Shown here: in pieces, positions 1 through 64,000 of the stretch
Layout: each line of letters begins with the position of its first letter
Numbering within the stretch: position 1 is the stretch's first letter
Source: Spiroplasma alleghenense
Lineage (GTDB): Bacteria; Bacillota_I; Bacilli_A; Mycoplasmatales; Mycoplasmataceae
Direction of reading: 5' to 3'
DNA length: 64,000 bases
NCBI RefSeq assembly: GCF_003363775.1
Contig: NZ_CP031376.1
Span: forward strand, 248,001 to 312,000
Made by a program: the position numbers and the translations under genes
The notes under the pieces: model-generated
The model's input: only the letters and a program-made list of their open reading frames with translations
Databases searched by the model: none
What the model was told of the DNA's origin: nothing

Positions 1-946
1 AAAATTAAAAGATATTATTAGCAAACAAAATAATGATCTTTCCAATTTAGATTTAAAACATAAACATGATTTAGAAAACCAAAGTCATAAATTAGAGAGT
101 GAATCTAATCAAGAGATTTCTAGACTGATGACAAAACTTGCAACTCTTCAAATGGAACTAGAGTCAAATCAAAACCTTGTAAAGCAAGCCAGACTCGAAG
201 CTGAACAAGAGGGACTTAAAAAATTAGTGGAAATGGAAAAAAGCCTTAACAATGAAATTTTTAACCTTAATAACCAAATAACTGATTTGAAGCATGCCAA
301 CGATCTTAACAAAGTCATTCAAAATAAAACAAAAGGGGAAAACTTTGAGCATGAAGTTGAAGCTGAATTAAGAAAAGTTTTTGAACCTCAAGACATAATT
401 GAAAAAATTACAGCAATGGACAAAAAGGCTGACTACCTGCAAACTATTAGAGAAAACGAAAAAGAAATTGGCAGAATTGTTTATGAAGTAAAAAATGCAG
501 AGTGAAGTAATGCTTGGGAAAAAAAACTAACAGAAGATATGGCGCGCCAAAAATCTAAATATGGTATTTTGGTTTCGACTTCTTTTAATAAAAAGTATTC
601 AGGAATACCGTTTAAAAGATCTGATGAAAATCCAAATATTTATTTAAGTGATCCAGAAAGTTTCATTTTTGTGGGACAAATTTTAAAAACTATTATCTTC
701 GCTGAAAATAAATTTGTGGAAGAAAAAGATTTTGAAGGGCACGAAGAAAAAATAAAAATTTTTAATCAGTGAAAAGATACTCAACTACCAGTGCTAAGTA
801 AATTATTTAACGACAGCTTTGAAAGAATTAAGAGCGCTGAATCAGGAATTGCTAAACAAGTTGACGAAGTTAGAATTGCGCGAGAAAAAATGCAAAGTCA
901 CTGAATTAAAAATATTAAAGATTATTTAGAAAAATTAGTTTTTTAG
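1..946 (+). CDS. DUF2130 domain protein, 5' end outside window
   Basis: The open frame enters from the left edge (frame of base 2) and ends at TAG 944-946, crossing TGA codons at 503-505, 770-772 and 902-904 that read as Trp. The first ~100 visible residues are a charged coiled coil. The rest matches the DUF2130 pattern as I remember it: 'KGENFEHEVEAELRKVF', then 'ADYLQTIREN', 'GRIVYEVKNAEW' and 'ILVSTSF'. DUF2130 proteins have an N-terminal coiled coil followed by a fold thought to be related to restriction-endonuclease cores (an E-x-K is visible in YEVKN). No function is established, and nothing in the context adds one. The start codon lies outside the window. A strong hairpin terminator follows directly. 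Confidence 0.75.
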
Positions 947-954
947 GCATTAGA

Positions 955-983
955 AAAAACTTCGACTGAGAGTCGAAGTTTTT
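955..983. terminator. Bidirectional intrinsic terminator
   Basis: The stem is AAAAACTTCGACT / AGTCGAAGTTTTT with a 3-nt GAG loop and a T run on both strands. It lies 8 bp after the DUF2130 stop and also at the end of the convergent membrane-protein frame, so it can serve both genes. Confidence 0.85.
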
Positions 984-1059
984 AAATTATTATAAATTTT
1001 TTATTTAATGCTAAAAATAAAATTGGTCCACATAAAATAAAATTAAGAATACCCGCTAC
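982..1059 (-). pseudogene. Detached C-terminal codons of the membrane protein
   Basis: These 26 in-frame triplets (25 codons plus TAA at 982-984) continue the membrane-protein frame beyond its premature TAA at 1060-1062. They encode one hydrophobic helix and a short basic tail (ALNKKFIII). The end coincides with the terminator hairpin, as expected for the ancestral gene end. A single base change at 1060-1062 would rejoin the two parts. Confidence 0.5.
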
Positions 1060-1575
1060 TTAAAGCAATTTTTTCTTTTGTTGAAAATGACCGGTACCAA
1101 TTAATATTGCAGAAAGTAATTCTAAAATAGCTGCAATCGCAAATATCAAAAACCATCATTCGAATAGACCCAAAATTCAAGGTACCAAAATTCAAAACAC
1201 CTGCATCATTAGGACGATAAAAATAATAAATTCAAACGTAAGGGTATCGCTATTTTTTCAAATAAAAATCCTCCCATTAATAAACTCTCTGTCTTTAATA
1301 TTTTTTTCAATTATTAATAATGGTATTCCAATTGGAAAAATAAAATAAGATAAAAAATAAAACTTTTCAATAAATCCATTTCTGAAATCTAAAAAACTAA
1401 GTATTGCAAAAATAAATATAATTGTTAAAACCGTAATTATTAAAATTATTATTGATGCTTCTCATAATTTTAAGGCGATCAAATTCGGAATTATTAGCCA
1501 GGGTAATAAAGTTATTATTAATAAAAATATGACTGTTAAGTTAATAGATTCCAAATAAGACTTGCACTTTAACAA
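1060..1575 (-). CDS. Small polytopic membrane protein with premature stop
   Basis: On the - strand a TTG start at 1573-1575 sits 7 nt after a near-perfect ribosome binding site (AAGGAGG, 1583-1589), and the frame runs 171 codons to TAA (1060-1062), reading five TGA as Trp. The product has about five hydrophobic segments (roughly residues 10-30, 38-60, 72-88, 118-135 and 136-155) with a few charged loops. No family is recognised. The same frame stays open for 25 further codons after the TAA. That stretch adds one more hydrophobic segment (ILNFILCGPILFLAL) and ends at 982-984, right at the terminator. The gene is therefore probably a recently shortened or broken version of a 197-aa protein. Confidence 0.6.
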
Positions 1576-1703
1576 TTTAAAACCTCCTTAAATATTTTAT
1601 TTAAATAAAAATCAAGTTCACTCACAGTTTAATCCTTAATTATAAAAATACAATAGTAGAAGGTTGTTTTTATAATAATAATTTTCCATTTTTATTTAAA
1701 AGC

Positions 1704-1733
1704 AAAACCCGACTAAATAGTTAGTCGGGTTTT
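1704..1733 (-). terminator. Terminator of the ABC-F gene
   Basis: A 12-bp stem AAAACCCGACTA / TAGTCGGGTTTT with a 6-nt loop lies 14 bp beyond the ABC-F stop codon. On the - strand it is followed by a T-rich run. Confidence 0.85.
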
Positions 1734-1747
1734 GTGATATTTTTTAA

Positions 1748-3280
1748 TTAAATTAATTTTTCAAAATCAAGAATTTTGTCGGCTCATTTGGTTGAAAAAT
1801 TAATGTCGTGAGTTGTAAGTAAAACTGTACCCTCAAATTTTTGAATACTTTCTAGCAAAGCTTCTTTAGCTAAAACATCAATATGGTTTGTAGGTTCATC
1901 TAATATTAAAAGACTGCAAGGCACTAGACTGGCTTCTGCCAATCTAACCTTGGTCTGCTCTCCCCCAGACAAAAGACTCATCGGGTTATTCATTAATGCA
2001 CTTTTTAGCCCAAATTTTGCAATAGTTCCACGAATTACTGATTCAGTCATGTCTTCGTGTAAATTTTTTAAATATTGGACAGGAGTTAAATCGGTATTTT
2101 TTTCAACTTGTCTAAAGTAAGCAACCTGAACTCCGTTTCCTAATTCACAAGTTCCGTTAACTGCCGGAATTTCGTTAGCTAAGGTTTTTAAAAAAGTAGT
2201 CTTCCCAATCCCATTATATCCACTAACGATACATTTTTCACCTTCGCGTAACTCAAAGTTTAGTGGATGGATTAAGGGAAAGTCATAACCAATTTCTAAG
2301 TCAGTGGCTTTAACAATAACTGCACTGGCTGGTCGTTTGTATTTAAAACTAAAGTGAGGCTTGGCTTGTTGATTTAGTTCCTTCATCACATCCATTTTGT
2401 CAAGTTGTTTTTGACGAGATTGTGCAGATTTGGCAGTAGAAGCTCTCGCTGCATTCTTAGCAACATAAGTTTCCAATTTCTTAATGGTTTTTTGTTGACC
2501 CATATATTCTTTGGTATATTGTTCTTTTCTTAATTCAGATTGCTCGATGTATTTATCAAAGTTACCAACATAGCGATTAATTTTTAAGTTTTCAATTTCA
2601 TAAATTATATTACAAGTTTTATTAATGAAATCACTATCATGGGATACCATAATAAATGCTGGTTCAAAAGTTTGTAAAAATTTAGCTAATCAGTCAACTT
2701 GCTCAATATCTAAAAAGTTGGTTGGCTCATCTAAAAGCAGATAGTCATTTTCGCTTAATAACAATTTAGCTAAAAGGACTTTACCACGTTGACCCCCAGA
2801 AAGGCTGCCCATTTTCTGTTCTAGTCTTTCGTGCTCGATTCCCAGACCATCAACTAAACTACGAATTTTTTTACCTATAATTTCAAAGTCATTTAAATCT
2901 AAGTGTTCTTGAAGTTTTAAGGCTCTAACTAATTCGTCTTCTTTATACTCAACCGCCATGTCCTCGTAAATTTTGGCAATTTGTGCTTCAATATCAAATA
3001 ATTCTTTGTAAGCACCTTCCAAATAGGCGTTGACAGTTTGTTCCCCGTCAACTTTTTGATGCTGATCTAAATAACCAACTGTAACTCTGGGGTGAACTTC
3101 AATATTTCCGTGATCGGGTACAATTGAATTGTTGATAATATTTAAAAGAGTGGTTTTACCAACCCCATTGGCCCCGACTAAAGCGATATGCTCGCCTTTA
3201 TTAATTCTTAAAGTGGCATTTTCATATAATTTTTTACCACCATTAGCGTGGGTTAAGCCTTCAATGTATACTAAACTCAT
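1748..3280 (-). CDS. ABC-F family ATPase (ribosome-associated)
   Basis: The frame is 510 aa with two ATP-binding cassettes and no membrane segments, which is the ABC-F layout. Cassette 1 has Walker A GANGVGKTT (~36-44), signature LSGGQRGK and Walker B LLLDEPTNFLD. After a charged linker (~210-290), cassette 2 has GYNGIGKTT, LSGGEQTK and LILDEPTNHID. One TGA between the cassettes and one near the C-terminus are Trp. Start ATG 3278-3280 is chosen because GGAGAA lies 8-9 nt upstream; an in-frame ATG at 3293-3295 has no such site. ABC-F proteins bind the ribosomal E site and help stalled or antibiotic-blocked ribosomes. The closest type is probably YkpA/YbiT, but the subfamily is not certain. Confidence 0.9.
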
Positions 3281-3381
3281 TATTATTTTCTCCATTCATA
3301 TAAAATATTCATAAATCTAACCGTATTATTATATACTAATAGTAGTGGTAAAATAAAGGTCAAATCCACTATTTTGCAAAT

Positions 3382-4077
3382 ATGAATGAAAAGACAGTTT
3401 ATAAGAATTTTAATTTTAAAACTCAAAGTTATCAAAGTGATTTGAAAGATTTTGATAGTGCAACAAAACTTAAACCCCAAGAATTAAAGTCTATTTTGCT
3501 AGAAATTTTTGAAGTTCAAAAGGAGTTATTAGTGCAAAATCAAACTATTAATCAAAGAAATAACTGATTAATAACATTTTTGGCGAGTCTTATTAGCTTT
3601 ATTGTGGGATTCTGCCTAAATATATTTTTGAATATTTCATTTACAAATTGAGTAGCCTGATTTTTAATGGCGGCTTTAATTTGCTTTGGCGCAATAATCG
3701 CCGGTCTTTTAACTTTTGGATCAAAAGGTTATAAAGAGTTTGATAAAATCACTAAAAATCTTGATATCTTCATTCTTAAATTAAGAGGAAATTTTCAAGA
3801 AAAGTTAAACCCTTACTTATTTGAGGACCTAAAAACATATAAAACAATGATGAATGGAATTCTTTTGAATAATAAAGAACTAAGCAACATAGTTGATGGT
3901 TTGAATAAATATAAAAATCAAATGGAGTTTAAGGAAAATGGTAAAATATCAACCAAACAAAACCACTTATTCTTGCAAAAAAACGCTTATATAGTTTATC
4001 GAGATTGCAAAATTCAAGTAAATGACTGAAAGATTACCTTAATGTTAGTTGAACGATATAACGAATTATTTAACTAA
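3382..4077 (+). CDS. Two-helix membrane protein, unknown
   Basis: The protein is 231 aa, divergent from the ABC-F gene. A soluble acidic/polar N-terminus (~1-65) is followed by a helical hairpin of two hydrophobic segments (~68-92 and ~93-115, including 'LICFGAIIAGLLTFG'), then a basic helical cytoplasmic domain (~120-231). Three TGA codons in or near the hydrophobic part and one at 4027 read as Trp. No clear Shine-Dalgarno site precedes ATG 3382; the only purine run (AAAGG) lies about 20 nt upstream. I recognise no family. SLATT-like two-helix effectors share this layout, but that comparison is only by shape. Confidence 0.65.
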
Positions 4078-4161
4078 AATAAAATTATTTTTTGCCTGAA
4101 AGTGTGCTAAAAAAGACTATTTTTAGGTTATATTTATATTAGAGAGAGAGATTCCTTTAAA

Positions 4162-5202
4162 ATGTCCAAAGAAAAAAATGAAATCAATATTTTTGGTTTG
4201 TCAGCAAGCCAAGAATTAACAAACGAAATATGCAAAATTCTTGAAATTGAGCAAAAAAGAGCAAAAAAAATAGTTTTTGCTGACGGAGAAATCCTAATGC
4301 AATCAGAGGATTCGGTACGAGGTAAAGAGGTTTATGTCATCCAATCAACTAGCCAACCAGTAAATGAAAACTTGATGGAGTTATTGATTGCTGTTGATAT
4401 GTTCAAGAGAGCTAGTGCTCAAAAAATTAACGTGGTAATCCCGTATTTTGGTTACGCTCGCCAAGACCGAAAAGCTAAAGGACGCCAACCAATTACAGCC
4501 AAATTAGTGGCTAATTTAATAGAAAAAGCAGGGGCTGACCGAGTAATTATTGTAGATTTACACTCTGCTCAAACAATGGGATTTTTTGATATTCCAGTGG
4601 ATAACTTTCACTCTGCACAGACAATGGCAAACGAGATCATCAACACAATTATTGAAAATAATTTAGACCAAAATAAATGTATTTTAGTTTCCCCAGATCA
4701 TGGTGGACTTACTAGGGTACATGAAGTTGCAAAATATACAGCAGGTCTTACAAATGGTATCGCGGTTATTGCTAAACGTCGACCTGAACCTAATATGGCA
4801 AATGTGGAATTTGTCCTTGGGGATATTCAAGATAAGGTTTGCTTTATCGTTGATGACATGATTGATACTGGGGGAACCATTGTTGCTGCTGCCACTGCTT
4901 TAAAAGAAAATGGAGCTAGAGCAGTATATATATTTGGTGGTCATGGATTATTCAATGGAGAAGCTGTTAAAAAAATAACATCAGCAATTGACTCTAAGGT
5001 AGTAGAAAAAGTTGTGGTGACAAACACAATTGAAATTCCAAAAGAAAAACGCTTTGAAGGTTTGAAAATTATTTCAGTAGCAAATCTATTGGCAACCATG
5101 ATTAAAGCGTCGGTATCAAGAGACTCATTATCAGAGGTTTATGGTGATTTCCAAGAAGAAACTTTATCAAGAATTAAAAAGTTTTTAAAGGCTAAAAAAT
5201 AA
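4162..5202 (+). CDS. prs: Ribose-phosphate pyrophosphokinase
   Basis: This enzyme makes PRPP from ribose 5-phosphate and ATP, feeding purine and pyrimidine salvage. The 346-aa product has the class I signature pieces: 'FGLSASQEL' at the N-terminus (the family has FsG(N/S)), the flexible-loop region 'YFGYARQDRK' (~94-103), 'VDLHSAQ' (~131-137) and the PRPP-binding loop 'IVDDMIDTGGT' (~230-240). It is about 30 residues longer than typical bacterial Prs, with the extra length mostly at the C-terminus. The leader carries a GAGAGAGAG purine stretch 12-20 nt before ATG in place of a consensus site. It heads a purine/translation gene run: pth begins on the base after its stop codon. Confidence 0.95.
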   Translation: MSKEKNEINIFGLSASQELTNEICKILEIEQKRAKKIVFADGEILMQSEDSVRGKEVYVIQSTSQPVNENLMELLIAVDMFKRASAQKINVVIPYFGYARQDRKAKGRQPITAKLVANLIEKAGADRVIIVDLHSAQTMGFFDIPVDNFHSAQTMANEIINTIIENNLDQNKCILVSPDHGGLTRVHEVAKYTAGLTNGIAVIAKRRPEPNMANVEFVLGDIQDKVCFIVDDMIDTGGTIVAAATALKENGARAVYIFGGHGLFNGEAVKKITSAIDSKVVEKVVVTNTIEIPKEKRFEGLKIISVANLLATMIKASVSRDSLSEVYGDFQEETLSRIKKFLKAKK

Positions 5203-5763
5203 GTGAAAATAATTTTTGGCTTAGGAAATCCAGGAACTCAATATTTACAAACCCGTCATAATGCAGGATTTCTCGTATTAGACCAATTAATAGAATATTA
5301 TAATGCAGAATCAATTGGGCAAAAATTTAAATCCGAAATTTACTCAACTCAGATACATGGTGAAAAAGTATTATTTGTTAAACCACTAACATTTATGAAT
5401 CTTTCGGGAGAAGCGGTTCTCCAAATCATGCATTTTTATAAAGTTGATTTAAATCAAATTGTCATAATTCATGATGAAAAAGATTTCCCAATTGAAAAGC
5501 AACAATTTAAAAATTCTGGTAGTGCTGCTGGCCATAATGGTCTAAAAAATATCATAACTCATTTTCATACAACCGATTTTCAAAGATTAAGAATCGGAAT
5601 TGGTAATCCTGAACCCGGCTGAAAAATAGTTGATTGAGTTTTATCAAAAATGAGTACTGAAGAAATTAAAAAAATGAATGAGATATTTAATTTTAAAATA
5701 AATTGGGTCAAAGAATGAATCTCAGGAACGGATTTTAAAAATATAATGAACAAATACAATTAG
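5203..5763 (+). CDS. pth: Peptidyl-tRNA hydrolase
   Basis: This enzyme cleaves peptidyl-tRNA that falls off the ribosome, recycling tRNA. The 186-aa product has 'GLGNPG' (~6-11, Asn substrate contact), 'TRHNAG' with the catalytic His (~20), 'FMNLSG', 'IIHDEKDFP' with the conserved Asp, and 'SAAGHNGLKNI'. The D-E-K-D loop differs from the usual D-D-L-D but keeps the key Asp. The start is GTG 5203-5205 directly abutting the prs TAA, so translation is probably coupled. Two TGA codons near the C-terminal end are Trp. It is followed, with 9 bp between, by purA. Confidence 0.92.
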
Positions 5764-5772
5764 GAGGTAATT

Positions 5773-7062
5773 ATGGAACAGTATAAAAGTTTAGTCATTG
5801 TAGGATCTCAATGAGGTGATGAAGGAAAAGGAAAAATAACAGATTATTTTGCCCAAAAGGCAAGTATGGTTGTTCGTTTTTCTGGAGGAGATAATGCTGG
5901 ACACATTATAGTTAGCGAAGGTGTCAAGCACAAGGTTACTATCGTGCCATCAGGTATTTTGAATCCAAAGGTAGTTAATGTAATTGCGAACGGAGCCGTT
6001 GTTAATTTACCCAGATTAGTTTCAGAATTGGAGATTTTGAAAAAAGCTGGAATTGATACAAAAAATTTATTTTTATCGAACCGTGCACATGTTGTTTTAC
6101 CTTATCATATTGCAATTGATGAGCTACAAGAAGAATCTCGTGGTGTTAATAAAATCGGAACAACAAAAAGAGGAATTGGACCAACTTACCAAGATAAAGT
6201 AGACCGTCTTGGAATCAGAGTTTGTGATTTATTTGATAAAAATTTTAAAACTAAACTAAAAGAAATTGTGGAGTTTAAAAATAAATTAATTACTAAGGTT
6301 TATGATGGAAAACCGTTAGACTTTGAAACTATCTATAAAGAATTAATGGATAATTTTGAAATAATTAAGGGTCAAGTTGTGGAAACATCTACTTTAATTG
6401 AAACAGCAATTAAATCAAAACAGTACGTTTTATTTGAAGGTGCTCAAGGAGCGCTTTTAGATATTGATCACGGAACTTATCCATTTGTTACCAGTTCAAA
6501 TACAAGTGCCAATAATGCATCTCTAGGTTCTGGTATTAATCACAACCTAATCACTACAAGTTTAGGAGTTGTTAAAGCTTACTGTACAAGGGTTGGAACC
6601 GGAGGTTTTCCTACTGAATTAAATAATAAAATTGGAGAAGGCATAAGAGAACGTGGACATGAATATGGTTCAAATACAGGAAGACCCAGAAGAGTTGGTT
6701 GACTTGATATTGTTGCCTTAAAATATGCAATCCGCACAACAGGTCTAGATAAAATTTTTATTACTTTACTTGATGTGTTATCAGGAGAACCGGTTGTAAA
6801 AATTTGTACTAACTACTTACTGAATGGTGAAAAAATATTTACAATCCCTCCATTGAATGGTGATTACCAAAAATGCGAACCTGAATTTATTGAAATGCAA
6901 GGATGAAAAGAAGATATTACTAAAGTTAAAAATTTCTCAGATTTACCAACTAATGCTCAAAACTATTTAAATAAAATTAAAGAACTTTGTGGTATTAATA
7001 TTGTTGGTTTCTCAGTTGGGCCAGACCGATTACAAACCATTTTAATGGAGTCAGAGTTTTAA
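5773..7062 (+). CDS. purA: Adenylosuccinate synthetase
   Basis: PurA condenses IMP with aspartate using GTP, the first step from IMP to AMP. The 429-aa product has the P-loop-like 'QWGDEGKGK' (~13-21, W from TGA), 'SGGDNAGH' (~38-45, catalytic His), '[11 protein letters not shown]', '[17 protein letters not shown]' and C-terminal 'GFSVGPDR'. The family usually has 'GGxNAGHT'; here D and I flank the core but the His is kept. A strong AGGAGG site (5762-5767) overlaps the pth stop and lies 5 nt before ATG. Its TAA overlaps the purB ATG (TAATG), so the pair is translationally coupled. Confidence 0.96.
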
Positions 7063-8369
7063 TGGTAAATCGCTATGAAGTTGCAGCAATTGATAAAATT
7101 TGAAATGAGAAAAACAAGTTAGAAACTTGGTTGCTTGTCGAAAATAAAGTTGTTGAAGCTTGATCAAAACTTGGTGTAATTCCGGCTGCTGATTGTGAAA
7201 AAATAATTAAGAAATCAAAAATTGATCATAAACGAATGTTAGAAATTGAAAAGGAAACTAAACATGATGTCGTGGCCTTTACAAGAATGTTATCTGAAAA
7301 TTTGGGTTCGGAGAAAAAATGAATTCACTTGGGGTTAACTTCAACAGATGTAGTTGATACAGCTCAAAACTATTTAATTGCCCAAAGCAATATTATTTTA
7401 AAAAATAGTTTGGACAATTTGCAAAATGAACTTTTAAGTAAGGCTTTAGAAAATAAAGAGGTTCTTATAATGGGTCGAACCCACGGAATTTATGGTGAAC
7501 CAACTTCACTGGGATTAAAATTTCTGCTTTGATTTGAAGAAGTAAAGCGCCAACAAGAAAGATTTTTATTAGCCCGTCAACAAATTGAGGTTGCTAAGAT
7601 TTCGGGAAGCATGGGTAATTATGCTAATCTTGAATTAGAAGTAGAAACATTTGTTGCTAAAGAATTAAAGCTTGGAATCGACTCATTATCAACACAAGTT
7701 ACTCAAAGAGATCGTCACGCATTTTTAATTTCAGTATTTGGAAACATTGCCTCAACATTAGAAAAAATTGCAATTGAAATTCGTAGTTTTCAAAGAAGTG
7801 AAGTTCAAGAAATGATGGAAGGTTTTGCCAAGGGACAAAAAGGTTCTAGTTCAATGCCGCATAAAAAAAATCCCATTAGTTCTGAAAACATTTCGGGATT
7901 AGCGAGATATATTCGCACATTTGTAAGTATGGGATTTGAAAATAATCTTCTATGACACGAGCGAGATATTTCTCATAGTTCTAACGAAAGAATAGTTTTA
8001 CCAGACTTATTTCATAGTATAATTTATGCAGTAGAAAGATTAACTGAAACAATTAAGAATTTATTTATAAACAAAAAAAGAATGCAAGAAAATATTGATT
8101 CGCAGAATAATATTTTTTACTCTCAACCAATATTAACCCACATTATTAAAGAAACAAATTTTTCTAGAGAACAAGTTTATGACTTCATTCAAAATTGTAC
8201 CTTGGAAACTCAAGAGAAGCAATTAAATTTTAAAGAAGTATTAATAAAAAATGGTGTTGAAAAATATATCAACAATTTAGATTTTGAAAAATTATTTGAT
8301 CAGAATTATTTTTTAAGAAACGTTCAAAAAATTTATGAAAGGATTTTAAACCATGAAAGAAGTAACTAA
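7062..8369 (+). CDS. purB: Adenylosuccinate lyase
   Basis: PurB splits adenylosuccinate to AMP and fumarate, completing the PurA step; with no de novo purine genes in view, its second role (SAICAR lyase) is likely unused. The 435-aa product carries the fumarase/aspartase-superfamily signature 'GSSSMPHKKNP' (~261-271), 'HLGLTSTDVVD' (~88-98) and 'MGRTHG' (~139-144). Four or more TGA codons are Trp. The start overlaps the purA stop by one base, and the last 17 bp overlap the start of hpt. Confidence 0.95.
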
Positions 8370-8898
8370 ATTATTAACTGTAATAACTGAAGATGAAATC
8401 AAGAGTGCCATTGCTAATGAAGCAAGAAACTTATCAAAAGCTTTTGAAGGCCAAGCTTTAGTAATAGTTGCAAAACTATCGGGAGTATTTATTTTCATTT
8501 CAGATTTAATCCGTCAATTAAAAATTGATGTTGGAGTTCAATTTGTTGTTAACTTAAGCGAAGATGTTAATAACGAAATTAAAAAAGAAAAAGTTAAATT
8601 TGATATCGGGATTCAAAATAGTTTAAAAGATAAAAATATTTTAATTGTTGAAGATATCCTTGATGCTGGAACTTCGATTCAAGCGCTATATGATTTTGTG
8701 GCAAAAGATAAGCCAAAAGAAATTCGAGTTTTAACACTTCTTGATAAATTTAAAACAAAAAGAAATATTAGTTTCGACTATAATACTTTATTTAAAGTTG
8801 AAAATGATTTTTTTGTAGGTTATGGTTTAGATTACAACGAAAGTTATCGAGGTCTAAGAGATATTTATAAATTTACAAACGAGAATGAGGGCAACTAA
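8353..8898 (+). CDS. hpt: Hypoxanthine-guanine phosphoribosyltransferase
   Basis: Hpt salvages hypoxanthine and guanine to IMP and GMP with PRPP made by Prs, so the IMP can go straight to PurA. The 181-aa product has the PRPP-binding motif 'LIVEDILDAGTS' (~97-108) and the C-terminal 'FVGYGLDYNESYRGLRDI' typical of HGPRT. The start lies inside the end of purB, with AAAGGA (8337-8342) about 10 nt upstream. The family normally has a 'KG' dipeptide binding pyrophosphate; here the matching position reads 'AKLSGVFIF', a mild divergence. Confidence 0.92.
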   Translation: MKEVTKLLTVITEDEIKSAIANEARNLSKAFEGQALVIVAKLSGVFIFISDLIRQLKIDVGVQFVVNLSEDVNNEIKKEKVKFDIGIQNSLKDKNILIVEDILDAGTSIQALYDFVAKDKPKEIRVLTLLDKFKTKRNISFDYNTLFKVENDFFVGYGLDYNESYRGLRDIYKFTNENEGN

Positions 8899-10419
8899 AT
8901 GAGTAAAACTTTTTATGTTACAACCCCAATATATTACGCCAGTGGTGACTTGCATATCGGTCATACCTATACTACAACATTAGCAGACATTTTAAATCGC
9001 TTTAAAAAATCAGTTGGAATGGAAACGTTTTTTCTTACTGGTTCAGACGAACATGGTCAAAAGATTGAAACTAAAGCCAAGGAAGCGGGAATGAAACCCA
9101 AGGCGTACGTTGACCAAATTGTTGAAAAATTTAAAAATCTTTGAGGGCTTTTGGATATCAAATATGATAAATTTATTAGAACAACGGATTTGGAGCACAA
9201 AAAATCTGTTCAACAAATTTTTACAAAATTACTTCATAAAGATTTAATTTACAAAGGAAATTATGAAGGACTTTACTGTGTAAGTTGTGAAGAATTTTTA
9301 ATTGCAGACCAAATTGATGAAAATGGATTGTGTAAAGTTTCCCAAACAAAACCTAAAATGTTATCAGAGGAAACTTATTTTTTAAGAGTTTCAAAATTTT
9401 CAGATTTTTTAACAACTTTATTTGATAATGATTTTCTAACTCCTGACTCAAGAAAAAATGAAATGTTTAAAAATTTTATTGAACCAGGATTGGAAGATTT
9501 ATCGGTTACAAGAATTTCTTTAAAATGAGGAATTCCTACGACAGAAAATCCAGAACATGTTATTTACGTTTGATTAGATGCTCTATCAAACTATATTACT
9601 GCATTGGGATATGCACAAAAAGATGAAACACTTTTAAATAAATTTTGATCGGCGGATACTGAAATTGTTCAGTATGTGGGAAAAGAAATTACAAGATTTC
9701 ACTCAATTTATTGACCAATTATTTTAAATGGTTTGGAATTGAGAATGCCGAATAAATTAATTTCTCATGGATGAATTTTATCAAAAGATACCAAGATGTC
9801 TAAATCTTTAGGAAATGTGATTGATCCTATCGCTATAATTAATGGTTTTTCCAGTGATGCTTTAAGATTTTACATTGCAAAGGAATTGCCGACTGAAAGA
9901 GATGGTAACTTTACAGAGGAATTATTTGTTGAGTGCTTTAATACTAATTTAGCTAACAATGTTGGTAACTTAATTTCAAGAACAAATAATATGATTACAA
10001 AATATTTTTCAGGTATTATTTTGGAAAAAACAAACATAGAAAATCACTCGCTTATTATATCTGGTAAAAAATTGATTGATGATTATATTTCTGACATGAA
10101 CGACTACCAAATCAACAAAGCAGTTGAAAAAGTTATGAAATTTGGTCAAGATTTAAATAAATTCATTGAAGAGGAAAAACCTTGAGTTCTAGACAAAGAA
10201 GGTCAAACTGAAAAGCTTGCAGAAGTATTAACTATTTTACAAAAAAATATTACAATTATTTCTCATTTGCTTGCACCAATTTTAACTAAAAGTTATGAAG
10301 AAATGCTAAGCCAAATTGGATATAATCAAAAATTATTAAATCTACAAGAACTAAAGAAAAACGATATAGAATTTGATAAAATCACAAGTCGAAAGATTAT
10401 TTTCGAAAGAATAAACTAA
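8899..10419 (+). CDS. metG: Methionyl-tRNA synthetase
   Basis: This enzyme charges tRNA-Met. The 506-aa class I synthetase has '[10 protein letters not shown]' (HIGH, ~17-26), 'GSDEHGQK' (~48-55), a single knuckle 'CVSCEEF' in the connective peptide, '[11 protein letters not shown]', 'SHGWILS' and 'KMSKSLGN' (~299-306). It ends after the anticodon-binding helical domain; the C-terminal dimerisation EMAP/Trbp domain of some homologues is absent. Many TGA codons are Trp. ATG follows the hpt stop without a gap, with GAGGG (8886-8890) as the ribosome site inside hpt. It closes the prs-to-metG run and has its own terminator. Confidence 0.95.
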
Positions 10420-10420
10420 A

Positions 10421-10455
10421 ATTCAAATCAAGAATTATCTTGGTTTGAATTTTTT
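10421..10455 (+). terminator. Terminator after metG
   Basis: A 12-bp stem ATTCAAATCAAG / CTTGGTTTGAAT (one G-T pair) with a 6-nt loop is followed by a T run. Confidence 0.85.
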
Positions 10456-10479
10456 AATACTATTCTTAATTTTTTCAAT

Positions 10480-10485
10480 TATAAT
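10480..10485 (+). promoter_or_regulatory. Probable -10 box of mnmG
   Basis: TATAAT lies about 50 nt before the mnmG start, just after the metG terminator. No good -35 box is visible at 16-18 nt. Confidence 0.45.
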
Positions 10486-10535
10486 TAAATTAGTTAATTT
10501 GATGTCAAAGATTTTATTAACAAAAGGAGAAGCTT

Positions 10536-12410
10536 ATGGAAAAAAATATTTTTGACATCATCGTTATTGGGGCTGGTCATGCCGGAGTTGAGGCTGCCTT
10601 AGCTGCTGCTAGATTAGGAAAAGATGTCGGTCTGTTTAATTTATACGAAGATAAAATAGCGGCAATGCCTTGCAATCCTTCAATCGGAGGACCAGCAAAA
10701 GGGATTGTTGTTAGAGAAATTGATGCTCTTGGTGGAGAAATGGGAAAAGCAGCTGATGCGACTGCATTGCAAATGAAATTGCTTAACTCATCGCGAGGTC
10801 CCGGAGTTTGGGCATTAAGAGCGCAATCAGATAAAATTGAATACTCAAAGTACATGCAAAAAATAGTAAAGCAACAAAAAAACTTAACAATGATTGCTAA
10901 AATCGTTGAGGACTTTATTATCGAAGAAAATCAAATAAAGGGAATCGTAACTGATAAAAAAGAAATATTTTTAGCAAGTGTAGTAATCTTAACAACTGGT
11001 ACTTACTTAAAAAGTCAAATATTACGCGGACAAGAAAATTATACAGCTGGTCCAAATGATGAAAAAACAACAACAGGAATTAGCTCAGCTTTGAAAAAGG
11101 CTGGGTTAGATTTGATGCGTTTCAAGACTGGAACGCCTCCAAGAGTTAAAAAAAGTTCAATCAATCTAGCAAAACTAACCGTTGAACCAGGAACTGATAT
11201 GCCTTTGAGTTTTAGCGAAAGCACAAAAAATTACTTGAAAATTAATGACCAAGAAGTTTGTTATTTAATTCATTCAACTCCAGAAACAAAAAAAATTATT
11301 CAGGATAATTTGGAATTCTCAGCAATGTACTCAGGAGAGGTTCGCGGAGCTGGTCCAAGATATTGCCCAAGTTTTGAAGACAAAATTGTGAGATTTTCAG
11401 ACAAAGATCAGCACCAAATATTTTTAGAACCAGAATCAAAATCGATGGACACATTTTATGTTCAAGGATTTTCTACTTCAATGCCAATAGCAATTCAAGA
11501 AAAAATGCTAAAAAGTTTGCCTGGTTTTGAAAATGTGGAAGTTGATAAATGAGCTTATGCGATAGAATATGATTGTCTAGATCCAATGCAACTAAATTTG
11601 AGTCTTGAACTTAAAAAAATAAAAAACCTATTTACTGCGGGACAAATAAATGGAACAAGTGGTTATGAAGAAGCTGCAGGTCAGGGACTAATTGCGGGAA
11701 TTAATGCAGTTAGAAAGTTAAATAATGCGGAGCCATTAATTTTAGGAAGAGATGAAGCTTATATTGGAGTTATGATTGATGATTTGATCAACAAAGGTAC
11801 TATTGAACCATACCGTCTATTAACAAGTCGAGCCGAAAGAAGATTGCTTTTAAGAAATGATAATTCAGAACAGCGTTTAAAAAAATACGGTTATGATATT
11901 GGTTTAATTCCTGAATTAGAATGACAAAATTTTTTACAAAGCGAACAAGTGAAAGCTAATGCGGTGGAAGCTTTAAAATCAAATAGATTTGGACCAAAAT
12001 CAGATTTAGCGATTGAATTAGCCACAACAAATCAGGCTAACTTAGTTAATGGTTTGAGTGGTTATGAAATATTAAAACAACCTGGTGTAAGTATTCAAAC
12101 TTTGGTAAAATATATAAGTGAATTAAAAGAACTATCTCTAAATTGTCTTCAAAGCGTTGTTATAGAATGTCGATTTGAAGGATATGTTAAAAAAGAACAG
12201 CAAACAGTTGAAAGATTAAAAAAATTAGAAGCTAAACAAATTCCACTAGATTTAAATTATGATTTAGTTGAAAATTTAGCAATTGAAGCAAAACAAAAAT
12301 TAAAAAAAATTCGACCACTTTCGATTGGTCAAGCTAGCAGAATTTCGGGTGTGAATCCAGCAGATATTCAAATGTTACTATTTTATTTAAAAAAACAGTA
12401 CAATAAATAA
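10536..12410 (+). CDS. mnmG: tRNA U34 modification enzyme MnmG (GidA)
   Basis: MnmG, with MnmE, adds the (carboxymethyl)aminomethyl group to wobble uridine 34 of several tRNAs, using FAD and methylene-THF. The 624-aa product begins with the FAD Rossmann motif '[18 protein letters not shown]' (~11-28), followed by '[11 protein letters not shown]', '[11 protein letters not shown]' and the signature '[11 protein letters not shown]' (~273-283, catalytic Cys region). The C-terminal helical MnmE-binding part is present ('[14 protein letters not shown]'). AAAGGAG lies 8-12 nt before ATG. Being near rsmG and parAB, it sits in the conserved 'gidA-gidB-soj-parB' order, here with a permease inserted. 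Confidence 0.96.
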
Positions 12411-12428
12411 TTTAGAAAAGGGGTTTTT

Positions 12429-13883
12429 ATGTCGAATCTTACCAAAAAGCAAAAGTCCAATAAAAGAACAAATAAGGTATTTGAATTTTTAACTTTGTTT
12501 AGTTTGGTTTTCGGCCTAATGGTAGGATCTGGTATCTATTTAAAAAACAGGAATACCGCAGGAGGCGTTTTAGGAGAAGCGGGACAAAATCCTTATTTAG
12601 CGATTACAATGTGATTGGTAATAGGATTGGTTTCCACTTTAATGATTTTAGTTTTCGTTGAAGCGGCTTCATCTACAAAAAATCAAGGTCACTCAACAAT
12701 TCAGACTTGAGGTTCAAAATTTCTTGGTAGAAGAGTGGGTTCTTTCTATGCAATTTTTTTCATAATGTTTTATGTGCCTGTTCTCTCGGGAATTGGGGCT
12801 TTGTTCTCTGTTAAGACAATAATTGATGCAACAGATAAATTGGTTGGTGAACAGTGACTAAGTCACGAAGGTAAATTGGCAATTCAAGGAAGCTTTGCTA
12901 TTTTAATGATGATCGGATTCATGGTTTTAAATATGTTAACAACCAAACCGGGTCATTTGATTCAAACTATTTTTACATTTTTTAAATTTATTCCTCTTGC
13001 TATTGTGATAATCGGTGGATTTATTCTGAATTTTCAAGGAAATGACAATGCTTTTGATAACAGCAGCGGGGAATGGAAAACTGAATACTTTTTCTTAACG
13101 ATGGCTCCAATATTGTTTTCTTTTGATGGGTTTATCTTTGCCGCAGCCCTTCAAAAGGATGTTGAGCACAAGGAAGTAGTAGCTCCGGGATTATTTTTTG
13201 GAGTACTTGGAGTATCATTGTTCTATGTTTTAATCTCGATTGCAATTTTCTTCGGTAGTGTTGATGGAAATGTTTTTACACTTTTTGATAACCTATTTCA
13301 AAAGGCTCCTGGTTGATCTTTCTTCTTTAAATCAGTAGTTGCTTGTACTATTATGACGATTGTAAATGGATATAGTATAGTTGGACCAAAGGGGGTTCAA
13401 GCAAGTATGGATGATAATTTAATATTTAATAAGAAAGATAAAATTGTTTCCCATAGAGTTGCTGCTGTCATTCAAGGGATTATAAGTTTGTCTATCGTCT
13501 CTTTATTGATTACTTGCTCGGTTATTATAAATAATAATCTAATTGATATCATTGATTTCACTTCAAATACTATAACCGTGATGGCTTTTACGATTTATCT
13601 ATCGGTTTTAATCGGAGTGCTTGTTAATAGAAAAACAAAAAGGGTTGAAGTAGAAAAGGTCAAAGGAGTTTACTGATTTGCCGCTTTTCCAATTTTGTTC
13701 TTAACGGTTTCGATGAGTTATGTCTATTTTGATTTATTCAAAAAATTTAGCAGTGTTGAAACAATGTTTGACCCCCTATTTTTCATATTTTCTTTAGTAG
13801 TAATGTTTATTTTGTGGGGGGCAAATGAAAAGCTCTTAAAAAAATATAACAGCCAAAAAGAAATTTCAAAATTAGTTAAATAA
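12429..13883 (+). CDS. APC-family amino acid permease
   Basis: The 484-aa protein has about 11-12 hydrophobic segments and a basic N-terminus. The first membrane helix carries the APC hallmark 'GLMVGSGIYLKN' (~35-46), followed by 'GGVLGEAGQNPYLAI'. A conserved-looking loop 'LTTKPGHLIQTIFTFFKFIP' precedes helix 5. Substrate specificity cannot be read from this; mollicutes lack most amino acid synthesis, so an amino acid or oligo-amine import role is inferred. At least five TGA codons in membrane segments are Trp. AAAAGGGG lies about 7 nt before ATG. The gene separates mnmG from rsmG, which are adjacent in many relatives. Confidence 0.88.
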
Positions 13884-13907
13884 TCAACTTCTAATTATTA
13901 ATATTTT

Positions 13908-13930
13908 AAAAGTCCAAAAGGGGCTTTTTT
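13908..13930 (+). terminator. Terminator after the permease
   Basis: A short stem AAAAGTCC / GGGCTTTT (with a T-G pair) and a T7 run. Confidence 0.6.
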
Positions 13931-13973
13931 TCATTTTTTTAAGATTTATTCGATTACTAATAATTGTTGGTAA

Positions 13974-13979
13974 TATAAT
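13974..13979 (+). promoter_or_regulatory. -10 box of rsmG, very short leader
   Basis: TATAAT is 23 nt before the rsmG ATG, so the transcript leader would be only about 15-18 nt. No Shine-Dalgarno sequence lies between them. Confidence 0.5.
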
Positions 13980-14002
13980 GTTTTTTTTGATAAAATTAAA
14001 TT

Positions 14003-14713
14003 ATGAGTAAATTTGAAAATTGAGGACTGTTTGATAAAATTTTAAACGTCCAACTGAGCGAAAAAATAAAAGAACAATTAAATAAATATTTTGATTTTTT
14101 AGTTAGTGAAAATCAGAAATATAACTTAACATCAATAACGGATTCAGAAGCCGTTTATCAAAAGCATTTTTTAGACTCGCTCTTTTTTTCAAATAACTTT
14201 TTACTAAAAAATCAGAAAATTTGTGATATTGGAACGGGAGCGGGATTCCCTGGGGTAGTTTTAAAAATATTTTATCCCGAATTAGAAGTTCACTTAGTTG
14301 AAAGTAACAATAAGAAAATTCATTTTTTAAATGAGCTTATTAAAATTTTAGATTTAAAAAATATTACAACTCATTACGAACGAGCAGAGGATTTTTGTAT
14401 TAAATTTAGAGAACAATTTGATGTTGTGATTTCAAGAGCGGTTAGCGAATTAAATGTACTTTTAGAATTGGGATCTCAACTTATCAAGATTTCTGGTAAT
14501 TTTATTTGCTTGAAGGGTCCTAGAGCAGAAGAAGAAATTAAAAATTTAAATAATAAAGAAAAAGAATTAGGTTTACAATTCGAGTCAAAAGATTTACAAA
14601 ATGATGATTATTTAGGAACAAGAATAAATTTGGTTTACAAAAAAATTAGTCACACCCCAAAAAATTATCCTCGTCAGTATGCTCAAATTAAAAAGAAACC
14701 GTTAGGAAAATAA
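14003..14713 (+). CDS. rsmG: 16S rRNA m7G527 methyltransferase RsmG (GidB)
   Basis: RsmG methylates N7 of G527 in the 530 loop of 16S rRNA using SAM; its loss commonly gives low-level streptomycin resistance. The 236-aa product has 'NLTSITDSEAVYQKHFLDSL' (~42-61), the SAM-binding 'DIGTGAGFPG' (~74-83), 'HLVESNNKK' and 'DVVISRAVSEL', all in the family order. Length is normal. The start ATG 14003 has no ribosome binding site and lies close to a TATAAT box, so initiation may be near-leaderless. It is followed after 36 bp by parA. Confidence 0.94.
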
Positions 14714-14715
14714 GA

Positions 14716-14721
14716 TATAAT
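14716..14721 (+). promoter_or_regulatory. Possible -10 box of parA
   Basis: TATAAT lies 28 nt before the parA start, immediately after the rsmG stop. The -35 position is within rsmG and is weak. Confidence 0.35.
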
Positions 14722-14749
14722 AAGTATGTTATGTAAGAGAGGATAAAAT

Positions 14750-15520
14750 ATGGGAAAGATAATTTCGGTTGCTAACCAAAAAGGTGGAGTGGGTAAAACT
14801 ACTACATCAATTAGTCTTGCGTGTGGTCTAGCAATGCAGGGCAAAAAGGTCTTATTAATAGATTTAGACCCACAATTTAATGCTTCAACTGGAATAGGGG
14901 TTGATATTGATAATTCAACCAAAAGTATGTACAATGTTTTAATTGGCCAAGAAACCTTGGAAAATATTATAATTAAGAATCTTAAGCCGGGAGTGGATCT
15001 AGCACCCAGTTCAATAGATTTGGCTGCAGCAGATCTTTACCTTTTAGAGCAAAAGGATAATAATCAAAATATTTTAAAAAAACAATTGGAAAATATTAAA
15101 GATAATTATGATTTCATAATTATTGATTGCCCACCAAGTTTGGGTTTAATAAATAGAAACGGTCTTTCAAGTAGTGACTCTGTTTTAATTCCAATTCAAG
15201 CCGAACATTATGCCATGCATGGTGTGGCCCAGCTTTTAAGAACAATAAAAAAAGTAAAAGAAACAATAAACCCTAGATTAACAATTGAGGGAGTTTTAGT
15301 GACGATGTTCGATTCTCGTACTAGACTGGCACATGATATTTTAGAAGAAGTTAGAAAAACTTTCGATACAAAAGTATATAGTTCATATATTCCAAGAAAT
15401 ATCAGAATCTCAGAGTCTTCCCTAGAAGGTAAATCAATTTTCGAACACGATCCAAAAGGTCCTGGGGCATTAGCCTACGGCGACTTTGTCAGAGAGGTAA
15501 TAGAACAAAATGGCAAATAA
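14750..15520 (+). CDS. parA: Chromosome partitioning ATPase ParA/Soj
   Basis: This is a Walker-type (MinD/ParA superfamily) ATPase that, with ParB, segregates replicated origins. The 256-aa product starts with the deviant Walker A 'QKGGVGKTTT' (~9-18, signature Lys present), then 'LLIDLDPQFNAS' (~34-45) and Walker B 'IIIDCPPSLGL' (~122-132). It lacks an N-terminal DNA-binding extension, so it is the short chromosomal Soj type rather than a plasmid ParA. GAGAGGA lies about 8 nt before ATG. Its end overlaps the parB start by 11 bp. Confidence 0.95.
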   Translation: MGKIISVANQKGGVGKTTTSISLACGLAMQGKKVLLIDLDPQFNASTGIGVDIDNSTKSMYNVLIGQETLENIIIKNLKPGVDLAPSSIDLAAADLYLLEQKDNNQNILKKQLENIKDNYDFIIIDCPPSLGLINRNGLSSSDSVLIPIQAEHYAMHGVAQLLRTIKKVKETINPRLTIEGVLVTMFDSRTRLAHDILEEVRKTFDTKVYSSYIPRNIRISESSLEGKSIFEHDPKGPGALAYGDFVREVIEQNGK

Positions 15521-16388
15521 GAAATATAAATTTAAAGGATTGGATGAAATTTTTGGCGAAAGTGTTAGTGACATGGTTAACAATATTGAGGGAAATCCCA
15601 ATAATACAACTGTACCTAAGACAAAAGTTTTACTAGATAATTTAAAAGTAAACCCCTTTCAGCCAAGAAGAATTTTTAATGATACTGAAATTAATGAATT
15701 AGCTGAGTCAATAAAAATTCATGGAATTATACAACCAATTATTGTTAGAAAGCATAAGAATGATTATGAAATAATTGCTGGTGAAAGACGAAGCCGTGCT
15801 GCAAGAATTGCTGGATTAGTAGAGGTTCCTGTCGTAATATTGGAAATTGATGATAAGCAAATGCAAGAGTTTGCTATTATTGAAAATATTCAAAGAGTTG
15901 ACTTGCTAGATATCGAGGAAGCCATTGCTTACAAAAAATTAGTAGATATTTTAGGTCTAAAGCAAGAAGAAATTGCTCAAAGAGTGGGAAAATCAAGAAG
16001 TCATGTCGCTAACATAATGCGTCTTCTAAATCTGCCACAATATGTTCAAGATGCTTTAATGGCAAACGGTATTTCGATGGGTCAAGCCAAACCGTTATTA
16101 ACAATTTTAAGCCAAGAAGATAAATTAAAAACTATTTTCGAAGAAATCATGGCTAAAAATTTAACTGCTCGTGATGTTGAAAATTTAGTAAAAAAAGCGA
16201 CATTTAAAAATGAATCATCAGAAGAGCAAAAAGAAAAAGATGTTCATTTAGAAGCAGTTGAAAAAATTGCGATGCGAAAATTGGGAACCAAGGTTACTAT
16301 TGATAGTGGCAAAATTACAATCCGCTATGAGGGTAATCAAGATCTAAATCGAGTTCTAGAAATATTGGGGTTAAATAATGAAATTTAA
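15510..16388 (+). CDS. parB: Chromosome partitioning protein ParB (Spo0J)
   Basis: ParB is a CTP-dependent clamp that loads at parS and spreads. The 292-aa product has an N-terminal ParB/Srx domain with 'NPFQPRRIF' (~48-56) and the CTP-binding 'GERRSRAARIAG' (~91-102), a KorB-like helix-turn-helix ('QEEIAQRVGKSRSHVANIMR', ~152-171) and a C-terminal dimerisation segment. All elements of a working ParB are visible. No parS palindrome was found by eye in this window. It overlaps parA upstream and the DUF951 gene downstream by 11 bp, indicating one transcript. Confidence 0.94.
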   Translation: MANKKYKFKGLDEIFGESVSDMVNNIEGNPNNTTVPKTKVLLDNLKVNPFQPRRIFNDTEINELAESIKIHGIIQPIIVRKHKNDYEIIAGERRSRAARIAGLVEVPVVILEIDDKQMQEFAIIENIQRVDLLDIEEAIAYKKLVDILGLKQEEIAQRVGKSRSHVANIMRLLNLPQYVQDALMANGISMGQAKPLLTILSQEDKLKTIFEEIMAKNLTARDVENLVKKATFKNESSEEQKEKDVHLEAVEKIAMRKLGTKVTIDSGKITIRYEGNQDLNRVLEILGLNNEI

Positions 16389-16563
16389 AATCGGAGACAT
16401 TGTCACTTTAAGAAAGCCTCACCCAAGTAAAACTGAAAAATGAGAAATAATTAGAGTGGGCATAATATATAAATTAAAGAGCCTTTCGGTTGAAAATTTG
16501 ATAATAGAGTTAAAACCAAAGGTTTTTGAAGGTAATGCCACAATAGTAGAAAGTAGTGAATAA
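16378..16563 (+). CDS. DUF951 family small protein
   Basis: The 61-aa protein overlaps the parB end by 11 bp and stops 2 bp before ychF. It begins 'KFKIGDIVTLRKPHPSK', then 'EKWEIIRVG', matching the DUF951 (YyzM-like) pattern of a small beta-barrel protein; DUF951 genes lie near parB and ychF in Bacillus relatives. The family usually carries a 'LKCxGC'-type cysteine pair in the second half. Here that region reads 'LKSLSVENLIIELK', so no metal-binding cysteines remain. Function is unknown. One TGA is Trp. Confidence 0.8.
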
Positions 16564-16565
16564 GT

Positions 16566-17663
16566 ATGAGTTTAAAAGTTGGTATTGTTGGTTTGCCTAA
16601 TGTTGGTAAATCGACACTTTTTAATGCAATAACAAATTCAAAAGTTGAGGCCGCTAATTATCCATTTGCAACTATTCAACCTAATTTTGGAACAGTTGCT
16701 GTGCCTGATTCAAGACTTGATAAAATGGCTGAAATTATGAATAGTAAAAAAATTGTCCCAACTACAATTGAATTCGTTGATATCGCTGGATTAATTGCTG
16801 GAGCAAGTAAAGGTGAAGGTTTGGGGAATGCATTTCTTGCAAATATTAGAGAAACAGATTTAATTTGTGAAGTTGTAAGATGTTTTGATGATAAAAATAT
16901 TACTCACGTTGAAGGTAGTGTTGATCCAATTCGCGATATTGAAATAATCAATTTAGAGTTGATTTTAGCTGATGAAGCAACAGTAAAAAAACGTCTTGAA
17001 AGAATTGAAACAAAAGCCAAAAGTAGTAAAGATAAAGATTTAATTGCCGAAGTTGAACTGTTAGTTCGTTTACGTGATTGTCTAGCAGATGGTAAATTAT
17101 TGAATACTTTAGAATACAACGATGATGAAAGTAAAATTCTAAGATCATTTCAGTTGCTGACTTGTAAAAAATTTATTTATGTTGCCAATGTTGCTGAGAC
17201 AGAAGTTCAAACAGAAAATGCATATGTTAAAAATCTTAGAGATTTTGCATCTCAAAATAATGCTTCAGTAGTTAAAATTAGTGCTCGAATTGAAGAAGAA
17301 CTTTCTGAATTGGATGCAGAAGACAAAAAAGCATTTTTAAATGAACTAGGAATTGAAAATTCTGGTCTTGATGATTTAATAGCAATGGCTTATAAAACTT
17401 TGGATTTACAAACATTTTTTACAGTTGGTCCTCAAGAAGCTCATGCCTGACAATTTCCTAAAGGTTCAACAGCACCTCAAGCAGCTGGAATTATTCATAC
17501 AGATTTTGAAAAAGGATTTATTAAAGCAGATGTTTATAATTGTGAAGATTTAATTAGTTTGGGTTCAGAACAAAATGTTAAAACTGCCGGTAAGATGAGA
17601 CTTGAAGGAAAAACTTATATTTTAAATGATGGAGATGTTTGCTTCTTTAAATTTAATAATTAA
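16566..17663 (+). CDS. ychF: Redox-regulated ATPase/GTPase YchF (Obg family)
   Basis: YchF is a ribosome-associated P-loop NTPase of the Obg/OLA1 group that prefers ATP. The 365-aa product has G1 'GLPNVGKST' (~9-17), G2/G3 region '[10 protein letters not shown]' and '[17 protein letters not shown]', and the C-terminal TGS domain ('[13 protein letters not shown]', '[18 protein letters not shown]'). The YchF Gly-Leu after the P-loop start fits the ATP-preferring branch, in which the canonical NKxD is altered (here 'YVANVAE'). Length is typical. Start ATG is 2 bp after the DUF951 stop. A terminator follows. Confidence 0.95.
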
Positions 17664-17683
17664 TCCACAAGGTGGATTTTTTT
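17662..17683 (+). terminator. Terminator after ychF
   Basis: A 7-bp stem AATCCAC / GTGGATT with a 3-nt AAG loop, overlapping the stop codon and followed by T7. Confidence 0.75.
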
Positions 17684-17691
17684 AATTTAAT

Positions 17692-17719
17692 TTGGTTTTT
17701 AAGATTAAATGTTTATAAT
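17692..17719 (+). promoter_or_regulatory. Probable promoter of ispF-gltX
   Basis: A TTGGTT -35-like box (17692-17697), a 16-nt spacer and a TATAAT -10 box (17714-17719) lie 24 nt before the ispF start. Confidence 0.55.
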
Positions 17720-17742
17720 TATTTAAAAGAAGAGGTATTTTA

Positions 17743-19660
<1,918 letters not shown>

Positions 19661-19668
19661 GGAGTTCA

Positions 19669-20880
19669 ATGAGTAATTTCAATAAATTTATCAGAGATAG
19701 TGTGCACGGTGATATTCATTTACAAGAAAAAATTATTTATGAATTAATAAACACCTATGAATACCAAAGATTAAGAAGAATTACACAGCTTGGTGGAGGA
19801 CAATTTGTTTTTCCTTCCGCCAATCACACCAGGTTCTCTCACGGATTAGGGGTTTATCATTTAATATGTAAATTTTTAGAAAATAGTGGTTTTGACACTT
19901 TACCCGAAATGCAAAAAATTGAGGTTAAAGTTGCGGGATTGCTTCACGATATTGGTCATGGACCATTTTCACACTCTTTTGAGGGTGTAACTGGAACAAA
20001 ACACGAAGAATTTTCCCAAGAAATAATTACTGGGGCGACCGAAATTAATGAGATTTTATTAAAATATAAAGTAAATCCCGAAAATGTCGCCGCAATCATC
20101 GGAGGGGTTCATAAAAATCCAATTTTAAACTCACTTGTAAGTAGCCAACTTGATGCTGATCGCCTAGATTATTTGACTCGTGATAGTTATAATTGTGGAG
20201 TTAATTATTCAAAATTGGATATTGATTGAATTGTTCGCCATGCAACAGTGGTTGATGATAAAATAGTTTACCCCCAAAAAACAGTTTATGCAATCGAATC
20301 TTATTTATTGGGTCGTTACCATATGTATCAACAAGTTTATCGACACCCAGTTTCGATTTCGTTTGATGTTATTTTAAAAAAATGATTCAAAAGATTGACT
20401 GATCTATTTAATCAAGGATTTAAATTTTTAAACCAAGAAGATGTTAAATTATTTGAGGCATTCTTTTTGAAGCAAAAAATATCTCTTGAAAATTATCTAA
20501 AATTGGACGATTATACTTTAATTGATTTTATTAAGAAATGTTCAAAAGAAAATGATAAAATATTAGCGGATTTGAGCCTAAGAATCATTAAAAGAGATTT
20601 TTTTGGTTACTTTACCGAGACCGAATACCAAAGCGTTGAGGATAAAATTCAAAAGTTGAACCTTGACAGTGATTATTATCTAGAAAAATTAACTTTAAGT
20701 TCAGTAGCAATGTATAATCATGATAATAAGGTTTCAAAAGATGAAACAATTTATATTGTTGATAAATTTGGCAAAATAGTTGGTTTAGAAAAAGTTTCTC
20801 AAATCGCTGCAATTAAAGACTTTAGTAAAGATAAAAAATTAAATTCAGAAAATATATATATTTTTCCTAAAATAATGTAA
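19669..20880 (+). CDS. HD-domain phosphohydrolase (dNTPase/SAMHD1-like)
   Basis: The 403-aa protein begins 'RDSVHGDIHL', typical of the HD/dNTP-triphosphohydrolase-like group (YwfO type). Metal-site motifs are in order: 'HTRFSHGLGV' (~53-62), 'GLLHDIGHGPFSHSFE' (~91-106, HD pair), and later 'SQLDADRLDYLTRD' (~162-175) supplying the distal Asp. The C-terminal half is helical. The family hydrolyses deoxynucleoside triphosphates or related phosphoesters; the exact substrate is not predictable here. GGAG lies 5 nt before ATG, inside an apparent gltX operon. Confidence 0.88.
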
Positions 20881-20906
20881 AATAGTGATTGTTAGAGGTG
20901 TAAAAA

Positions 20907-21386
20907 ATGGCTATAAAATTATCAAATATTGAAATGGCATACGAGTATTTAAAAAATAATAAAGAAAGTGCTAATTTTGAAGAAATTTGAAATAGTATCG
21001 CAAATGAAATTCATGAAGACAATGTCAAAAAAAATGAAATCATTGCGGAATTATATACAGACTTGGTTTTAGACAATCGCTTCGCATTAACTTCTTCGGG
21101 AGAATGGGGATTACGTGATTATTTAAAATTTGATGATGTTAAAAAGCAATACGACTATGTAGATAAATTTGAAACAACTGAGGAATTTGAAGATTTAGAT
21201 GCTTACTTAGCGACTGATATTTATGATACAGATGACAATGAAAATAGTGGTCCAAAAGTTATTAGAGAAATAGATCATGACGATTTAGATATTGATGAAG
21301 ACTATTTAGACGATGATGATGACGATGATGATGACGATTCAGATGAGTCAATTGACGAAGATATCTATGATGATATTGATAACTAA
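20907..21386 (+). CDS. rpoE: RNA polymerase delta subunit
   Basis: Delta is a Gram-positive-lineage accessory subunit that promotes RNA polymerase recycling and tunes initiation. The 159-aa product has the N-terminal winged-helix HARE domain ('MAYEYLKNNKESANFEEIW', 'NEIIAELYTDLVLDNRFALT', 'GEWGLRDY') and an acidic C-terminal half that ends with a run of ten consecutive Asp (~126-140), typical of delta's disordered tail. AGAGG lies about 9 nt before ATG. A strong hairpin separates it from pyrG; rpoE-pyrG adjacency is common in Firmicutes. Confidence 0.93.
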
Positions 21387-21397
21387 TTATTAATTTT

Positions 21398-21424
21398 AAT
21401 TGTCGTAATTTTTACGACAATTTT
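21398..21424 (+). terminator. Terminator/attenuator-like hairpin between rpoE and pyrG
   Basis: An 11-bp perfect stem AATTGTCGTAA / TTACGACAATT with a 3-nt loop, followed by a T-rich run and ending about 20 nt before the pyrG start. Some bacteria regulate pyrG by attenuation here, but the leader shows no obvious C-run slippage site, so a plain terminator is favoured. Confidence 0.75.
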
Positions 21425-21434
21425 ACTTTTATAG

Positions 21435-23033
<1,599 letters not shown>

Positions 23034-23036
23034 TAT

Positions 23037-23065
23037 TGTAAATTTATTATAAAAAAGTTTATAAT
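23037..23065 (+). promoter_or_regulatory. Strong promoter of fba
   Basis: A TTGTAA -35 box (23037-23042), a 17-nt spacer and a TATAAT -10 box (23060-23065) lie 27 nt before the fba start, directly after the pyrG stop. Confidence 0.75.
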
Positions 23066-23091
23066 TAAAGAGATGAGAAAAGAGGAAGAAA

Positions 23092-23982
23092 ATGTCAAAA
23101 ATTTATCACAAACGTCTAGTAAATGCAGACGCAATGGTTAAAGCAGCTCACAAAAACAAATATGCAATTGGGCACTTTAACATCAACAACTTAGAATGAA
23201 CAAAAGCAATTCTAAGTGCAGCTCAGGAAACAAAAACTCCTACTATTATTGCAACTTCAGAAGGTGCAATGAAATATATGGGAGGTCCAGCAACTGTTGT
23301 TGGGTTAGTAAATGGTTTATTAGATGAACTAAATATTACTGTACCAGTAGCTTTACACTTAGATCATGGACAATCAGTTGAAATGGCTAAAAAATGTATT
23401 TTAGCTGGTTATTCATCAGTAATGTTTGATGGAAGTCACTTCCCATATGCTGAAAACTTAGCAAAAACAAAAGAAGTAATTGATTTTGCTAAAAAATACG
23501 AAGTATCAGTTGAAGCTGAAATTGGTTCAATTGGTGGAGAAGAGGATGGAGTTGTTGGAAACGGTGAACTTGGAGATCCAACTGAAGCTGGAGAAATGGC
23601 TAAAACAGGTATTTCAATGCTTGCTGCTGGAATCGGAAACATTCACGGAAAATACCCAGAATGATGAACTTCACTATCTTTTGAAACTTTAGAAAAATTG
23701 CAAAGCGCCGCTAAAATGCCAATGGTATTACACGGTGGAAGCGGAATTCCTCAAGACCAAGTTAAAAAAGCAATTTCACTTGGAATTTCAAAAATTAATG
23801 TAAATACAGAATTACAATTAGCATTTAGAGATGCAACAAGAAAATACATCGAAGAGAAAAAAGATTTAGATGACGCTGGAAAAGGATTTGATCCACGTAA
23901 ATTACTTGCCCCAGGTTACAAAGCATTAGTTGATACTTTTAAAGAATTAACCGGATGATTTGGAAGCCAAGGAAAAGCTTAA
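23092..23982 (+). CDS. fba: Class II fructose-1,6-bisphosphate aldolase
   Basis: Fba splits fructose 1,6-bisphosphate into DHAP and glyceraldehyde 3-phosphate in glycolysis, the main ATP route of these organisms. The 296-aa zinc enzyme has 'AIGHFNINNLEW' (~25-36), 'ALHLDHGQS' (~84-92, catalytic Asp and Zn His), 'SVMFDGSHFPY' (~107-117), the glycine-rich 'GSIGGEEDG', 'GNIHGKYPEWW' (Zn His) and 'LHGGSGIP'. Codon choice is more uniform than in its neighbours, fitting high expression. GAGGAAG precedes ATG. It has its own consensus promoter and a perfect-palindrome terminator, so it is a single-gene unit. Confidence 0.96.
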
Positions 23983-23984
23983 TT

Positions 23985-24012
23985 AAAAAACAACTTTTAA
24001 AAGTTGTTTTTT
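23985..24012 (+). terminator. Terminator after fba
   Basis: A perfect 28-bp palindrome, AAAAAACAACTTTT followed by its complement and ending in a T6 run. Confidence 0.85.
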
Positions 24013-24109
24013 AATGTAACTTAAAATTTATTAAATTTTTTATAGAAATATAACAAAAAAGTGGTATTATTAATTTTGGTACTATAAACATAGTTAAGGA
24101 GTGTAAACT

Positions 24110-24406
24110 ATGCCAAGAAAAGATATTCATCCAAAGTATTTTGATGCAAAATTTATTTGTACAACTTGTAGTAACGAATTTGTTGGAGGTTCAACAAAAG
24201 GGGAAGAAATCAGATTAGATACTTGTTCTAACTGTCACCCTTTCTATACTGGAAACCAACAATACAGTAATGCTGCTGGACGTATTGAAAGATTTAACAC
24301 AAAATTTGTGAAAAAAGAAGAAACTGCTAAAAAAATTGCAATGGATTCTGAAGCTCAAAAAGCACAAAATGCTAAAACAAAAAAAGCTACAAAACCAGAA
24401 GCTTAA
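24110..24406 (+). CDS. rpmE: Ribosomal protein L31
   Basis: L31 bridges the 50S and 30S subunits at the central protuberance. The 98-aa product has the zinc-type L31 pattern: 'HPKYFDAKFICTTCSNEF' with CxxC (~17-20) and 'DTCSNCHPFYTG' (CxxCHPFYTG, ~38-47), followed by 'RIERFNTKF'. So it is the zinc-binding rather than the zinc-free paralogue. An extra 28-residue Lys/Ala/Glu-rich tail follows the usual end. AAGGAG lies 10 nt before ATG. A TATAAA -10-like box is at 24083-24088. Confidence 0.95.
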   Translation: MPRKDIHPKYFDAKFICTTCSNEFVGGSTKGEEIRLDTCSNCHPFYTGNQQYSNAAGRIERFNTKFVKKEETAKKIAMDSEAQKAQNAKTKKATKPEA

Positions 24407-24410
24407 TTTT

Positions 24411-24437
24411 AAAGGACCTAAATTAGGTCCTTTCTTT
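24411..24437 (+). terminator. Terminator after rpmE
   Basis: A 10-bp perfect stem AAAGGACCTA / TAGGTCCTTT with an AAT loop, followed by a T-rich run. Confidence 0.85.
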
Positions 24438-24485
24438 AATTTAAATGCAAAATCCAAGTTATAATAAGAATGAAGGTGGTTATCT

Positions 24486-26345
24486 ATGAGTATTAAATTT
24501 GAAAATGTTAAAGTTACGACAAAAAAACAAAAACAATGATACTTGAATTTTAAGGCTGACTCAGGCAAGGTAACCAGTTTTATTTGCGATGATCGTTTAA
24601 TTAAATCAGAGTTTAAAAATATTATGAAGGGTTTAGGTCACGTAAGTGCAGGAAGAACCCTAATTAATGGTAATGATATGATTAACTATAAGTTGAATCG
24701 TAACCAAATTTCTGACTTGACAAAAGATAGTTATATTGAAAGGATTATTCCGCCACGTTTAAATCTTTTTCTTTCCTTACTTTTCAATCGAGATTTTATT
24801 AGGGATAGTAGAACTAAAATAATAAAAGCGCGTTATGACTATTTGTCATATAAAACTTCAAAAAATAATCAAACCGACCTTAAAATGCGTCAAGAAATTC
24901 AAAAAATCATTACTATTTTTATTGAAAATTCTATTAAGGTTGAAAAAGAATTGCTGGAGATATTTTTTAAGCAAATTACAGATTTTAATAACCAAAGAGC
25001 TGACAGTAAGATTAGTCAAGTAAGTGGTAATTTATCAATATTACTAAAAAGATTCAACCTATTAAAAGAATTAAACGCCAATAAGGAGCTTTACCTGACA
25101 TTTATGCAATCTTTGTGGGATAAAGTTTACGCCTTTATTGAATTGAGATATTCTTGTAACTGTGAATACAATAGCGGTAAAATTAAGAAAAAAGTTTCAA
25201 GAAAACTCCGCTTTTATGAGCACGAATGAATTGTAAAAGAACAACTAAAGTTAATTGATTTAGAAGTAACCCAATTAAAATCTTCAATTCAACATAATAA
25301 AATTGAAATAAAAAATTTGGCCAGAAAAATAAATAAAATTTTAAATGGTTATAAAAAGCTTGATGGGCAGGTTGGAATTCAATTAGTTGCAGACTTAAAA
25401 GTTTGAAATAACCTATCAGCTGATCAAAGATTTGAGTTTCGTCGTAAACAAGAAAACCTATTTTTTAAAATACTGCTAGATGAATCTAATATTATCAAGG
25501 GTAAAATTGTTGAAATTATTCATGATTACCATGAATTAGTTTTAAATAATCAAACCGAACAAGGAGATAAAGCAAACTTTAAATCAATTTGTAAAATTAA
25601 AAGATCACAAGTTCCTAGTCTTTATTCGCTTTCTCACTCATGAACAGAAGATGTTTTAAACAAATTGGAAATCAAATTTGACTGGTTTATTAGTTCGTTT
25701 AAGATTAGTTCTTTAGCCCAAATCTATTTGCAAATTTTAAGAGCTATCCACTTAAAGAAAAAGAATATTATTATTGATAATAAATTTCATTTGCTTACTA
25801 AAAATGATGCAAATTTGTTAACAAATACCATTAAGAGAATGAATGCTTTCTTCCCAAAGATATCGATTATAATTTTGGAAAATAATTTTAAGAATCTAAT
25901 TAATCTTAAAGATGAATTTTATCTTATAAATGAAAATGACCTAACTAAAATTGTTTTAGAAGATGAATTTAATAATCCCGAAAGCCAATATTTATCAGAA
26001 TTTGATGAAAAGTATTTCAAAATTCCTGCTACCTTACAAAAAAACAATTTAAATATTGTTGACCAAAGTATGAAATTATCAAAAAAATATTCAGATCAAG
26101 AATTTAATAAAATTAATATCAATCCATTTCAAGTATTATTATTAGAAGATAACAAGGCTAAAAATTTTGTATCCTTTATTGCAAAAATAAAAAATGTTTC
26201 AGAATTTATCGATTCAAACCTTTATGTTGCCGAGATTAGCCCTAATGTTTCAACTTATTTTTACCAGAAAGAAAAGATTAATGAAAATAAATCTGTGAAA
26301 ATAGCAATTCCTGAATCTGCAGTTATTTTACCTAAGGAGAACTAA
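24486..26345 (+). CDS. Degenerate ABC-transporter ATPase-like protein
   Basis: This 619-aa protein looks like an ABC ATPase whose catalytic motifs have decayed. Residues ~1-70 keep the opening of a UgpC/MalK-type subunit ('IKFENVKVTTKK', a 'GRTLINGNDMINYK' strand pair), but the Walker A position reads 'FICDDRLIKSEF' with no GxxGxGK. A long helical insert (~100-400) follows, as in the elongated mycoplasma UgpC-like ATPases. At ~405-480 'SSLAQIYLQILRAI', 'KKNIIIDNKFHLL' and 'ISIIILENNF' sit where the signature, Walker B and H-loop should be, without catalytic residues. The end (~545-615) resembles a TOBE fold ('LYVAEISPN', 'VKIAIPESAVIL'). The frame is intact, so it is probably expressed in a non-catalytic role. 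The assignment rests on motif shape only. Confidence 0.6.
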
Positions 26346-27290
26346 ATGAGAGAAAATTATAAGATTTTAGAAGAGAAAATAAAAAAATTTAGAACCATAA
26401 TTATTGCAAAACACGTTCATCCAGATTTTGATGCAATCGGAAGTGCCTTTGGTTTAAAATCAATTATAGAAGATAACTTCGAATCAAAAGAAGTATTTGT
26501 AGTTGGTTCAACAATTGATGGTGGTCTTTATGAAAATCCAAAATTGAATGACCAATTAATCAGCGAATCACTACTGATAACTTGTGATACCGCTAATCGA
26601 GAAAGAATTGATTTTGATTCATTTGATAGTGTAAAAGAAGTATTTAAAATCGATCATCATGTTGATGGTGATGATTTTGCCAGCAACGAATTAATTGATA
26701 AAACAGCAATTGCTTGTTGCCAAATGATTACAATTTGAGCTAATTCGTTAGATTTAATTATTTCCCCAATTGCTGCAAATCACTTATTTAAAGGAATAAT
26801 AACTGATTCAAATAGATTTATGTATGAAAATACGAACGCTCAAACTTTTGAAGCTGCAGGTATTTTGATTAATGCCGGGGCAAAATTTACAGAAATTTAC
26901 GATAGTCTTTATATTAGAAATTGAAAAGTTCAAAAGTGAATAAATTATTGCTTTGCAAAAGCAGAGTTAAAAAATGATATTGCTTATATCAAAGTTTTAA
27001 GAAAAGAATATATTGATTTGGGTCTTTCCTTGGAGGAAGTTAAATCTTGCTTAGGGAGTATTTGTGGTATCCAAGAAGTTAAGATTTCTATTTTAGCAAT
27101 TGAAGTTGAAAATGATATCAAACTTTCTCTTAGAAGTTCAATTTTTTCGGTTAACCAGATAGCAAAAAAATTTAATGGTGGAGGTCACCGTTTGGCAGCA
27201 GCATGTAAAATAAAATCTTGAGAAGAATTTGAAGAGGTTCTTCAAGAAGCACAAAAAATTATTAAAAGTGAGGAAAAAAATGTTAAATAA
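26346..27290 (+). CDS. DHH/DHHA1 phosphoesterase (NrnA/pAp-phosphatase type)
   Basis: The 314-aa protein has the DHH motifs in order: 'HVHPDFDAIGSA' (~25-36), 'TCDTANRERID' (~78-88), 'FKIDHHVDGDDF' (~102-113) and the DHHA1 'NGGGHRLAAAC' (~278-288). Proteins of this layout degrade short oligoribonucleotides or dephosphorylate pAp in Firmicutes and mollicutes. The family usually has HxDxDAxGS at the first motif, matched here apart from a P. ATG is 1 bp after the upstream stop region and AAGGAGA lies inside the upstream gene, so the two are co-translated. The tail overlaps tdk by 11 bp. Confidence 0.9.
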
Positions 27291-27879
27291 AAATTTACAA
27301 AAAAAAGTCGGATGAATTGAATTAATAACTGGATGTATGTTTGCGGGTAAAACCGAAGAGTTCATTCGTCGTTTACGCCGTCATAGTTATGCTAAAAGAA
27401 ATGTTATAGCTTTTAAACCAATTATGGATGATCGATATTCAGTTGATAAAATTTCGTCTCACTCCGGAACCCAATTGGAGTCATACCCTGTTAAGAATAG
27501 TTTGGAAATTATCAAGAAAATAAATGAGCTAGATAAGACTAAAAAAATTGATGTAATTGGAATTGATGAAATTCAATTTTTTGACGAAGGTGTAGTTAAT
27601 TTAGTGCAAGAATTTGCAGACAAGGGTATAATAGTTATTGTTAATGGATTGGATAAAGATTTTAAGTGCGAACCATTTAAAAATGTAGATCAATTACTGG
27701 TTCAAGCGGAGTTTGTTGATAAATTATTAGCTATATGCCACAGTTGTGGTTCGAATGCAAATAGAACTCAAAGAATAGTTAATGGTAAACCAGCGGCAGC
27801 GAATGAACCTATTATTTTAGTTTCAGGTGAGGAACAATATGAAGCTCGTTGTCGTCACTGTTACATTAGACCAAAATAA
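27280..27879 (+). CDS. tdk: Thymidine kinase
   Basis: Tdk phosphorylates thymidine, part of nucleoside salvage. The 199-aa type II enzyme has the P-loop 'GCMFAGKTEE' (~18-27), 'DEIQFFDEGVV' (~92-102, catalytic Glu region), lid-type 'GLDKDFKCEPF' and two zinc pairs 'CHSCG' (~150) and 'CRHC' (~192). GAGGA lies 6 nt before ATG, inside the DHH gene, with which it overlaps. Ten bp later prfA begins; tdk-prfA adjacency is common in Firmicutes. Confidence 0.95.
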
Positions 27880-27888
27880 GGAGAAAAT

Positions 27889-28971
27889 ATGAATAGTAAG
27901 ACACTAGAAGCATTACAAGTAATGCAGAAACGAATGCAGCAAATTGATGCTGATTTACAAAATGAAGATATCCTAAGAGATATTAAAAAAATTACAGAAC
28001 TTAACAAAGAACGTTCAAACCTCGAGGAACCTGTAGAATTATTAAAAAAATTCGAAGCAAATATTAACAACATTAAAGAGGCTCGCGAAGTTTTAGAAAA
28101 TGAAAAAGATCCTGAATTAAGAGAAATGGCAAAAGCTATTTTAGAAGAAGAAGAGGTAAAAACTCCTGGAATAGAATCGGAAATTGATTTAATTTTAATG
28201 CCAAAAGATCCAAATGATGATAAAAATGTAATTGTAGAAATCCGTGGAGCTGCTGGTGGAGATGAAGCCAACATATTTGCCGGGGATTTATTCAAAATGT
28301 ACACAAAGTACTGCGAAAAAAATAATTGAAAAATTGACTTGCTTGACACTTCTCCATCAGAAGCGGGAGGATTCTCTCAAATTTCTTTCATGGTTAAAGG
28401 TAACAAAGTATTTTCAAAATTAAAATTTGAATCAGGAAGCCATAGAGTTCAAAGGGTACCGAAAACTGAATCAAAGGGAAGAATTCAAACTTCTACTGCA
28501 ACGGTTGTTGTCTTGCCCGAGGTAAGTGATATTGAGGTTGAAATTAAACCATCAGATCTTAGAATTGATACTTATCGTTCTGGGGGAGCTGGAGGGCAAC
28601 ACGTTAATACAACTGATTCAGCTGTAAGAATTACTCATATACCAACAGGGGTTGTTGCATCTTCTCAAGACGGAAGAAGTCAACACGACAATAAAGACAT
28701 TGCAATGACAATGCTACGTGCAAGAATTTATGAAGCAGAATTAGAAAAACAAAATTCTGAAACTGCTGGAATGCGTAAAAGTGCAGTTGGTACTGGGGCT
28801 CGTAGTGAAAAAATTAGAACTTATAACTATGCCCAAAATCGAGTAACCGACCACCGAATTAATTTAACTCTTCAAAAATTGGATCAAGTTATGGAAGGCG
28901 CGATTGAAGAATTTATTTCAGAATTAATAAACAATGAGCAAAAAGAGAAAGTGGCTCAACACCTCCAATAG
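27889..28971 (+). CDS. prfA: Peptide chain release factor 1
   Basis: RF1 ends translation at UAA and UAG. The 360-aa product has the codon-reading region '[20 protein letters not shown]' with a P-x-T tripeptide (PKT, ~195), and the catalytic '[10 protein letters not shown]' (GGQ, ~233). The absence of RF2 in UGA-Trp mollicutes makes this the only class-I release factor expected. One TGA is Trp. AAGGAGA lies 5 nt before ATG. The prmC start directly follows its stop codon, and PrmC methylates the GGQ glutamine of this protein, so the pairing is functional. Confidence 0.96.
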
Positions 28972-29820
28972 ATGTTAATCAGTGAATTTGCAAAAAATAA
29001 GGACATTGATTTTAAAAATAAAGATGAAATCAAAGCTTTTAATCAGATTGCCTCTCGAATATTAAATTTTCAAGCAAAAGATTTAATAACAAAATGAGAT
29101 TATGAACTTTCAAAAAAAGAAGTTACTAATTTTTCAAAATACTGACATCGTTTTCTTCAAGGAATGCCGCTAGCTTATATAACAAATACTAGTTATTTTT
29201 ACAATAGTGATATTTATGTAGATAAAAGAGTCTTGATTCCGAGATTGGAGACCGAACTTTTAGTAGAGGAAGCCATTAATTTCAGCAAAATCCATTTCAG
29301 CAAAGAAATTCCAATTTTGGCAGACATTTGCAGCGGCAGTGGAGCAATTGGTGTGAGTTTTTTGACCGAAATCGAAAATGCTTTTGTTTTTGCAAGTGAT
29401 ATATCAAAAAAAGCGCTGAAAGTAGCTAAAAAGAACTATGAAAGATTTGATAAAGAATCGTATTCAATTAATCATGGTGATTTTTTAAAACCCCTTATTA
29501 AATCTCAAATTAAAGCCAATATAATAATAATTAATCCCCCATATATTAGTAGAAATGATGTAAATATCAGCGAATCAACAATTAAATTCGAACCTCATCT
29601 TGCATTATTTTGCGAAGATGAAGGCATGTTTTTTTATAATCAATTTTTTAAATTATGAAAACAGGTAGTTAATTTGGAGAAGCCATTTATGATTGCTTTA
29701 GAATTCGGTTTTAATCAGAAGGAAAAAATTGAAACTTTGGCTAAAAAACACTTGAAAGATTTTAAATGAGAAATAAAAAAAGACTATTTTAAAAACTGGA
29801 GATATTTAATAATTAGTTAG
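28972..29820 (+). CDS. prmC: Release factor glutamine methyltransferase
   Basis: PrmC methylates the GGQ glutamine of release factors with SAM. The 282-aa product has the family layout: an N-terminal helical domain, 'RFLQGMPLAYI' (~58-68), 'VLIPRLETELLVEEA' (~87-101), SAM loop 'ADICSGSGAIGVS' (~118-130) and the catalytic 'INPPYIS' (~189-195). The usual 'DxGTGSG' is 'DICSGSG' here, a normal variant. ATG immediately follows the prfA stop. Four TGA codons are Trp. Confidence 0.93.
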
Positions 29821-29830
29821 GAGTGATAAG

Positions 29831-31306
29831 ATGGAAAAAATTGATTTGGAAAATATAACTCCAAGGAAAAGTTATTTCAGCATTATCACTCTTATTATTT
29901 TTTTCTCAGTAATAATTTCAGTTCCTTCAATTGTTTTTATTTATATCACATATGCCAACATAAACTTAAAGCTATATACTGAAAGTTATGATTTAATTAA
30001 ACCAATTATTTCACCAAGATTATTAAATCCTGATAAAATTTTTATTTTTCAATGAATAGGATTTTCTTGCTTTTCATTCTTCTTAATAATGATGTTATTT
30101 GTTGGAGTTTTATTTAATAACCGAAAAATATCTGTTAATAAAAAAATCGTTTATATTTCTTTTATACTTTTAATGTTGATAGCATGAATTTCTTTTATTA
30201 GTGTTGCTCAAAATGAATATGCCAATTTTCAACTTTTTTTTAAATATCAGAATCTAACAAATTATTATGAAAATAGCAATTATCCTGAAGATAATCGAGA
30301 AGCATGAATTGCCATGGAAAATATTAAAAAACAATTTACAATCAACTATGATAATAATTATATATTTGGATGACTTTCAAATAACAATGTTTGATGAATG
30401 CTATTTGCTCAACTCTCAGTTGCAATTATTTCATTTATTACTTTGCAAGATCACTTGTTTAAAAAGACAGATATTGAAGAAAACATTGATAGAATAATTA
30501 AGATAAATATTAAAAAAAGCGAATTTGGAGATTCATTTATCAAAAAAATATATAATCGTTTATTTGTAGTAACTGAGAAAAATATTTCCTTGTTAATGAT
30601 TATTTCTTCGACTCTGTTAATTTTGCCACAGTTAATTTACACAATCGCAATCTCTTCGGGAGAAAGTGCGGTTTCTAGTTTTGCAAATTGAAATTACTTA
30701 GTTCCCAAAATAGTTACTGACGACCAAAATTTTCAAGAATATATTAAGTTAGCTGAAAATCAGCCGTTCTCATTTTTTACCCTAATTCAGTTACCGGTAA
30801 TTGCGGTTGGCCTAACAATGTCGACAATGATAATTTTTATAGCAATTTATTTTAAAAATGACAAATATACTGATGGTCTCTACTTGGCGCAATTTGTAAT
30901 CTTTATTGGGGAATTATTTTTCACAATAATTGTTACAGTGATTTCAAAATATCAATTACAGCATCTAGAAAACATTTGAAACCAAGATTCAGGAATCAAA
31001 AAAAGCTTTTTAGATTTGTACAATAGTTTTCAAAAATCAGAAACATTAGAAGGTGATCATAAAATTTTTTATAACAACTTTTTTAACTTAGTCTTTGGTA
31101 AAGATGCCATCTTTAGAATACTATTTATTGATTTAAAATCAGATTCACCAAAAATAAATAGCTTATGACTAAGCTCTAGTCAATACATTGCTGAATCAAT
31201 AATTTCATTTTCATTTGCAGTTGTTGCAACAGCGGTTATTGGTAATAAGATGCATTTAATCCGTAAAGAAAAAAATAAATTATTACAAGAACACGGGACC
31301 GAATAG
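29831..31306 (+). CDS. Polytopic membrane protein, unknown
   Basis: The 491-aa protein has about eight hydrophobic segments (roughly residues 18-40, 75-98, 105-122, 190-208, 250-275, 315-345, 355-378 and 455-472). A short acidic N-terminus and a basic C-terminal tail ('NKMHLIRKEKNKL') suggest both ends are inside the cell. Charged loops lie between segments 4-5 and 7-8. I recognise no transporter signature. ATG is 10 bp after prmC with TAGGAGTG before it, so it may be co-transcribed with prfA-prmC. Its end overlaps a terminator-like hairpin. Many TGA codons are Trp, as is usual in membrane proteins of this code. Confidence 0.75.
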
Positions 31307-31317
31307 GTCTTTTTTTT
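31295..31317 (+). terminator. Terminator overlapping the membrane-protein stop
   Basis: A GGGACC / GGTCTT stem (with G-T pairs) around the stop codon, followed by a T8 run. Confidence 0.5.
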
Positions 31318-31346
31318 GTATAATATTAAGAGATTGAGGAATTTTT

Positions 31347-31853
31347 ATGAAAAAATCGGATATAAAGTTAGCAATTAATCTTTTGAAAGAAAATCAGGTA
31401 GTAATCATACCTACAGACACAATTTATGGTATTTCGGCTTTAGCAAGTGAAGAAAACCGAGTTAAAATAAATAAAATTAAAAAAAGCGACCTTAGCAAGC
31501 CTTTAATTACTTTAGTTAGTAGCATTAAACAAATTCCAGAGAGCGTAAAAATATCTCAGGAGCTAATTAATATTTTAAAATCAAAAGAACCCACAACTGT
31601 TATTATCCCTTTAACGAACTCTAAAAATACCTTAGCTGTAAGGCTGGTTAAAAAAAAATATTTGAAGAAAATAATCAAGAAGGTTGGACCGATATTTTCA
31701 ACAAGTGCTAATTTTTCAAAAAATGATTATGTTGAAGATAAAGAGATATTTGAGAGTTTAGGAATAAAAATTGAAAAGGTGTTTTATTCTAAAAAGCTTA
31801 ATAATAGGCCCTCTACAATAATAAATTTTATAGATAAGTCTAAAAAAAGATAA
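31347..31853 (+). CDS. tsaC: TsaC/Sua5 (YrdC-fold) threonylcarbamoyl-AMP synthase
   Basis: This enzyme makes threonylcarbamoyl-adenylate, the first step to t6A37 in ANN-decoding tRNAs. The 168-aa product has the YrdC pattern: 'IIPTDTIYGISALAS' (~20-34), 'NKIKKSDLSKPL' (~46-57, the 'KxR..xxKP' area with the Arg missing), 'PTTVIIPL' (~81-88), 'LAVRL' and 'STSANFS' (~117-123, binding Ser/Asn). It lacks the C-terminal Sua5 domain, so it is the short TsaC type. GAGGA lies about 6 nt before ATG. Confidence 0.85.
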   Translation: MKKSDIKLAINLLKENQVVIIPTDTIYGISALASEENRVKINKIKKSDLSKPLITLVSSIKQIPESVKISQELINILKSKEPTTVIIPLTNSKNTLAVRLVKKKYLKKIIKKVGPIFSTSANFSKNDYVEDKEIFESLGIKIEKVFYSKKLNNRPSTIINFIDKSKKR

Positions 31854-31915
31854 AGTATATAATACCAAACATTACTACTCATTGCAACAATAATCGTTAA
31901 AAAACGACAAATATA

Positions 31916-31924
31916 TGTTATAAT
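31916..31924 (+). promoter_or_regulatory. Extended -10 promoter of the giant-protein operon
   Basis: TGTTATAAT is a perfect TGn extended -10, 27 nt before the first gene of the cluster. No good -35 box is needed or seen. Confidence 0.6.
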
Positions 31925-31951
31925 TATAAATGAAGTATGGAGGGTCTATCT

Positions 31952-33334
31952 ATGAATAATAAAACTAAAAAGGCCGCTTTAGAAAAGAATTACAAATACA
32001 ATCGTCCTGAAAACGAAGTTAAAAATTCAAAAAGTGGTTTTGATAAAAATAATAAAAATTCAGATAAAACTGCTCGTAATGGAGGTTTAAATTTGAAAAC
32101 AATTTCAATTGATGAGGTAATCGATTCTTTAAGAAGTGTTCACAACAAAAAACAATTTTTTGCACTATTGGGAAACCAAGAAGAAGTTGGCAATGAGATA
32201 TTTAACATTAAATCAGGAGCTGGATCGGTTAACATAATTAATATAGAGGCTAAAAAAGTTTATCTGTATAACGGACCTTTTTCTTTTTTCTTAAAACAAT
32301 TTATAAATCACATGCCTGTTGTAAAAATTGAAGATAAGAAAGTTCTTTGGGAAAGAATCTCGGTTTTACTATCAGCTTTAAACTATGGTAAGGGAGACGC
32401 TGACTTTTGTTACGATTTTGAAGAGAGCCTGGATTTTGATGACCCATTAGAGGCAATTAGACTTGAATTTAACGAGGTATTTGAGGCCTATGCTTATCGT
32501 GAACCACTAGTAATTTTAATTCGCGATTTCAGAGGATTGGAATTTGAAGATGTTAATTCAATGGTTTCTTTTGTAACAACAATTTTTAGCCGCGTACCAA
32601 ACATAAAAGTATTGATCGAAATTAACCCTAATTTAATCACAGCTCACTATCAAAATTACATAAGTGATTATATTCAAAATTGATATACACTTTTTGACGG
32701 TTTAATTGACTGCCGCAATATTTTGGAGCCAGCAGAATTTGATAATAATGAAACTATTTTCTTTGAACAATTTGATGACTTCATTGAAAAAACTCAACCA
32801 ATGAAATTAGAAGAAGAAAAAGTTAGAGAGCCAGTCTTGGCTGTTTGTCCTCCAAAACCAGATTGAAAAGAAGATGAAATTGCAAAAGAAATTGCAGATC
32901 AATTGGTCCAAGAAACTGTTGAACTACCTAAGAAAAGTCCTAAAATCGAAAAAATATTGAATGTGAAAATACCTGACTTTAGCGTCGAAAATACTATAGA
33001 GATTCCTTCAGAAAGTATGGAGAGATTTGAGGAATTAAAAGCCCTAGAATCTGTTAGAAACAAAAAGCAAAATATCAAAAATAATCAAGCAGAAGAAGAA
33101 ACAAAAACTATTAGCAAATTGAATCTAGGACCTCTATTTGGGGACTACACCATGGAAATGGATGACGAAGAAGAATTACCGGTTATAAAAGAACCAAAAA
33201 TTGCCCGTTCATCATTCCTGCGACGTAGTGACGGAGTTGAGCAAACTATATTTGACCCTGAAATTTTAATGGACTCAGTAAACACAGACAATGGTCGTGC
33301 GGGATTTCAAAATCCTTTTAAAAACAAAAAATAA
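31952..33334 (+). CDS. 460-aa protein with degenerate P-loop look
   Basis: First gene of the giant-protein cluster. The ATG at 31952 is preferred because GGAGGG (31939-31944) lies 7 nt upstream; an in-frame ATG at 31937 overlaps that site. Residues 1-45 are basic and Asn/Lys-rich. At ~67-82 'FFALLGNQEEVGNEIF' resembles the strand-loop-helix of a P-loop without its GK[ST], and at ~184-199 'PLVILIRDFRGLEFED' resembles a Walker B strand of AAA/STAND ATPases. From ~270 it becomes acidic and low-complexity, ending 'FQNPFKNKK'. No signal peptide or membrane helix is present. I do not recognise the family; a non-catalytic ATPase-like adaptor is inference. Confidence 0.65.
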
Positions 33335-33372
33335 AAGTAACGTTAAATTATCATTAGAAAGGTAAGATTTAT

Positions 33373-34002
33373 ATGTTTGTAGCTGTAGCGGTGATTTCAT
33401 GAGTAATTGTATTTATTGCATCTATAATTTTCATTGTTGGTGGAATTGTTATTTTGATATCCGGAAATCTTGAAGAAGGAAATTTCTTAGAATCTTGAAA
33501 AAACTTTTTATATAATCAGGTACTTGGAGTCAAAGCTTTAGATCCTGGAACAGACCCGGCATGAGGATATGAATTTTTCAACTTTATCTTACCAATTCTT
33601 TATGTAGTATTTGGGGCAGTTTTGATTAGCATTTGCATAATAGAATTTGTTAGAATTAAAAAACGCCAAAAAATATCATTACCTTTTATTAAGGTTTTAA
33701 TAATACTTGTAATTATTGTTTGTTTCATTTTTGGAAACCTATTTGCAATTGTATCAGCAATTTTATTAATAGTTGCTCTTGTGATGATGGAGATAATTTT
33801 ATTTGATGTAGAAGCAATTAATAACTATTCAGAAGAACGAAATTTAATGATTATATACAAAGAAGAGAAGAAGTTTGAAAAAGAAGTTAACAAAGAGGGG
33901 CGTCGAAGCTGGAAAAAACGTTTCGGTACTTGAGATTCTAAAAAAGAAATGGGAACTAACAAATACAAAAAAACTTATTTCGAAGATGAAAAAGAATGAT
34001 AA
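33373..34002 (+). CDS. Four-helix membrane protein of the giant-protein cluster
   Basis: The 209-aa protein lies between the 460-aa protein and the giant. Hydrophobic segments are at about 3-30, 66-92, 98-118 and 119-140, followed by a charged cytoplasmic tail (~145-209) rich in Lys and Glu and ending 'FEDEKEW'. Five or more TGA codons are Trp, including the last residue. AAAGG lies about 10 nt before ATG. No family is recognised. Its place directly before the giant gene (32 bp gap) suggests it anchors or partners that protein at the membrane. Confidence 0.7.
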
Positions 34003-34034
34003 TTTCGATTTTTGTAAGAAAGGAATGCTAGAAA

Positions 34035-37000
34035 ATGAAAAATTCACCAATCAAAGTTTATACAAAAAATTTAATTAAAGAAGCTAATGAAAATAGCAAT
34101 GATAAAGTTAGTTTAAAAGATATCAAATGACCAGTAAATGAACCGTGAAATGTTAACAATTCACGATATCAAAAATTGTACATTAGCTGAATGGACAAGG
34201 TTGAATTTCTTCATATCTTAAATAATAAAAATATTGCAAAAATTAAAATTCAAAATTTAAAAGTTAACCAATTAACCAGAATGCAAAACAATCATAATGA
34301 TATGGCGTATGCCGTTAATAAGATTGCTAAGTCATTAAAATTGGCTGACTCTTTTTTAATTGCCTATGTTGATTATGTAAATAGTATTTTTTCAGTTGGA
34401 AATGAAATGATTGCCACAACTGCAACTTATGTTAATCGCCGAGTGGCCTTCGAAGATATAAAAGGTCCAATTTATGAACCTGGTAAAATTTTATGTCATA
34501 AGTACCAAAAGGTTTATATTGATTGATTAGAATTAATTAATCAAATTAAGAAAATGAATAACTATAATTTAACCATGATTCGTCAGGGAAAATGGGAATT
34601 AATGAAAATTCGCCGCGAGTCATCGTTATATAACCAAAAAGTTAGCAAGGTAAATAGTATTGCAAGATACTTACAATTAGCTGACAATTTTATAGTTGCA
34701 AAAGTTGACTATTTAAATGAAGACTATATTAAAAAAGCCCAGATTGATAATACAGTTGTTTCTTCAAAAGAAGAAATTAAATTTAGAGAAATTATCGGAC
34801 CAATTTTTGATCCTTCAAGAGTTAATAACAGAAAGTACCAACGCCTATATTCTTACTGATTAGAAGAAATCAATAACTTGAAAATTATTCATAATCGTAA
34901 CATAGATTTAATCAGCGATGGATTGATTTCAGAAAGAAAAATTGAAAAACTTCAAAATGAATATAACTATTTGGTAAAAGATGTTAATGAATTATTTGAG
35001 GAATTAAAACTTGCAGATCGATACCGCGTTGCTCGTGTTAATTACTTTATTAATGTTTATGAGAAAAAATACTATCAAGAAGACGCTGGAGAAATGACTT
35101 ATAACGAGATTGATGTTAAAGAATCAGGAGTTCCATTCTTAACTGTTGATAAACCTCTAGAATTAGATTTATCAGAAAAAAATTATGTCGAAACAATGGA
35201 AGCTCAAGAAGTTGTTTACAAAAAAGTTATTAAAGACATTCAAGATACTCAAAAAGTTCTAGACGACTTTGTTAATTTTGAAGAATTTACAGAAGTACTT
35301 CAAGAACCTGAAGCAATTGTTGAAAATAAGACTAATGAAATAATCGAAGAAGATGTTGATGGTGAAGATTACACCGACTACACAATAACAGATGATGATT
35401 TTGATGTGACATTTCAAAATATTAATGATACAGTTGAAGGTAAACCTGTTCAAATCGAAGATACAAGTACAGCTAACTTCATTAAGGAGCATGCACTATT
35501 TGATTGAAATGGTCGACCAGTTTATAATGGTTTAAAAGAACAATTAATTGCGAGTCCAGAAATGAAAAAATTAAACATTAATAATGTTTATGACGAAGAT
35601 TTTCAACCTCTATTTAGTGATGACAAAGAACTTCCATACGGATACTCTTTATTTGATTGATTAGGCGATCAAGTTTATGATGAACTTGGTAATTTTATAG
35701 TGGAAGAAGTTAAAATTAAATTTGAAGACCAAAAACCAAAAACCAAAAAAGATGATACCCAATATATCAAATTTATTCCTCAACCAAAAGATCCAATAGG
35801 AACTAAACTTTATGACTGACATGGAAACCCGGTTTTTGATGCAGACGGAAAACAGTTGGAAACTGATGGAGTTAACGCCCAAATTCCAGAAACAGAAGTA
35901 TTTGATATCAATGGAGATCAATTTATTTTGGACGCTGAAAAACTTCCTTATACAAAAGCTTTATTCAATAAAAACGGATTTAAGTCACTTGATGTTTTAG
36001 AAGATGAAGAAAAACCCTCAACCCCAATAAAAGGAATTCCTGCAGCTGAATATTATGCACAAATAAAAGAATCATTACCAGTTAACTCAACTGAATTAGA
36101 AGTAATCGAAGAGGATATTGCATCTGTACCAGTTAAGCAAGAAGAGCCTTTAATAATAATCAAAAAACCATCTGGAAACAATGGAACGCTACTTTTTGAT
36201 AAAAATGGAAAATTAGTTTTTAATGAAAGCCGTGAACCTTTGGAATTTAGTGAAAACTTAGCTGCTCTAGACTATTCAGGTGTATTAAACAGCAATGGTA
36301 AACCTTTAACTAAGGCTAATAAATCAGACATTGAACTTTTTGATAGCCAAAGAAATCTTATTTTTGATAAGAATGGTTTTATAGTTGAGAAAGAACTCTC
36401 GATTCCAGACGAATTTAAAGAAGAAGTTAAATTCATTAAAAAGCCAATTAAGGAAGATGGAATTCTTTTATTTGACTGCAATAATAGCCCAGTATTTGAT
36501 AAAAATAAAAATCGTCTTTTATTGGATACAAAAATCCAAACATTAGATCCTAAAAATGTTTTTGATAGCAAGGGTAGAAGTATACTTAAGAATAAAGAAA
36601 ATCAAGTTTTTGGACTGGCTCTTTTTTCAGCTGACAAAGAGCAAGTATTTACAAGATCAGGAGAATTAATCTATAAAGATGTTTTGGTTGAATATCATGA
36701 TGATAATTTACAATCAATAAAATTAACTGAAGAAACTTTAGCAAACACTAGTAATTTAGAAAAACCAATTTTATTATTCGATAGAAACAATGAGCCTTTA
36801 TTTAATGAAGAGGGAGAACAATTGGTTGCAAATCCTGGATTTGAAAAAATTGATCCATCAAAAGTATTTAATGCAAAGGGTAAACCAGCATTTAAAAAAG
36901 AAAAGCATCCCGATCTTTCGGCTTTTGATCGTAATAAAAATCCAATATTTAATTCCGATGGAAATTTATTAGACGAACAAAAAACAATTTGCAGTTTACC

Positions 37001-40000
37001 AATTGAAGTAAATTCTAATTCTGAAAATGCTTCAGAAACCCTTGTTGAACCAAAAACGTTGGGCACAGAAAAAAAACTTGCTATGATTGGAACGCTGGTT
37101 TTTGATAAAAAAGGTCGACCAGTTTATGGCAAAAATAAAGAACAGTTTGTAATCGAAGAAAATATAAACTCTATTATTTACTCGAACTTATTTAACGAAA
37201 AATCTCAACCATTATTTAGTGAAAGTGAAATTAAAAAATCCGATTTATCTTTATATGATTTTAATAAAAATAAAATTGTAGACAGCGATGGGACACTGGC
37301 AGAAGTTAATATTAAAGAGATTTCAAAGCCAACCCCAGTTTTTGATATCGATGGTAATCAAATTTTTAATGCAAAAAAAGAACCATTACTTGTAAGGGAA
37401 AATAATATTAATGAAGTTATTTTAGAGAAAAAATTTGATAAAAAAGGTAAGCCTTTAAAATTGCAAGAAAACAAAAAAGCATTATTCACTAAAGAAGGAA
37501 GACAGATTGCTAATAAAAACGGGGAACCACTAAAAGAAAATATTAATCCAAACTTATTAAATAAAACTAATTTAGCTAATGGTACAACAGAGGGCACTAT
37601 TCAAACGACTGTTTTAGCCATGATCAGCGAACCCGTTGTTAAGGCTGGTACTCAATTATTTACCGAAAACCAAGAACCTGTGTTTACAAAAACTGGGGAA
37701 CCATTTATAACTGATGGTTCAATTTCTGCAATTCAAGAACCACTTTACAATAAAGACTTACAAATTTTGATTGACCCTTTAAATAATGAAAATAATAAAT
37801 CGCTGTTTGATAAAAATGGTAAGGAAGTTTTCACTAAGAAAGGTCAACCCGTTTTAGAAGTTAAAGAGATTGAAATTGTCGCCGAAGAAATTAAGACAAA
37901 AACTTCACAAAATGGAGAAGAAATTAAATATATTGAAAAACCAATTGTAAACTTAAACGAACAATTGTATTTAACTGACGGCACTCCGGTTTATAAAGAA
38001 GATGGGACCCCATTAACTTTACAAAAATCTGAAAAAAATTCACCAGAAAAAATATTTAACAAAAATAATAATCAAATAAAATACCCAGAAAATAAAAAAG
38101 TTTTAATTGATGAAAATGGATTAGTAGCCTTTGATGAAAATGGTAATTTAAAAGTTGCACAAATTACTTTAGAAGAAAAACCTGTAAATAAATTAAACGA
38201 TAAAAATAAATTAAACGATGAAAAAATTGCTAATATTTTAGAACCAAACTTTGAAAAACCCATTCTTGTTCAAAGGGAAGTCAAAACTCCAATTGCAAAA
38301 GAAGGAGAACCTTTATTTACCAAAACTGGTAAACCTGTTTATGATATAGATGGAAATCAATTATTAACAAGTAAATCGGATTTAAAAATAATTGATCCAG
38401 TTTTTGATAAAAAAGGAAATGTCATATTTAATCCAGAAGATTTAGAAACTGATAAATCTCTTTATAGTAAGAAGGGACAACAATTATTTGATAGAAACTT
38501 TGAAGCAGTTTGTGACACTCAAACTACTTCGTTTAATCCAGAAACTATTGAGACAAAAACCTTAGAAAATGGACAAATTATTGAAGTTGTTAAAACTCCA
38601 AACGTAGATGCAGACCAACAATTATTCTTAAAAGATGGAACGCCAGTCTACAACCAACTAGGAGAACCGCTTGTATCTAAACCAAATAATGAATTAATTG
38701 ATCAAAAATTATTCAACAAAAAAGGTAAAGATATCACCAGGGACATAGAAAAATCTAAAGACGGAAAAGTTTTATTTGATAAATTTGGAAAAGAAGCTTA
38801 CAGCGAAACAGGTCAAAGAATATTGAAAGAAGATATCCTTGGTAGTGTTGAACCAGAAAATGATATTCAGTTAAATAAAATTGATAAACCATTATCAGAT
38901 TCGAAAGTTTTAAATCATGAAGATGAAGAATTTATTGCGATAGTTAAAAGTCCGGTGGCTCCAACAGGAACACAGTTATTTACTAAAAACCAGGAACCTG
39001 TATTTAGTAAAAATGGTGAACCAATTATGACTGATGGACAATTGGCTAAAATTTCTGAAGTTCTTTACACAAAAAATGGTGAGGTATTATTTGCTCCCAC
39101 TGATGAAAGTACAGATAAATCATTATTTGATAAAAATGGTAGTCAGATTTATCAAGAAAATGGTAAACCTGTTTTAGAAAACAAAGAAGTAAAATTAAGA
39201 AGTCAAGATATCAAAATCAAGAAATTACCTTCGGGAGAAGAAATTAAATATATTGAAAAACCAATTGTAGAATTAAACGAACAATTGTTTTTAGCTGATA
39301 AAACCCCGGTTTATAATGCTGATAAAACCCCGCTGTTATTATCAAGTGAATTAAAGGCAGCTCCGGAAAAATTATTTACAATTTCAGGAAATGAAATAAA
39401 TAATAAGAATGAAAATCAAACTTTAGTTGATAGCAATGGTGTAGTTGTTTTTGATGAAAAAGGAAAGTTAAAAACAATTAAAGAGCCGATTACAAAAGTA
39501 ATTTCGGGTAAAAGTGATTTTGTAAGCGAAAATGAAAATAAAAATTTATCTCTTGAAAATGATTCAAACATGGTTTCTGAAAAAGATGAAAATGGATTTA
39601 TCGAGGAAGATGCACAAGATTACAAACAAGTAGAAGAAAGCGCTTCAAAAAACTTAGAACAAGTACCTCCAACTAAGGAATCATTTGACGAAAAAGAAAT
39701 TATAAATAAAGATAATTTGAGTGAAAATGATAAATATAGCTCAAATAAATTGCAAAAAAATGAAACAGTAATTGCTAAAGTTAAATCACCTGTTGCATTA
39801 GTAGGCACTCAGTTATTTACTAAAGACCAGGAACCAGTTTTTGATGAGAAAAATCAACCTGTTTTATTTAATGGAGATTTAGGAAAAGTTAATTATCCAA
39901 TTTATGATAAAAATAGACAGATTATATTTGCTCCTGACGATGAATCCATAGATAAATCATTATTTAACAATGTGGGTCAACAAGTATATAAGGATAACGG

Positions 40001-43000
40001 AAAGCCCGTTCTAGAAACAAAAGAAATTAAAGTTGATCCAGAAGAAATTAAAACTAAAGTTTTACCTAGTGGTGAAAAAGTCAATTATTTAGAGAAACCG
40101 ATTATTAATTATGGTGAACCCTTATTGCTAAAAGATAAAACCCCGGTTTATAATGCTGATAAAACTCCATTAATCTTTGATAAGCAACTTGCAATTGCTC
40201 CAGAAAAATATTATTCAGAAAATGGGAACTTAATTAGCAATCCTGATAATTCAAAAATTTTAACAAATGAAAAAGGTGTAACCGTTTTTGACGAAAAAGG
40301 AAAACTAAAAACTATTAAAGAACCTATTTTGGAAACAAAAACTGATTTATCTCAGCCAATTCAAAAATTTGAAAGACCAACTCAAACTACTGCAAAAATA
40401 AAAACAGCAGTTGTAGAGATGGGAACACCATTGTTCACAAAAGACTTGGAACCCGTTTACAAAGCGGATGGAAGTCAATTTACAACTGATGGAAAATTAG
40501 CAAAAATTTGAGAACCAGTTTATGACAAGGATTCTAAATTATTATTTGATCCAAAGGATGAAAAAATTGATAAATCATTATTCAGCAAGAATGGTGAACA
40601 AGTTTATAAACCAGACGGAAAACCTGTACTTCAAACTAAAGAAGTTGCTGTGAATACAGAAGAAATTAAAACTAAAACCTTATCTTCAGGACAAGAAATT
40701 AAATACATTGAAAAATCAGCTGTAGAATCAGGTAAACCATTATTGCTGAAAGATGGAACCCCGGTTTACAAAGTTGACGGACAACCATTGTTACAAAGTG
40801 ATATTTTAAAGCAGGCTCCGGAGATATACTATTCAAATGATGGTAGACAGGTAAAAAATATTGATAACACAAAAACTTTGGTTACCGAAAATGGGGTAAT
40901 TGCTTTTGACGAAAATGGAAAACTAAAAACTATTAAAGAACCAATTTCTGAAATTTTTGAGAAACCATTAGATTCAAAATTAGATAAATTAATTTCCTTA
41001 GATAATGAAAAACAAAACACTGATGAAATCATTGATAAATTTAATGATAATACTTTGAAAAAAGCACCAGTTGAAAAACTTGAACTATTCGAAGATGCAG
41101 CGTTTATTCAAGAAGAAGATAGTGATGATTTAGAAATTGAAATAAATGAATTTGATGATGATGAATTTGAAATTCATGAAGAAGAATTGGATTCAATGCT
41201 TGAAGAAGTTAAAGTGGAAAAAACTATTGAAGTACCAGTTGCCCCAATTGGAACTTTGCTTTACAACAAAGATAAGAAACCTGTTTATGACGCTTCAGGT
41301 AAGCAGATTATAATTTCAAAAAATAAAAATCCAATTATTGATGGTATCTATGATTCTAATAGAGAGTTAATATTTTCATCTAGCGATAGAGGTATTGACA
41401 AAACTTTATTTGATAATCAAGGTCGTCAAGTATTAAATAGCGATGGGAAATTAATAACCGAACCTAAAACTGTTTTAGTAAATCCTAGTGATATTAAAAA
41501 TAAAACTTTACCTAACGGAGAAGAAGTTGAAGTTTTCTCTACACCAAATGTTGAATCAGGAATTCCTTTATTCTTAAAAGATGGAACCCGAGTTTATGAC
41601 AAAAAAGGTGACCAATTAAAATCAACAGGAACAACCGAACCTTTAAGAACAGAAGTTTATAATAAAGACGGTCAAAACTTATTTAAAGATCCAAAAAATT
41701 ATCAAAATGGAAAATCATTATTTACCCAAGATCAAATTCCTGTTTACGATATTAGTGGTTCAGCCGTTTTAAATGATAACACGGTTTATCAACCAGAAGA
41801 TAAAAATATTTTAAATCCAGTTGAAAATAATTTAAGTCCTGCTCAAAAAGAAGAACCAGTTGTATTGGCAAAAGTCAAAACTCCGGTTGCTCCGGTTGGA
41901 ACACAATTATTCACCAAGAACCAAGAACCAGTAAAAACTGCAAGTGGAAAGCCATTGTTAACAGATGGACAGGTTTCAAGAATTAACCAACCAGTTTATG
42001 ACAATGTTGGTAAGTTGTTATTTACAGCTGATGATAAAAATTCTGACAAATCTTTATACGACAGCAAGGGCCAAAAAGTTTATTCTGAATCAGGTAAACC
42101 TGTTTTAGAAACCAAAGAAATTAAAGTTAGTCCCGAAGAGATCAAAGTTAAATCATTACCAAATGGAGAGAAGATTGAATATATCGAAACTCCAATTGTA
42201 GAATACGGAGAACCGTTATTCTTAAGTAATGGAAATCCAGTCTATAATTTAGATGGAACCCCATTGTTATTTAGCAAGGAGTTGAATAAAGCTCCAGAAA
42301 CTTTATATAATAGTCAAAGCGAGCCAATCAATAACTTTGCAGAATCAAAAGAACTAGTGGATAAAAAAGGTCAGCCAGTTTTTGATGATCAAGGTAAACC
42401 TAAAACTATCAAAAAACCTGTAACAGAAACTAAGACTATTAAAGAAACAGAAAAACCTGTAACAGAAAATAAAGCTATTAAAGAGGTTGAAACAACTAAA
42501 CCAATTGCTAAACCAATTATTATTGAAAAAATTGATGAGTCAATCTTAAAAACTGATGAATTAATTTTATTAGAACCAATTGTTGAAAGTGGAACTTTAT
42601 TATTTGATAAAAAAGGTGAACCAGTTTATGATGGCCAAGGAAATCAATTGACTGCAAAAAGTATTGATGAATCAATTGTTGAAGAAATGTTTGATGCAAA
42701 AGGGAAAAATCTAAATCCTAAATCAGATGATTTTGATAAAAAACCTCATTTATTTGACCAACAAGGTAATAAAGTAACTGATAGTTCTGGTGCTTTAATT
42801 GTGAAAGAATCAATTATCAGTGTTGATGAAATTGCGCAAAATAATCTTGACGATGAAGTGATTGAAGTGATTGTGGTTCCAGTAGCTAAAAATGGTACAA
42901 AGCTTTATACTAACGATAATAAACCAGTCTTCTATTCAAGTGGTCAACCAGTTAAAGCAGATGATAATTTAGTTGATTATGATTTCTCAGATATTTATAA

Positions 43001-43877
43001 CGCTGAGGGTGATTTGATTCTTGAAGAAAACGAAAATAAAGAACTGTTTGATTCTCAAGGGACTCAAGTAATTGAAGATGGTAAAATGATTAAGGTAAAA
43101 AGAGCTATTAGAAAAAAAGCTAAGGCTCAAAAAGATTTAAAAGCCAAAGAGAAAGCTCGAATCAAAGAAAACATCGATAAAGCTAATCGCGGGGAAAAAC
43201 CTGTTTTAAATAACTCAAATCTTAATAATGTGTTTGATGAAGCAAACTCAAGATTAGGGCAAATTAGAGAAGAGTTAAAACAAATTACCAATGATCAACT
43301 TGAAGATTCAAGACCAAAATCAGCATTTGACAAATTATCACCAGAATTTGAAGATGATTACAAAACTGATTATGATTTAATTGATTTTAATAATTCAAGA
43401 AGACGTCAAAAAGAATTTACAGATGACTTACAACCAATTCCGCAAATGAATCAAAATTTTGTGCCAAAACAAAATGGATTCTTTGATAAGATTGAAGATC
43501 GCATGAGTTCAATTGAAAACATGCTAGCTATTTTAACTCATCAAGAAAAAACTATGGACTCAGATCGAATTAGAATTTTGCGCGAAGACATTGAAAGAAT
43601 TTATTCAGACTTAAATAATATTAACTCTAGTGTTCCTAAGTTTGGTTATAACTCAAACCCAAACCGAAAAGCTAATGACTTTGATATTTGTGGATGTTCG
43701 CCAAACGGATGTGGTTCTCAAAAGAGAAAACACCATGTTTATAATGCAGGAAACAATAGTTCACAGCGTCACAATGACTTTAGAGTTGCTAACTTTAGTC
43801 ACCACCACAATTGCCACCATCAACAAAAAGATGGACGCCAATTTTGTGAACACTGTGGTAAAACCTATAAATATTAA
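34035..43877 (+). CDS. Giant repeat protein, putative cytoskeletal/scaffold
   Basis: A single frame of 3280 codons, intact with TGA as Trp (e.g. 40509-40511). AAAGGA lies 10 nt before ATG. There is no signal peptide, membrane helix or sortase motif, so it is probably intracellular. Layout: (1) residues ~45-380 hold three repeats of ~112 aa, each starting 'YQ[KR][LV]Y..W' at 45, 157 and 268; (2) an acidic stretch ~385-485; (3) ~488-3019, over 60 short units like 'LFDKNGKPVFD..G..L', nested in ~190-aa super-repeats; (4) a basic helical segment ~3020-3060, then Gln/Asn-rich linkers; (5) a Cys/His-rich tail (~3216-3280) with 'CGCSPNGCG' and 'CEHCGKTYKY', likely zinc-binding. No known family is recognised; terminal-organelle scaffold proteins are an analogy only. 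Confidence 0.9.
34167..35170 (+). repeat. Three N-terminal ~112-aa repeats of the giant protein
   Basis: Coding repeats begin at about 34167, 34503 and 34836. Each starts 'YQ[KR]xYxxW', has a helical stretch with 'LKLAD' or 'LQLAD' followed by 'AYVDY'/'AKVDY'/'ARVNY', and ends with 'GPIYEP'/'GPIFDP'-type sequence. They are diverged (an old duplication) and unlike the downstream short-unit array. Confidence 0.7.
35496..43092 (+). repeat. Short-unit repeat array with ~190-aa super-repeats
   Basis: The array is built of ~18-25-aa units of the form 'LF[DT]KNGxPV[FY]xxxGxxL'. From ~37630 the units are organised in super-repeats that begin 'VGTQLFTKNQEPVF', pass 'DKSLFDKNG', 'GKPVLETKE', 'GEEIKYIEKPI', 'LKDGTPVYNADGTPL' and 'APE', and end 'VFDEKGKLKTIKEP'. 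They start near 37630, 38287, 38953, 39790, 40408, 41236 and 41878, with shortened copies near 42580 and 42865. Confidence 0.85.
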
Positions 43878-43885
43878 TAATTCAT

Positions 43886-43913
43886 AAAACTCTCACATAA
43901 GTGAGAGTTTTTA
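43886..43913 (+). terminator. Terminator of the giant-protein operon
   Basis: An 11-bp perfect stem AAAACTCTCAC / GTGAGAGTTTT with a 4-nt loop and T run. Confidence 0.9.
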
Positions 43914-43922
43914 CTATTTTAT

Positions 43923-43931
43923 TGCTATAAT
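43923..43931 (+). promoter_or_regulatory. Extended -10 promoter of the 217-aa gene
   Basis: TGCTATAAT (TGn plus TATAAT) lies 16 nt before the ATG, just after the giant-operon terminator, leaving a leader of about 10 nt. Confidence 0.55.
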
Positions 43932-43947
43932 TAAAAAAGAGGTATTT

Positions 43948-44601
43948 ATGATTGACCATTTAGAAGCTATTCAATGAGACTGTGAAACAAGAAAGTTTTT
44001 GGTTTCACAAAATTTTAAAGTCGATTCAAGACTAAAAAGTTTTATTGAAAATAATATATTAACTATCCCAACAACCCAAGATATTGTCAACGAGTTATAT
44101 CCTTATATTGATTTAAAAATTAAAGAGGAATTAATTGCTAAATCAATTGAAAGGGAAAGCTGTGTTAAAAAAATATTGCAAAATTCAATTGCTAAAAAAA
44201 CTAAGTTAATCCCTTTTTTACTGGATGAATGTGATGATAAGTTTCATCAACAAATTGCTAAAAGAATTATTACTGAATTTAACCAAATTATTTATAAATA
44301 TGGGGTCAGTAAAATCCAAACCAACGTAATTAAAATAATTTGAAAAGAAAATCCTGTTATCGGACAAATACCATTTGTCCTTGAAACCAATAATGGGGTT
44401 ATTATTGTTGATATTAGAACGGGGCAAACTAACTTTGAGGACAGAAGCAAGGGGTTATTGTTTTTATATGAAAAACTTTGATCGCAAAATTCTTCATCAA
44501 AAGTTTTAAAGAAAATCTTAATTAATCCTCGTTGAGATATCGCTGTCCAAGAGGTAGAAAATCCAAATAAAAATGAAATTTGAAAGTTATTAAATTTTTA
44601 A
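43948..44601 (+). CDS. 217-aa orphan, possible nuclease-like fold
   Basis: A soluble, mostly helical protein with GAGG 5-8 nt before ATG. The second half contains 'IPFVLETNNGVIIVDIRTGQT' (E at about residue 149, D/R at about 156-157), which loosely resembles the E...(D/E)xK strand of PD-(D/E)XK nucleases, with Arg in place of Lys. This is a weak resemblance and the protein is otherwise unrecognised. Five TGA codons are Trp. Its stop is only 15 bp from the breakpoint where the duplicated surface locus begins, so its original downstream neighbour has been lost. Confidence 0.6.
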
Positions 44602-44616
44602 TACCAGGACAAAATA

Positions 44617-44895
44617 GACTATGAGTGAAGCAATTTTGCACCAGCTAATTTGCAAAGTATCAATTTAACAAGTGATGACCAAGTTTACAAGGATAATATT
44701 TTTCCTTTTGAACCAAATAAAACAGCATATTGAATCAATATAAATAATTTTGGTTTTGGTTCTTATAGTGGAAGTCAGTATATAGAAACAAATGAAGCAG
44801 AAAGTACAATTGATGGAAAAATACAAAATGGTTGAAAACTCAAAGAAGAAACTAAAAAACTGTTTATGCAATTTCAATTCATAAACAGTTTTTAA
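44617..44895 (+). pseudogene. Left-end remnant of the duplicated surface-protein gene
   Basis: These 93 triplets have no start codon and match residues ~235-326 of the 326-aa surface protein at 46819-47799 almost exactly ('DYEWSNFAPANLQSINL' through 'LFMQFQFINSF'). The first half of the gene is missing: homology starts abruptly at GACTATGAG (44617), 15 bp after the preceding gene. It is what remains of a third, leftmost copy of the 2.9-kb repeat unit. The last 13 codons are formed by the terminator hairpin. Confidence 0.85.
44855..44893. terminator. Bidirectional terminator, unit 1
   Basis: A 14-bp perfect stem AAAAACTGTTTATG / CATAAACAGTTTTT with an 11-nt loop. It lies between the + strand remnant and the end of the - strand lipoprotein operon and is repeated 2904 bp further on. 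Confidence 0.85.
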
Positions 44896-44906
44896 GTATA
44901 TTGTTT

Positions 44907-45755
44907 TTAAATAATTCAAGTAGATTCTCAATTTTCAGTTTGACCATCTAAATTATCAAAGGTTGATGTGGCTGTAAAAGTTATTTTCATAAAATCAGTA
45001 CCATTAATTATTTCTCTAGTTTTAAATTCATTAACTTTTGAGGTGAAGAATAGTTCCTTATAAGGAAGCCCTAATGCGGAATCCTCTTTAGAATATAAAT
45101 CTAATTTTTCCTCTATTTTTAGTTTTGCTTCCTCAGTTTTACCGTCCTTGATTAATTCTTTTAATTCTTTTTGACTAGATTGGTATTCCCATGAAAAGGG
45201 ATTATTCTCACTATTTTCATACCCGTGATCATAGCTACTTAGCATGTAGTGAATTGTTTTTGAATCAATTTTACCATTTCTGTCTATTTTTTTTGTTTGA
45301 TTGAAAGTAAAATCAATGTCTTTATATTCATAAGTTTCTCCGCCTATTATATTTTTAATTTTTAAATCGAATTTAATTTTGTATTCTTGACCACTTTTAA
45401 AGGGTTTTTCACTATTAATTTTTTCATCAATATCTGAATGCACCCAAACTTGTCTGATACTTCAAACTTCATTTTCCGGATATTGAAAATCTTTAAACAT
45501 CATCTCAGATATAACATTTTTTATTTTCTCCGCAATCCTGTAACTTAATGAGGTTCATTCTTTTTTGTCACCTACTTCCCCATCAAATAAATAAAACTCT
45601 CCTAAATATTCAAATCTTTGTTCTTTTACTCAAGCATCTAAGTTTTCCGCATTTAATTCCATTTTTTTAACTGGTGTTTCAAAACAAGAAACTACTCCAG
45701 TTGTTGATGTTGTCACTAGTCCCAAAGCAGCCAATACGCTTAATAGTTTTTTCAT
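44907..45755 (-). CDS. Surface lipoprotein L1
   Basis: The 282-aa protein has a lipoprotein signal: 'MKKLL', a hydrophobic core and lipobox 'GVVSC' with Cys at 24. The mature part is charged. It starts 'FETPVKKMELNAENLDAWVK', contains 'SEKPFKSGQEYKIKFDLKI' and ends with the strongly kept 'GTDFMKITFTATSTF' and 'WESTWII'. Four paralogues (L1-L4) lie in two tandem pairs. AGAAGGA lies 5-10 nt before ATG. It is second in a - strand pair after L2 (78-bp gap) and ends at the bidirectional terminator. The function is unknown; a single-domain beta-rich binding protein is a guess. Many TGA codons are Trp. Confidence 0.88.
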
Positions 45756-45833
45756 AATTTTCCTTCTTTCCTATAAAATTTAAGCATTTAAATTAATAAT
45801 AATTTAAATTTATTATGTTTTTATTTAAATTAA

Positions 45834-46682
45834 CTAAATAATTCAAGTAGATTCTCAATCCTCAGTTTGGTTATTTAATTTTTCAAATGTTGATGTGGCT
45901 GTAAAAGTAATCTTCATAAAATCTGTTCCATCAATTACTTCTCTAGTTTTAAATTCATTAACTTTTGAGGTGAAATAAATTTCCTTATAAGGTAATTTAT
46001 CTGAATTCTTTCCGGTTGAATAGTAGTCTAGTTTATGTTCTATCACTTGTTTTGCTTCTTCAGTATTGCCAGTTTTTATAAGCTCTCTCAATTCTTTTTC
46101 CCCACTTTTGTACTTTCAAGAAAATGGATTACTTTCCTTATTTTCATAGCCGTCACAATTACTTAACATGTAATGAAGAGATTTTGAACTAATTTCATCC
46201 CTTTTTGTAAGTGTATTGGTCTGTTTAAAAGTAAATTCAAGCTTTTTGAATTCCAAGGTTTCCTTACTATTCAAATAGTTGACGTCTAGATCAAATTTAA
46301 ATTTATATTCATGTCCACTTTTAAAACGGTTCTGATCGTTTATTTGTTCTTTATAGTCGCTGTAACTTACACGAACATATAAGTCTATTAATTCTTTTTC
46401 TGGATATTCAAATGATTTTAGCATTGCTTCTGCAATAGTGTTTCTTATTTTATCCTTAAAAACCTCCATTAAAGAAACTCATTCCTGGTTTCCTTCCTCA
46501 TTTAAATCGTCAAATAAATAAAATTCTCCTACATATTCGAATTTTTGTTCCCTTACTCAGGCATCTAAGTTTTCGGTATTTAATTCCATTTTTTTAACTG
46601 GTTTTTCAAAACAAGAAACTACCCCAGTTGTTGATGTTGTTATTATCCCCAAAGCAGCCAGTATGCTTAATAGTTTTTTCAT
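45834..46682 (-). CDS. Surface lipoprotein L2 (divergent paralogue)
   Basis: The 282-aa lipoprotein has the same layout as L1: 'MKKLLSILAALG', lipobox 'GVVSC' (Cys24), conserved 'NLDAWVREQKFEYVGEFYLF' and the common end 'GTDFMKITFTATSTF'. The middle (~80-190) is clearly more different from L1, L3 and L4 than they are from each other (e.g. 'NTLTKRDEISSKSLHYML' against 'KKIDRNGKIDSKTIHYML'). It ends with TAG, while L1 and L3 end with TAA. It is transcribed divergently from the 326-aa surface protein and is first in the pair with L1. Confidence 0.88.
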
Positions 46683-46818
46683 AATTTTCCTTCTTTCCTT
46701 ACTATTATTATAGTAAACTAATTTTTCGCTTTTTAGAAAAAAAATTAAATTTTTTCCATATATTTATTTATTTTTTAGAAAATTGGAATATAATGTTTTT
46801 GTATAAAGGAGAAAAATT
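46683..46818. promoter_or_regulatory. Divergent promoter region, unit 1
   Basis: These 136 bp separate L2 (-) from the surface gene (+). On the + strand TATAAT (46789-46794) lies 24 nt before the start, with AAAGGAG as ribosome site. On the - strand a TATAAT-like box lies about 25-30 nt before the L2 start. The sequence is almost identical at 49590-49725, so both units should be regulated alike. Confidence 0.6.
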
Positions 46819-47799
46819 ATGAAAAAAAATAACACTCTTAGAAAACAAAAAAATACGAAACTTTATAATAAACACATATTTACATCATTTTTTATGGTTT
46901 CAGTAATAGCGATCGGAGCTTTGGTTGCAATTCCAAAAACTACACAACAATTATTCAATTTCGAAGGAATTAACTTTGGTAGTCAATCTGAAGCTGTTGA
47001 ATACGCACTTTCAAATAGTCGCAGACTAGAATCAAATGATCGTAACTATTATTACAAATATAACAATAAGGTTTATTCATTTTCAGAAAGAAATGCTGTA
47101 ATTGACAAAATGATTTTAGACTCTCAACTTAGAGAAGAAAGTACTTATAAAAATGTAAATGATTATGTAATTTCAAATTCTGGGGAGTTGTCAGCCAATG
47201 TAAAAACCGAGAATAACGATGAACTTAAGAAAGTTTATAAGGGAAGAAATGGATTTTCTTATGTTGATATAGATGAAGCAGCCAGAACTTTTCAAAATTA
47301 TGATGAAGTAATTTTGATGGAAAATCTCAACAAAAATTCTACTGAACAATTAGAATTTTATAATGAAAGCGAGGCTATTCAGTATTTAGAAAATATGAAA
47401 AAAGAATCTCTTGATAATGGTGAAGAAAGTGACTGTTATTTGGTTTCTGGTTCATGCCAAGATGAAGGAGCTGTTAAGCAATGATTGAAAAGTAGCTCTA
47501 CTTATAAATATCGTTATAAAGACTATGAGTGAAGCAATTTTGCACCAGCAAATTTGCAAAGTATTAATTTAACAAGTGATGATCAAGTTTACAAGGATAA
47601 TATTTTCCCTTTTGAACCAAATAAAACAGCATACTGAATTAATATTAATAATTTGGGTTTTGGTTCTTATAGTGGAAGCCAATATATAGAAACAAATGAG
47701 GCAGAGGCCACAATTGATGGAAAAATACAAAAAGGATGAAAACTTAAGGAAGAAACTAAAAAACTGTTTATGCAATTTCAATTCATAAACAGTTTTTAA
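46819..47799 (+). CDS. Truncated copy of the large surface protein (326 aa)
   Basis: Residues 1-18 are basic, then one hydrophobic signal-anchor (~20-41, 'FFMVSVIAIGALVAI'), then an exported polar domain. Several units of the form 'Y.YNNKVYSFSERNAVIDKM' occur, the module also seen in the downstream large proteins. Up to residue ~314 it is almost identical to the 924-aa protein at 49726. There ('KLKEETK') it runs into the bidirectional terminator, which adds 12 unrelated codons ('KLFMQFQFINSF') before TAA. It has an intact promoter and ribosome site, so a short exported form is probably made, but it is a rearrangement product. Confidence 0.8.
47759..47797. terminator. Bidirectional terminator, unit 2
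   Basis: Same 14-bp stem as at 44855-44893. It supplies the last codons and the TAA of the truncated surface protein and ends the L3 transcript on the other strand. Confidence 0.85.
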
Positions 47800-47810
47800 G
47801 TATATTTTTT

Positions 47811-48662
47811 TTAAATAATTCAAGTAGATTCTCAATCTTCGGTTTGACCATCTAACTTATCAAAGGTTGATGTGGCTGTAAAAGTAATCTTCATAAAATC
47901 AGTACCATCAATTATTTCTCTAGTTTTAAATTCATTAACTTTTGAGGTGAAGAGAAGTTCCTCATAAGGAAGTCCTAGACTTGCATCGTATTCATCAGAA
48001 TATAAATCTAAGTCATCTTTTATTTTTAACTTTGCTTCCTCAATTTTACCATCCTTTATTAATGATTTTAATTCTTTTTGATCGGGTTTATATTTCCAAG
48101 AAAATGGGTTATTTTCATCATTTTCATACCCATGATCATAACTACTTAACATATAGTGAATTGTTTTTGAATCAATTTTACCATTTCTGTCTATTTTTTT
48201 TGTTTGATTAAAAGTAAAATCAATGTCTTTATATTCATAAATTTTACCGTCAATAATATTTTTAATTTTTAGATCAAATTTAAATATGTATTTTTGACCA
48301 CTTTTAAAAGGTTTCTCGCTATTAATTTTTTCTATTAAATCATCATAATCTACCGACACCTTTATGTTTAAAACTTCATTTTGTGGATATTCAAAAGATT
48401 TAAGCATCATTTCCGATATAACATTTTTTATTTTTTCTGCAATTCTAGAATCCAATCACAACCATTCTTTACTTTCTCCTTCTACACCGTCAAAAAAATA
48501 AAATTCTCCTATATATTCAAATTTTTGTTCTTTTACTCAAGCATCTAAGTTTTCGGTATTCAAATCCATTTTTTTAACTGGTGTTTCAAAACAAGAAACT
48601 ACTCCAGTTGTTGATGTTGTCACTAGCCCCAAAGCAGCCAATACGCTCAATAGTTTTTTCAT
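47811..48662 (-). CDS. Surface lipoprotein L3
   Basis: The 283-aa lipoprotein is the positional copy of L1, 2.9 kb further on, with signal 'MKKLLSVLAALG', lipobox 'GVVSC' (Cys24) and a mature chain close to L1 ('FTFNQTKKIDRNGKIDSKTI', 'HYMLSSYDHGYEN'). One residue is gained near 'YDASLGLPYEE'. Differences from L1 concentrate at ~70-110 and ~195-215, so these are the likely variable surface segments. It ends next to the bidirectional terminator. It is second in a - strand pair after L4. Confidence 0.88.
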
Positions 48663-48740
48663 AAATTTCCTTCTTTCCTATAAAATTTAAGCATTGCAAT
48701 TAATAATAATTTAAACTTATTATGTTTTTATTTAAATTAA

Positions 48741-49589
48741 CTAAATAATTCAAGTAGATTCTCAATCTTCAGTTTTACCATCTAAATTATAAAAAGTTGA
48801 TGTGGCTGTAAAAGTTATTTTCATAAAATCAGTACCATCAATTATTTCTCTAGTTGTAAATTCGTTAACTTCTGAGGTAAAATAAAATTCCTTATAAGGT
48901 AAACGGAACGCTGATTTTTCTGTAGAATATAAATCTAATTCCTCCTTTATTAATGCTTTTGCTTCTTCAGTTTTACCTTCCTTAATTAATGATTTCAATT
49001 TTTTTTGACTAGATTGATATTTCCAAGAAAACGGGTTACCTTTATCATTTTCATACCCGCGATCATAGTTACTTAGCATATAGTGAATGGTTTTTGAATC
49101 TAGTTTTTCGTTTCTATCTATTTTTTTTGTTTGATTAAAAGTAAATTCAATGTCTTTATATTCATGGGTTTCTCCACCTAATATATTTGTGATTTTTAAA
49201 TCAAATTTAAATTTATATTCTTGACCACTTTTAAAAGGTTTTTCGCTATTAATTTTTTCCTTAAAATCTTTATAATCGTCTGAAACTCTTATGTTCAAAA
49301 CCTCGTTGCCTGGATATTCAAATGATTTAAACATCATTTCTGATATAACATTTTTTATTTTATACCCAATGATATTACTTAATAATGGTCATTCATCTTT
49401 GTCGCCTACCACCCCATCGAAAAAATAAAATTCTCCTACATATTCAAATTTTTGCTCTTTTACTCAGGCATCTAAGTTTTTGGAATTTAATTCCATTTTT
49501 TTAACTGGAGTTTCAAAACAAGAAACTACCCCAGTTGTTGACGTTGCTACTAGCCCTAAAGCAGCCAATGTGCTTAATAGTTTTTTCAT
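48741..49589 (-). CDS. Surface lipoprotein L4
   Basis: The 282-aa lipoprotein is the positional copy of L2 but in sequence closer to L1 and L3: it keeps 'NQTKKIDRNEKLDSKTIHYM' and 'YENDKGNPFSWKYQSSQK', where L2 differs. This mismatch between position and similarity suggests gene conversion. Signal 'MKKLLSTLAALG' and lipobox 'GVVSC' (Cys24) are kept, with ATG at 49587-49589 and AGAAGGA 5-10 nt upstream. It is divergent from the full-length surface gene and is first in the pair with L3. It stops at TAG like L2. Confidence 0.88.
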
Positions 49590-49725
49590 AATTTTCCTTC
49601 TCTCATTACTATTATTATATTAAACTAATTTTTCGCATTTCAGAAAAAAAATTAAATTTTTTCCATATATTTATTTATTTTTTAGAAAAATGGAATATAA
49701 TGTTTTTGTATAAAGGAGAAAAATT
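49590..49725. promoter_or_regulatory. Divergent promoter region, unit 2
   Basis: Near-identical to 46683-46818. The + strand TATAAT is at 49696-49701, 24 nt before the 924-aa gene, with AAAGGAG before ATG. A - strand TATAAT-like box serves L4. Confidence 0.6.
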
Positions 49726-52500
49726 ATGAAAAAAAATAACACTCTTAAAAAACAAAAAAATATGAAACTATATAATAAACACATATTTACATCATTTTTT
49801 ATGGTTTCGGTAATAGCAACCGGTGCTTTGGTCGCAATTCCAAAAACTACACAACAATTATTCAATTTTGAAGGAATTAACTTTGGAAGTCAATCTGAAG
49901 CTGTGGAGTATGCGCTTTCAAACAGTCGAAAACTGGAATCAAGTGATCGTAACTATTATTACAAATATAACAATAATGTCTATTCATTTTCAGAAAGAAA
50001 TGATGTCATTGATAAAATGATTTTAGATTCTCAACTTAAGGAAGAAAGTACTTACAAAAATGTAAATGATTATGTAATTTCAAATTCTGGGGAGTTATCA
50101 GCAAATGTAAAAACCGAGAATAACGGTCAACTTAAAAAAGTTTATAAAGGAAGAAATGGATTTTCTTATGTTGATATAGATGAAGCGGCTAAAACTTTTC
50201 AAAATTATGATGAAGTAATTTTAATGGAAAATCTCAATAAAAATTCAACTGAACAATTAGAATTTTATAATGAAAGCGAGGCTATTCAGTATCTAGAAAA
50301 TATGAAAAAAGAATCTCTTGAAAATGGCGAGGAAAGTGATTGTTATTTGGTCTCTGGTTCATGCCAAGATGAAGGAGCCGTCAAACAATGATTAAAAAGT
50401 AGTTCAACTTACAAATATCGCTACAAAGACTATGAGTGAAGCAATTTTGCACCAGCCAATTTGCAAAGTATTAATTTGACAAGTGATGATCAAGTTTACA
50501 AGGATAATATTTTCCCTTTTGAACCAAATAAAACAGCATATTGAATCAATATTAATAATTTGGGTTTTGGTTCTTATAGTGGAAGCCAATATATAGAAAC
50601 AAATGAGGCAGAAGATACAATTGATGGAAAAATACAAAAAGGATGAAAACTCAAAGAAGAAACTAAAATCAATGCGTTATTATCTTCAATGATGTTTATG
50701 TCGGAAATGTACAATGGCTTGGATTCATTGACAAGGGCTCTAAACGATAAAACAGAGGCTTGGACTCTCGAAAAAGACGTTTTCAATAACAACACAGATG
50801 AGTTTAACTTTTTTAAAGAAAACGTTGCAAATCTTGCGGATATAGATTTAGAAGCAGATGATGACGGGCTTAATTTAAAAAAATTTGAAGATGAAATTAA
50901 TTCCAAAGCCAAGGACATGGATTCTCAAACTAAAACTCTAGTATTTTTTAGAAAATTATCAAATTTGTCTTTGGTAAAAAATAATTTAGGTTCAGATGGC
51001 AAAGATGGAGACATGCAAAAGTTTGAAGATGAATGCAAAAAAGTTTTAAAACAAGTAATTACCTCAGATGATGAAAGAATGGAAGAAATTTATGCTGAAT
51101 TATTTGATATAAACAATCCAAAAATTGGTGTTAACGATATTATCGATGTCTTTCTAAATCCTAGCAGTTTTCAATATAAAAAAGATGACACAAGATTAGC
51201 TTTTGTTAATGTTATTAAAAAAACTACTGAACTAGGAGATGCCATTATGAATCCGATGTCTGGTTTAGATGGATTGGTAAGCAAATACTACGATGCAAAA
51301 GGTAGACCAAAAGATGTAGAAGTAACTTACGAAGATAAATTAACAATTGTAGAAGCCCAAAATCAAGTAATCAAAAATAAATATAAAGAATCTGATATGA
51401 TACTTCTTGATGATGGTAATTTTTATTCTAGAGAAAAAGTTATTGAAAAAAATTATGAAAGAACAAACGATATTGCGATAACTGCTGAGAGAAAAATTAC
51501 AACAACAAAACCGGCTGCAAAAGCGGGATTAGAAAATTTAACTGGTAAATTTAATACTGCTCAACAAATTTGGGATTTGGGAAACAAATTATCACCATAT
51601 AAATACAAAACACTAGGAATTGATTTTGGTGATGGACAAGAAATTTTATATACTTACTTATCAATTGGCTATTTTGGTTGAGAATTACATAAACCAAGTC
51701 CGGGAAAAGCTCTAACTAAAATGAAGTTATACGATAGTGTTAATACAAATCAAAATGAAAGTGGTTTTAGAGTTAGAGGAAGCTACTTTACGAACCAAAT
51801 AGATGCAATAAATTATTTGAAAACTCTAATGATTCGCGATCCAGAGGAGTATACCGAAATCCAACAGTTTAATATTAGTATCATGGACAAAACTGAAGAA
51901 GGGATTATAAATAACGATACTGAAAATTATCTTTCAAAAGAGGAACAGTTAGATATTTTCATAGATCAAATCTTTCAAAAATACTATGCTAATATGAAAC
52001 AAAAGTATTTCACAGATGGATTTGGAAACAAATTTGACAATAGTATTGATGCTTTAAATAGCATGCGTGAAAACATTACAAAAAGAAATTTTGTTAAAAA
52101 ATATCAGTGAAAAGATAAAGATTCCATCAAACGAAACTATGATTCTTTTGAAGAAATGATTACAGTTCAAAATAATTATATTAAAAATACTTACATTAAT
52201 GAAAAAGTAGTTTTATCAAGTGATTTAATCGCCAATACCAACTTTGATAAATTAGATGCCCAAAATGGAGGACAAAATAAATTTTACTCAATTGTTGATG
52301 GGTCAAGACAAAGATACTTTAAAACCTATGATGATGCTTATTATTTTGTTTTAAGAAAAAATAATTTTGAGTTAAATATTGACGAAGTAGTTAACTATCA
52401 AATAACTTATAACGGAGAAGTATTTGCCTCAGAAGAAGAATTTATCAACTGAGTTAGAGAAAATACTAAAGTAGTAAACGGAAAGGAAATGGTGCATTAA
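49726..52500 (+). CDS. Large exported repeat-module protein (924 aa)
   Basis: A basic N-terminus and one signal-anchor (~20-41, 'FFMVSVIATGALVAI') precede a long exported chain. Short modules of ~25 aa recur, with an aromatic beta-hairpin and then S/T-x-x-E-A and a helix: 'FGSQSEAVEYAL', 'VYSFSERNDVIDKM', 'FYSREKVIEKNYER', 'YFTNQIDAINYLKTL', 'YFKTYDDAYYFVL' and 'VFASEEEFINWV'. Residues ~315-640 are a more acidic helical domain without modules. There is no LPxTG or lipobox. The first ~314 residues are duplicated in the truncated copy upstream. Several TGA are Trp. The gene is followed after 1 bp by another module protein and then a membrane protein, suggesting one surface complex. The family is not recognised. 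Confidence 0.85.
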
Positions 52501-52501
52501 T

Positions 52502-53320
52502 ATGTCAATGAGTTTATTTAAAATATTATTAAGTAGTCAAATGGCTTTATCAGTTGGTGCTTCTACGGCTGTAATGGTGGCTGATAATCCCATATCCCAA
52601 TCAGATCATGAATATGAAGTTGAATCAATGAAAAATTTAATAGCTTCAAAATCAAAGGTCATTTCAAGTGAAGATATTTATGAATTTCAAGGACAAGAAT
52701 TTAGTGGTCGTGAGGAATTAGATAATTATATTTATAACAATGATTTAATTCAAGAACAAACAACATCTTCGAATTTAAATAAAATAATTAAAGATCACCA
52801 AAATAATATTCTAGACAAAGATAAAATGTATGGAACCGATTTTGAGGATTTCCAATTAATTTATCGTGATGCTTTTGGAAACGCCCAAACTTCAAGAGAA
52901 AAGTCTTTAAATTCTTTTACAAATAAAGGTTTGGTCCGCCAAAAATACAGTTACGACTATCAAGGGTGATATGATTCACCAACTGAGGCTAAAGATAACT
53001 TTATTTATACTTCGGGATTGGAAAAATCATTATATTATCAAGTTGATAACCGTTATTACAATTTATTTAATACAAAAGATCAAGAAGAACTGAAAAGCAC
53101 TTTTCTCGATGGTTACTATGTCAAACCAAGTAACTTCACCAAAAATGATAAGTTATTTGGGGATAACCAAAAAATAGAAACTAATGTTTATAATAAATTT
53201 CGTGATAGCTGAGTGTCATTTAATCGCAAAGGGGCAACCGAGGGAATTGAAGATGATTTAAACTATCAAGACTATATTGATTTTAAAACATCAAGATCTA
53301 TTAGAATGAACCCATATTAA
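52502..53320 (+). pseudogene. 5' part of a ~688-aa module protein, cut by an IS
   Basis: ATG 52502 lies 1 bp after the previous stop. The N-terminus has a hydrophobic stretch ('KILLSSQMALSVGASTAVMV', ~7-26) like a weak signal peptide, then modules 'YEFQGQEFSGREELDNYI', 'WYDSPTEAKDNFI' and 'YYNLFNTKDQEELKSTF'. Native sequence ends at about 53297-53301. The last codons and TAA (53318-53320) come from the left end of the IS, so a ~265-residue N-terminal fragment with a few foreign residues could still be made. Removing the IS and one target-site copy restores a 689-codon frame with the part at 54519-55789. Confidence 0.88.
53298..53301. other. Target-site duplication, left copy (CTAT)
   Basis: CTAT directly precedes the left terminal repeat and recurs directly after the right one (54519-54522). 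Confidence 0.75.
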
Positions 53321-53333
53321 TATGCAAAGAGCT

Positions 53334-54188
53334 TTATTGAAAAATTTCAATAAGCTTTTTATTTTTTTTAAATATATATCAGTTATTTCAATCAATGACA
53401 TCAGTAACGTAGGCATTAATATCTGTATATTCATTATTATGAATTGTTCCTTTCTTTAAAAGAGCGTGAAAGCTTTCAATTACAACGTTATCACTACATT
53501 GACCGACTCTTCCCATAGAAATTTTGATCCCTTCTGCATGACATCTATTTTTGTAAGCATTTGAGATATATTGTGATCCGTGGTCAGAATGAATTATAAT
53601 TCCGTTTGTGCTAGAATTAATTTTTTTTATTCTAATCACTGCAGCATTAAAATTATCTAAAACCAATTTTAAATCGTTAAATTTAGAAATTTGAAAATCT
53701 ATTATTTGTTTTGTACAAGCATCAATAATTGTTGATTGATACATTCTTTTTCCATTTAAAACTAAGTATGTTACATCTGTATATAAAACTGTAAGTTCCT
53801 TTTGAATATTATATTTTCTTTTAACCAAGTCTGGAAAATCTCAAATTTTATTTACTTTAGCTTTTCGTCTTTTGTAAATATATTTCCTGACATATTTTGA
53901 AATAATTCCTTGTTCTTTCATAATTCTAAGTACTTTTTTATGATTAATTCTTGGTAAACCAATTGATTCGTAGTATTCGTTAGTAAATTTGGTTAATTGT
54001 CTGTAACCAAACTGTTCCTTGTTTTCTTTAAAAATTTTTCAAAGCGTATCAATATGAAATTGATCTTTAATAATCGTTCAGTCTTTATTTTTGAAACGAT
54101 TTCAATAAGAACGCTTTAATTCACAAACTTCAAGTAAAATTTTTAACTTATGATCTTTTAATTCCTCACGAATGAATTCTACTTTTTG
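53334..54188 (-). CDS. IS3-family transposase OrfB (DDE catalytic part)
   Basis: The frame continues from orfA by a -1 shift near 54182-54188 (A5G on the coding strand), giving about 284 codons to TAA 53334-53336. It carries a HTH_21-like N-part ('QFGYRQLTKF', 'RINHKKVLRIMKEQGI') and the rve core with the DDE residues: Asp in 'LYTDVTYL', Asp in 'IIHSDHGSQYIS' and Glu in 'DNVVIESFHALLK'. After 'DVIDWNNWYIF' the usual 'R.h..L...sP.ey' ending is missing and the chain stops about 20 residues later, so the C-terminus looks shortened. Activity is uncertain. No good independent start codon is seen. Confidence 0.85.
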
Positions 54189-54451
54189 TCTTCTGTTGAC
54201 TTGTAGAATTCATGGAGCTTTTTTAAAATTTCATATTTTTCCTCCAAAGAATCCATTTCTTTTTTTTGTTTATTTAGTTCCTTGTTGGGAGAAATGCTAT
54301 TTCTTTCCTTATAGAATCAATCCCTGATAGTGTGGTGAGACATATTGAATTTTTTTCCTGCCACAACATTTCCCTCAGTTCTTGCATAATCCATTATTTC
54401 TTTTTTTAATTCATTAGTATAGCTGTTAAATTTTTGTCCTTTAGTTGCCAT
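54179..54451 (-). CDS. IS3-family OrfA (helix-turn-helix)
   Basis: The 90-aa protein begins 'MATKGQKFNSYTNELKKEIM', has a helix-turn-helix of the HTH_Tnp_1 kind ('NVVAGKKFNMSHHTIRDWF', ~29-47) and ends in a Lys/Glu-rich coiled coil leading to TAG 54179-54181. It binds the IS ends in fusion with OrfB. The AAAAAG run overlaps its last codons and is the probable -1 frameshift site. AGGAGG lies 11 nt before ATG, a rather long spacing. Confidence 0.85.
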
Positions 54452-54474
54452 AAAAAAATGAACCTCCTAAATGT

Positions 54475-54502
54475 ATTATAAGGGGTTTCCCAGATATTAC
54501 AA
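54475..54502 (-). promoter_or_regulatory. Transposase promoter
   Basis: On the - strand TTGTAA (54497-54502), a 16-nt spacer and TATAAT (54475-54480) lie just inside the right inverted repeat and 24 nt before orfA. Confidence 0.7.
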
Positions 54503-54518
54503 TGGCGGGTTCATTCTA

Positions 54519-54522
54519 CTAT
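54519..54522. other. Target-site duplication, right copy (CTAT)
   Basis: CTAT directly follows the right inverted repeat and matches 53298-53301. Confidence 0.75.
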
Positions 54523-55789
54523 TAAAATTACACCATATAATGATGTTCATGTTATTATTGATGATGTGAATTACAACAGCAACGCTGTTGAAATCAATTC
54601 CTTAAAAAAAGGATACGACGCTAATTATTTTCAAGATAAATCAAATTATACAAAAAGAACCGAGACTTCTGGAGGTAAAAAAAAGTTTTATTATACAAAT
54701 ACATTTCAAACTGAAAATGGAAAGCGAACATTAAAATTTCTCCCTAAAACTGGAAGCTCGCTTGGTGCTGATGTTGATTTTAATCGAATTGGTTTTTCGA
54801 ATGTATATGGTTCGTCAATTAATTTATATTCAAAAAAAATTACTGACATGGTTGGAGAAAACAAGGAACAATATAATATTTATGAATCAACTGGTCTAAA
54901 TTATGCAATTAATAGCGCTCATGATATTAGAAGCCAAGATGTTTTAAACATGTACTCAATTTGATTTCCATACTTTGTTAAAAATGAATTCTTAAACTTT
55001 AAAGGAGTTGAGAGAGGAGAATTTAACAAGTATGGGGTTAAAAAAGACTTTTTATATGATGTTAATGGACGAAAGGGTTATGACTACTCTTTATCTGATG
55101 GTCTAGATTACTATCACAATACTGTTAAACCAGATTTATATAAAAGATATGTAGGTACAGATCAACATGGTAACAATCTTTACCGAATTAATAACAATTT
55201 TGATGCCACAAGTGAAGAGTTAGAAAATTACTTTTACCTACAAGGAAAACAAGATATTCGTTTAATGTATACTTTCACCGGGGAAAGAAACCACTCCTCA
55301 ATTGATGGAATTTCATTAGCTCAAACTCAAGCAGAAGCACAAGAAAAACTATTTCAAATTGAGAGAAGTATTTTAAGTAAAAAATACTTTGCCTATGATG
55401 TTTATGGTAACTATGAAGTTTCAGGTAACAATGAAGATGAAGCGGTGCGTAAACTACAACAAAAAATTGATTTACAAGCTCGTTATGTTCACAAAGATGA
55501 AATTGCTAGTTGAAATGATCAAGTGGTAAGTTTTGAAAATGTCATTAGTGATGGGGTTTATATGACTTATCGTACTAAAGTTAATGGAGAATGAATGTAC
55601 TTTTTAAACTATCATGACGCATATAACGCATTAACTGGTAATACTTCTAGCCAAAAAGTTGTTCATACTAAAATCGTTAATGTATATCTTTACACCCAAT
55701 ATAAAGGTGATGAAAAAATTAACCACACTTACTCAAGTGATGAAGAATTAGAAGCGTTAGCAAATAAAATATTAGGTTATGTTAACTAA
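54523..55789 (+). pseudogene. 3' part of the IS-split module protein
   Basis: An open frame continues the 52502 gene after the IS, about 423 residues in the frame predicted by excision ('SRSIKITPYNDVHVIIDDV' at the join). It has more modules ('FAYDVYGNYEVSGNNEDEAV', 'YLNYHDAYNALTGN', 'YSSDEELEALANKI') and no membrane segment. It has no ribosome site of its own at the left edge; a GTG at 54566 is in frame but has no purine run. The sequence is otherwise undamaged, in line with a recent split. Its end overlaps the start of the next gene by 11 bp. Confidence 0.85.
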
Positions 55790-57185
55790 GAAAAAAAATA
55801 AAATAATTTTAGCTGTAGTATTAGGGATAGTTTTAAGCTCAATTAATATTACGGCTTTAATTTTTATCAAATCCGGGCTTTTATTGTGAACAACTATAAT
55901 ATCAACAATTATCATATTTTTATTAATCGCTATTATGCTAGAACTCAATCAGGTGAAAGAAGAGGAATTTGAAAGTAAAATAAAGGGTAAAGAATTTCAA
56001 AGAAAAATTTGTGAAATTTTAACAGTTAGTTTAGTGGCTATTATTTGTTTGAACTTCATGGTTTTTTACTCACTTTGATCACTTATTAATAGTTTAATTT
56101 CTCCCTCAGCTACAATAATTTTTGTAATTTTAATTACTTGGTTTGTAAGTAATTTATTAAATAGTAAAATTTCTGCACTAATTTCAGCACTAATTATTTT
56201 TCAACCATTAATAAATAACATTAATTTCTATAGTTTAACTGCAATTGGAGCAGTTGGGGGAACTATTCATATTACCTTTTTTGGCAAAGAAAATATTTTT
56301 GAAGATGAAAAAATCAACGATAGAATAATAAATTTTAAACTTCGTATTATTACATTATCAATAGTAACAGCAATTATTTTATATGGGTTTTTTCCTTTCT
56401 CAAAACCAGGAATTTACCAAGATACTTTAGGTTTTCAAAGTTGAAAGAAAATCGTGAATTTATTGCCAGTGTTACTATTATTAATCACCAGCTTATTTTA
56501 TACAAATTATCTTATTTGTATACCAATTTATATTTTTTCCCAAATTTTAATTAGCAGTCTTTTGGGATTTGCAATACAAATTAATGCTCATAACCAATTG
56601 AACTTCTTAGCTTTAGATAATTTAGTTTTTAGTAATACAGATTACTTACCGATTTTTTTAAATATTATTAAAACCGGCTTTGATTTATTTATCATTTCAT
56701 TTATCGGTATTTTACTACTTATGGTTAGCGAAAAATTTAATGAAATAAGTCAAAAAAAGTTTTTTAATTGGATTGACCAAGACGATAGTCAAAAACCTAG
56801 ACTAAAAACACTGAATATATTTACTTATGAAATGATATTTTATGGAAGCAAAAGCTCTAAATATTTATATGACAGTGAAAAATATTCACTAAAACAATGC
56901 AAAAGAAATATGATATTAGAATCATTTGAATTACTTTTAAATTCAATAAACCCATTTGGGATAGTAAATTTAACTTCAATTTTGTGATTTTATCAAAATA
57001 CACAATCAGCTCCCAATATTTTAGTGATTCATTTACTAGAGTTTAATTGATTAGTTTATATAGCATTTATTTTTATTATTACAACCGATATTCTCGGTAA
57101 ATACAGTGATTTTCTATTTAATAATTGAAAATTTGATGTTAGAAGGTTAAAAATTCACAAAAAATCAGGTATTGAGGTTAAATAA
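55779..57185 (+). CDS. Polytopic membrane protein of the module-protein operon
   Basis: The 468-aa protein's start (ATG 55779) overlaps the end of the IS-split gene by 11 bp, so translation was coupled to it and may now be weakened by the IS. It has about ten hydrophobic segments, grouped ~8-27, 32-50, 80-105, 110-140, 145-165, 185-205, 228-275, 290-320 and 395-440, with a charged loop ('NEISQKKFFNWIDQDDSQK') and a basic C-terminus. No transporter or protease motif is evident; export, anchoring or energising of the two large module proteins is inference from context. Six or more TGA are Trp. Confidence 0.75.
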
Positions 57186-57361
57186 ACAGTTAATTAGTCC
57201 AATAACTGATCGATATTAAAGCAATATTTTAGTTTTTTTAATATAAAAGTAGGTGGTATTCGTCGATATGTCAAACAAAAACGTGCTATTTTTACCATAT
57301 TTTTATTACCAAATAGGGTAGACGCCAATAAAAAACCTAAATAAAAGCACATTTAGACATA
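57186..57361. other. Intergenic stretch with partial dyad symmetry
   Basis: This ~176-bp non-coding gap lies between convergent genes. It holds outer complementary segments GTGCTATTTTTA (57283-57294) and TAAATAAAAGCAC (57338-57350), and a 17-codon mini-ORF (ATG 57269, with AGGTGG 11 nt upstream). Nothing else is recognised. Confidence 0.3.
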
Positions 57362-57428
57362 AAAAAACTCTCAATACATCATAAATATAAATGATTTTAA
57401 GCATTTATTGGGTCATTGAGAGTTTTTT
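57362..57428 (-). terminator. Terminator of the DEAD-box gene (long loop)
   Basis: A 14-bp perfect stem AAAAAACTCTCAAT / ATTGAGAGTTTTTT with a 39-nt AT-rich loop. It ends 16 bp beyond the helicase stop and can serve both convergent genes. Confidence 0.7.
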
Positions 57429-57443
57429 ATTTATTTTAAATTA

Positions 57444-58916
57444 TTAATTTCAGTTTGATTTGCTTTTTGATTTACTGCTACCAAAGCTTTTTTTAGCTTT
57501 TCCTGCTCCAAAATCACGTTTGCGACGATCTTTTCCTGCTCCGCCCTTATCGAATCCAGATGCTCCAAAATCTGCTGATTTTGTAAATGATCTTTCTCCT
57601 GAAAAGCCGTCTTTTCTTGGTCCTGAACTACGGCTGCTATCTGAAAAACTTCTTGATGAACCTCCACCATTTGATGAACCTCTAAATCCACCACTTCTTG
57701 ATGAACCTCCACCATTTGATGAACCTCCACCATTTGATGAACCTCTAAATCCACCACTTCTTGATGAACCTCCACCACTGCGTCTTTCAACAATTGGTAG
57801 TTCTCAGCTTTCGATATCCATTTTTTCGATTTCTTTGTTTTGGTATTTCTCTAAATCTTTTAAATGGAAGAAGTTATTTCTATTTCCAACTAGTGAAATT
57901 GAATTACCGTTTGAACCAGCACGAGCTGTTCTTCCGATTCGGTGAATGTAATATTCGTGATCGTGAGGTAAGTCATAGTTAATAACATAGTCAATACCAG
58001 GAACATCAATTCCACGAGCAGCAACATCAGTTGCTACCAATACTTTAGTTGCTGATGTTTTAAAAGCTTTTAAAGCGCGATTTCTCTCACTTTGACGTTT
58101 GTCACCATTAATAACAAAGCTTCTAACTCCGTTTTTATATAGTAAATTACTAATTTCCTCAGTTTGAGACTTAGTATTTGCAAAAATAATGCTTAATTCT
58201 GGCTTAATTTTGTTATAAATAGCTACTAAAGCATCTTCTTTGTTGTGTGTTTTTGTATCAATAAAGTACTGTTTAATATTAGCTCCACTTAAAGCTGTTC
58301 TCTCAACTGAGATTTCAACGGGATCTTTTAGGTATTTATTAGCAATTTCAATAACTTGTTTGTTCATGGTTGCTGAAAATAATAAAGTCTGGTGTTCATT
58401 TGGAACTACGCTAAACAAATTGTCAATATCTTGTTTGAATCCCATTTTAAGCATTTCGTCTGCTTCATCTAATACAACAGTTCTTACTTGGTCAAGTTTT
58501 AATACTTTTCTGTTTAATAGATCTGTGATTCTTCCTGGAGTACCAACAACAATATTGGTTCTCTTTAAGGCTTGAATCTGGCGAGCAATATTTGCTCCTC
58601 CGGTAACTCCTGTTGAAGTAATACCTTCTAAATACATTGATAAATCGCGTACTTTATCAAGGACTTGTAGTGACAACTCTCTTGTTGGTGTAACGATGAT
58701 TGCTTGAACAAAATTAACATTTGGAGTTATTCTTTCAAGGATTGGTAATAAAAAAGCCGCTGTCTTTCCGGTTCCTGTTTGAGATTTACCAATAATATCT
58801 TTGTTTTCCAAAGCTACTGGTATTGTTTTTTCTTGAATCTCGGTTGCAACAGTTAAATTATGACGTGCAAGGGCTTTTTGAATTTGTGGTTTTAAATTTA
58901 TTTCATTAAAATTCAT
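57444..58916 (-). CDS. DEAD-box RNA helicase with Gly/Ser repeat tail
   Basis: The 490-aa protein has the full core: Q motif ('ATEIQEKTIP'), I 'SQTGTGKT' (~45-52), Ia 'PTRELS', Ib 'GTPGR', II 'LDEADEM' (~150-156), III 'SAT', IV 'IIFANTK', V 'ATDVAARGID' and VI 'HRIGRTARAG' (~326-335). DEAD-box proteins remodel RNA in ribosome assembly and mRNA decay; CshA/DeaD-like is the nearest type. After the core and a TGA-coded Trp comes a ~115-residue tail of repeated 'GGSSRSGGFRGSSNG' and then 'GFDKGGAGKDRRKRDFG', an RGG/GS-rich RNA-binding-type extension. GAAAGGA lies about 8 nt before ATG. The transcript leader is about 100 nt. Confidence 0.94.
57649..57776. repeat. In-frame DNA repeats in the helicase tail
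   Basis: A ~44-bp direct repeat (encoding 'GGFRGSSNGGGSSRS') occurs about two and a half times, with a partial 15-bp copy between. Units are multiples of 3, so copy changes would alter tail length without breaking the frame. Confidence 0.75.
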
Positions 58917-59192
58917 TTGAATTTCCTTTCTGTTAGTTGGAGGATTAAGGTATGACTGTTTTTTATAATAAAAAAACCCTTAAACTTGAAAAAATTCTCA
59001 GACCAAACGAACAGAAATCAAGTTTTCTACAACTTATTAAGTATAGTTTATTTTAACAATTAAGTCAAATGAAAATCGGGCTTTTTTAAATAATTTTGCA
59101 CTATTTTTTATAAAATATTTTGAAAATATGCTTAAAAATAGTAAAATAATAAGGTATTTGGTCAAGCCAAAGATTAGATAAGAGGTCATAAA

Positions 59193-59963
59193 ATGAGCGA
59201 TAATAAATATAAACCTGTAAATTATGCAGAACTAATTATTTCTGAAGTAGATTCAGCATACAAAAATTTCATTAAAAACTATTCAAAATTATTTACATTA
59301 CCTGAAGAAATCCAAGATTTCATTAAAACAAATAAAAGAATTGGTGATCAAGAGCAGCTGGAAAAATATACTGTAGTTTTGGAGCAAAATTTCACAAAAA
59401 TTAGTTGTAATCAGGGTAAAGAAAATTTTGCAATTTTCTTAAACCACCACTTCTACTTTGTTCGTAATTCACTAATCAATATTAAGTCAATTGATGCTAA
59501 CTTATTGGAACAAAAATTACCAACTTCAGTTATTTCTGAACCAATGGGAATGGATATTGTTGCTTTAACTGCAGTTCATATGCTTGGAGCAAATGCTACT
59601 CAATTACAAGAAACTTACCAAAAACTAGAACTTGAAAAAGATGATAAAGCAATTTATTCAAATTTGATTAAATTCTTATCAGATACTTTAAATCTTGATG
59701 GAGAATCAGCCTTTAAAATGCTTTTAGATAATATTGCCAATTATTTACAAAATTATAATGAAGTTTATAAAGGTATTTCTGATTTACCCGAAGATGACTT
59801 TAGTGCTAAAAGAATCGAAATGTTCATGTACTGCACAGATGCCTACTTCCTATTAGGGATAATTTACAAAATTTTATTAACTACACCATTAAATAACGGG
59901 GTAATTGATAAGGATATCTATGGTCGATTAGTGCCAGAATTGGATGCGTTTAAAAATATTTAA
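59193..59963 (+). CDS. 256-aa helical protein, unknown
   Basis: A soluble, mostly helical acidic protein with GAGGTC 7-12 nt before ATG and its own terminator, so it stands alone between the divergent helicase gene and the str operon. It has no signal peptide, membrane helix or metal motif. Notable stretches are 'NHHFYFVRNSLINIKSID' (~88-105) and 'DIVALTAVHMLGANATQLQE' (~124-143). It contains no TGA codon, unusual for its length here. I do not recognise a family. Its position before rpsL hints at a housekeeping role, but this is weak evidence. Confidence 0.7.
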   Translation: MSDNKYKPVNYAELIISEVDSAYKNFIKNYSKLFTLPEEIQDFIKTNKRIGDQEQLEKYTVVLEQNFTKISCNQGKENFAIFLNHHFYFVRNSLINIKSIDANLLEQKLPTSVISEPMGMDIVALTAVHMLGANATQLQETYQKLELEKDDKAIYSNLIKFLSDTLNLDGESAFKMLLDNIANYLQNYNEVYKGISDLPEDDFSAKRIEMFMYCTDAYFLLGIIYKILLTTPLNNGVIDKDIYGRLVPELDAFKNI

Positions 59964-59970
59964 ATTAATT

Positions 59971-60000
59971 TAAAACTTCAAGTTAATTTGAAGTTTTATT
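59971..60000 (+). terminator. Terminator upstream of the str operon
   Basis: An 11-bp stem TAAAACTTCAA / TTGAAGTTTTA with a 6-nt loop, followed by a T-rich run. Confidence 0.75.
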
Positions 60001-60024
60001 TTTTGTCTATTTTAGCTAAAAATA

Positions 60025-60053
60025 TTGCATTATTTGGGGATAAAATGTATTAT
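60025..60053 (+). promoter_or_regulatory. Promoter of the str operon
   Basis: A TTGCAT -35 box (60025-60030), a 17-nt spacer and a TATTAT -10 box (60048-60053) lie 49 nt before rpsL. The leader carries a strong AAAGGAGG site. Confidence 0.6.
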
Positions 60054-60102
60054 ATATTAGTGTAACTTCGATACACACGGTATTGTGGAAAGGAGGCTGA
60101 AT

Positions 60103-60522
60103 ATGCCAACAATTAACCAATTAGTAAGAAAGCCTCGTAAGGCTAAAACTTGAAAAACTAAAGCGCCGGCTTTGAACCGTGGAGTTAATACTTTGTTAAA
60201 AAAAGTAACTAAAGTTTCTTCGCCTCAAAAACGTGGGGTTTGTACCCGTGTTGCTACAATGACACCTAAAAAACCCAACTCAGCGTTACGTAAGTACGCA
60301 AGGGTTCGTTTAACTAACGGAATGGAAGTAACTGCTTATATTCCTGGAGAAGGACATAACCTACAAGAACATAGTGTTGTTTTAATTCGTGGGGGAAGGG
60401 TAAAAGACTTACCTGGGGTTCGTTACCATATCGTTCGTGGTACTCTAGATACAACTGGAGTAAACGGAAGAATGCAATCGCGTTCACTATACGGAACAAA
60501 ACGTCCAAAAGAAAAAAAATAG
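60103..60522 (+). CDS. rpsL: Ribosomal protein S12
   Basis: S12 sits at the decoding centre and helps control accuracy. The 139-aa product has '[11 protein letters not shown]', '[20 protein letters not shown]' (~48-67; the Lys of KPNS is the classic streptomycin position and is wild type) and '[18 protein letters not shown]' (second resistance site, Lys kept). One TGA is Trp (KTWKTKAP). AAAGGAGG lies 6-8 nt before ATG. First gene of the str operon. Confidence 0.98.
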
Positions 60523-60557
60523 TAAATTAAATTAAATAAATAGAGAGGGGTCAAAAA

Positions 60558-61025
<468 letters not shown>

Positions 61026-61065
61026 AATATATTAACATTTTTAAATTTATGAAGGAGAAAATAAA

Positions 61066-63135
61066 ATGCCAAGACAATTTAGTCTAGAAAAAACACGTAA
61101 TTTTGGTATTATGGCCCACATTGATGCGGGTAAAACTACTACCACAGAACGTATTTTATTCCATACTGGTAAAATTCATAAAATTGGTGAAACTCATGAA
61201 GGAGCTTCACAAATGGACTGAATGGCACAAGAACAAGAACGTGGAATCACAATTACTTCAGCAGCTACCACAGCTTTTTGAAGAGATTTGCGTTTTAACA
61301 TTATTGATACTCCTGGTCACGTGGACTTTACTGTTGAAGTAGAACGTTCATTGCGTGTCTTGGATGGGGCGGTTGCTGTATTAGATGGTCAAAGTGGGGT
61401 AGAACCTCAAACTGAAACTGTTTGAAGACAAGCAACAACTTACAAAGTACCAAGAATTGTTTTTGTTAACAAAATGGATAAAACCGGAGCTGACTTTATC
61501 TACTCAGTTAAATCAATTGGAGATCGTTTAGGAGCAAAAGCTTCACCAATCCAATTACCAATCGGAGCAGAAGATGCTTTTGATGGTATTATTGACTTAG
61601 TAGAAATGAAAGCTTATCATTTTGACGGAAAAGCTGAAGAAATTGCAAAAGAAATTGAAATTCCAGCTGATTTAAAAGATCAAGCTGCTCAATTACGTAA
61701 TCAATTAATTGAATCAGCAGTTGAATATGACGAAGCCTTAATGGAAAAATTCCTTGATGGAAAAGAACTAACAGTTGCTGAAATTAAACAAGCAATTCGT
61801 AAAGGGGTTCTATCAGCTGAATTCTTCCCAGTACTTGCAGGTTCAGCATTCAAAAATAAAGGGGTTAAACTTTTATTAGATGCTGTAACTGATTATTTAC
61901 CATCACCATTAGATGTTCCTGCAATTAAAGGAATTCTACCAAATGGACAAGAATCTGAACGTAAAGCTGATGACAAAGAACCATTCTCTGCATTAGCATT
62001 CAAAATTATGACAGATCCATTTGTTGGTAAACTAACTTTCTTTAGAGTTTACTCAGGAGTACTAAATAAAGGAAGTTATGTATTAAACGCTACAAAAGAT
62101 AAAAAAGAACGTGTTGGACGTTTATTAAAAATGCATGCCAATGACCGTGAAGAAATCGAAGAAGTTTACGCTGGGGATATCGCCGCAGCGGTTGGACTAA
62201 AAGATACTACTACTGGGGATACTTTAACTGATGAAAAACATGAAATCATTTTAGAATCAATGGTTTTCCCAGAACCAGTTATTAACCTAGCTTTAGAACC
62301 AAAAACTAAAGCTGACCAAGAAAAAATGGGAATTGCTCTGAATAAACTTTCAGAAGAAGATCCAACATTTAGAACATTTACTGATGAAGAAACTGGACAA
62401 ACAATCATCGCTGGAATGGGTGAATTACACCTTGACATCATCGTTGATCGTATGCGTCGTGAATTCAAAGTTGAAACTAATGTTGGGGCTCCACAAGTTT
62501 CATACCGTGAAACTATTAAAGCTTCAACTAGAGCTGAAGGTAAATATGTAAAACAATCAGGGGGTCGTGGACAATACGGTCACGTTGTGATTGACTTTGA
62601 ACCAAACCATGATAAAGGATTTGAATGAGTTGATAAAATTGTTGGGGGTAAAATCTCAAAAGAATATATTAACGCTGCCAAAGCTGGTTTACAAAACGCT
62701 CTACAAAACGGGGTTATCGCTGGATACCCAATGATCGATGTAAAAGCAACTATTGTTGATGGTTCATACCATGATGTCGATTCAAATGAAATGGCTTATA
62801 AAATTGCTGCATCTTTAGCTTTAAAAGAGGCTGCAAAACGAGTACAACCAGTATTATTAGAACCAATTATGTCAGTTGAAGTTACAATTCCTGACGAATA
62901 CTACGGAGATGTAATGGGTAACATTTCATCAAAACGTGGTTTAATTGAGGGAAGTGAACAGCGCGGAAACGCACAAACTGTTAAATCAAAAGTTCCATTA
63001 AGTGAAATGTTTGGTTATGCAACAGAATTACGTTCATTTACTCAAGGACGTGGTAACTATACAATGCAATTTAGCCACTATAATGAAGCACCAAAATCAA
63101 TTGCAGAAGAAATTATCAAAAAAGCTGGAAAATAA
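61066..63135 (+). CDS. fusA: Elongation factor G
   Basis: EF-G is the GTPase that drives translocation and, with RRF, ribosome recycling. The 689-aa product has G1 '[12 protein letters not shown]' (~17-28), G2 '[11 protein letters not shown]' (~59-69), G3 'DTPGHVDF' (~81-88) and G4 'NKMD' (~135-138), followed by domains II-V with 'GGRGQYGHV' in domain IV and '[14 protein letters not shown]' in domain V. Length is standard and no paralogue features are seen. AAGGAG lies 8 nt before ATG. Third gene of the str operon. Confidence 0.98.
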
Positions 63136-63183
63136 TTAATTATTTTTATAAAGTTAAATACTTTATTTCCAGTTAAAAAACTA

Positions 63184-63255
63184 TTGTATTTAAATCTATT
63201 TATAATACAATTATAAATGACATTTGTCGTATTATTATAAATGAAGGGAAATTAA
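63184..63255 (+). promoter_or_regulatory. tuf leader with dyad and direct repeats
   Basis: It holds TATAAT (63201-63206), a second AT-rich box, the palindrome GACATTTGTC (63220-63229) and two direct copies of ATTATAAATGA (63210-63220 and 63234-63244), the second ending in the purine site AAGGGA. It suggests that tuf has its own promoter, separate from fusA. The exact -35/-10 pair is not clear. Confidence 0.4.
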
Positions 63256-63259
63256 AAAA

Positions 63260-64000
63260 ATGGCAAAAGAACAATTTGACCGTAGTTTACCTCACGTTAA
63301 CATTGGAACAATCGGACACGTTGACCACGGTAAAACTACATTAACAGCTGCAATTACTAAAGTATTAGCAGCAAAAGGTGGAGCAGAATTTAAAGATTAT
63401 GCAAACATCGATAACGCACCAGAAGAAAGAGAACGTGGAATTACAATTAATACTTCACACGTTGAATATAAAACTGCAAAAAGACACTACGCTCACGTAG
63501 ACTGTCCTGGCCACGCCGATTATGTTAAAAACATGATTACTGGGGCTGCTCAAATGGATGGGGGAATCCTTGTTGTTGCTGCAACTGATGGACCAATGCC
63601 TCAAACTAGAGAACATATCTTATTATCAAGACAAGTTGGAGTACCAAAAATCGTTGTTTTCTTAAACAAATGTGACATGGTTGACGACGAAGAATTAATC
63701 GACTTAGTTGAAATGGAAGTTAGAGATTTATTAACATCATATGAATTTGATGGTGATGGAGCTCCAGTTATCCGCGGGAGTGCTTTAAAAGCTCTTGAAG
63801 GTGACGCTAAATGAGAAGCTAAAATCGAAGAATTAATGAACGCAGTTGATGAATACATCCCAACTCCAGTTCGTGAAACTGATAAAACTTTATTAATGCC
63901 AGTTGAAGACGTATTTACAATTACTGGACGTGGAACTGTTGCAACAGGACGTGTTGAACGTGGAATTGTAAAAGTTAACGAAGAAGTTGAAATCGTTGGA
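63260..64000 (+). CDS. tuf: Elongation factor Tu, 3' end outside window
   Basis: EF-Tu carries aminoacyl-tRNA to the ribosome as a GTP complex. The first 247 residues are visible and include G1 'GHVDHGKTT' (~19-27), G2 '[12 protein letters not shown]', G3 'DCPGHADY' (~81-88), G4 'NKCD' (~136-139) and G5 'GSALKAL', entering domain II ('[13 protein letters not shown]'). One TGA is Trp. AAGGGA lies about 9 nt before ATG. The frame is open at the window end. Its 124-bp gap from fusA contains a likely separate promoter. Confidence 0.97.

Follow-up and report, generated by a model that had tools for sequence, protein, structure and literature searches.

The locus raises the question of why a bacterium keeps a long, intact gene for a protein with the build of a transporter ATPase and without the residues that bind and split ATP. 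The window, the 64,000-nucleotide stretch of Spiroplasma alleghenense DNA analysed here (genome of 1.34 Mb in one contig, Spiroplasma/Mesoplasma group), contains between rpmE and nrnA a frame that stays open for 619 codons under code 4, with TGA read as Trp at W18, W248, W307 and W386 (Table 1). A first-pass annotation had described an undamaged frame here, with aberrant strings at the places of the Walker motifs; frame and strings are present as described. We attach a probability of about 0.9 to the following reading: the product, hereafter the pseudo-ABC protein, has a discontinuous ABC nucleotide-binding domain (NBD), a long helical insert and a MalK-type carboxyl terminus, descends from elongated importer ATPases or from a source common with them, has lost the residues for ATP binding and splitting, is under purifying selection, and is likely orthologous to MMSYN1_0138, a gene retained in the minimal cell.

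Table 1. Features of the pseudo-ABC locus (positions in the window; residues refer to the pseudo-ABC protein).
Feature	Position	Strand	Basis or remark
rpmE (ribosomal protein L31), upstream neighbour	24110..24406	+	named from sequence; position conserved
Terminator-like hairpin between rpmE and the pseudo-ABC gene	24411..24433	+	
Pseudo-ABC ATPase gene	24486..26345	+	619 aa, NCBI code 4, stop included; 40 full-length homologues
NBD, N-terminal half, residues 1-105	24486..24800	+	PDB ABC ATPase profile matches; alignment with catalytic relatives
Degenerate Walker A place, FICDDRLIKSEF, residues 32-43	24579..24614	+	joint alignment
Helical insert, residues 106-395	24801..25670	+	model; insert-only profile comparison
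D212	25119..25121	+	invariant, 45/45 members
C224-x-C226	25155..25163	+	invariant, 45/45 members; absent from catalytic relatives
H346-x-x-H349	25521..25532	+	H349 in 45/45; H346 only in own-family members, 37/37
NBD, C-terminal half, residues 396-480	25671..25925	+	profile matches, profile-profile alignment, fold comparison
Degenerate ABC signature place, FKISSLA, residues 405-411	25698..25718	+	joint alignment
Degenerate Walker B place, IIIDNKFHLL, residues 428-437	25767..25796	+	joint alignment
C-terminal MalK/PotA-like domain, residues 481-619	25926..26342	+	profile matches; fastest-evolving part
nrnA (DHH-DHHA1 oligoribonuclease/pAp phosphatase)	26346..27290	+	NF053633 E 1.9e-56, below its cut-off
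tdk, downstream neighbour	27280..27879	+	ORF from 27229; 27280 is the first ATG
prfA	27889-28971	+	
prmC	28972-29820	+	

The resemblance to ABC ATPases can be proved through relatives only, because the single sequence of the pseudo-ABC protein has no match in PDB and no real match in Pfam; NCBIfam gave nothing useful either. Protein searches brought together relatives from Mesoplasma seiffertii, M. photuris, M. lactucae, 'Acholeplasma multilocale' and Williamsoniiplasma lucivorax among others. Profile A1, made from 29 orthologues, matches 150 different sequences in PDB with E no higher than 1, the best at E 3e-13 and over both halves, and nearly all of the best 60 of these 150 are ABC ATPases. 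PotA is matched over profile positions 405-598 at E 2e-11, and the TOBE-like end proposed in the first pass corresponds to this C-terminal regulatory-like domain. Five of the 29 members match Pfam ABC_tran at E up to 0.1, up to eight match a single NCBIfam ABC ATPase model (best E about 1e-18), and all 25 NCBIfam families listed for the 29 members are ABC ATPases. Profile-profile comparison with hhalign aligns the pseudo-ABC family end to end with elongated catalytic ATPases over 591 columns (probability 99.4, E 1.7e-21), which bears out both the kinship with elongated UgpC/MalK-type ATPases and the placing of the long insert that had been recognized in the first pass; a profile of the insert alone gives a weaker alignment with the insert of the catalytic relatives (probability 63, E 6.8e-5). 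PotA/MalK/CysA importer ATPases match the pseudo-ABC protein in both NBD halves and in the C-terminal domain but are catalytically complete and have no long insert. A separate, normal ATPase of 351 aa, to which we gave the name PotA-like, is encoded in the same genome ahead of permease genes, and two ABC ATPase domains are encoded near the start of the window (positions 1886-3223, minus strand; G000:C1:249886-251223).

The AlphaFold models were built from alignments of six sequences each, and for this reason the N-terminal half and the C-terminal domain are poorly predicted: mean pLDDT is 65 for the window protein (model 1) and 67 for the M. seiffertii orthologue (model 2). In model 1 the insert is confident and the rest has low confidence. 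The 50 rows listed in its fold comparison are all ABC ATPases or complexes with one, some carrying names that we take to denote ABC ATPases (top Z 9.2; MalK 1q12 at Z 7.9). Model 2 returned mainly unspecific helical-bundle rows, with Z up to 8.1, and in Foldseek it had no match at E<=0.001, MalK-type or sugar-ABC rows standing among its first 15 at E 0.03-0.07. Its structural matches to Rad50/SMC, dynein, ClyA and BAR proteins are of the unspecific kind usual for helical bundles and were set aside. The protein family has a nucleotide-binding domain fold homologous to that of ABC ATPases.

Loss of the ATP site is a property of the whole family. A joint alignment of 45 pseudo-ABC members with 10 catalytic elongated relatives finds the Walker A motif GxxGxGK[ST] in none of the 45, and no member keeps the full set of P-loop glycines, LSGGQ, the Walker B Asp-Glu pair and the H-loop His; the Q-loop region is not conserved among them. 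The first-pass annotation had proposed both the loss and the inspection of orthologues for it, and the orthologues agree without exception. The 10 catalytic relatives retain Walker A, Walker B and the H-loop His, and also LSGGQ save for one at L103 (positions 2120-3916; G019:C1:126119-127912), which reads LSWGQ and DEALSHLD and may itself be losing activity. Alignment with the elongated MalK/UgpC-type ATPases and the absence of the motifs from all 45 members therefore make the pseudo-ABC protein a catalytically dead relative of these enzymes.

What the family has conserved lies in the insert. In the AlphaFold model its long helices span residues 102-124, 129-175, 181-222, 246-292 and 294-353, with pLDDT mostly 70-92. 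The most conserved stretch is residues 206-232; besides the residues invariant in every member (D212, C224, C226 and H349), Y348 is found in 44 and W307 in 43 of the 45, and H346 is not kept in families f9 and f5. Catalytic elongated relatives have no invariant CxC, D212 or H349. By helix order the conserved residues would sit mostly at those ends of the long helices that face the ABC head, and conservation together with helix order suggests a putative metal site at C224, C226, H349 and perhaps H346. In SMC and Rad50 proteins a coiled coil is likewise placed between the Q-loop and signature regions, and the zinc hook of Rad50 is a CxxC at the apex of the coil. Rad50/SMC-type ATPases thus share with the pseudo-ABC protein a helical insert between the halves of the ABC head and cysteines within it; they differ in having CxxC where all 45 members have CxC and in having an ATP site, and no sequence link to them was found.

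Searching the order with A1 brought up catalytic proteins as well, 598-792 aa long and carrying an insert in the corresponding position. Like the pseudo-ABC protein, these elongated MalK/UgpC-type importer ATPases (about 600-790 aa) have their insert after the Q-loop region and a MalK-type carboxyl terminus; in contrast with it, they keep the catalytic motifs and adjoin two permease genes. We take the MG187/MPN134 type and MAG_5050 of M. agalactiae to be members of this class. Operons of the elongated catalytic ATPases at L198, L211 and other loci combine, as touching genes, nrnA, a gene for a large lipoprotein-like protein, the ATPase gene and genes for two BPD_transp_1 permeases. A gene for an SNase-domain protein precedes the elongated ATPase gene in f3 and f7 (the f7 match falls just below the cut-off), and an MG185/MG260-type lipoprotein is encoded in the operon of one f7 genome. 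With elongated ATPases counted at E<=1e-60, a same-strand nrnA no more than 3 kb away is present in 8 of the 17 own-family genomes, 3/3 of f3, 0/4 of f7 and 0/3 of f9. When either strand and up to 8 kb are allowed, three of the four f7 genomes have one; 9 of the 17 own-family and all three f9 genomes show no such link within 8 kb. At the same threshold the full elongated catalytic ATPase was undetected in 20 of 37 own-family genomes that carry the pseudo-ABC gene, the window's genome included, four of the 20 having just a C-terminal match to a frame of 360-403 aa. The pseudo-ABC protein is therefore independent of that relative.

The operon of the catalytic relatives is presumed to serve nucleic-acid import. 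SNase genes upstream of such ABC operons, with a proposed import of nucleic-acid precursors, are described in the accessible part of PMC3585158, and the same arrangement and proposal appear in excerpts of two reviews (PMC9740415, PMC12115388). For the wall-less Hujiaoplasma nucleasis, the part of PMC10470597 at hand describes a nucleic-acid degradation locus that unites genes for NrnA, nuclease and ABC proteins, with many genes upregulated with DNA and RNA. The loci L198 (4503-12324), L211 (4873-12443) and L203 (5237-10970), where a catalytic elongated ATPase shares an operon with permeases and with nrnA, lipoprotein-like or SNase genes, are candidate oligonucleotide importers across the order. 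In family f11 (L212, 4219-10404; L213, 1969-8156) two large genes lie downstream of nrnA, and after them a 506 aa ABC ATPase related to the elongated class (E about 1e-36 and 1e-34). That the pseudo-ABC pair arose when ATPase and nrnA were duplicated together is not supported by the NrnA tree, in which NrnA linked to the pseudo-ABC gene does not group with NrnA linked to catalytic ATPases and the deep branches are weak.

The surroundings of the pseudo-ABC gene were compared at 25 loci from 24 genomes in three families (L091 and L123 are one species), neighbours being labelled by their similarity to the window genes. In the window nrnA begins directly after the pseudo-ABC stop codon with a gap of zero; it is immediately downstream at 25 of 25 loci, with a gap of -17 to +33 bases to the nearest plausible start. 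At L094, from M. lactucae, two tandem nrnA copies follow the pseudo-ABC gene (G015:C1:773571-775466). The gene directly upstream is rpmE at 24 of the 25 loci, the ORF so labelled at L130 being on the opposite strand, and the intervening gap is 44-177 bases where measured. Downstream, tdk is labelled at 24 loci and prfA at all 25. A gene for a 491 aa membrane protein with no significant Pfam match (window 29831-31306) comes after prmC in many own-family genomes. A terminator-like hairpin follows rpmE, ahead of the pseudo-ABC gene, in the window itself and, in a count made without shuffling, at 16 of the 25 loci; the pseudo-ABC gene is therefore likely the first gene of a separate transcript that includes nrnA.

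Twelve genomes of the order lack the gene, and their prfA regions read rpmE-(tdk)-prfA-prmC or prfA-prmC. None of the 12 has nrnA there, though all have it elsewhere, from which it follows that the pseudo-ABC gene and nrnA probably entered the rpmE-prfA region together. Correlation of evolutionary rates is not specific to nrnA (partial r 0.30 with nrnA, 0.50 with tdk).

Profile A1 matches 60 own-family genomes, 58 of them with an open frame; no own-family genome is among the non-matching rows listed, beyond which 122 further rows exist. Full-length or nearly full-length matches come also from nine genomes of f5 and five of f9. A class-wide sample of 296 genomes, which may have held no f5 or f9, gave matches at E<=1e-15 in own-family genomes only. 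A single origin of the gene in f1, f5 and f9 is neither rejected on the pyrG tree (p-AU 0.338) nor demonstrated by it. ABC frames of 520-535 aa in genus g8 are also matched by A1. Compared with the nearest relative, of the same genus and 75-76% identical, the gene has pN 0.151 and pS 0.756, hence a pN/pS of about 0.2 with synonymous sites saturated; pN is 0.094 in the insert, 0.096 in the C-terminal NBD half and 0.331 in the C-terminal domain, and the neighbours prmC and nrnA have similar pN. The pseudo-ABC gene is under strong purifying selection, as its undamaged frame had led the first pass to propose. Two copies, at L115 (4772-6693, G178) and L235 (6220-8089, G199), each carry one frameshift that breaks the frame, their neighbours being in place, through either sequencing error or recent damage.

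The gene order rpmE, pseudo-ABC, nrnA, tdk agrees with the place of MMSYN1_0138 in Mycoplasma mycoides JCVI-syn3.0: in the JCVI-syn3A gene list excerpted from PMC6609329, rpmE is 0137, ytqI/nrnA 0139 and thymidine kinase 0140. Of the 473 genes first kept in the minimal cell, 149 were without known function; the accessible part of a study of these 149 unknown proteins (Antczak et al. 2019, PMC6629657) reports that MMSYN1_0138 shares homology with the ATP-binding regions of ABC proteins and that its ATP site is not conserved. Since the place in the locus and the published description of a degenerate ATP site agree, and on this basis, the pseudo-ABC gene is very likely the orthologue of MMSYN1_0138. 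Within the open-access literature searched the protein is named only in PMC6629657, whose accessible part gives no origin, partner or function for it.

For the function of the pseudo-ABC protein we favour, tentatively and at somewhat below even odds, an ATP-independent partnership with NrnA, in which an importer ATPase has been turned to a new use. An importer ATPase that loses its ATP site would no longer drive transport; an ATPase that served a transporter in an operon for scavenging nucleic acids would have been recruited, together with nrnA, into a housekeeping operon and would act there as a cytosolic scaffold or adaptor, without ATP, for the DHH phosphoesterase encoded by the next gene. 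The conserved base of the helical bundle would probably hold NrnA or short oligonucleotide substrates, and the putative metal site may hold that base together. The kinship, the loss of motifs, the selection and the constant pairing are demonstrated, and joint arrival of the two genes has good support; binding to NrnA, metal site and substrate are all elements that we infer. In favour of the partnership speak the direct succession of nrnA at every locus, its absence from the prfA region where the pseudo-ABC gene is missing, the nrnA linkage of many catalytic relatives and the invariant residues of the insert. A more specific version, with the adaptor feeding short RNA or DNA fragments to NrnA, a Cys/His metal site fixed at the base of the insert and catalytic cousins that are oligonucleotide import ATPases handing cargo to NrnA, is unlikely to be right in every part. 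Against the partnership with NrnA stands the fact that neighbours in a conserved operon need not interact, and rpmE, prfA and prmC are equally constant. The unspecific rate correlation, the NrnA tree that keeps the two kinds of ATPase-linked NrnA apart and the genomes in which no elongated ATPase is linked to nrnA also weigh against it.

This constancy of translation genes would suit a structural protein that associates with RNA or ribosomes, or a tether resembling SMC/Rad50, making ATP-free contacts through the insert with its Cys-x-Cys and tied to rpmE, prfA and prmC more than to nrnA. The location of the insert is that of the SMC/Rad50 coiled coil, the protein is basic (pI 9.2-9.9 in 40 of 40), and Foldseek gives weak rows, none reaching E<=0.001, for an SMC head, Rad50 and JetABC. 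The motif is however CxC and not that of the zinc hook, and sequence homology points to importer ATPases. The rpmE-(tdk)-prfA order is found also in genomes without the gene, and the JCVI-Syn3A proteome is basic in general, as far as the accessible part of PMC12858079 goes; we consider such a role doubtful. End-to-end homology with importer ATPases, the MalK-like C-terminal domain aligned with PotA and the many other ABC ATPases available for pairing (43 PF00005 stretches in the genome) would fit a heterodimeric ABC importer in which this protein is the inactive half, or a regulator binding to importer ATPases via insert and C-terminal domain. This comes close to the regulator or structural partner imagined in the first-pass annotation and is partly contradicted: no permease is labelled beside the gene at the 25 loci (where some ORFs carry no label), the closest catalytic relative is missing from those 20 of 37 genomes, and conservation is lacking in the Q-loop region, the part that couples to permeases. 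We consider it as doubtful as the structural role. A relic of fading importance, on its way out, could show the loss of every catalytic motif, frameshifts in two of 60 own-family copies and a fast-evolving C-terminal domain, but the low pN/pS, presence in 60 own-family genomes and retention in the minimal cell of the orthologue by gene order have nearly refuted this explanation already.

Of the picture drawn here, the dead ATP site of the M. mycoides orthologue was known in print, while the constant pairing with nrnA, the view across the family, the nuclease-linked source of the ATPase and the invariant residues of the insert are unreported in the open-access literature searched. MMSYN1_0138 can now be assigned to a family with a likely evolutionary source and with invariant residues outside the dead ATP site, and NrnA is a candidate partner to test. 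The elongated 'sugar' ATPases of mycoplasmas become linked with genes for nucleases and nanoRNase, in support of a role in importing fragments of nucleic acids. If the pseudo-ABC protein is indeed an adaptor feeding NrnA, one unexplained gene of the minimal cell would belong to the disposal of nanoRNA.

Follow-up and report, generated by a model that had tools for sequence, protein, structure and literature searches.

The 64,000-nt stretch analysed here (the window) comes from the genome of Spiroplasma alleghenense PLHS-1T, which is 1,336,077 bp long (PMC6486257); the genome sequence used here is one contig of the same length. The locus under study contains two pairs of lipoprotein genes, a full-length surface gene (SurfFull), a short version of it (SurfShort) and a left remnant of it, followed by the partner gene P700 and a membrane protein gene (Table 1). 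Reading frames were translated with genetic code 4 (TGA = Trp), under which the genes are open throughout.

Table 1 Features of the surface-gene locus, with positions in the window.
Feature	Position	Strand	Remarks
p217, left flanking gene, 217 aa	43948..44601	+	Neighbour of the giant repeat gene, conserved as such in the two related species
Left remnant of surface gene, codons 235-314	44617..44856	+	Lacks a start
Hairpin copy 1, at fusion point	44851..44897	+	-16.6 kcal/mol, z -6.0; likely bidirectional terminator between convergent genes
Lipoprotein A1, 282 aa	44907..45755	-	LP_plasma signal 30.3 bits (cut-off 24)
Lipoprotein B1, 282 aa	45834..46682	-	Divergent middle
Divergent intergenic region copy 1	46683..46818	.	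130/136 bases same as copy 2
SurfShort, 326 aa	46819..47799	+	Surface codons 1-314 plus 12 codons into terminator
Hairpin copy 2, at fusion point	47755..47801	+
Lipoprotein A2, 283 aa	47811..48662	-
Lipoprotein B2, 282 aa	48741..49589	-
Divergent intergenic region copy 2	49590..49725	.
SurfFull, 924-aa surface protein	49726..52500	+	Single N-terminal membrane anchor (residues 20-38)
P700 partner gene, 5' part, 272 aa	52502..53320	+	Interrupted
IS3-family element within P700	53302..54518	-	Ends TAGAATGAACCC; target duplication CTAT
P700 3' part, 407 aa	54566..55789	+
Polytopic membrane protein, 468 aa	55779..57185	+	Module's fourth gene; ~9 hydrophobic segments

On the left, at 34035-43877, lies the gene for a giant 3280-aa protein with repeats such as LFDKNGKPVYD and a zinc-ribbon-like C-terminal tail. 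This protein matches the Pfam beta-flower family PF21784 above the cut-off (E 8.6e-07) and has a 2305-aa relative in genome G002. On the right, the IS3-family element splits P700, whose intact relatives are single ORFs of ~690-705 aa, into two pieces. The insertion is recent, since two further copies of the element in the genome are 100% identical to it. The C-terminal part of its transposase is a 195-aa ORF, which may be frameshifted or expressed by programmed frameshifting.

The sequence GACTATGAG occurs three times in the window (44617, 47521 and 50428; 0.22 occurrences expected), at spacings of 2904 and 2907 bp. Units 44617-47520 and 47521-50427 are 85% identical over their full length with nine gap columns, and the third copy is homologous from 50428 as far as 50667, which is surface codon 314. 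The units are thus arranged head to tail, homologous end to end and joined at a common junction, so that the three equivalent points marked in the first-pass annotation represent a true tandem segmental duplication. In the gene maps under code 4, the content of each unit agrees with the composition that the annotation had proposed: a terminator and a pair of minus-strand lipoprotein genes, then a divergent intergenic region of 136 bp that leads into the 5' portion of the surface gene, its first third. A promoter scan scored no better than shuffled sequences. Elsewhere in the genome, the repeat unit matches distant paralogues only. Exact matches reach no more than 62 bp in the comparison of units 1 and 2, and 65 bp when unit 2 is compared with the third copy. 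Given the latter value and the dS of 0.33 in the surface part, we judge the units to be old rather than young.

All four lipoproteins match the Mollicute lipoprotein signal NF038029 (LP_plasma) above its cut-off over residues 1-24, ending in the lipobox Cys. They match the spiralin and MOLPALP families in the signal peptide only, scoring 24-27 bits where the cut-offs are 65 and 140, and a structure model (pLDDT 68) had no PDB match at E <= 0.001. The signal and C-terminus are alike in all four, whereas the middles are divergent, and B1 is the outlier with 119 sites of its own. Their dN/dS values are 0.24-0.41. Silent divergence is lower at the gene ends than in the middles (A1/A2 Fisher p 0.0005). 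The first-pass annotation had suggested aligning the units to map conversion tracts. A run test of A1/A2 over all sites identified one long tract of common polymorphism (alignment nt 458-509; none of 2000 permutations had one as long), and the lipoproteins showed no other clear recombination tract. However, the same test on silent sites alone found no tract, and a scan along the four lipoproteins for a switch of tree signal was not significant.

SurfShort is an intact, open 326-aa ORF. It differs from SurfFull by 51 silent and 13 replacement changes (dS 0.33, dN 0.018, dN/dS 0.05). When the changes were polarised with the two related species, G001 and G002, 10 silent and six replacement changes fell on the SurfShort branch (p 0.0003 versus neutrality). 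SurfShort also retains the promoter region, with the intergenic identity to SurfFull given in Table 1, as well as a ribosome-binding site and a start codon. It is an open gene for a predicted anchored N-terminal domain that appears to have evolved under constraint; its expression and any role of the short protein we infer. A structure prediction from two sequences gave pLDDT 32, too low to be of use. The left remnant seems to have been constrained until recently, because its unique changes are mostly silent (eight silent, three replacement). It should be noted that the third-position excess is also present in the stop-carrying short copies of G010 and G065. The constraint on SurfShort may therefore belong to the past, either before the duplication, if the join was between diverged alleles, or to a full-length stage.

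The Spiroplasma module of lipoprotein(s), Surf, P700 and membrane protein is so far undescribed. Surf relatives were found in 25 of the 60 genomes searched within the family (one genome per species). In the gene maps read, P700 follows Surf at intact loci, and the membrane protein and lipoproteins are nearby at most loci. The order is lipoprotein-Surf-P700-membrane protein for the 920-aa kind and membrane protein-Surf-P700-lipoprotein for several shorter kinds. Neither Surf, P700 nor the membrane protein had a match above the curated cut-offs in Pfam, NCBIfam or PHROGs, the PHROGs matches being weak ones of unknown function, and the Surf profile had no match among PDB sequences. A MIB-MIP-like system was considered for the pair of large surface proteins, and no NCBIfam match was found.

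Duplications of a lipoprotein together with the N-terminal part of Surf (SurfN) also occur elsewhere. Tandem repeats of this type were found at a paralogous locus of the S. alleghenense genome (L042, the 344-kb locus) and in G028 and G010, and dispersed cassettes in G065 and G071; G001 has a short surface gene near p217. Tandem repeats of lipoprotein genes alone were found in G002, G030 and G071. The short ORFs are intact in G001 and G028 and broken in G010, G065, G071 and the 344-kb locus. The breakpoints of the four tandem loci are at codons ~263-317, close to where the conserved N-terminal region ends; four uniform breakpoints would fall that close with a chance of ~0.001, provided that they are independent. 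In S. alleghenense, G028 and G010, each short copy has its closest relative in the full gene of its own locus; that of the G001 short gene is the full gene at the S. alleghenense 344-kb locus.

We consider it probable that the array is an old tandem segmental duplication within the four-gene surface module, in which duplication of the lipoproteins recurs and SurfN is carried along. An illegitimate join via AAAA microhomology would have linked codon 314 of the surface gene with the lipoprotein operon's terminator. Homologous unequal exchange would then have multiplied the units to three or more, and most of the leftmost one would have been lost through a deletion beside p217. This follows the first-pass annotation, which proposed a single fusion, later amplified, with partial deletion of the leftmost copy. 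It is the simplest reading, because both the left remnant and unit 1 have the same join of codon 314 to the hairpin. The age of the fusion is not certain, since the join could have been brought in on a conversion tract: the hairpin and the adjoining lipoprotein end are 95-98% identical between copies, above the surface stretch just before. The main outcome would be two lipoprotein pairs that diverge from each other, both served by their own copy of one divergent promoter region, with the surface fragment hitch-hiking and its N-terminal domain sometimes kept. Similar duplications recur at related loci of other spiroplasmas, suggesting that the locus evolves by repeated copying; duplication of lipoprotein plus Surf N-domain would have arisen repeatedly at other loci and in other species, with frequent decay of the short copy there. 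The likely effect would be a gain in the number and variety of surface lipoproteins on an evolutionary time scale rather than fast switching.

Alternatively, SurfShort may be a dedicated functional protein for which the duplication was kept, for example as a free N-domain partner of the new lipoprotein pair. The low dN/dS, the constrained short branch, the intact short ORFs in G001 and G028 and the position of the breakpoints close to the limit of N-terminal conservation all speak for this possibility. However, short copies are broken in three other genomes and at the 344-kb locus of the same genome, and we regard a dedicated role as tentative. A broader version, in which an undescribed four-component surface system recurrently duplicates lipoprotein plus Surf-N cassettes and the free N-domain acts as an adaptor for additional lipoproteins, is a speculation that we think unlikely to hold.

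The number of duplications is a separate question. A few ancient lipoprotein plus SurfN duplications, rather than many separate ones, could also explain the clustered breakpoints and the similarity within loci, if gene conversion kept the short copies like their neighbours. Adjacent direct repeats can convert, and the reduced silent divergence at the lipoprotein ends fits such homogenisation. However, the lipoprotein orientation, and hence the junctions, is unlike between this genus and G028/G010, which demands at least two origins of the duplication, and we consider it rather doubtful that so few events account for the pattern.

The first-pass annotation also stated that such arrays can expand, contract and vary surface antigens. 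In an active array of this type, the units would expand, contract and exchange sequence and so alter the expressed surface proteins. Direct tandem repeats, the A1/A2 tract, conserved gene ends with divergent middles and one past loss at the left end of the array are compatible with this idea. However, the units differ by 15%, share no identical stretch above 65 bp, and show split patterns along the lipoprotein genes without a significant switch. Promoter regions and start codons are present at both lipoprotein pairs, which hence do not follow a silent-cassette logic, and SurfShort keeps expression signals, unlike the partial copies of silent-cassette systems, which lack them and donate sequence to one expressed gene. 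In addition, the known hosts are insects (scorpion flies), which have no antibody-based immunity. Beyond the presence of repeats, the claim of antigen variation thus finds no support, and we consider an active array of this type improbable. That the array is an assembly artefact is hardly credible: the genome was assembled from short reads (211+126 and 2x300 bases, plus mate pairs; PMC6486257), but ~15% of positions differ between units, and the reads and mate pairs span the longest repeated identity.

To our knowledge, no piece of an adjacent large surface gene has been duplicated along with the lipoprotein genes in the lpl cluster of Staphylococcus aureus. That cluster, in an unrelated organism, resembles the array in having lipoprotein paralogues in tandem (PMC4470592). 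Among Mollicutes, Mycoplasma mycoides subsp. mycoides SC carries IS-flanked tandem repeats of 8-24 kb with surface lipoprotein genes and truncated genes in the copies; at least one of these repeats differs from strain to strain and disappears upon passaging (PMC1798306). In contrast, the S. alleghenense units are 2.9 kb long, old and diverged, with no IS at the unit borders. Partial surface-gene copies also lie beside a full one at vlsE of Lyme Borrelia (PMC11499132) and in the MgPa repeats of Mycoplasma genitalium (PMC2169797), where they are donors for frequent conversion. These systems differ from the array, because in the array the partial copy is equipped with a promoter region, a ribosome-binding site and a start of its own and has steadily diverged.

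The locus documents the build-up of surface lipoprotein diversity in a wall-less insect symbiont, in which one segment has been repeatedly copied in tandem and a by-product gene, SurfShort, may be recruited. Since its four components remain together in permuted order, the module, for which the searched family libraries offer no named match, is a testable candidate for a surface complex.

Further repeats were observed near other Surf genes. In the same genome, at ~616.5-623 kb (L067, 6482-13150), a second tandem duplication involves a shorter Surf paralogue in 3.3-kb units that are 94.7% identical, closer than those of the window array. A module duplication in another species is seen in G071 (L078, 1-12302), where a 4.8-kb direct repeat of 88.5% identity includes a Surf gene and lies beside P700 and lipoproteins. 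At L068 (2450-3614), three tandem, near-identical ORFs of ~106-122 aa (METTKQALILFGVEDNKPKIWLS) are located upstream of another Surf-P700 pair.
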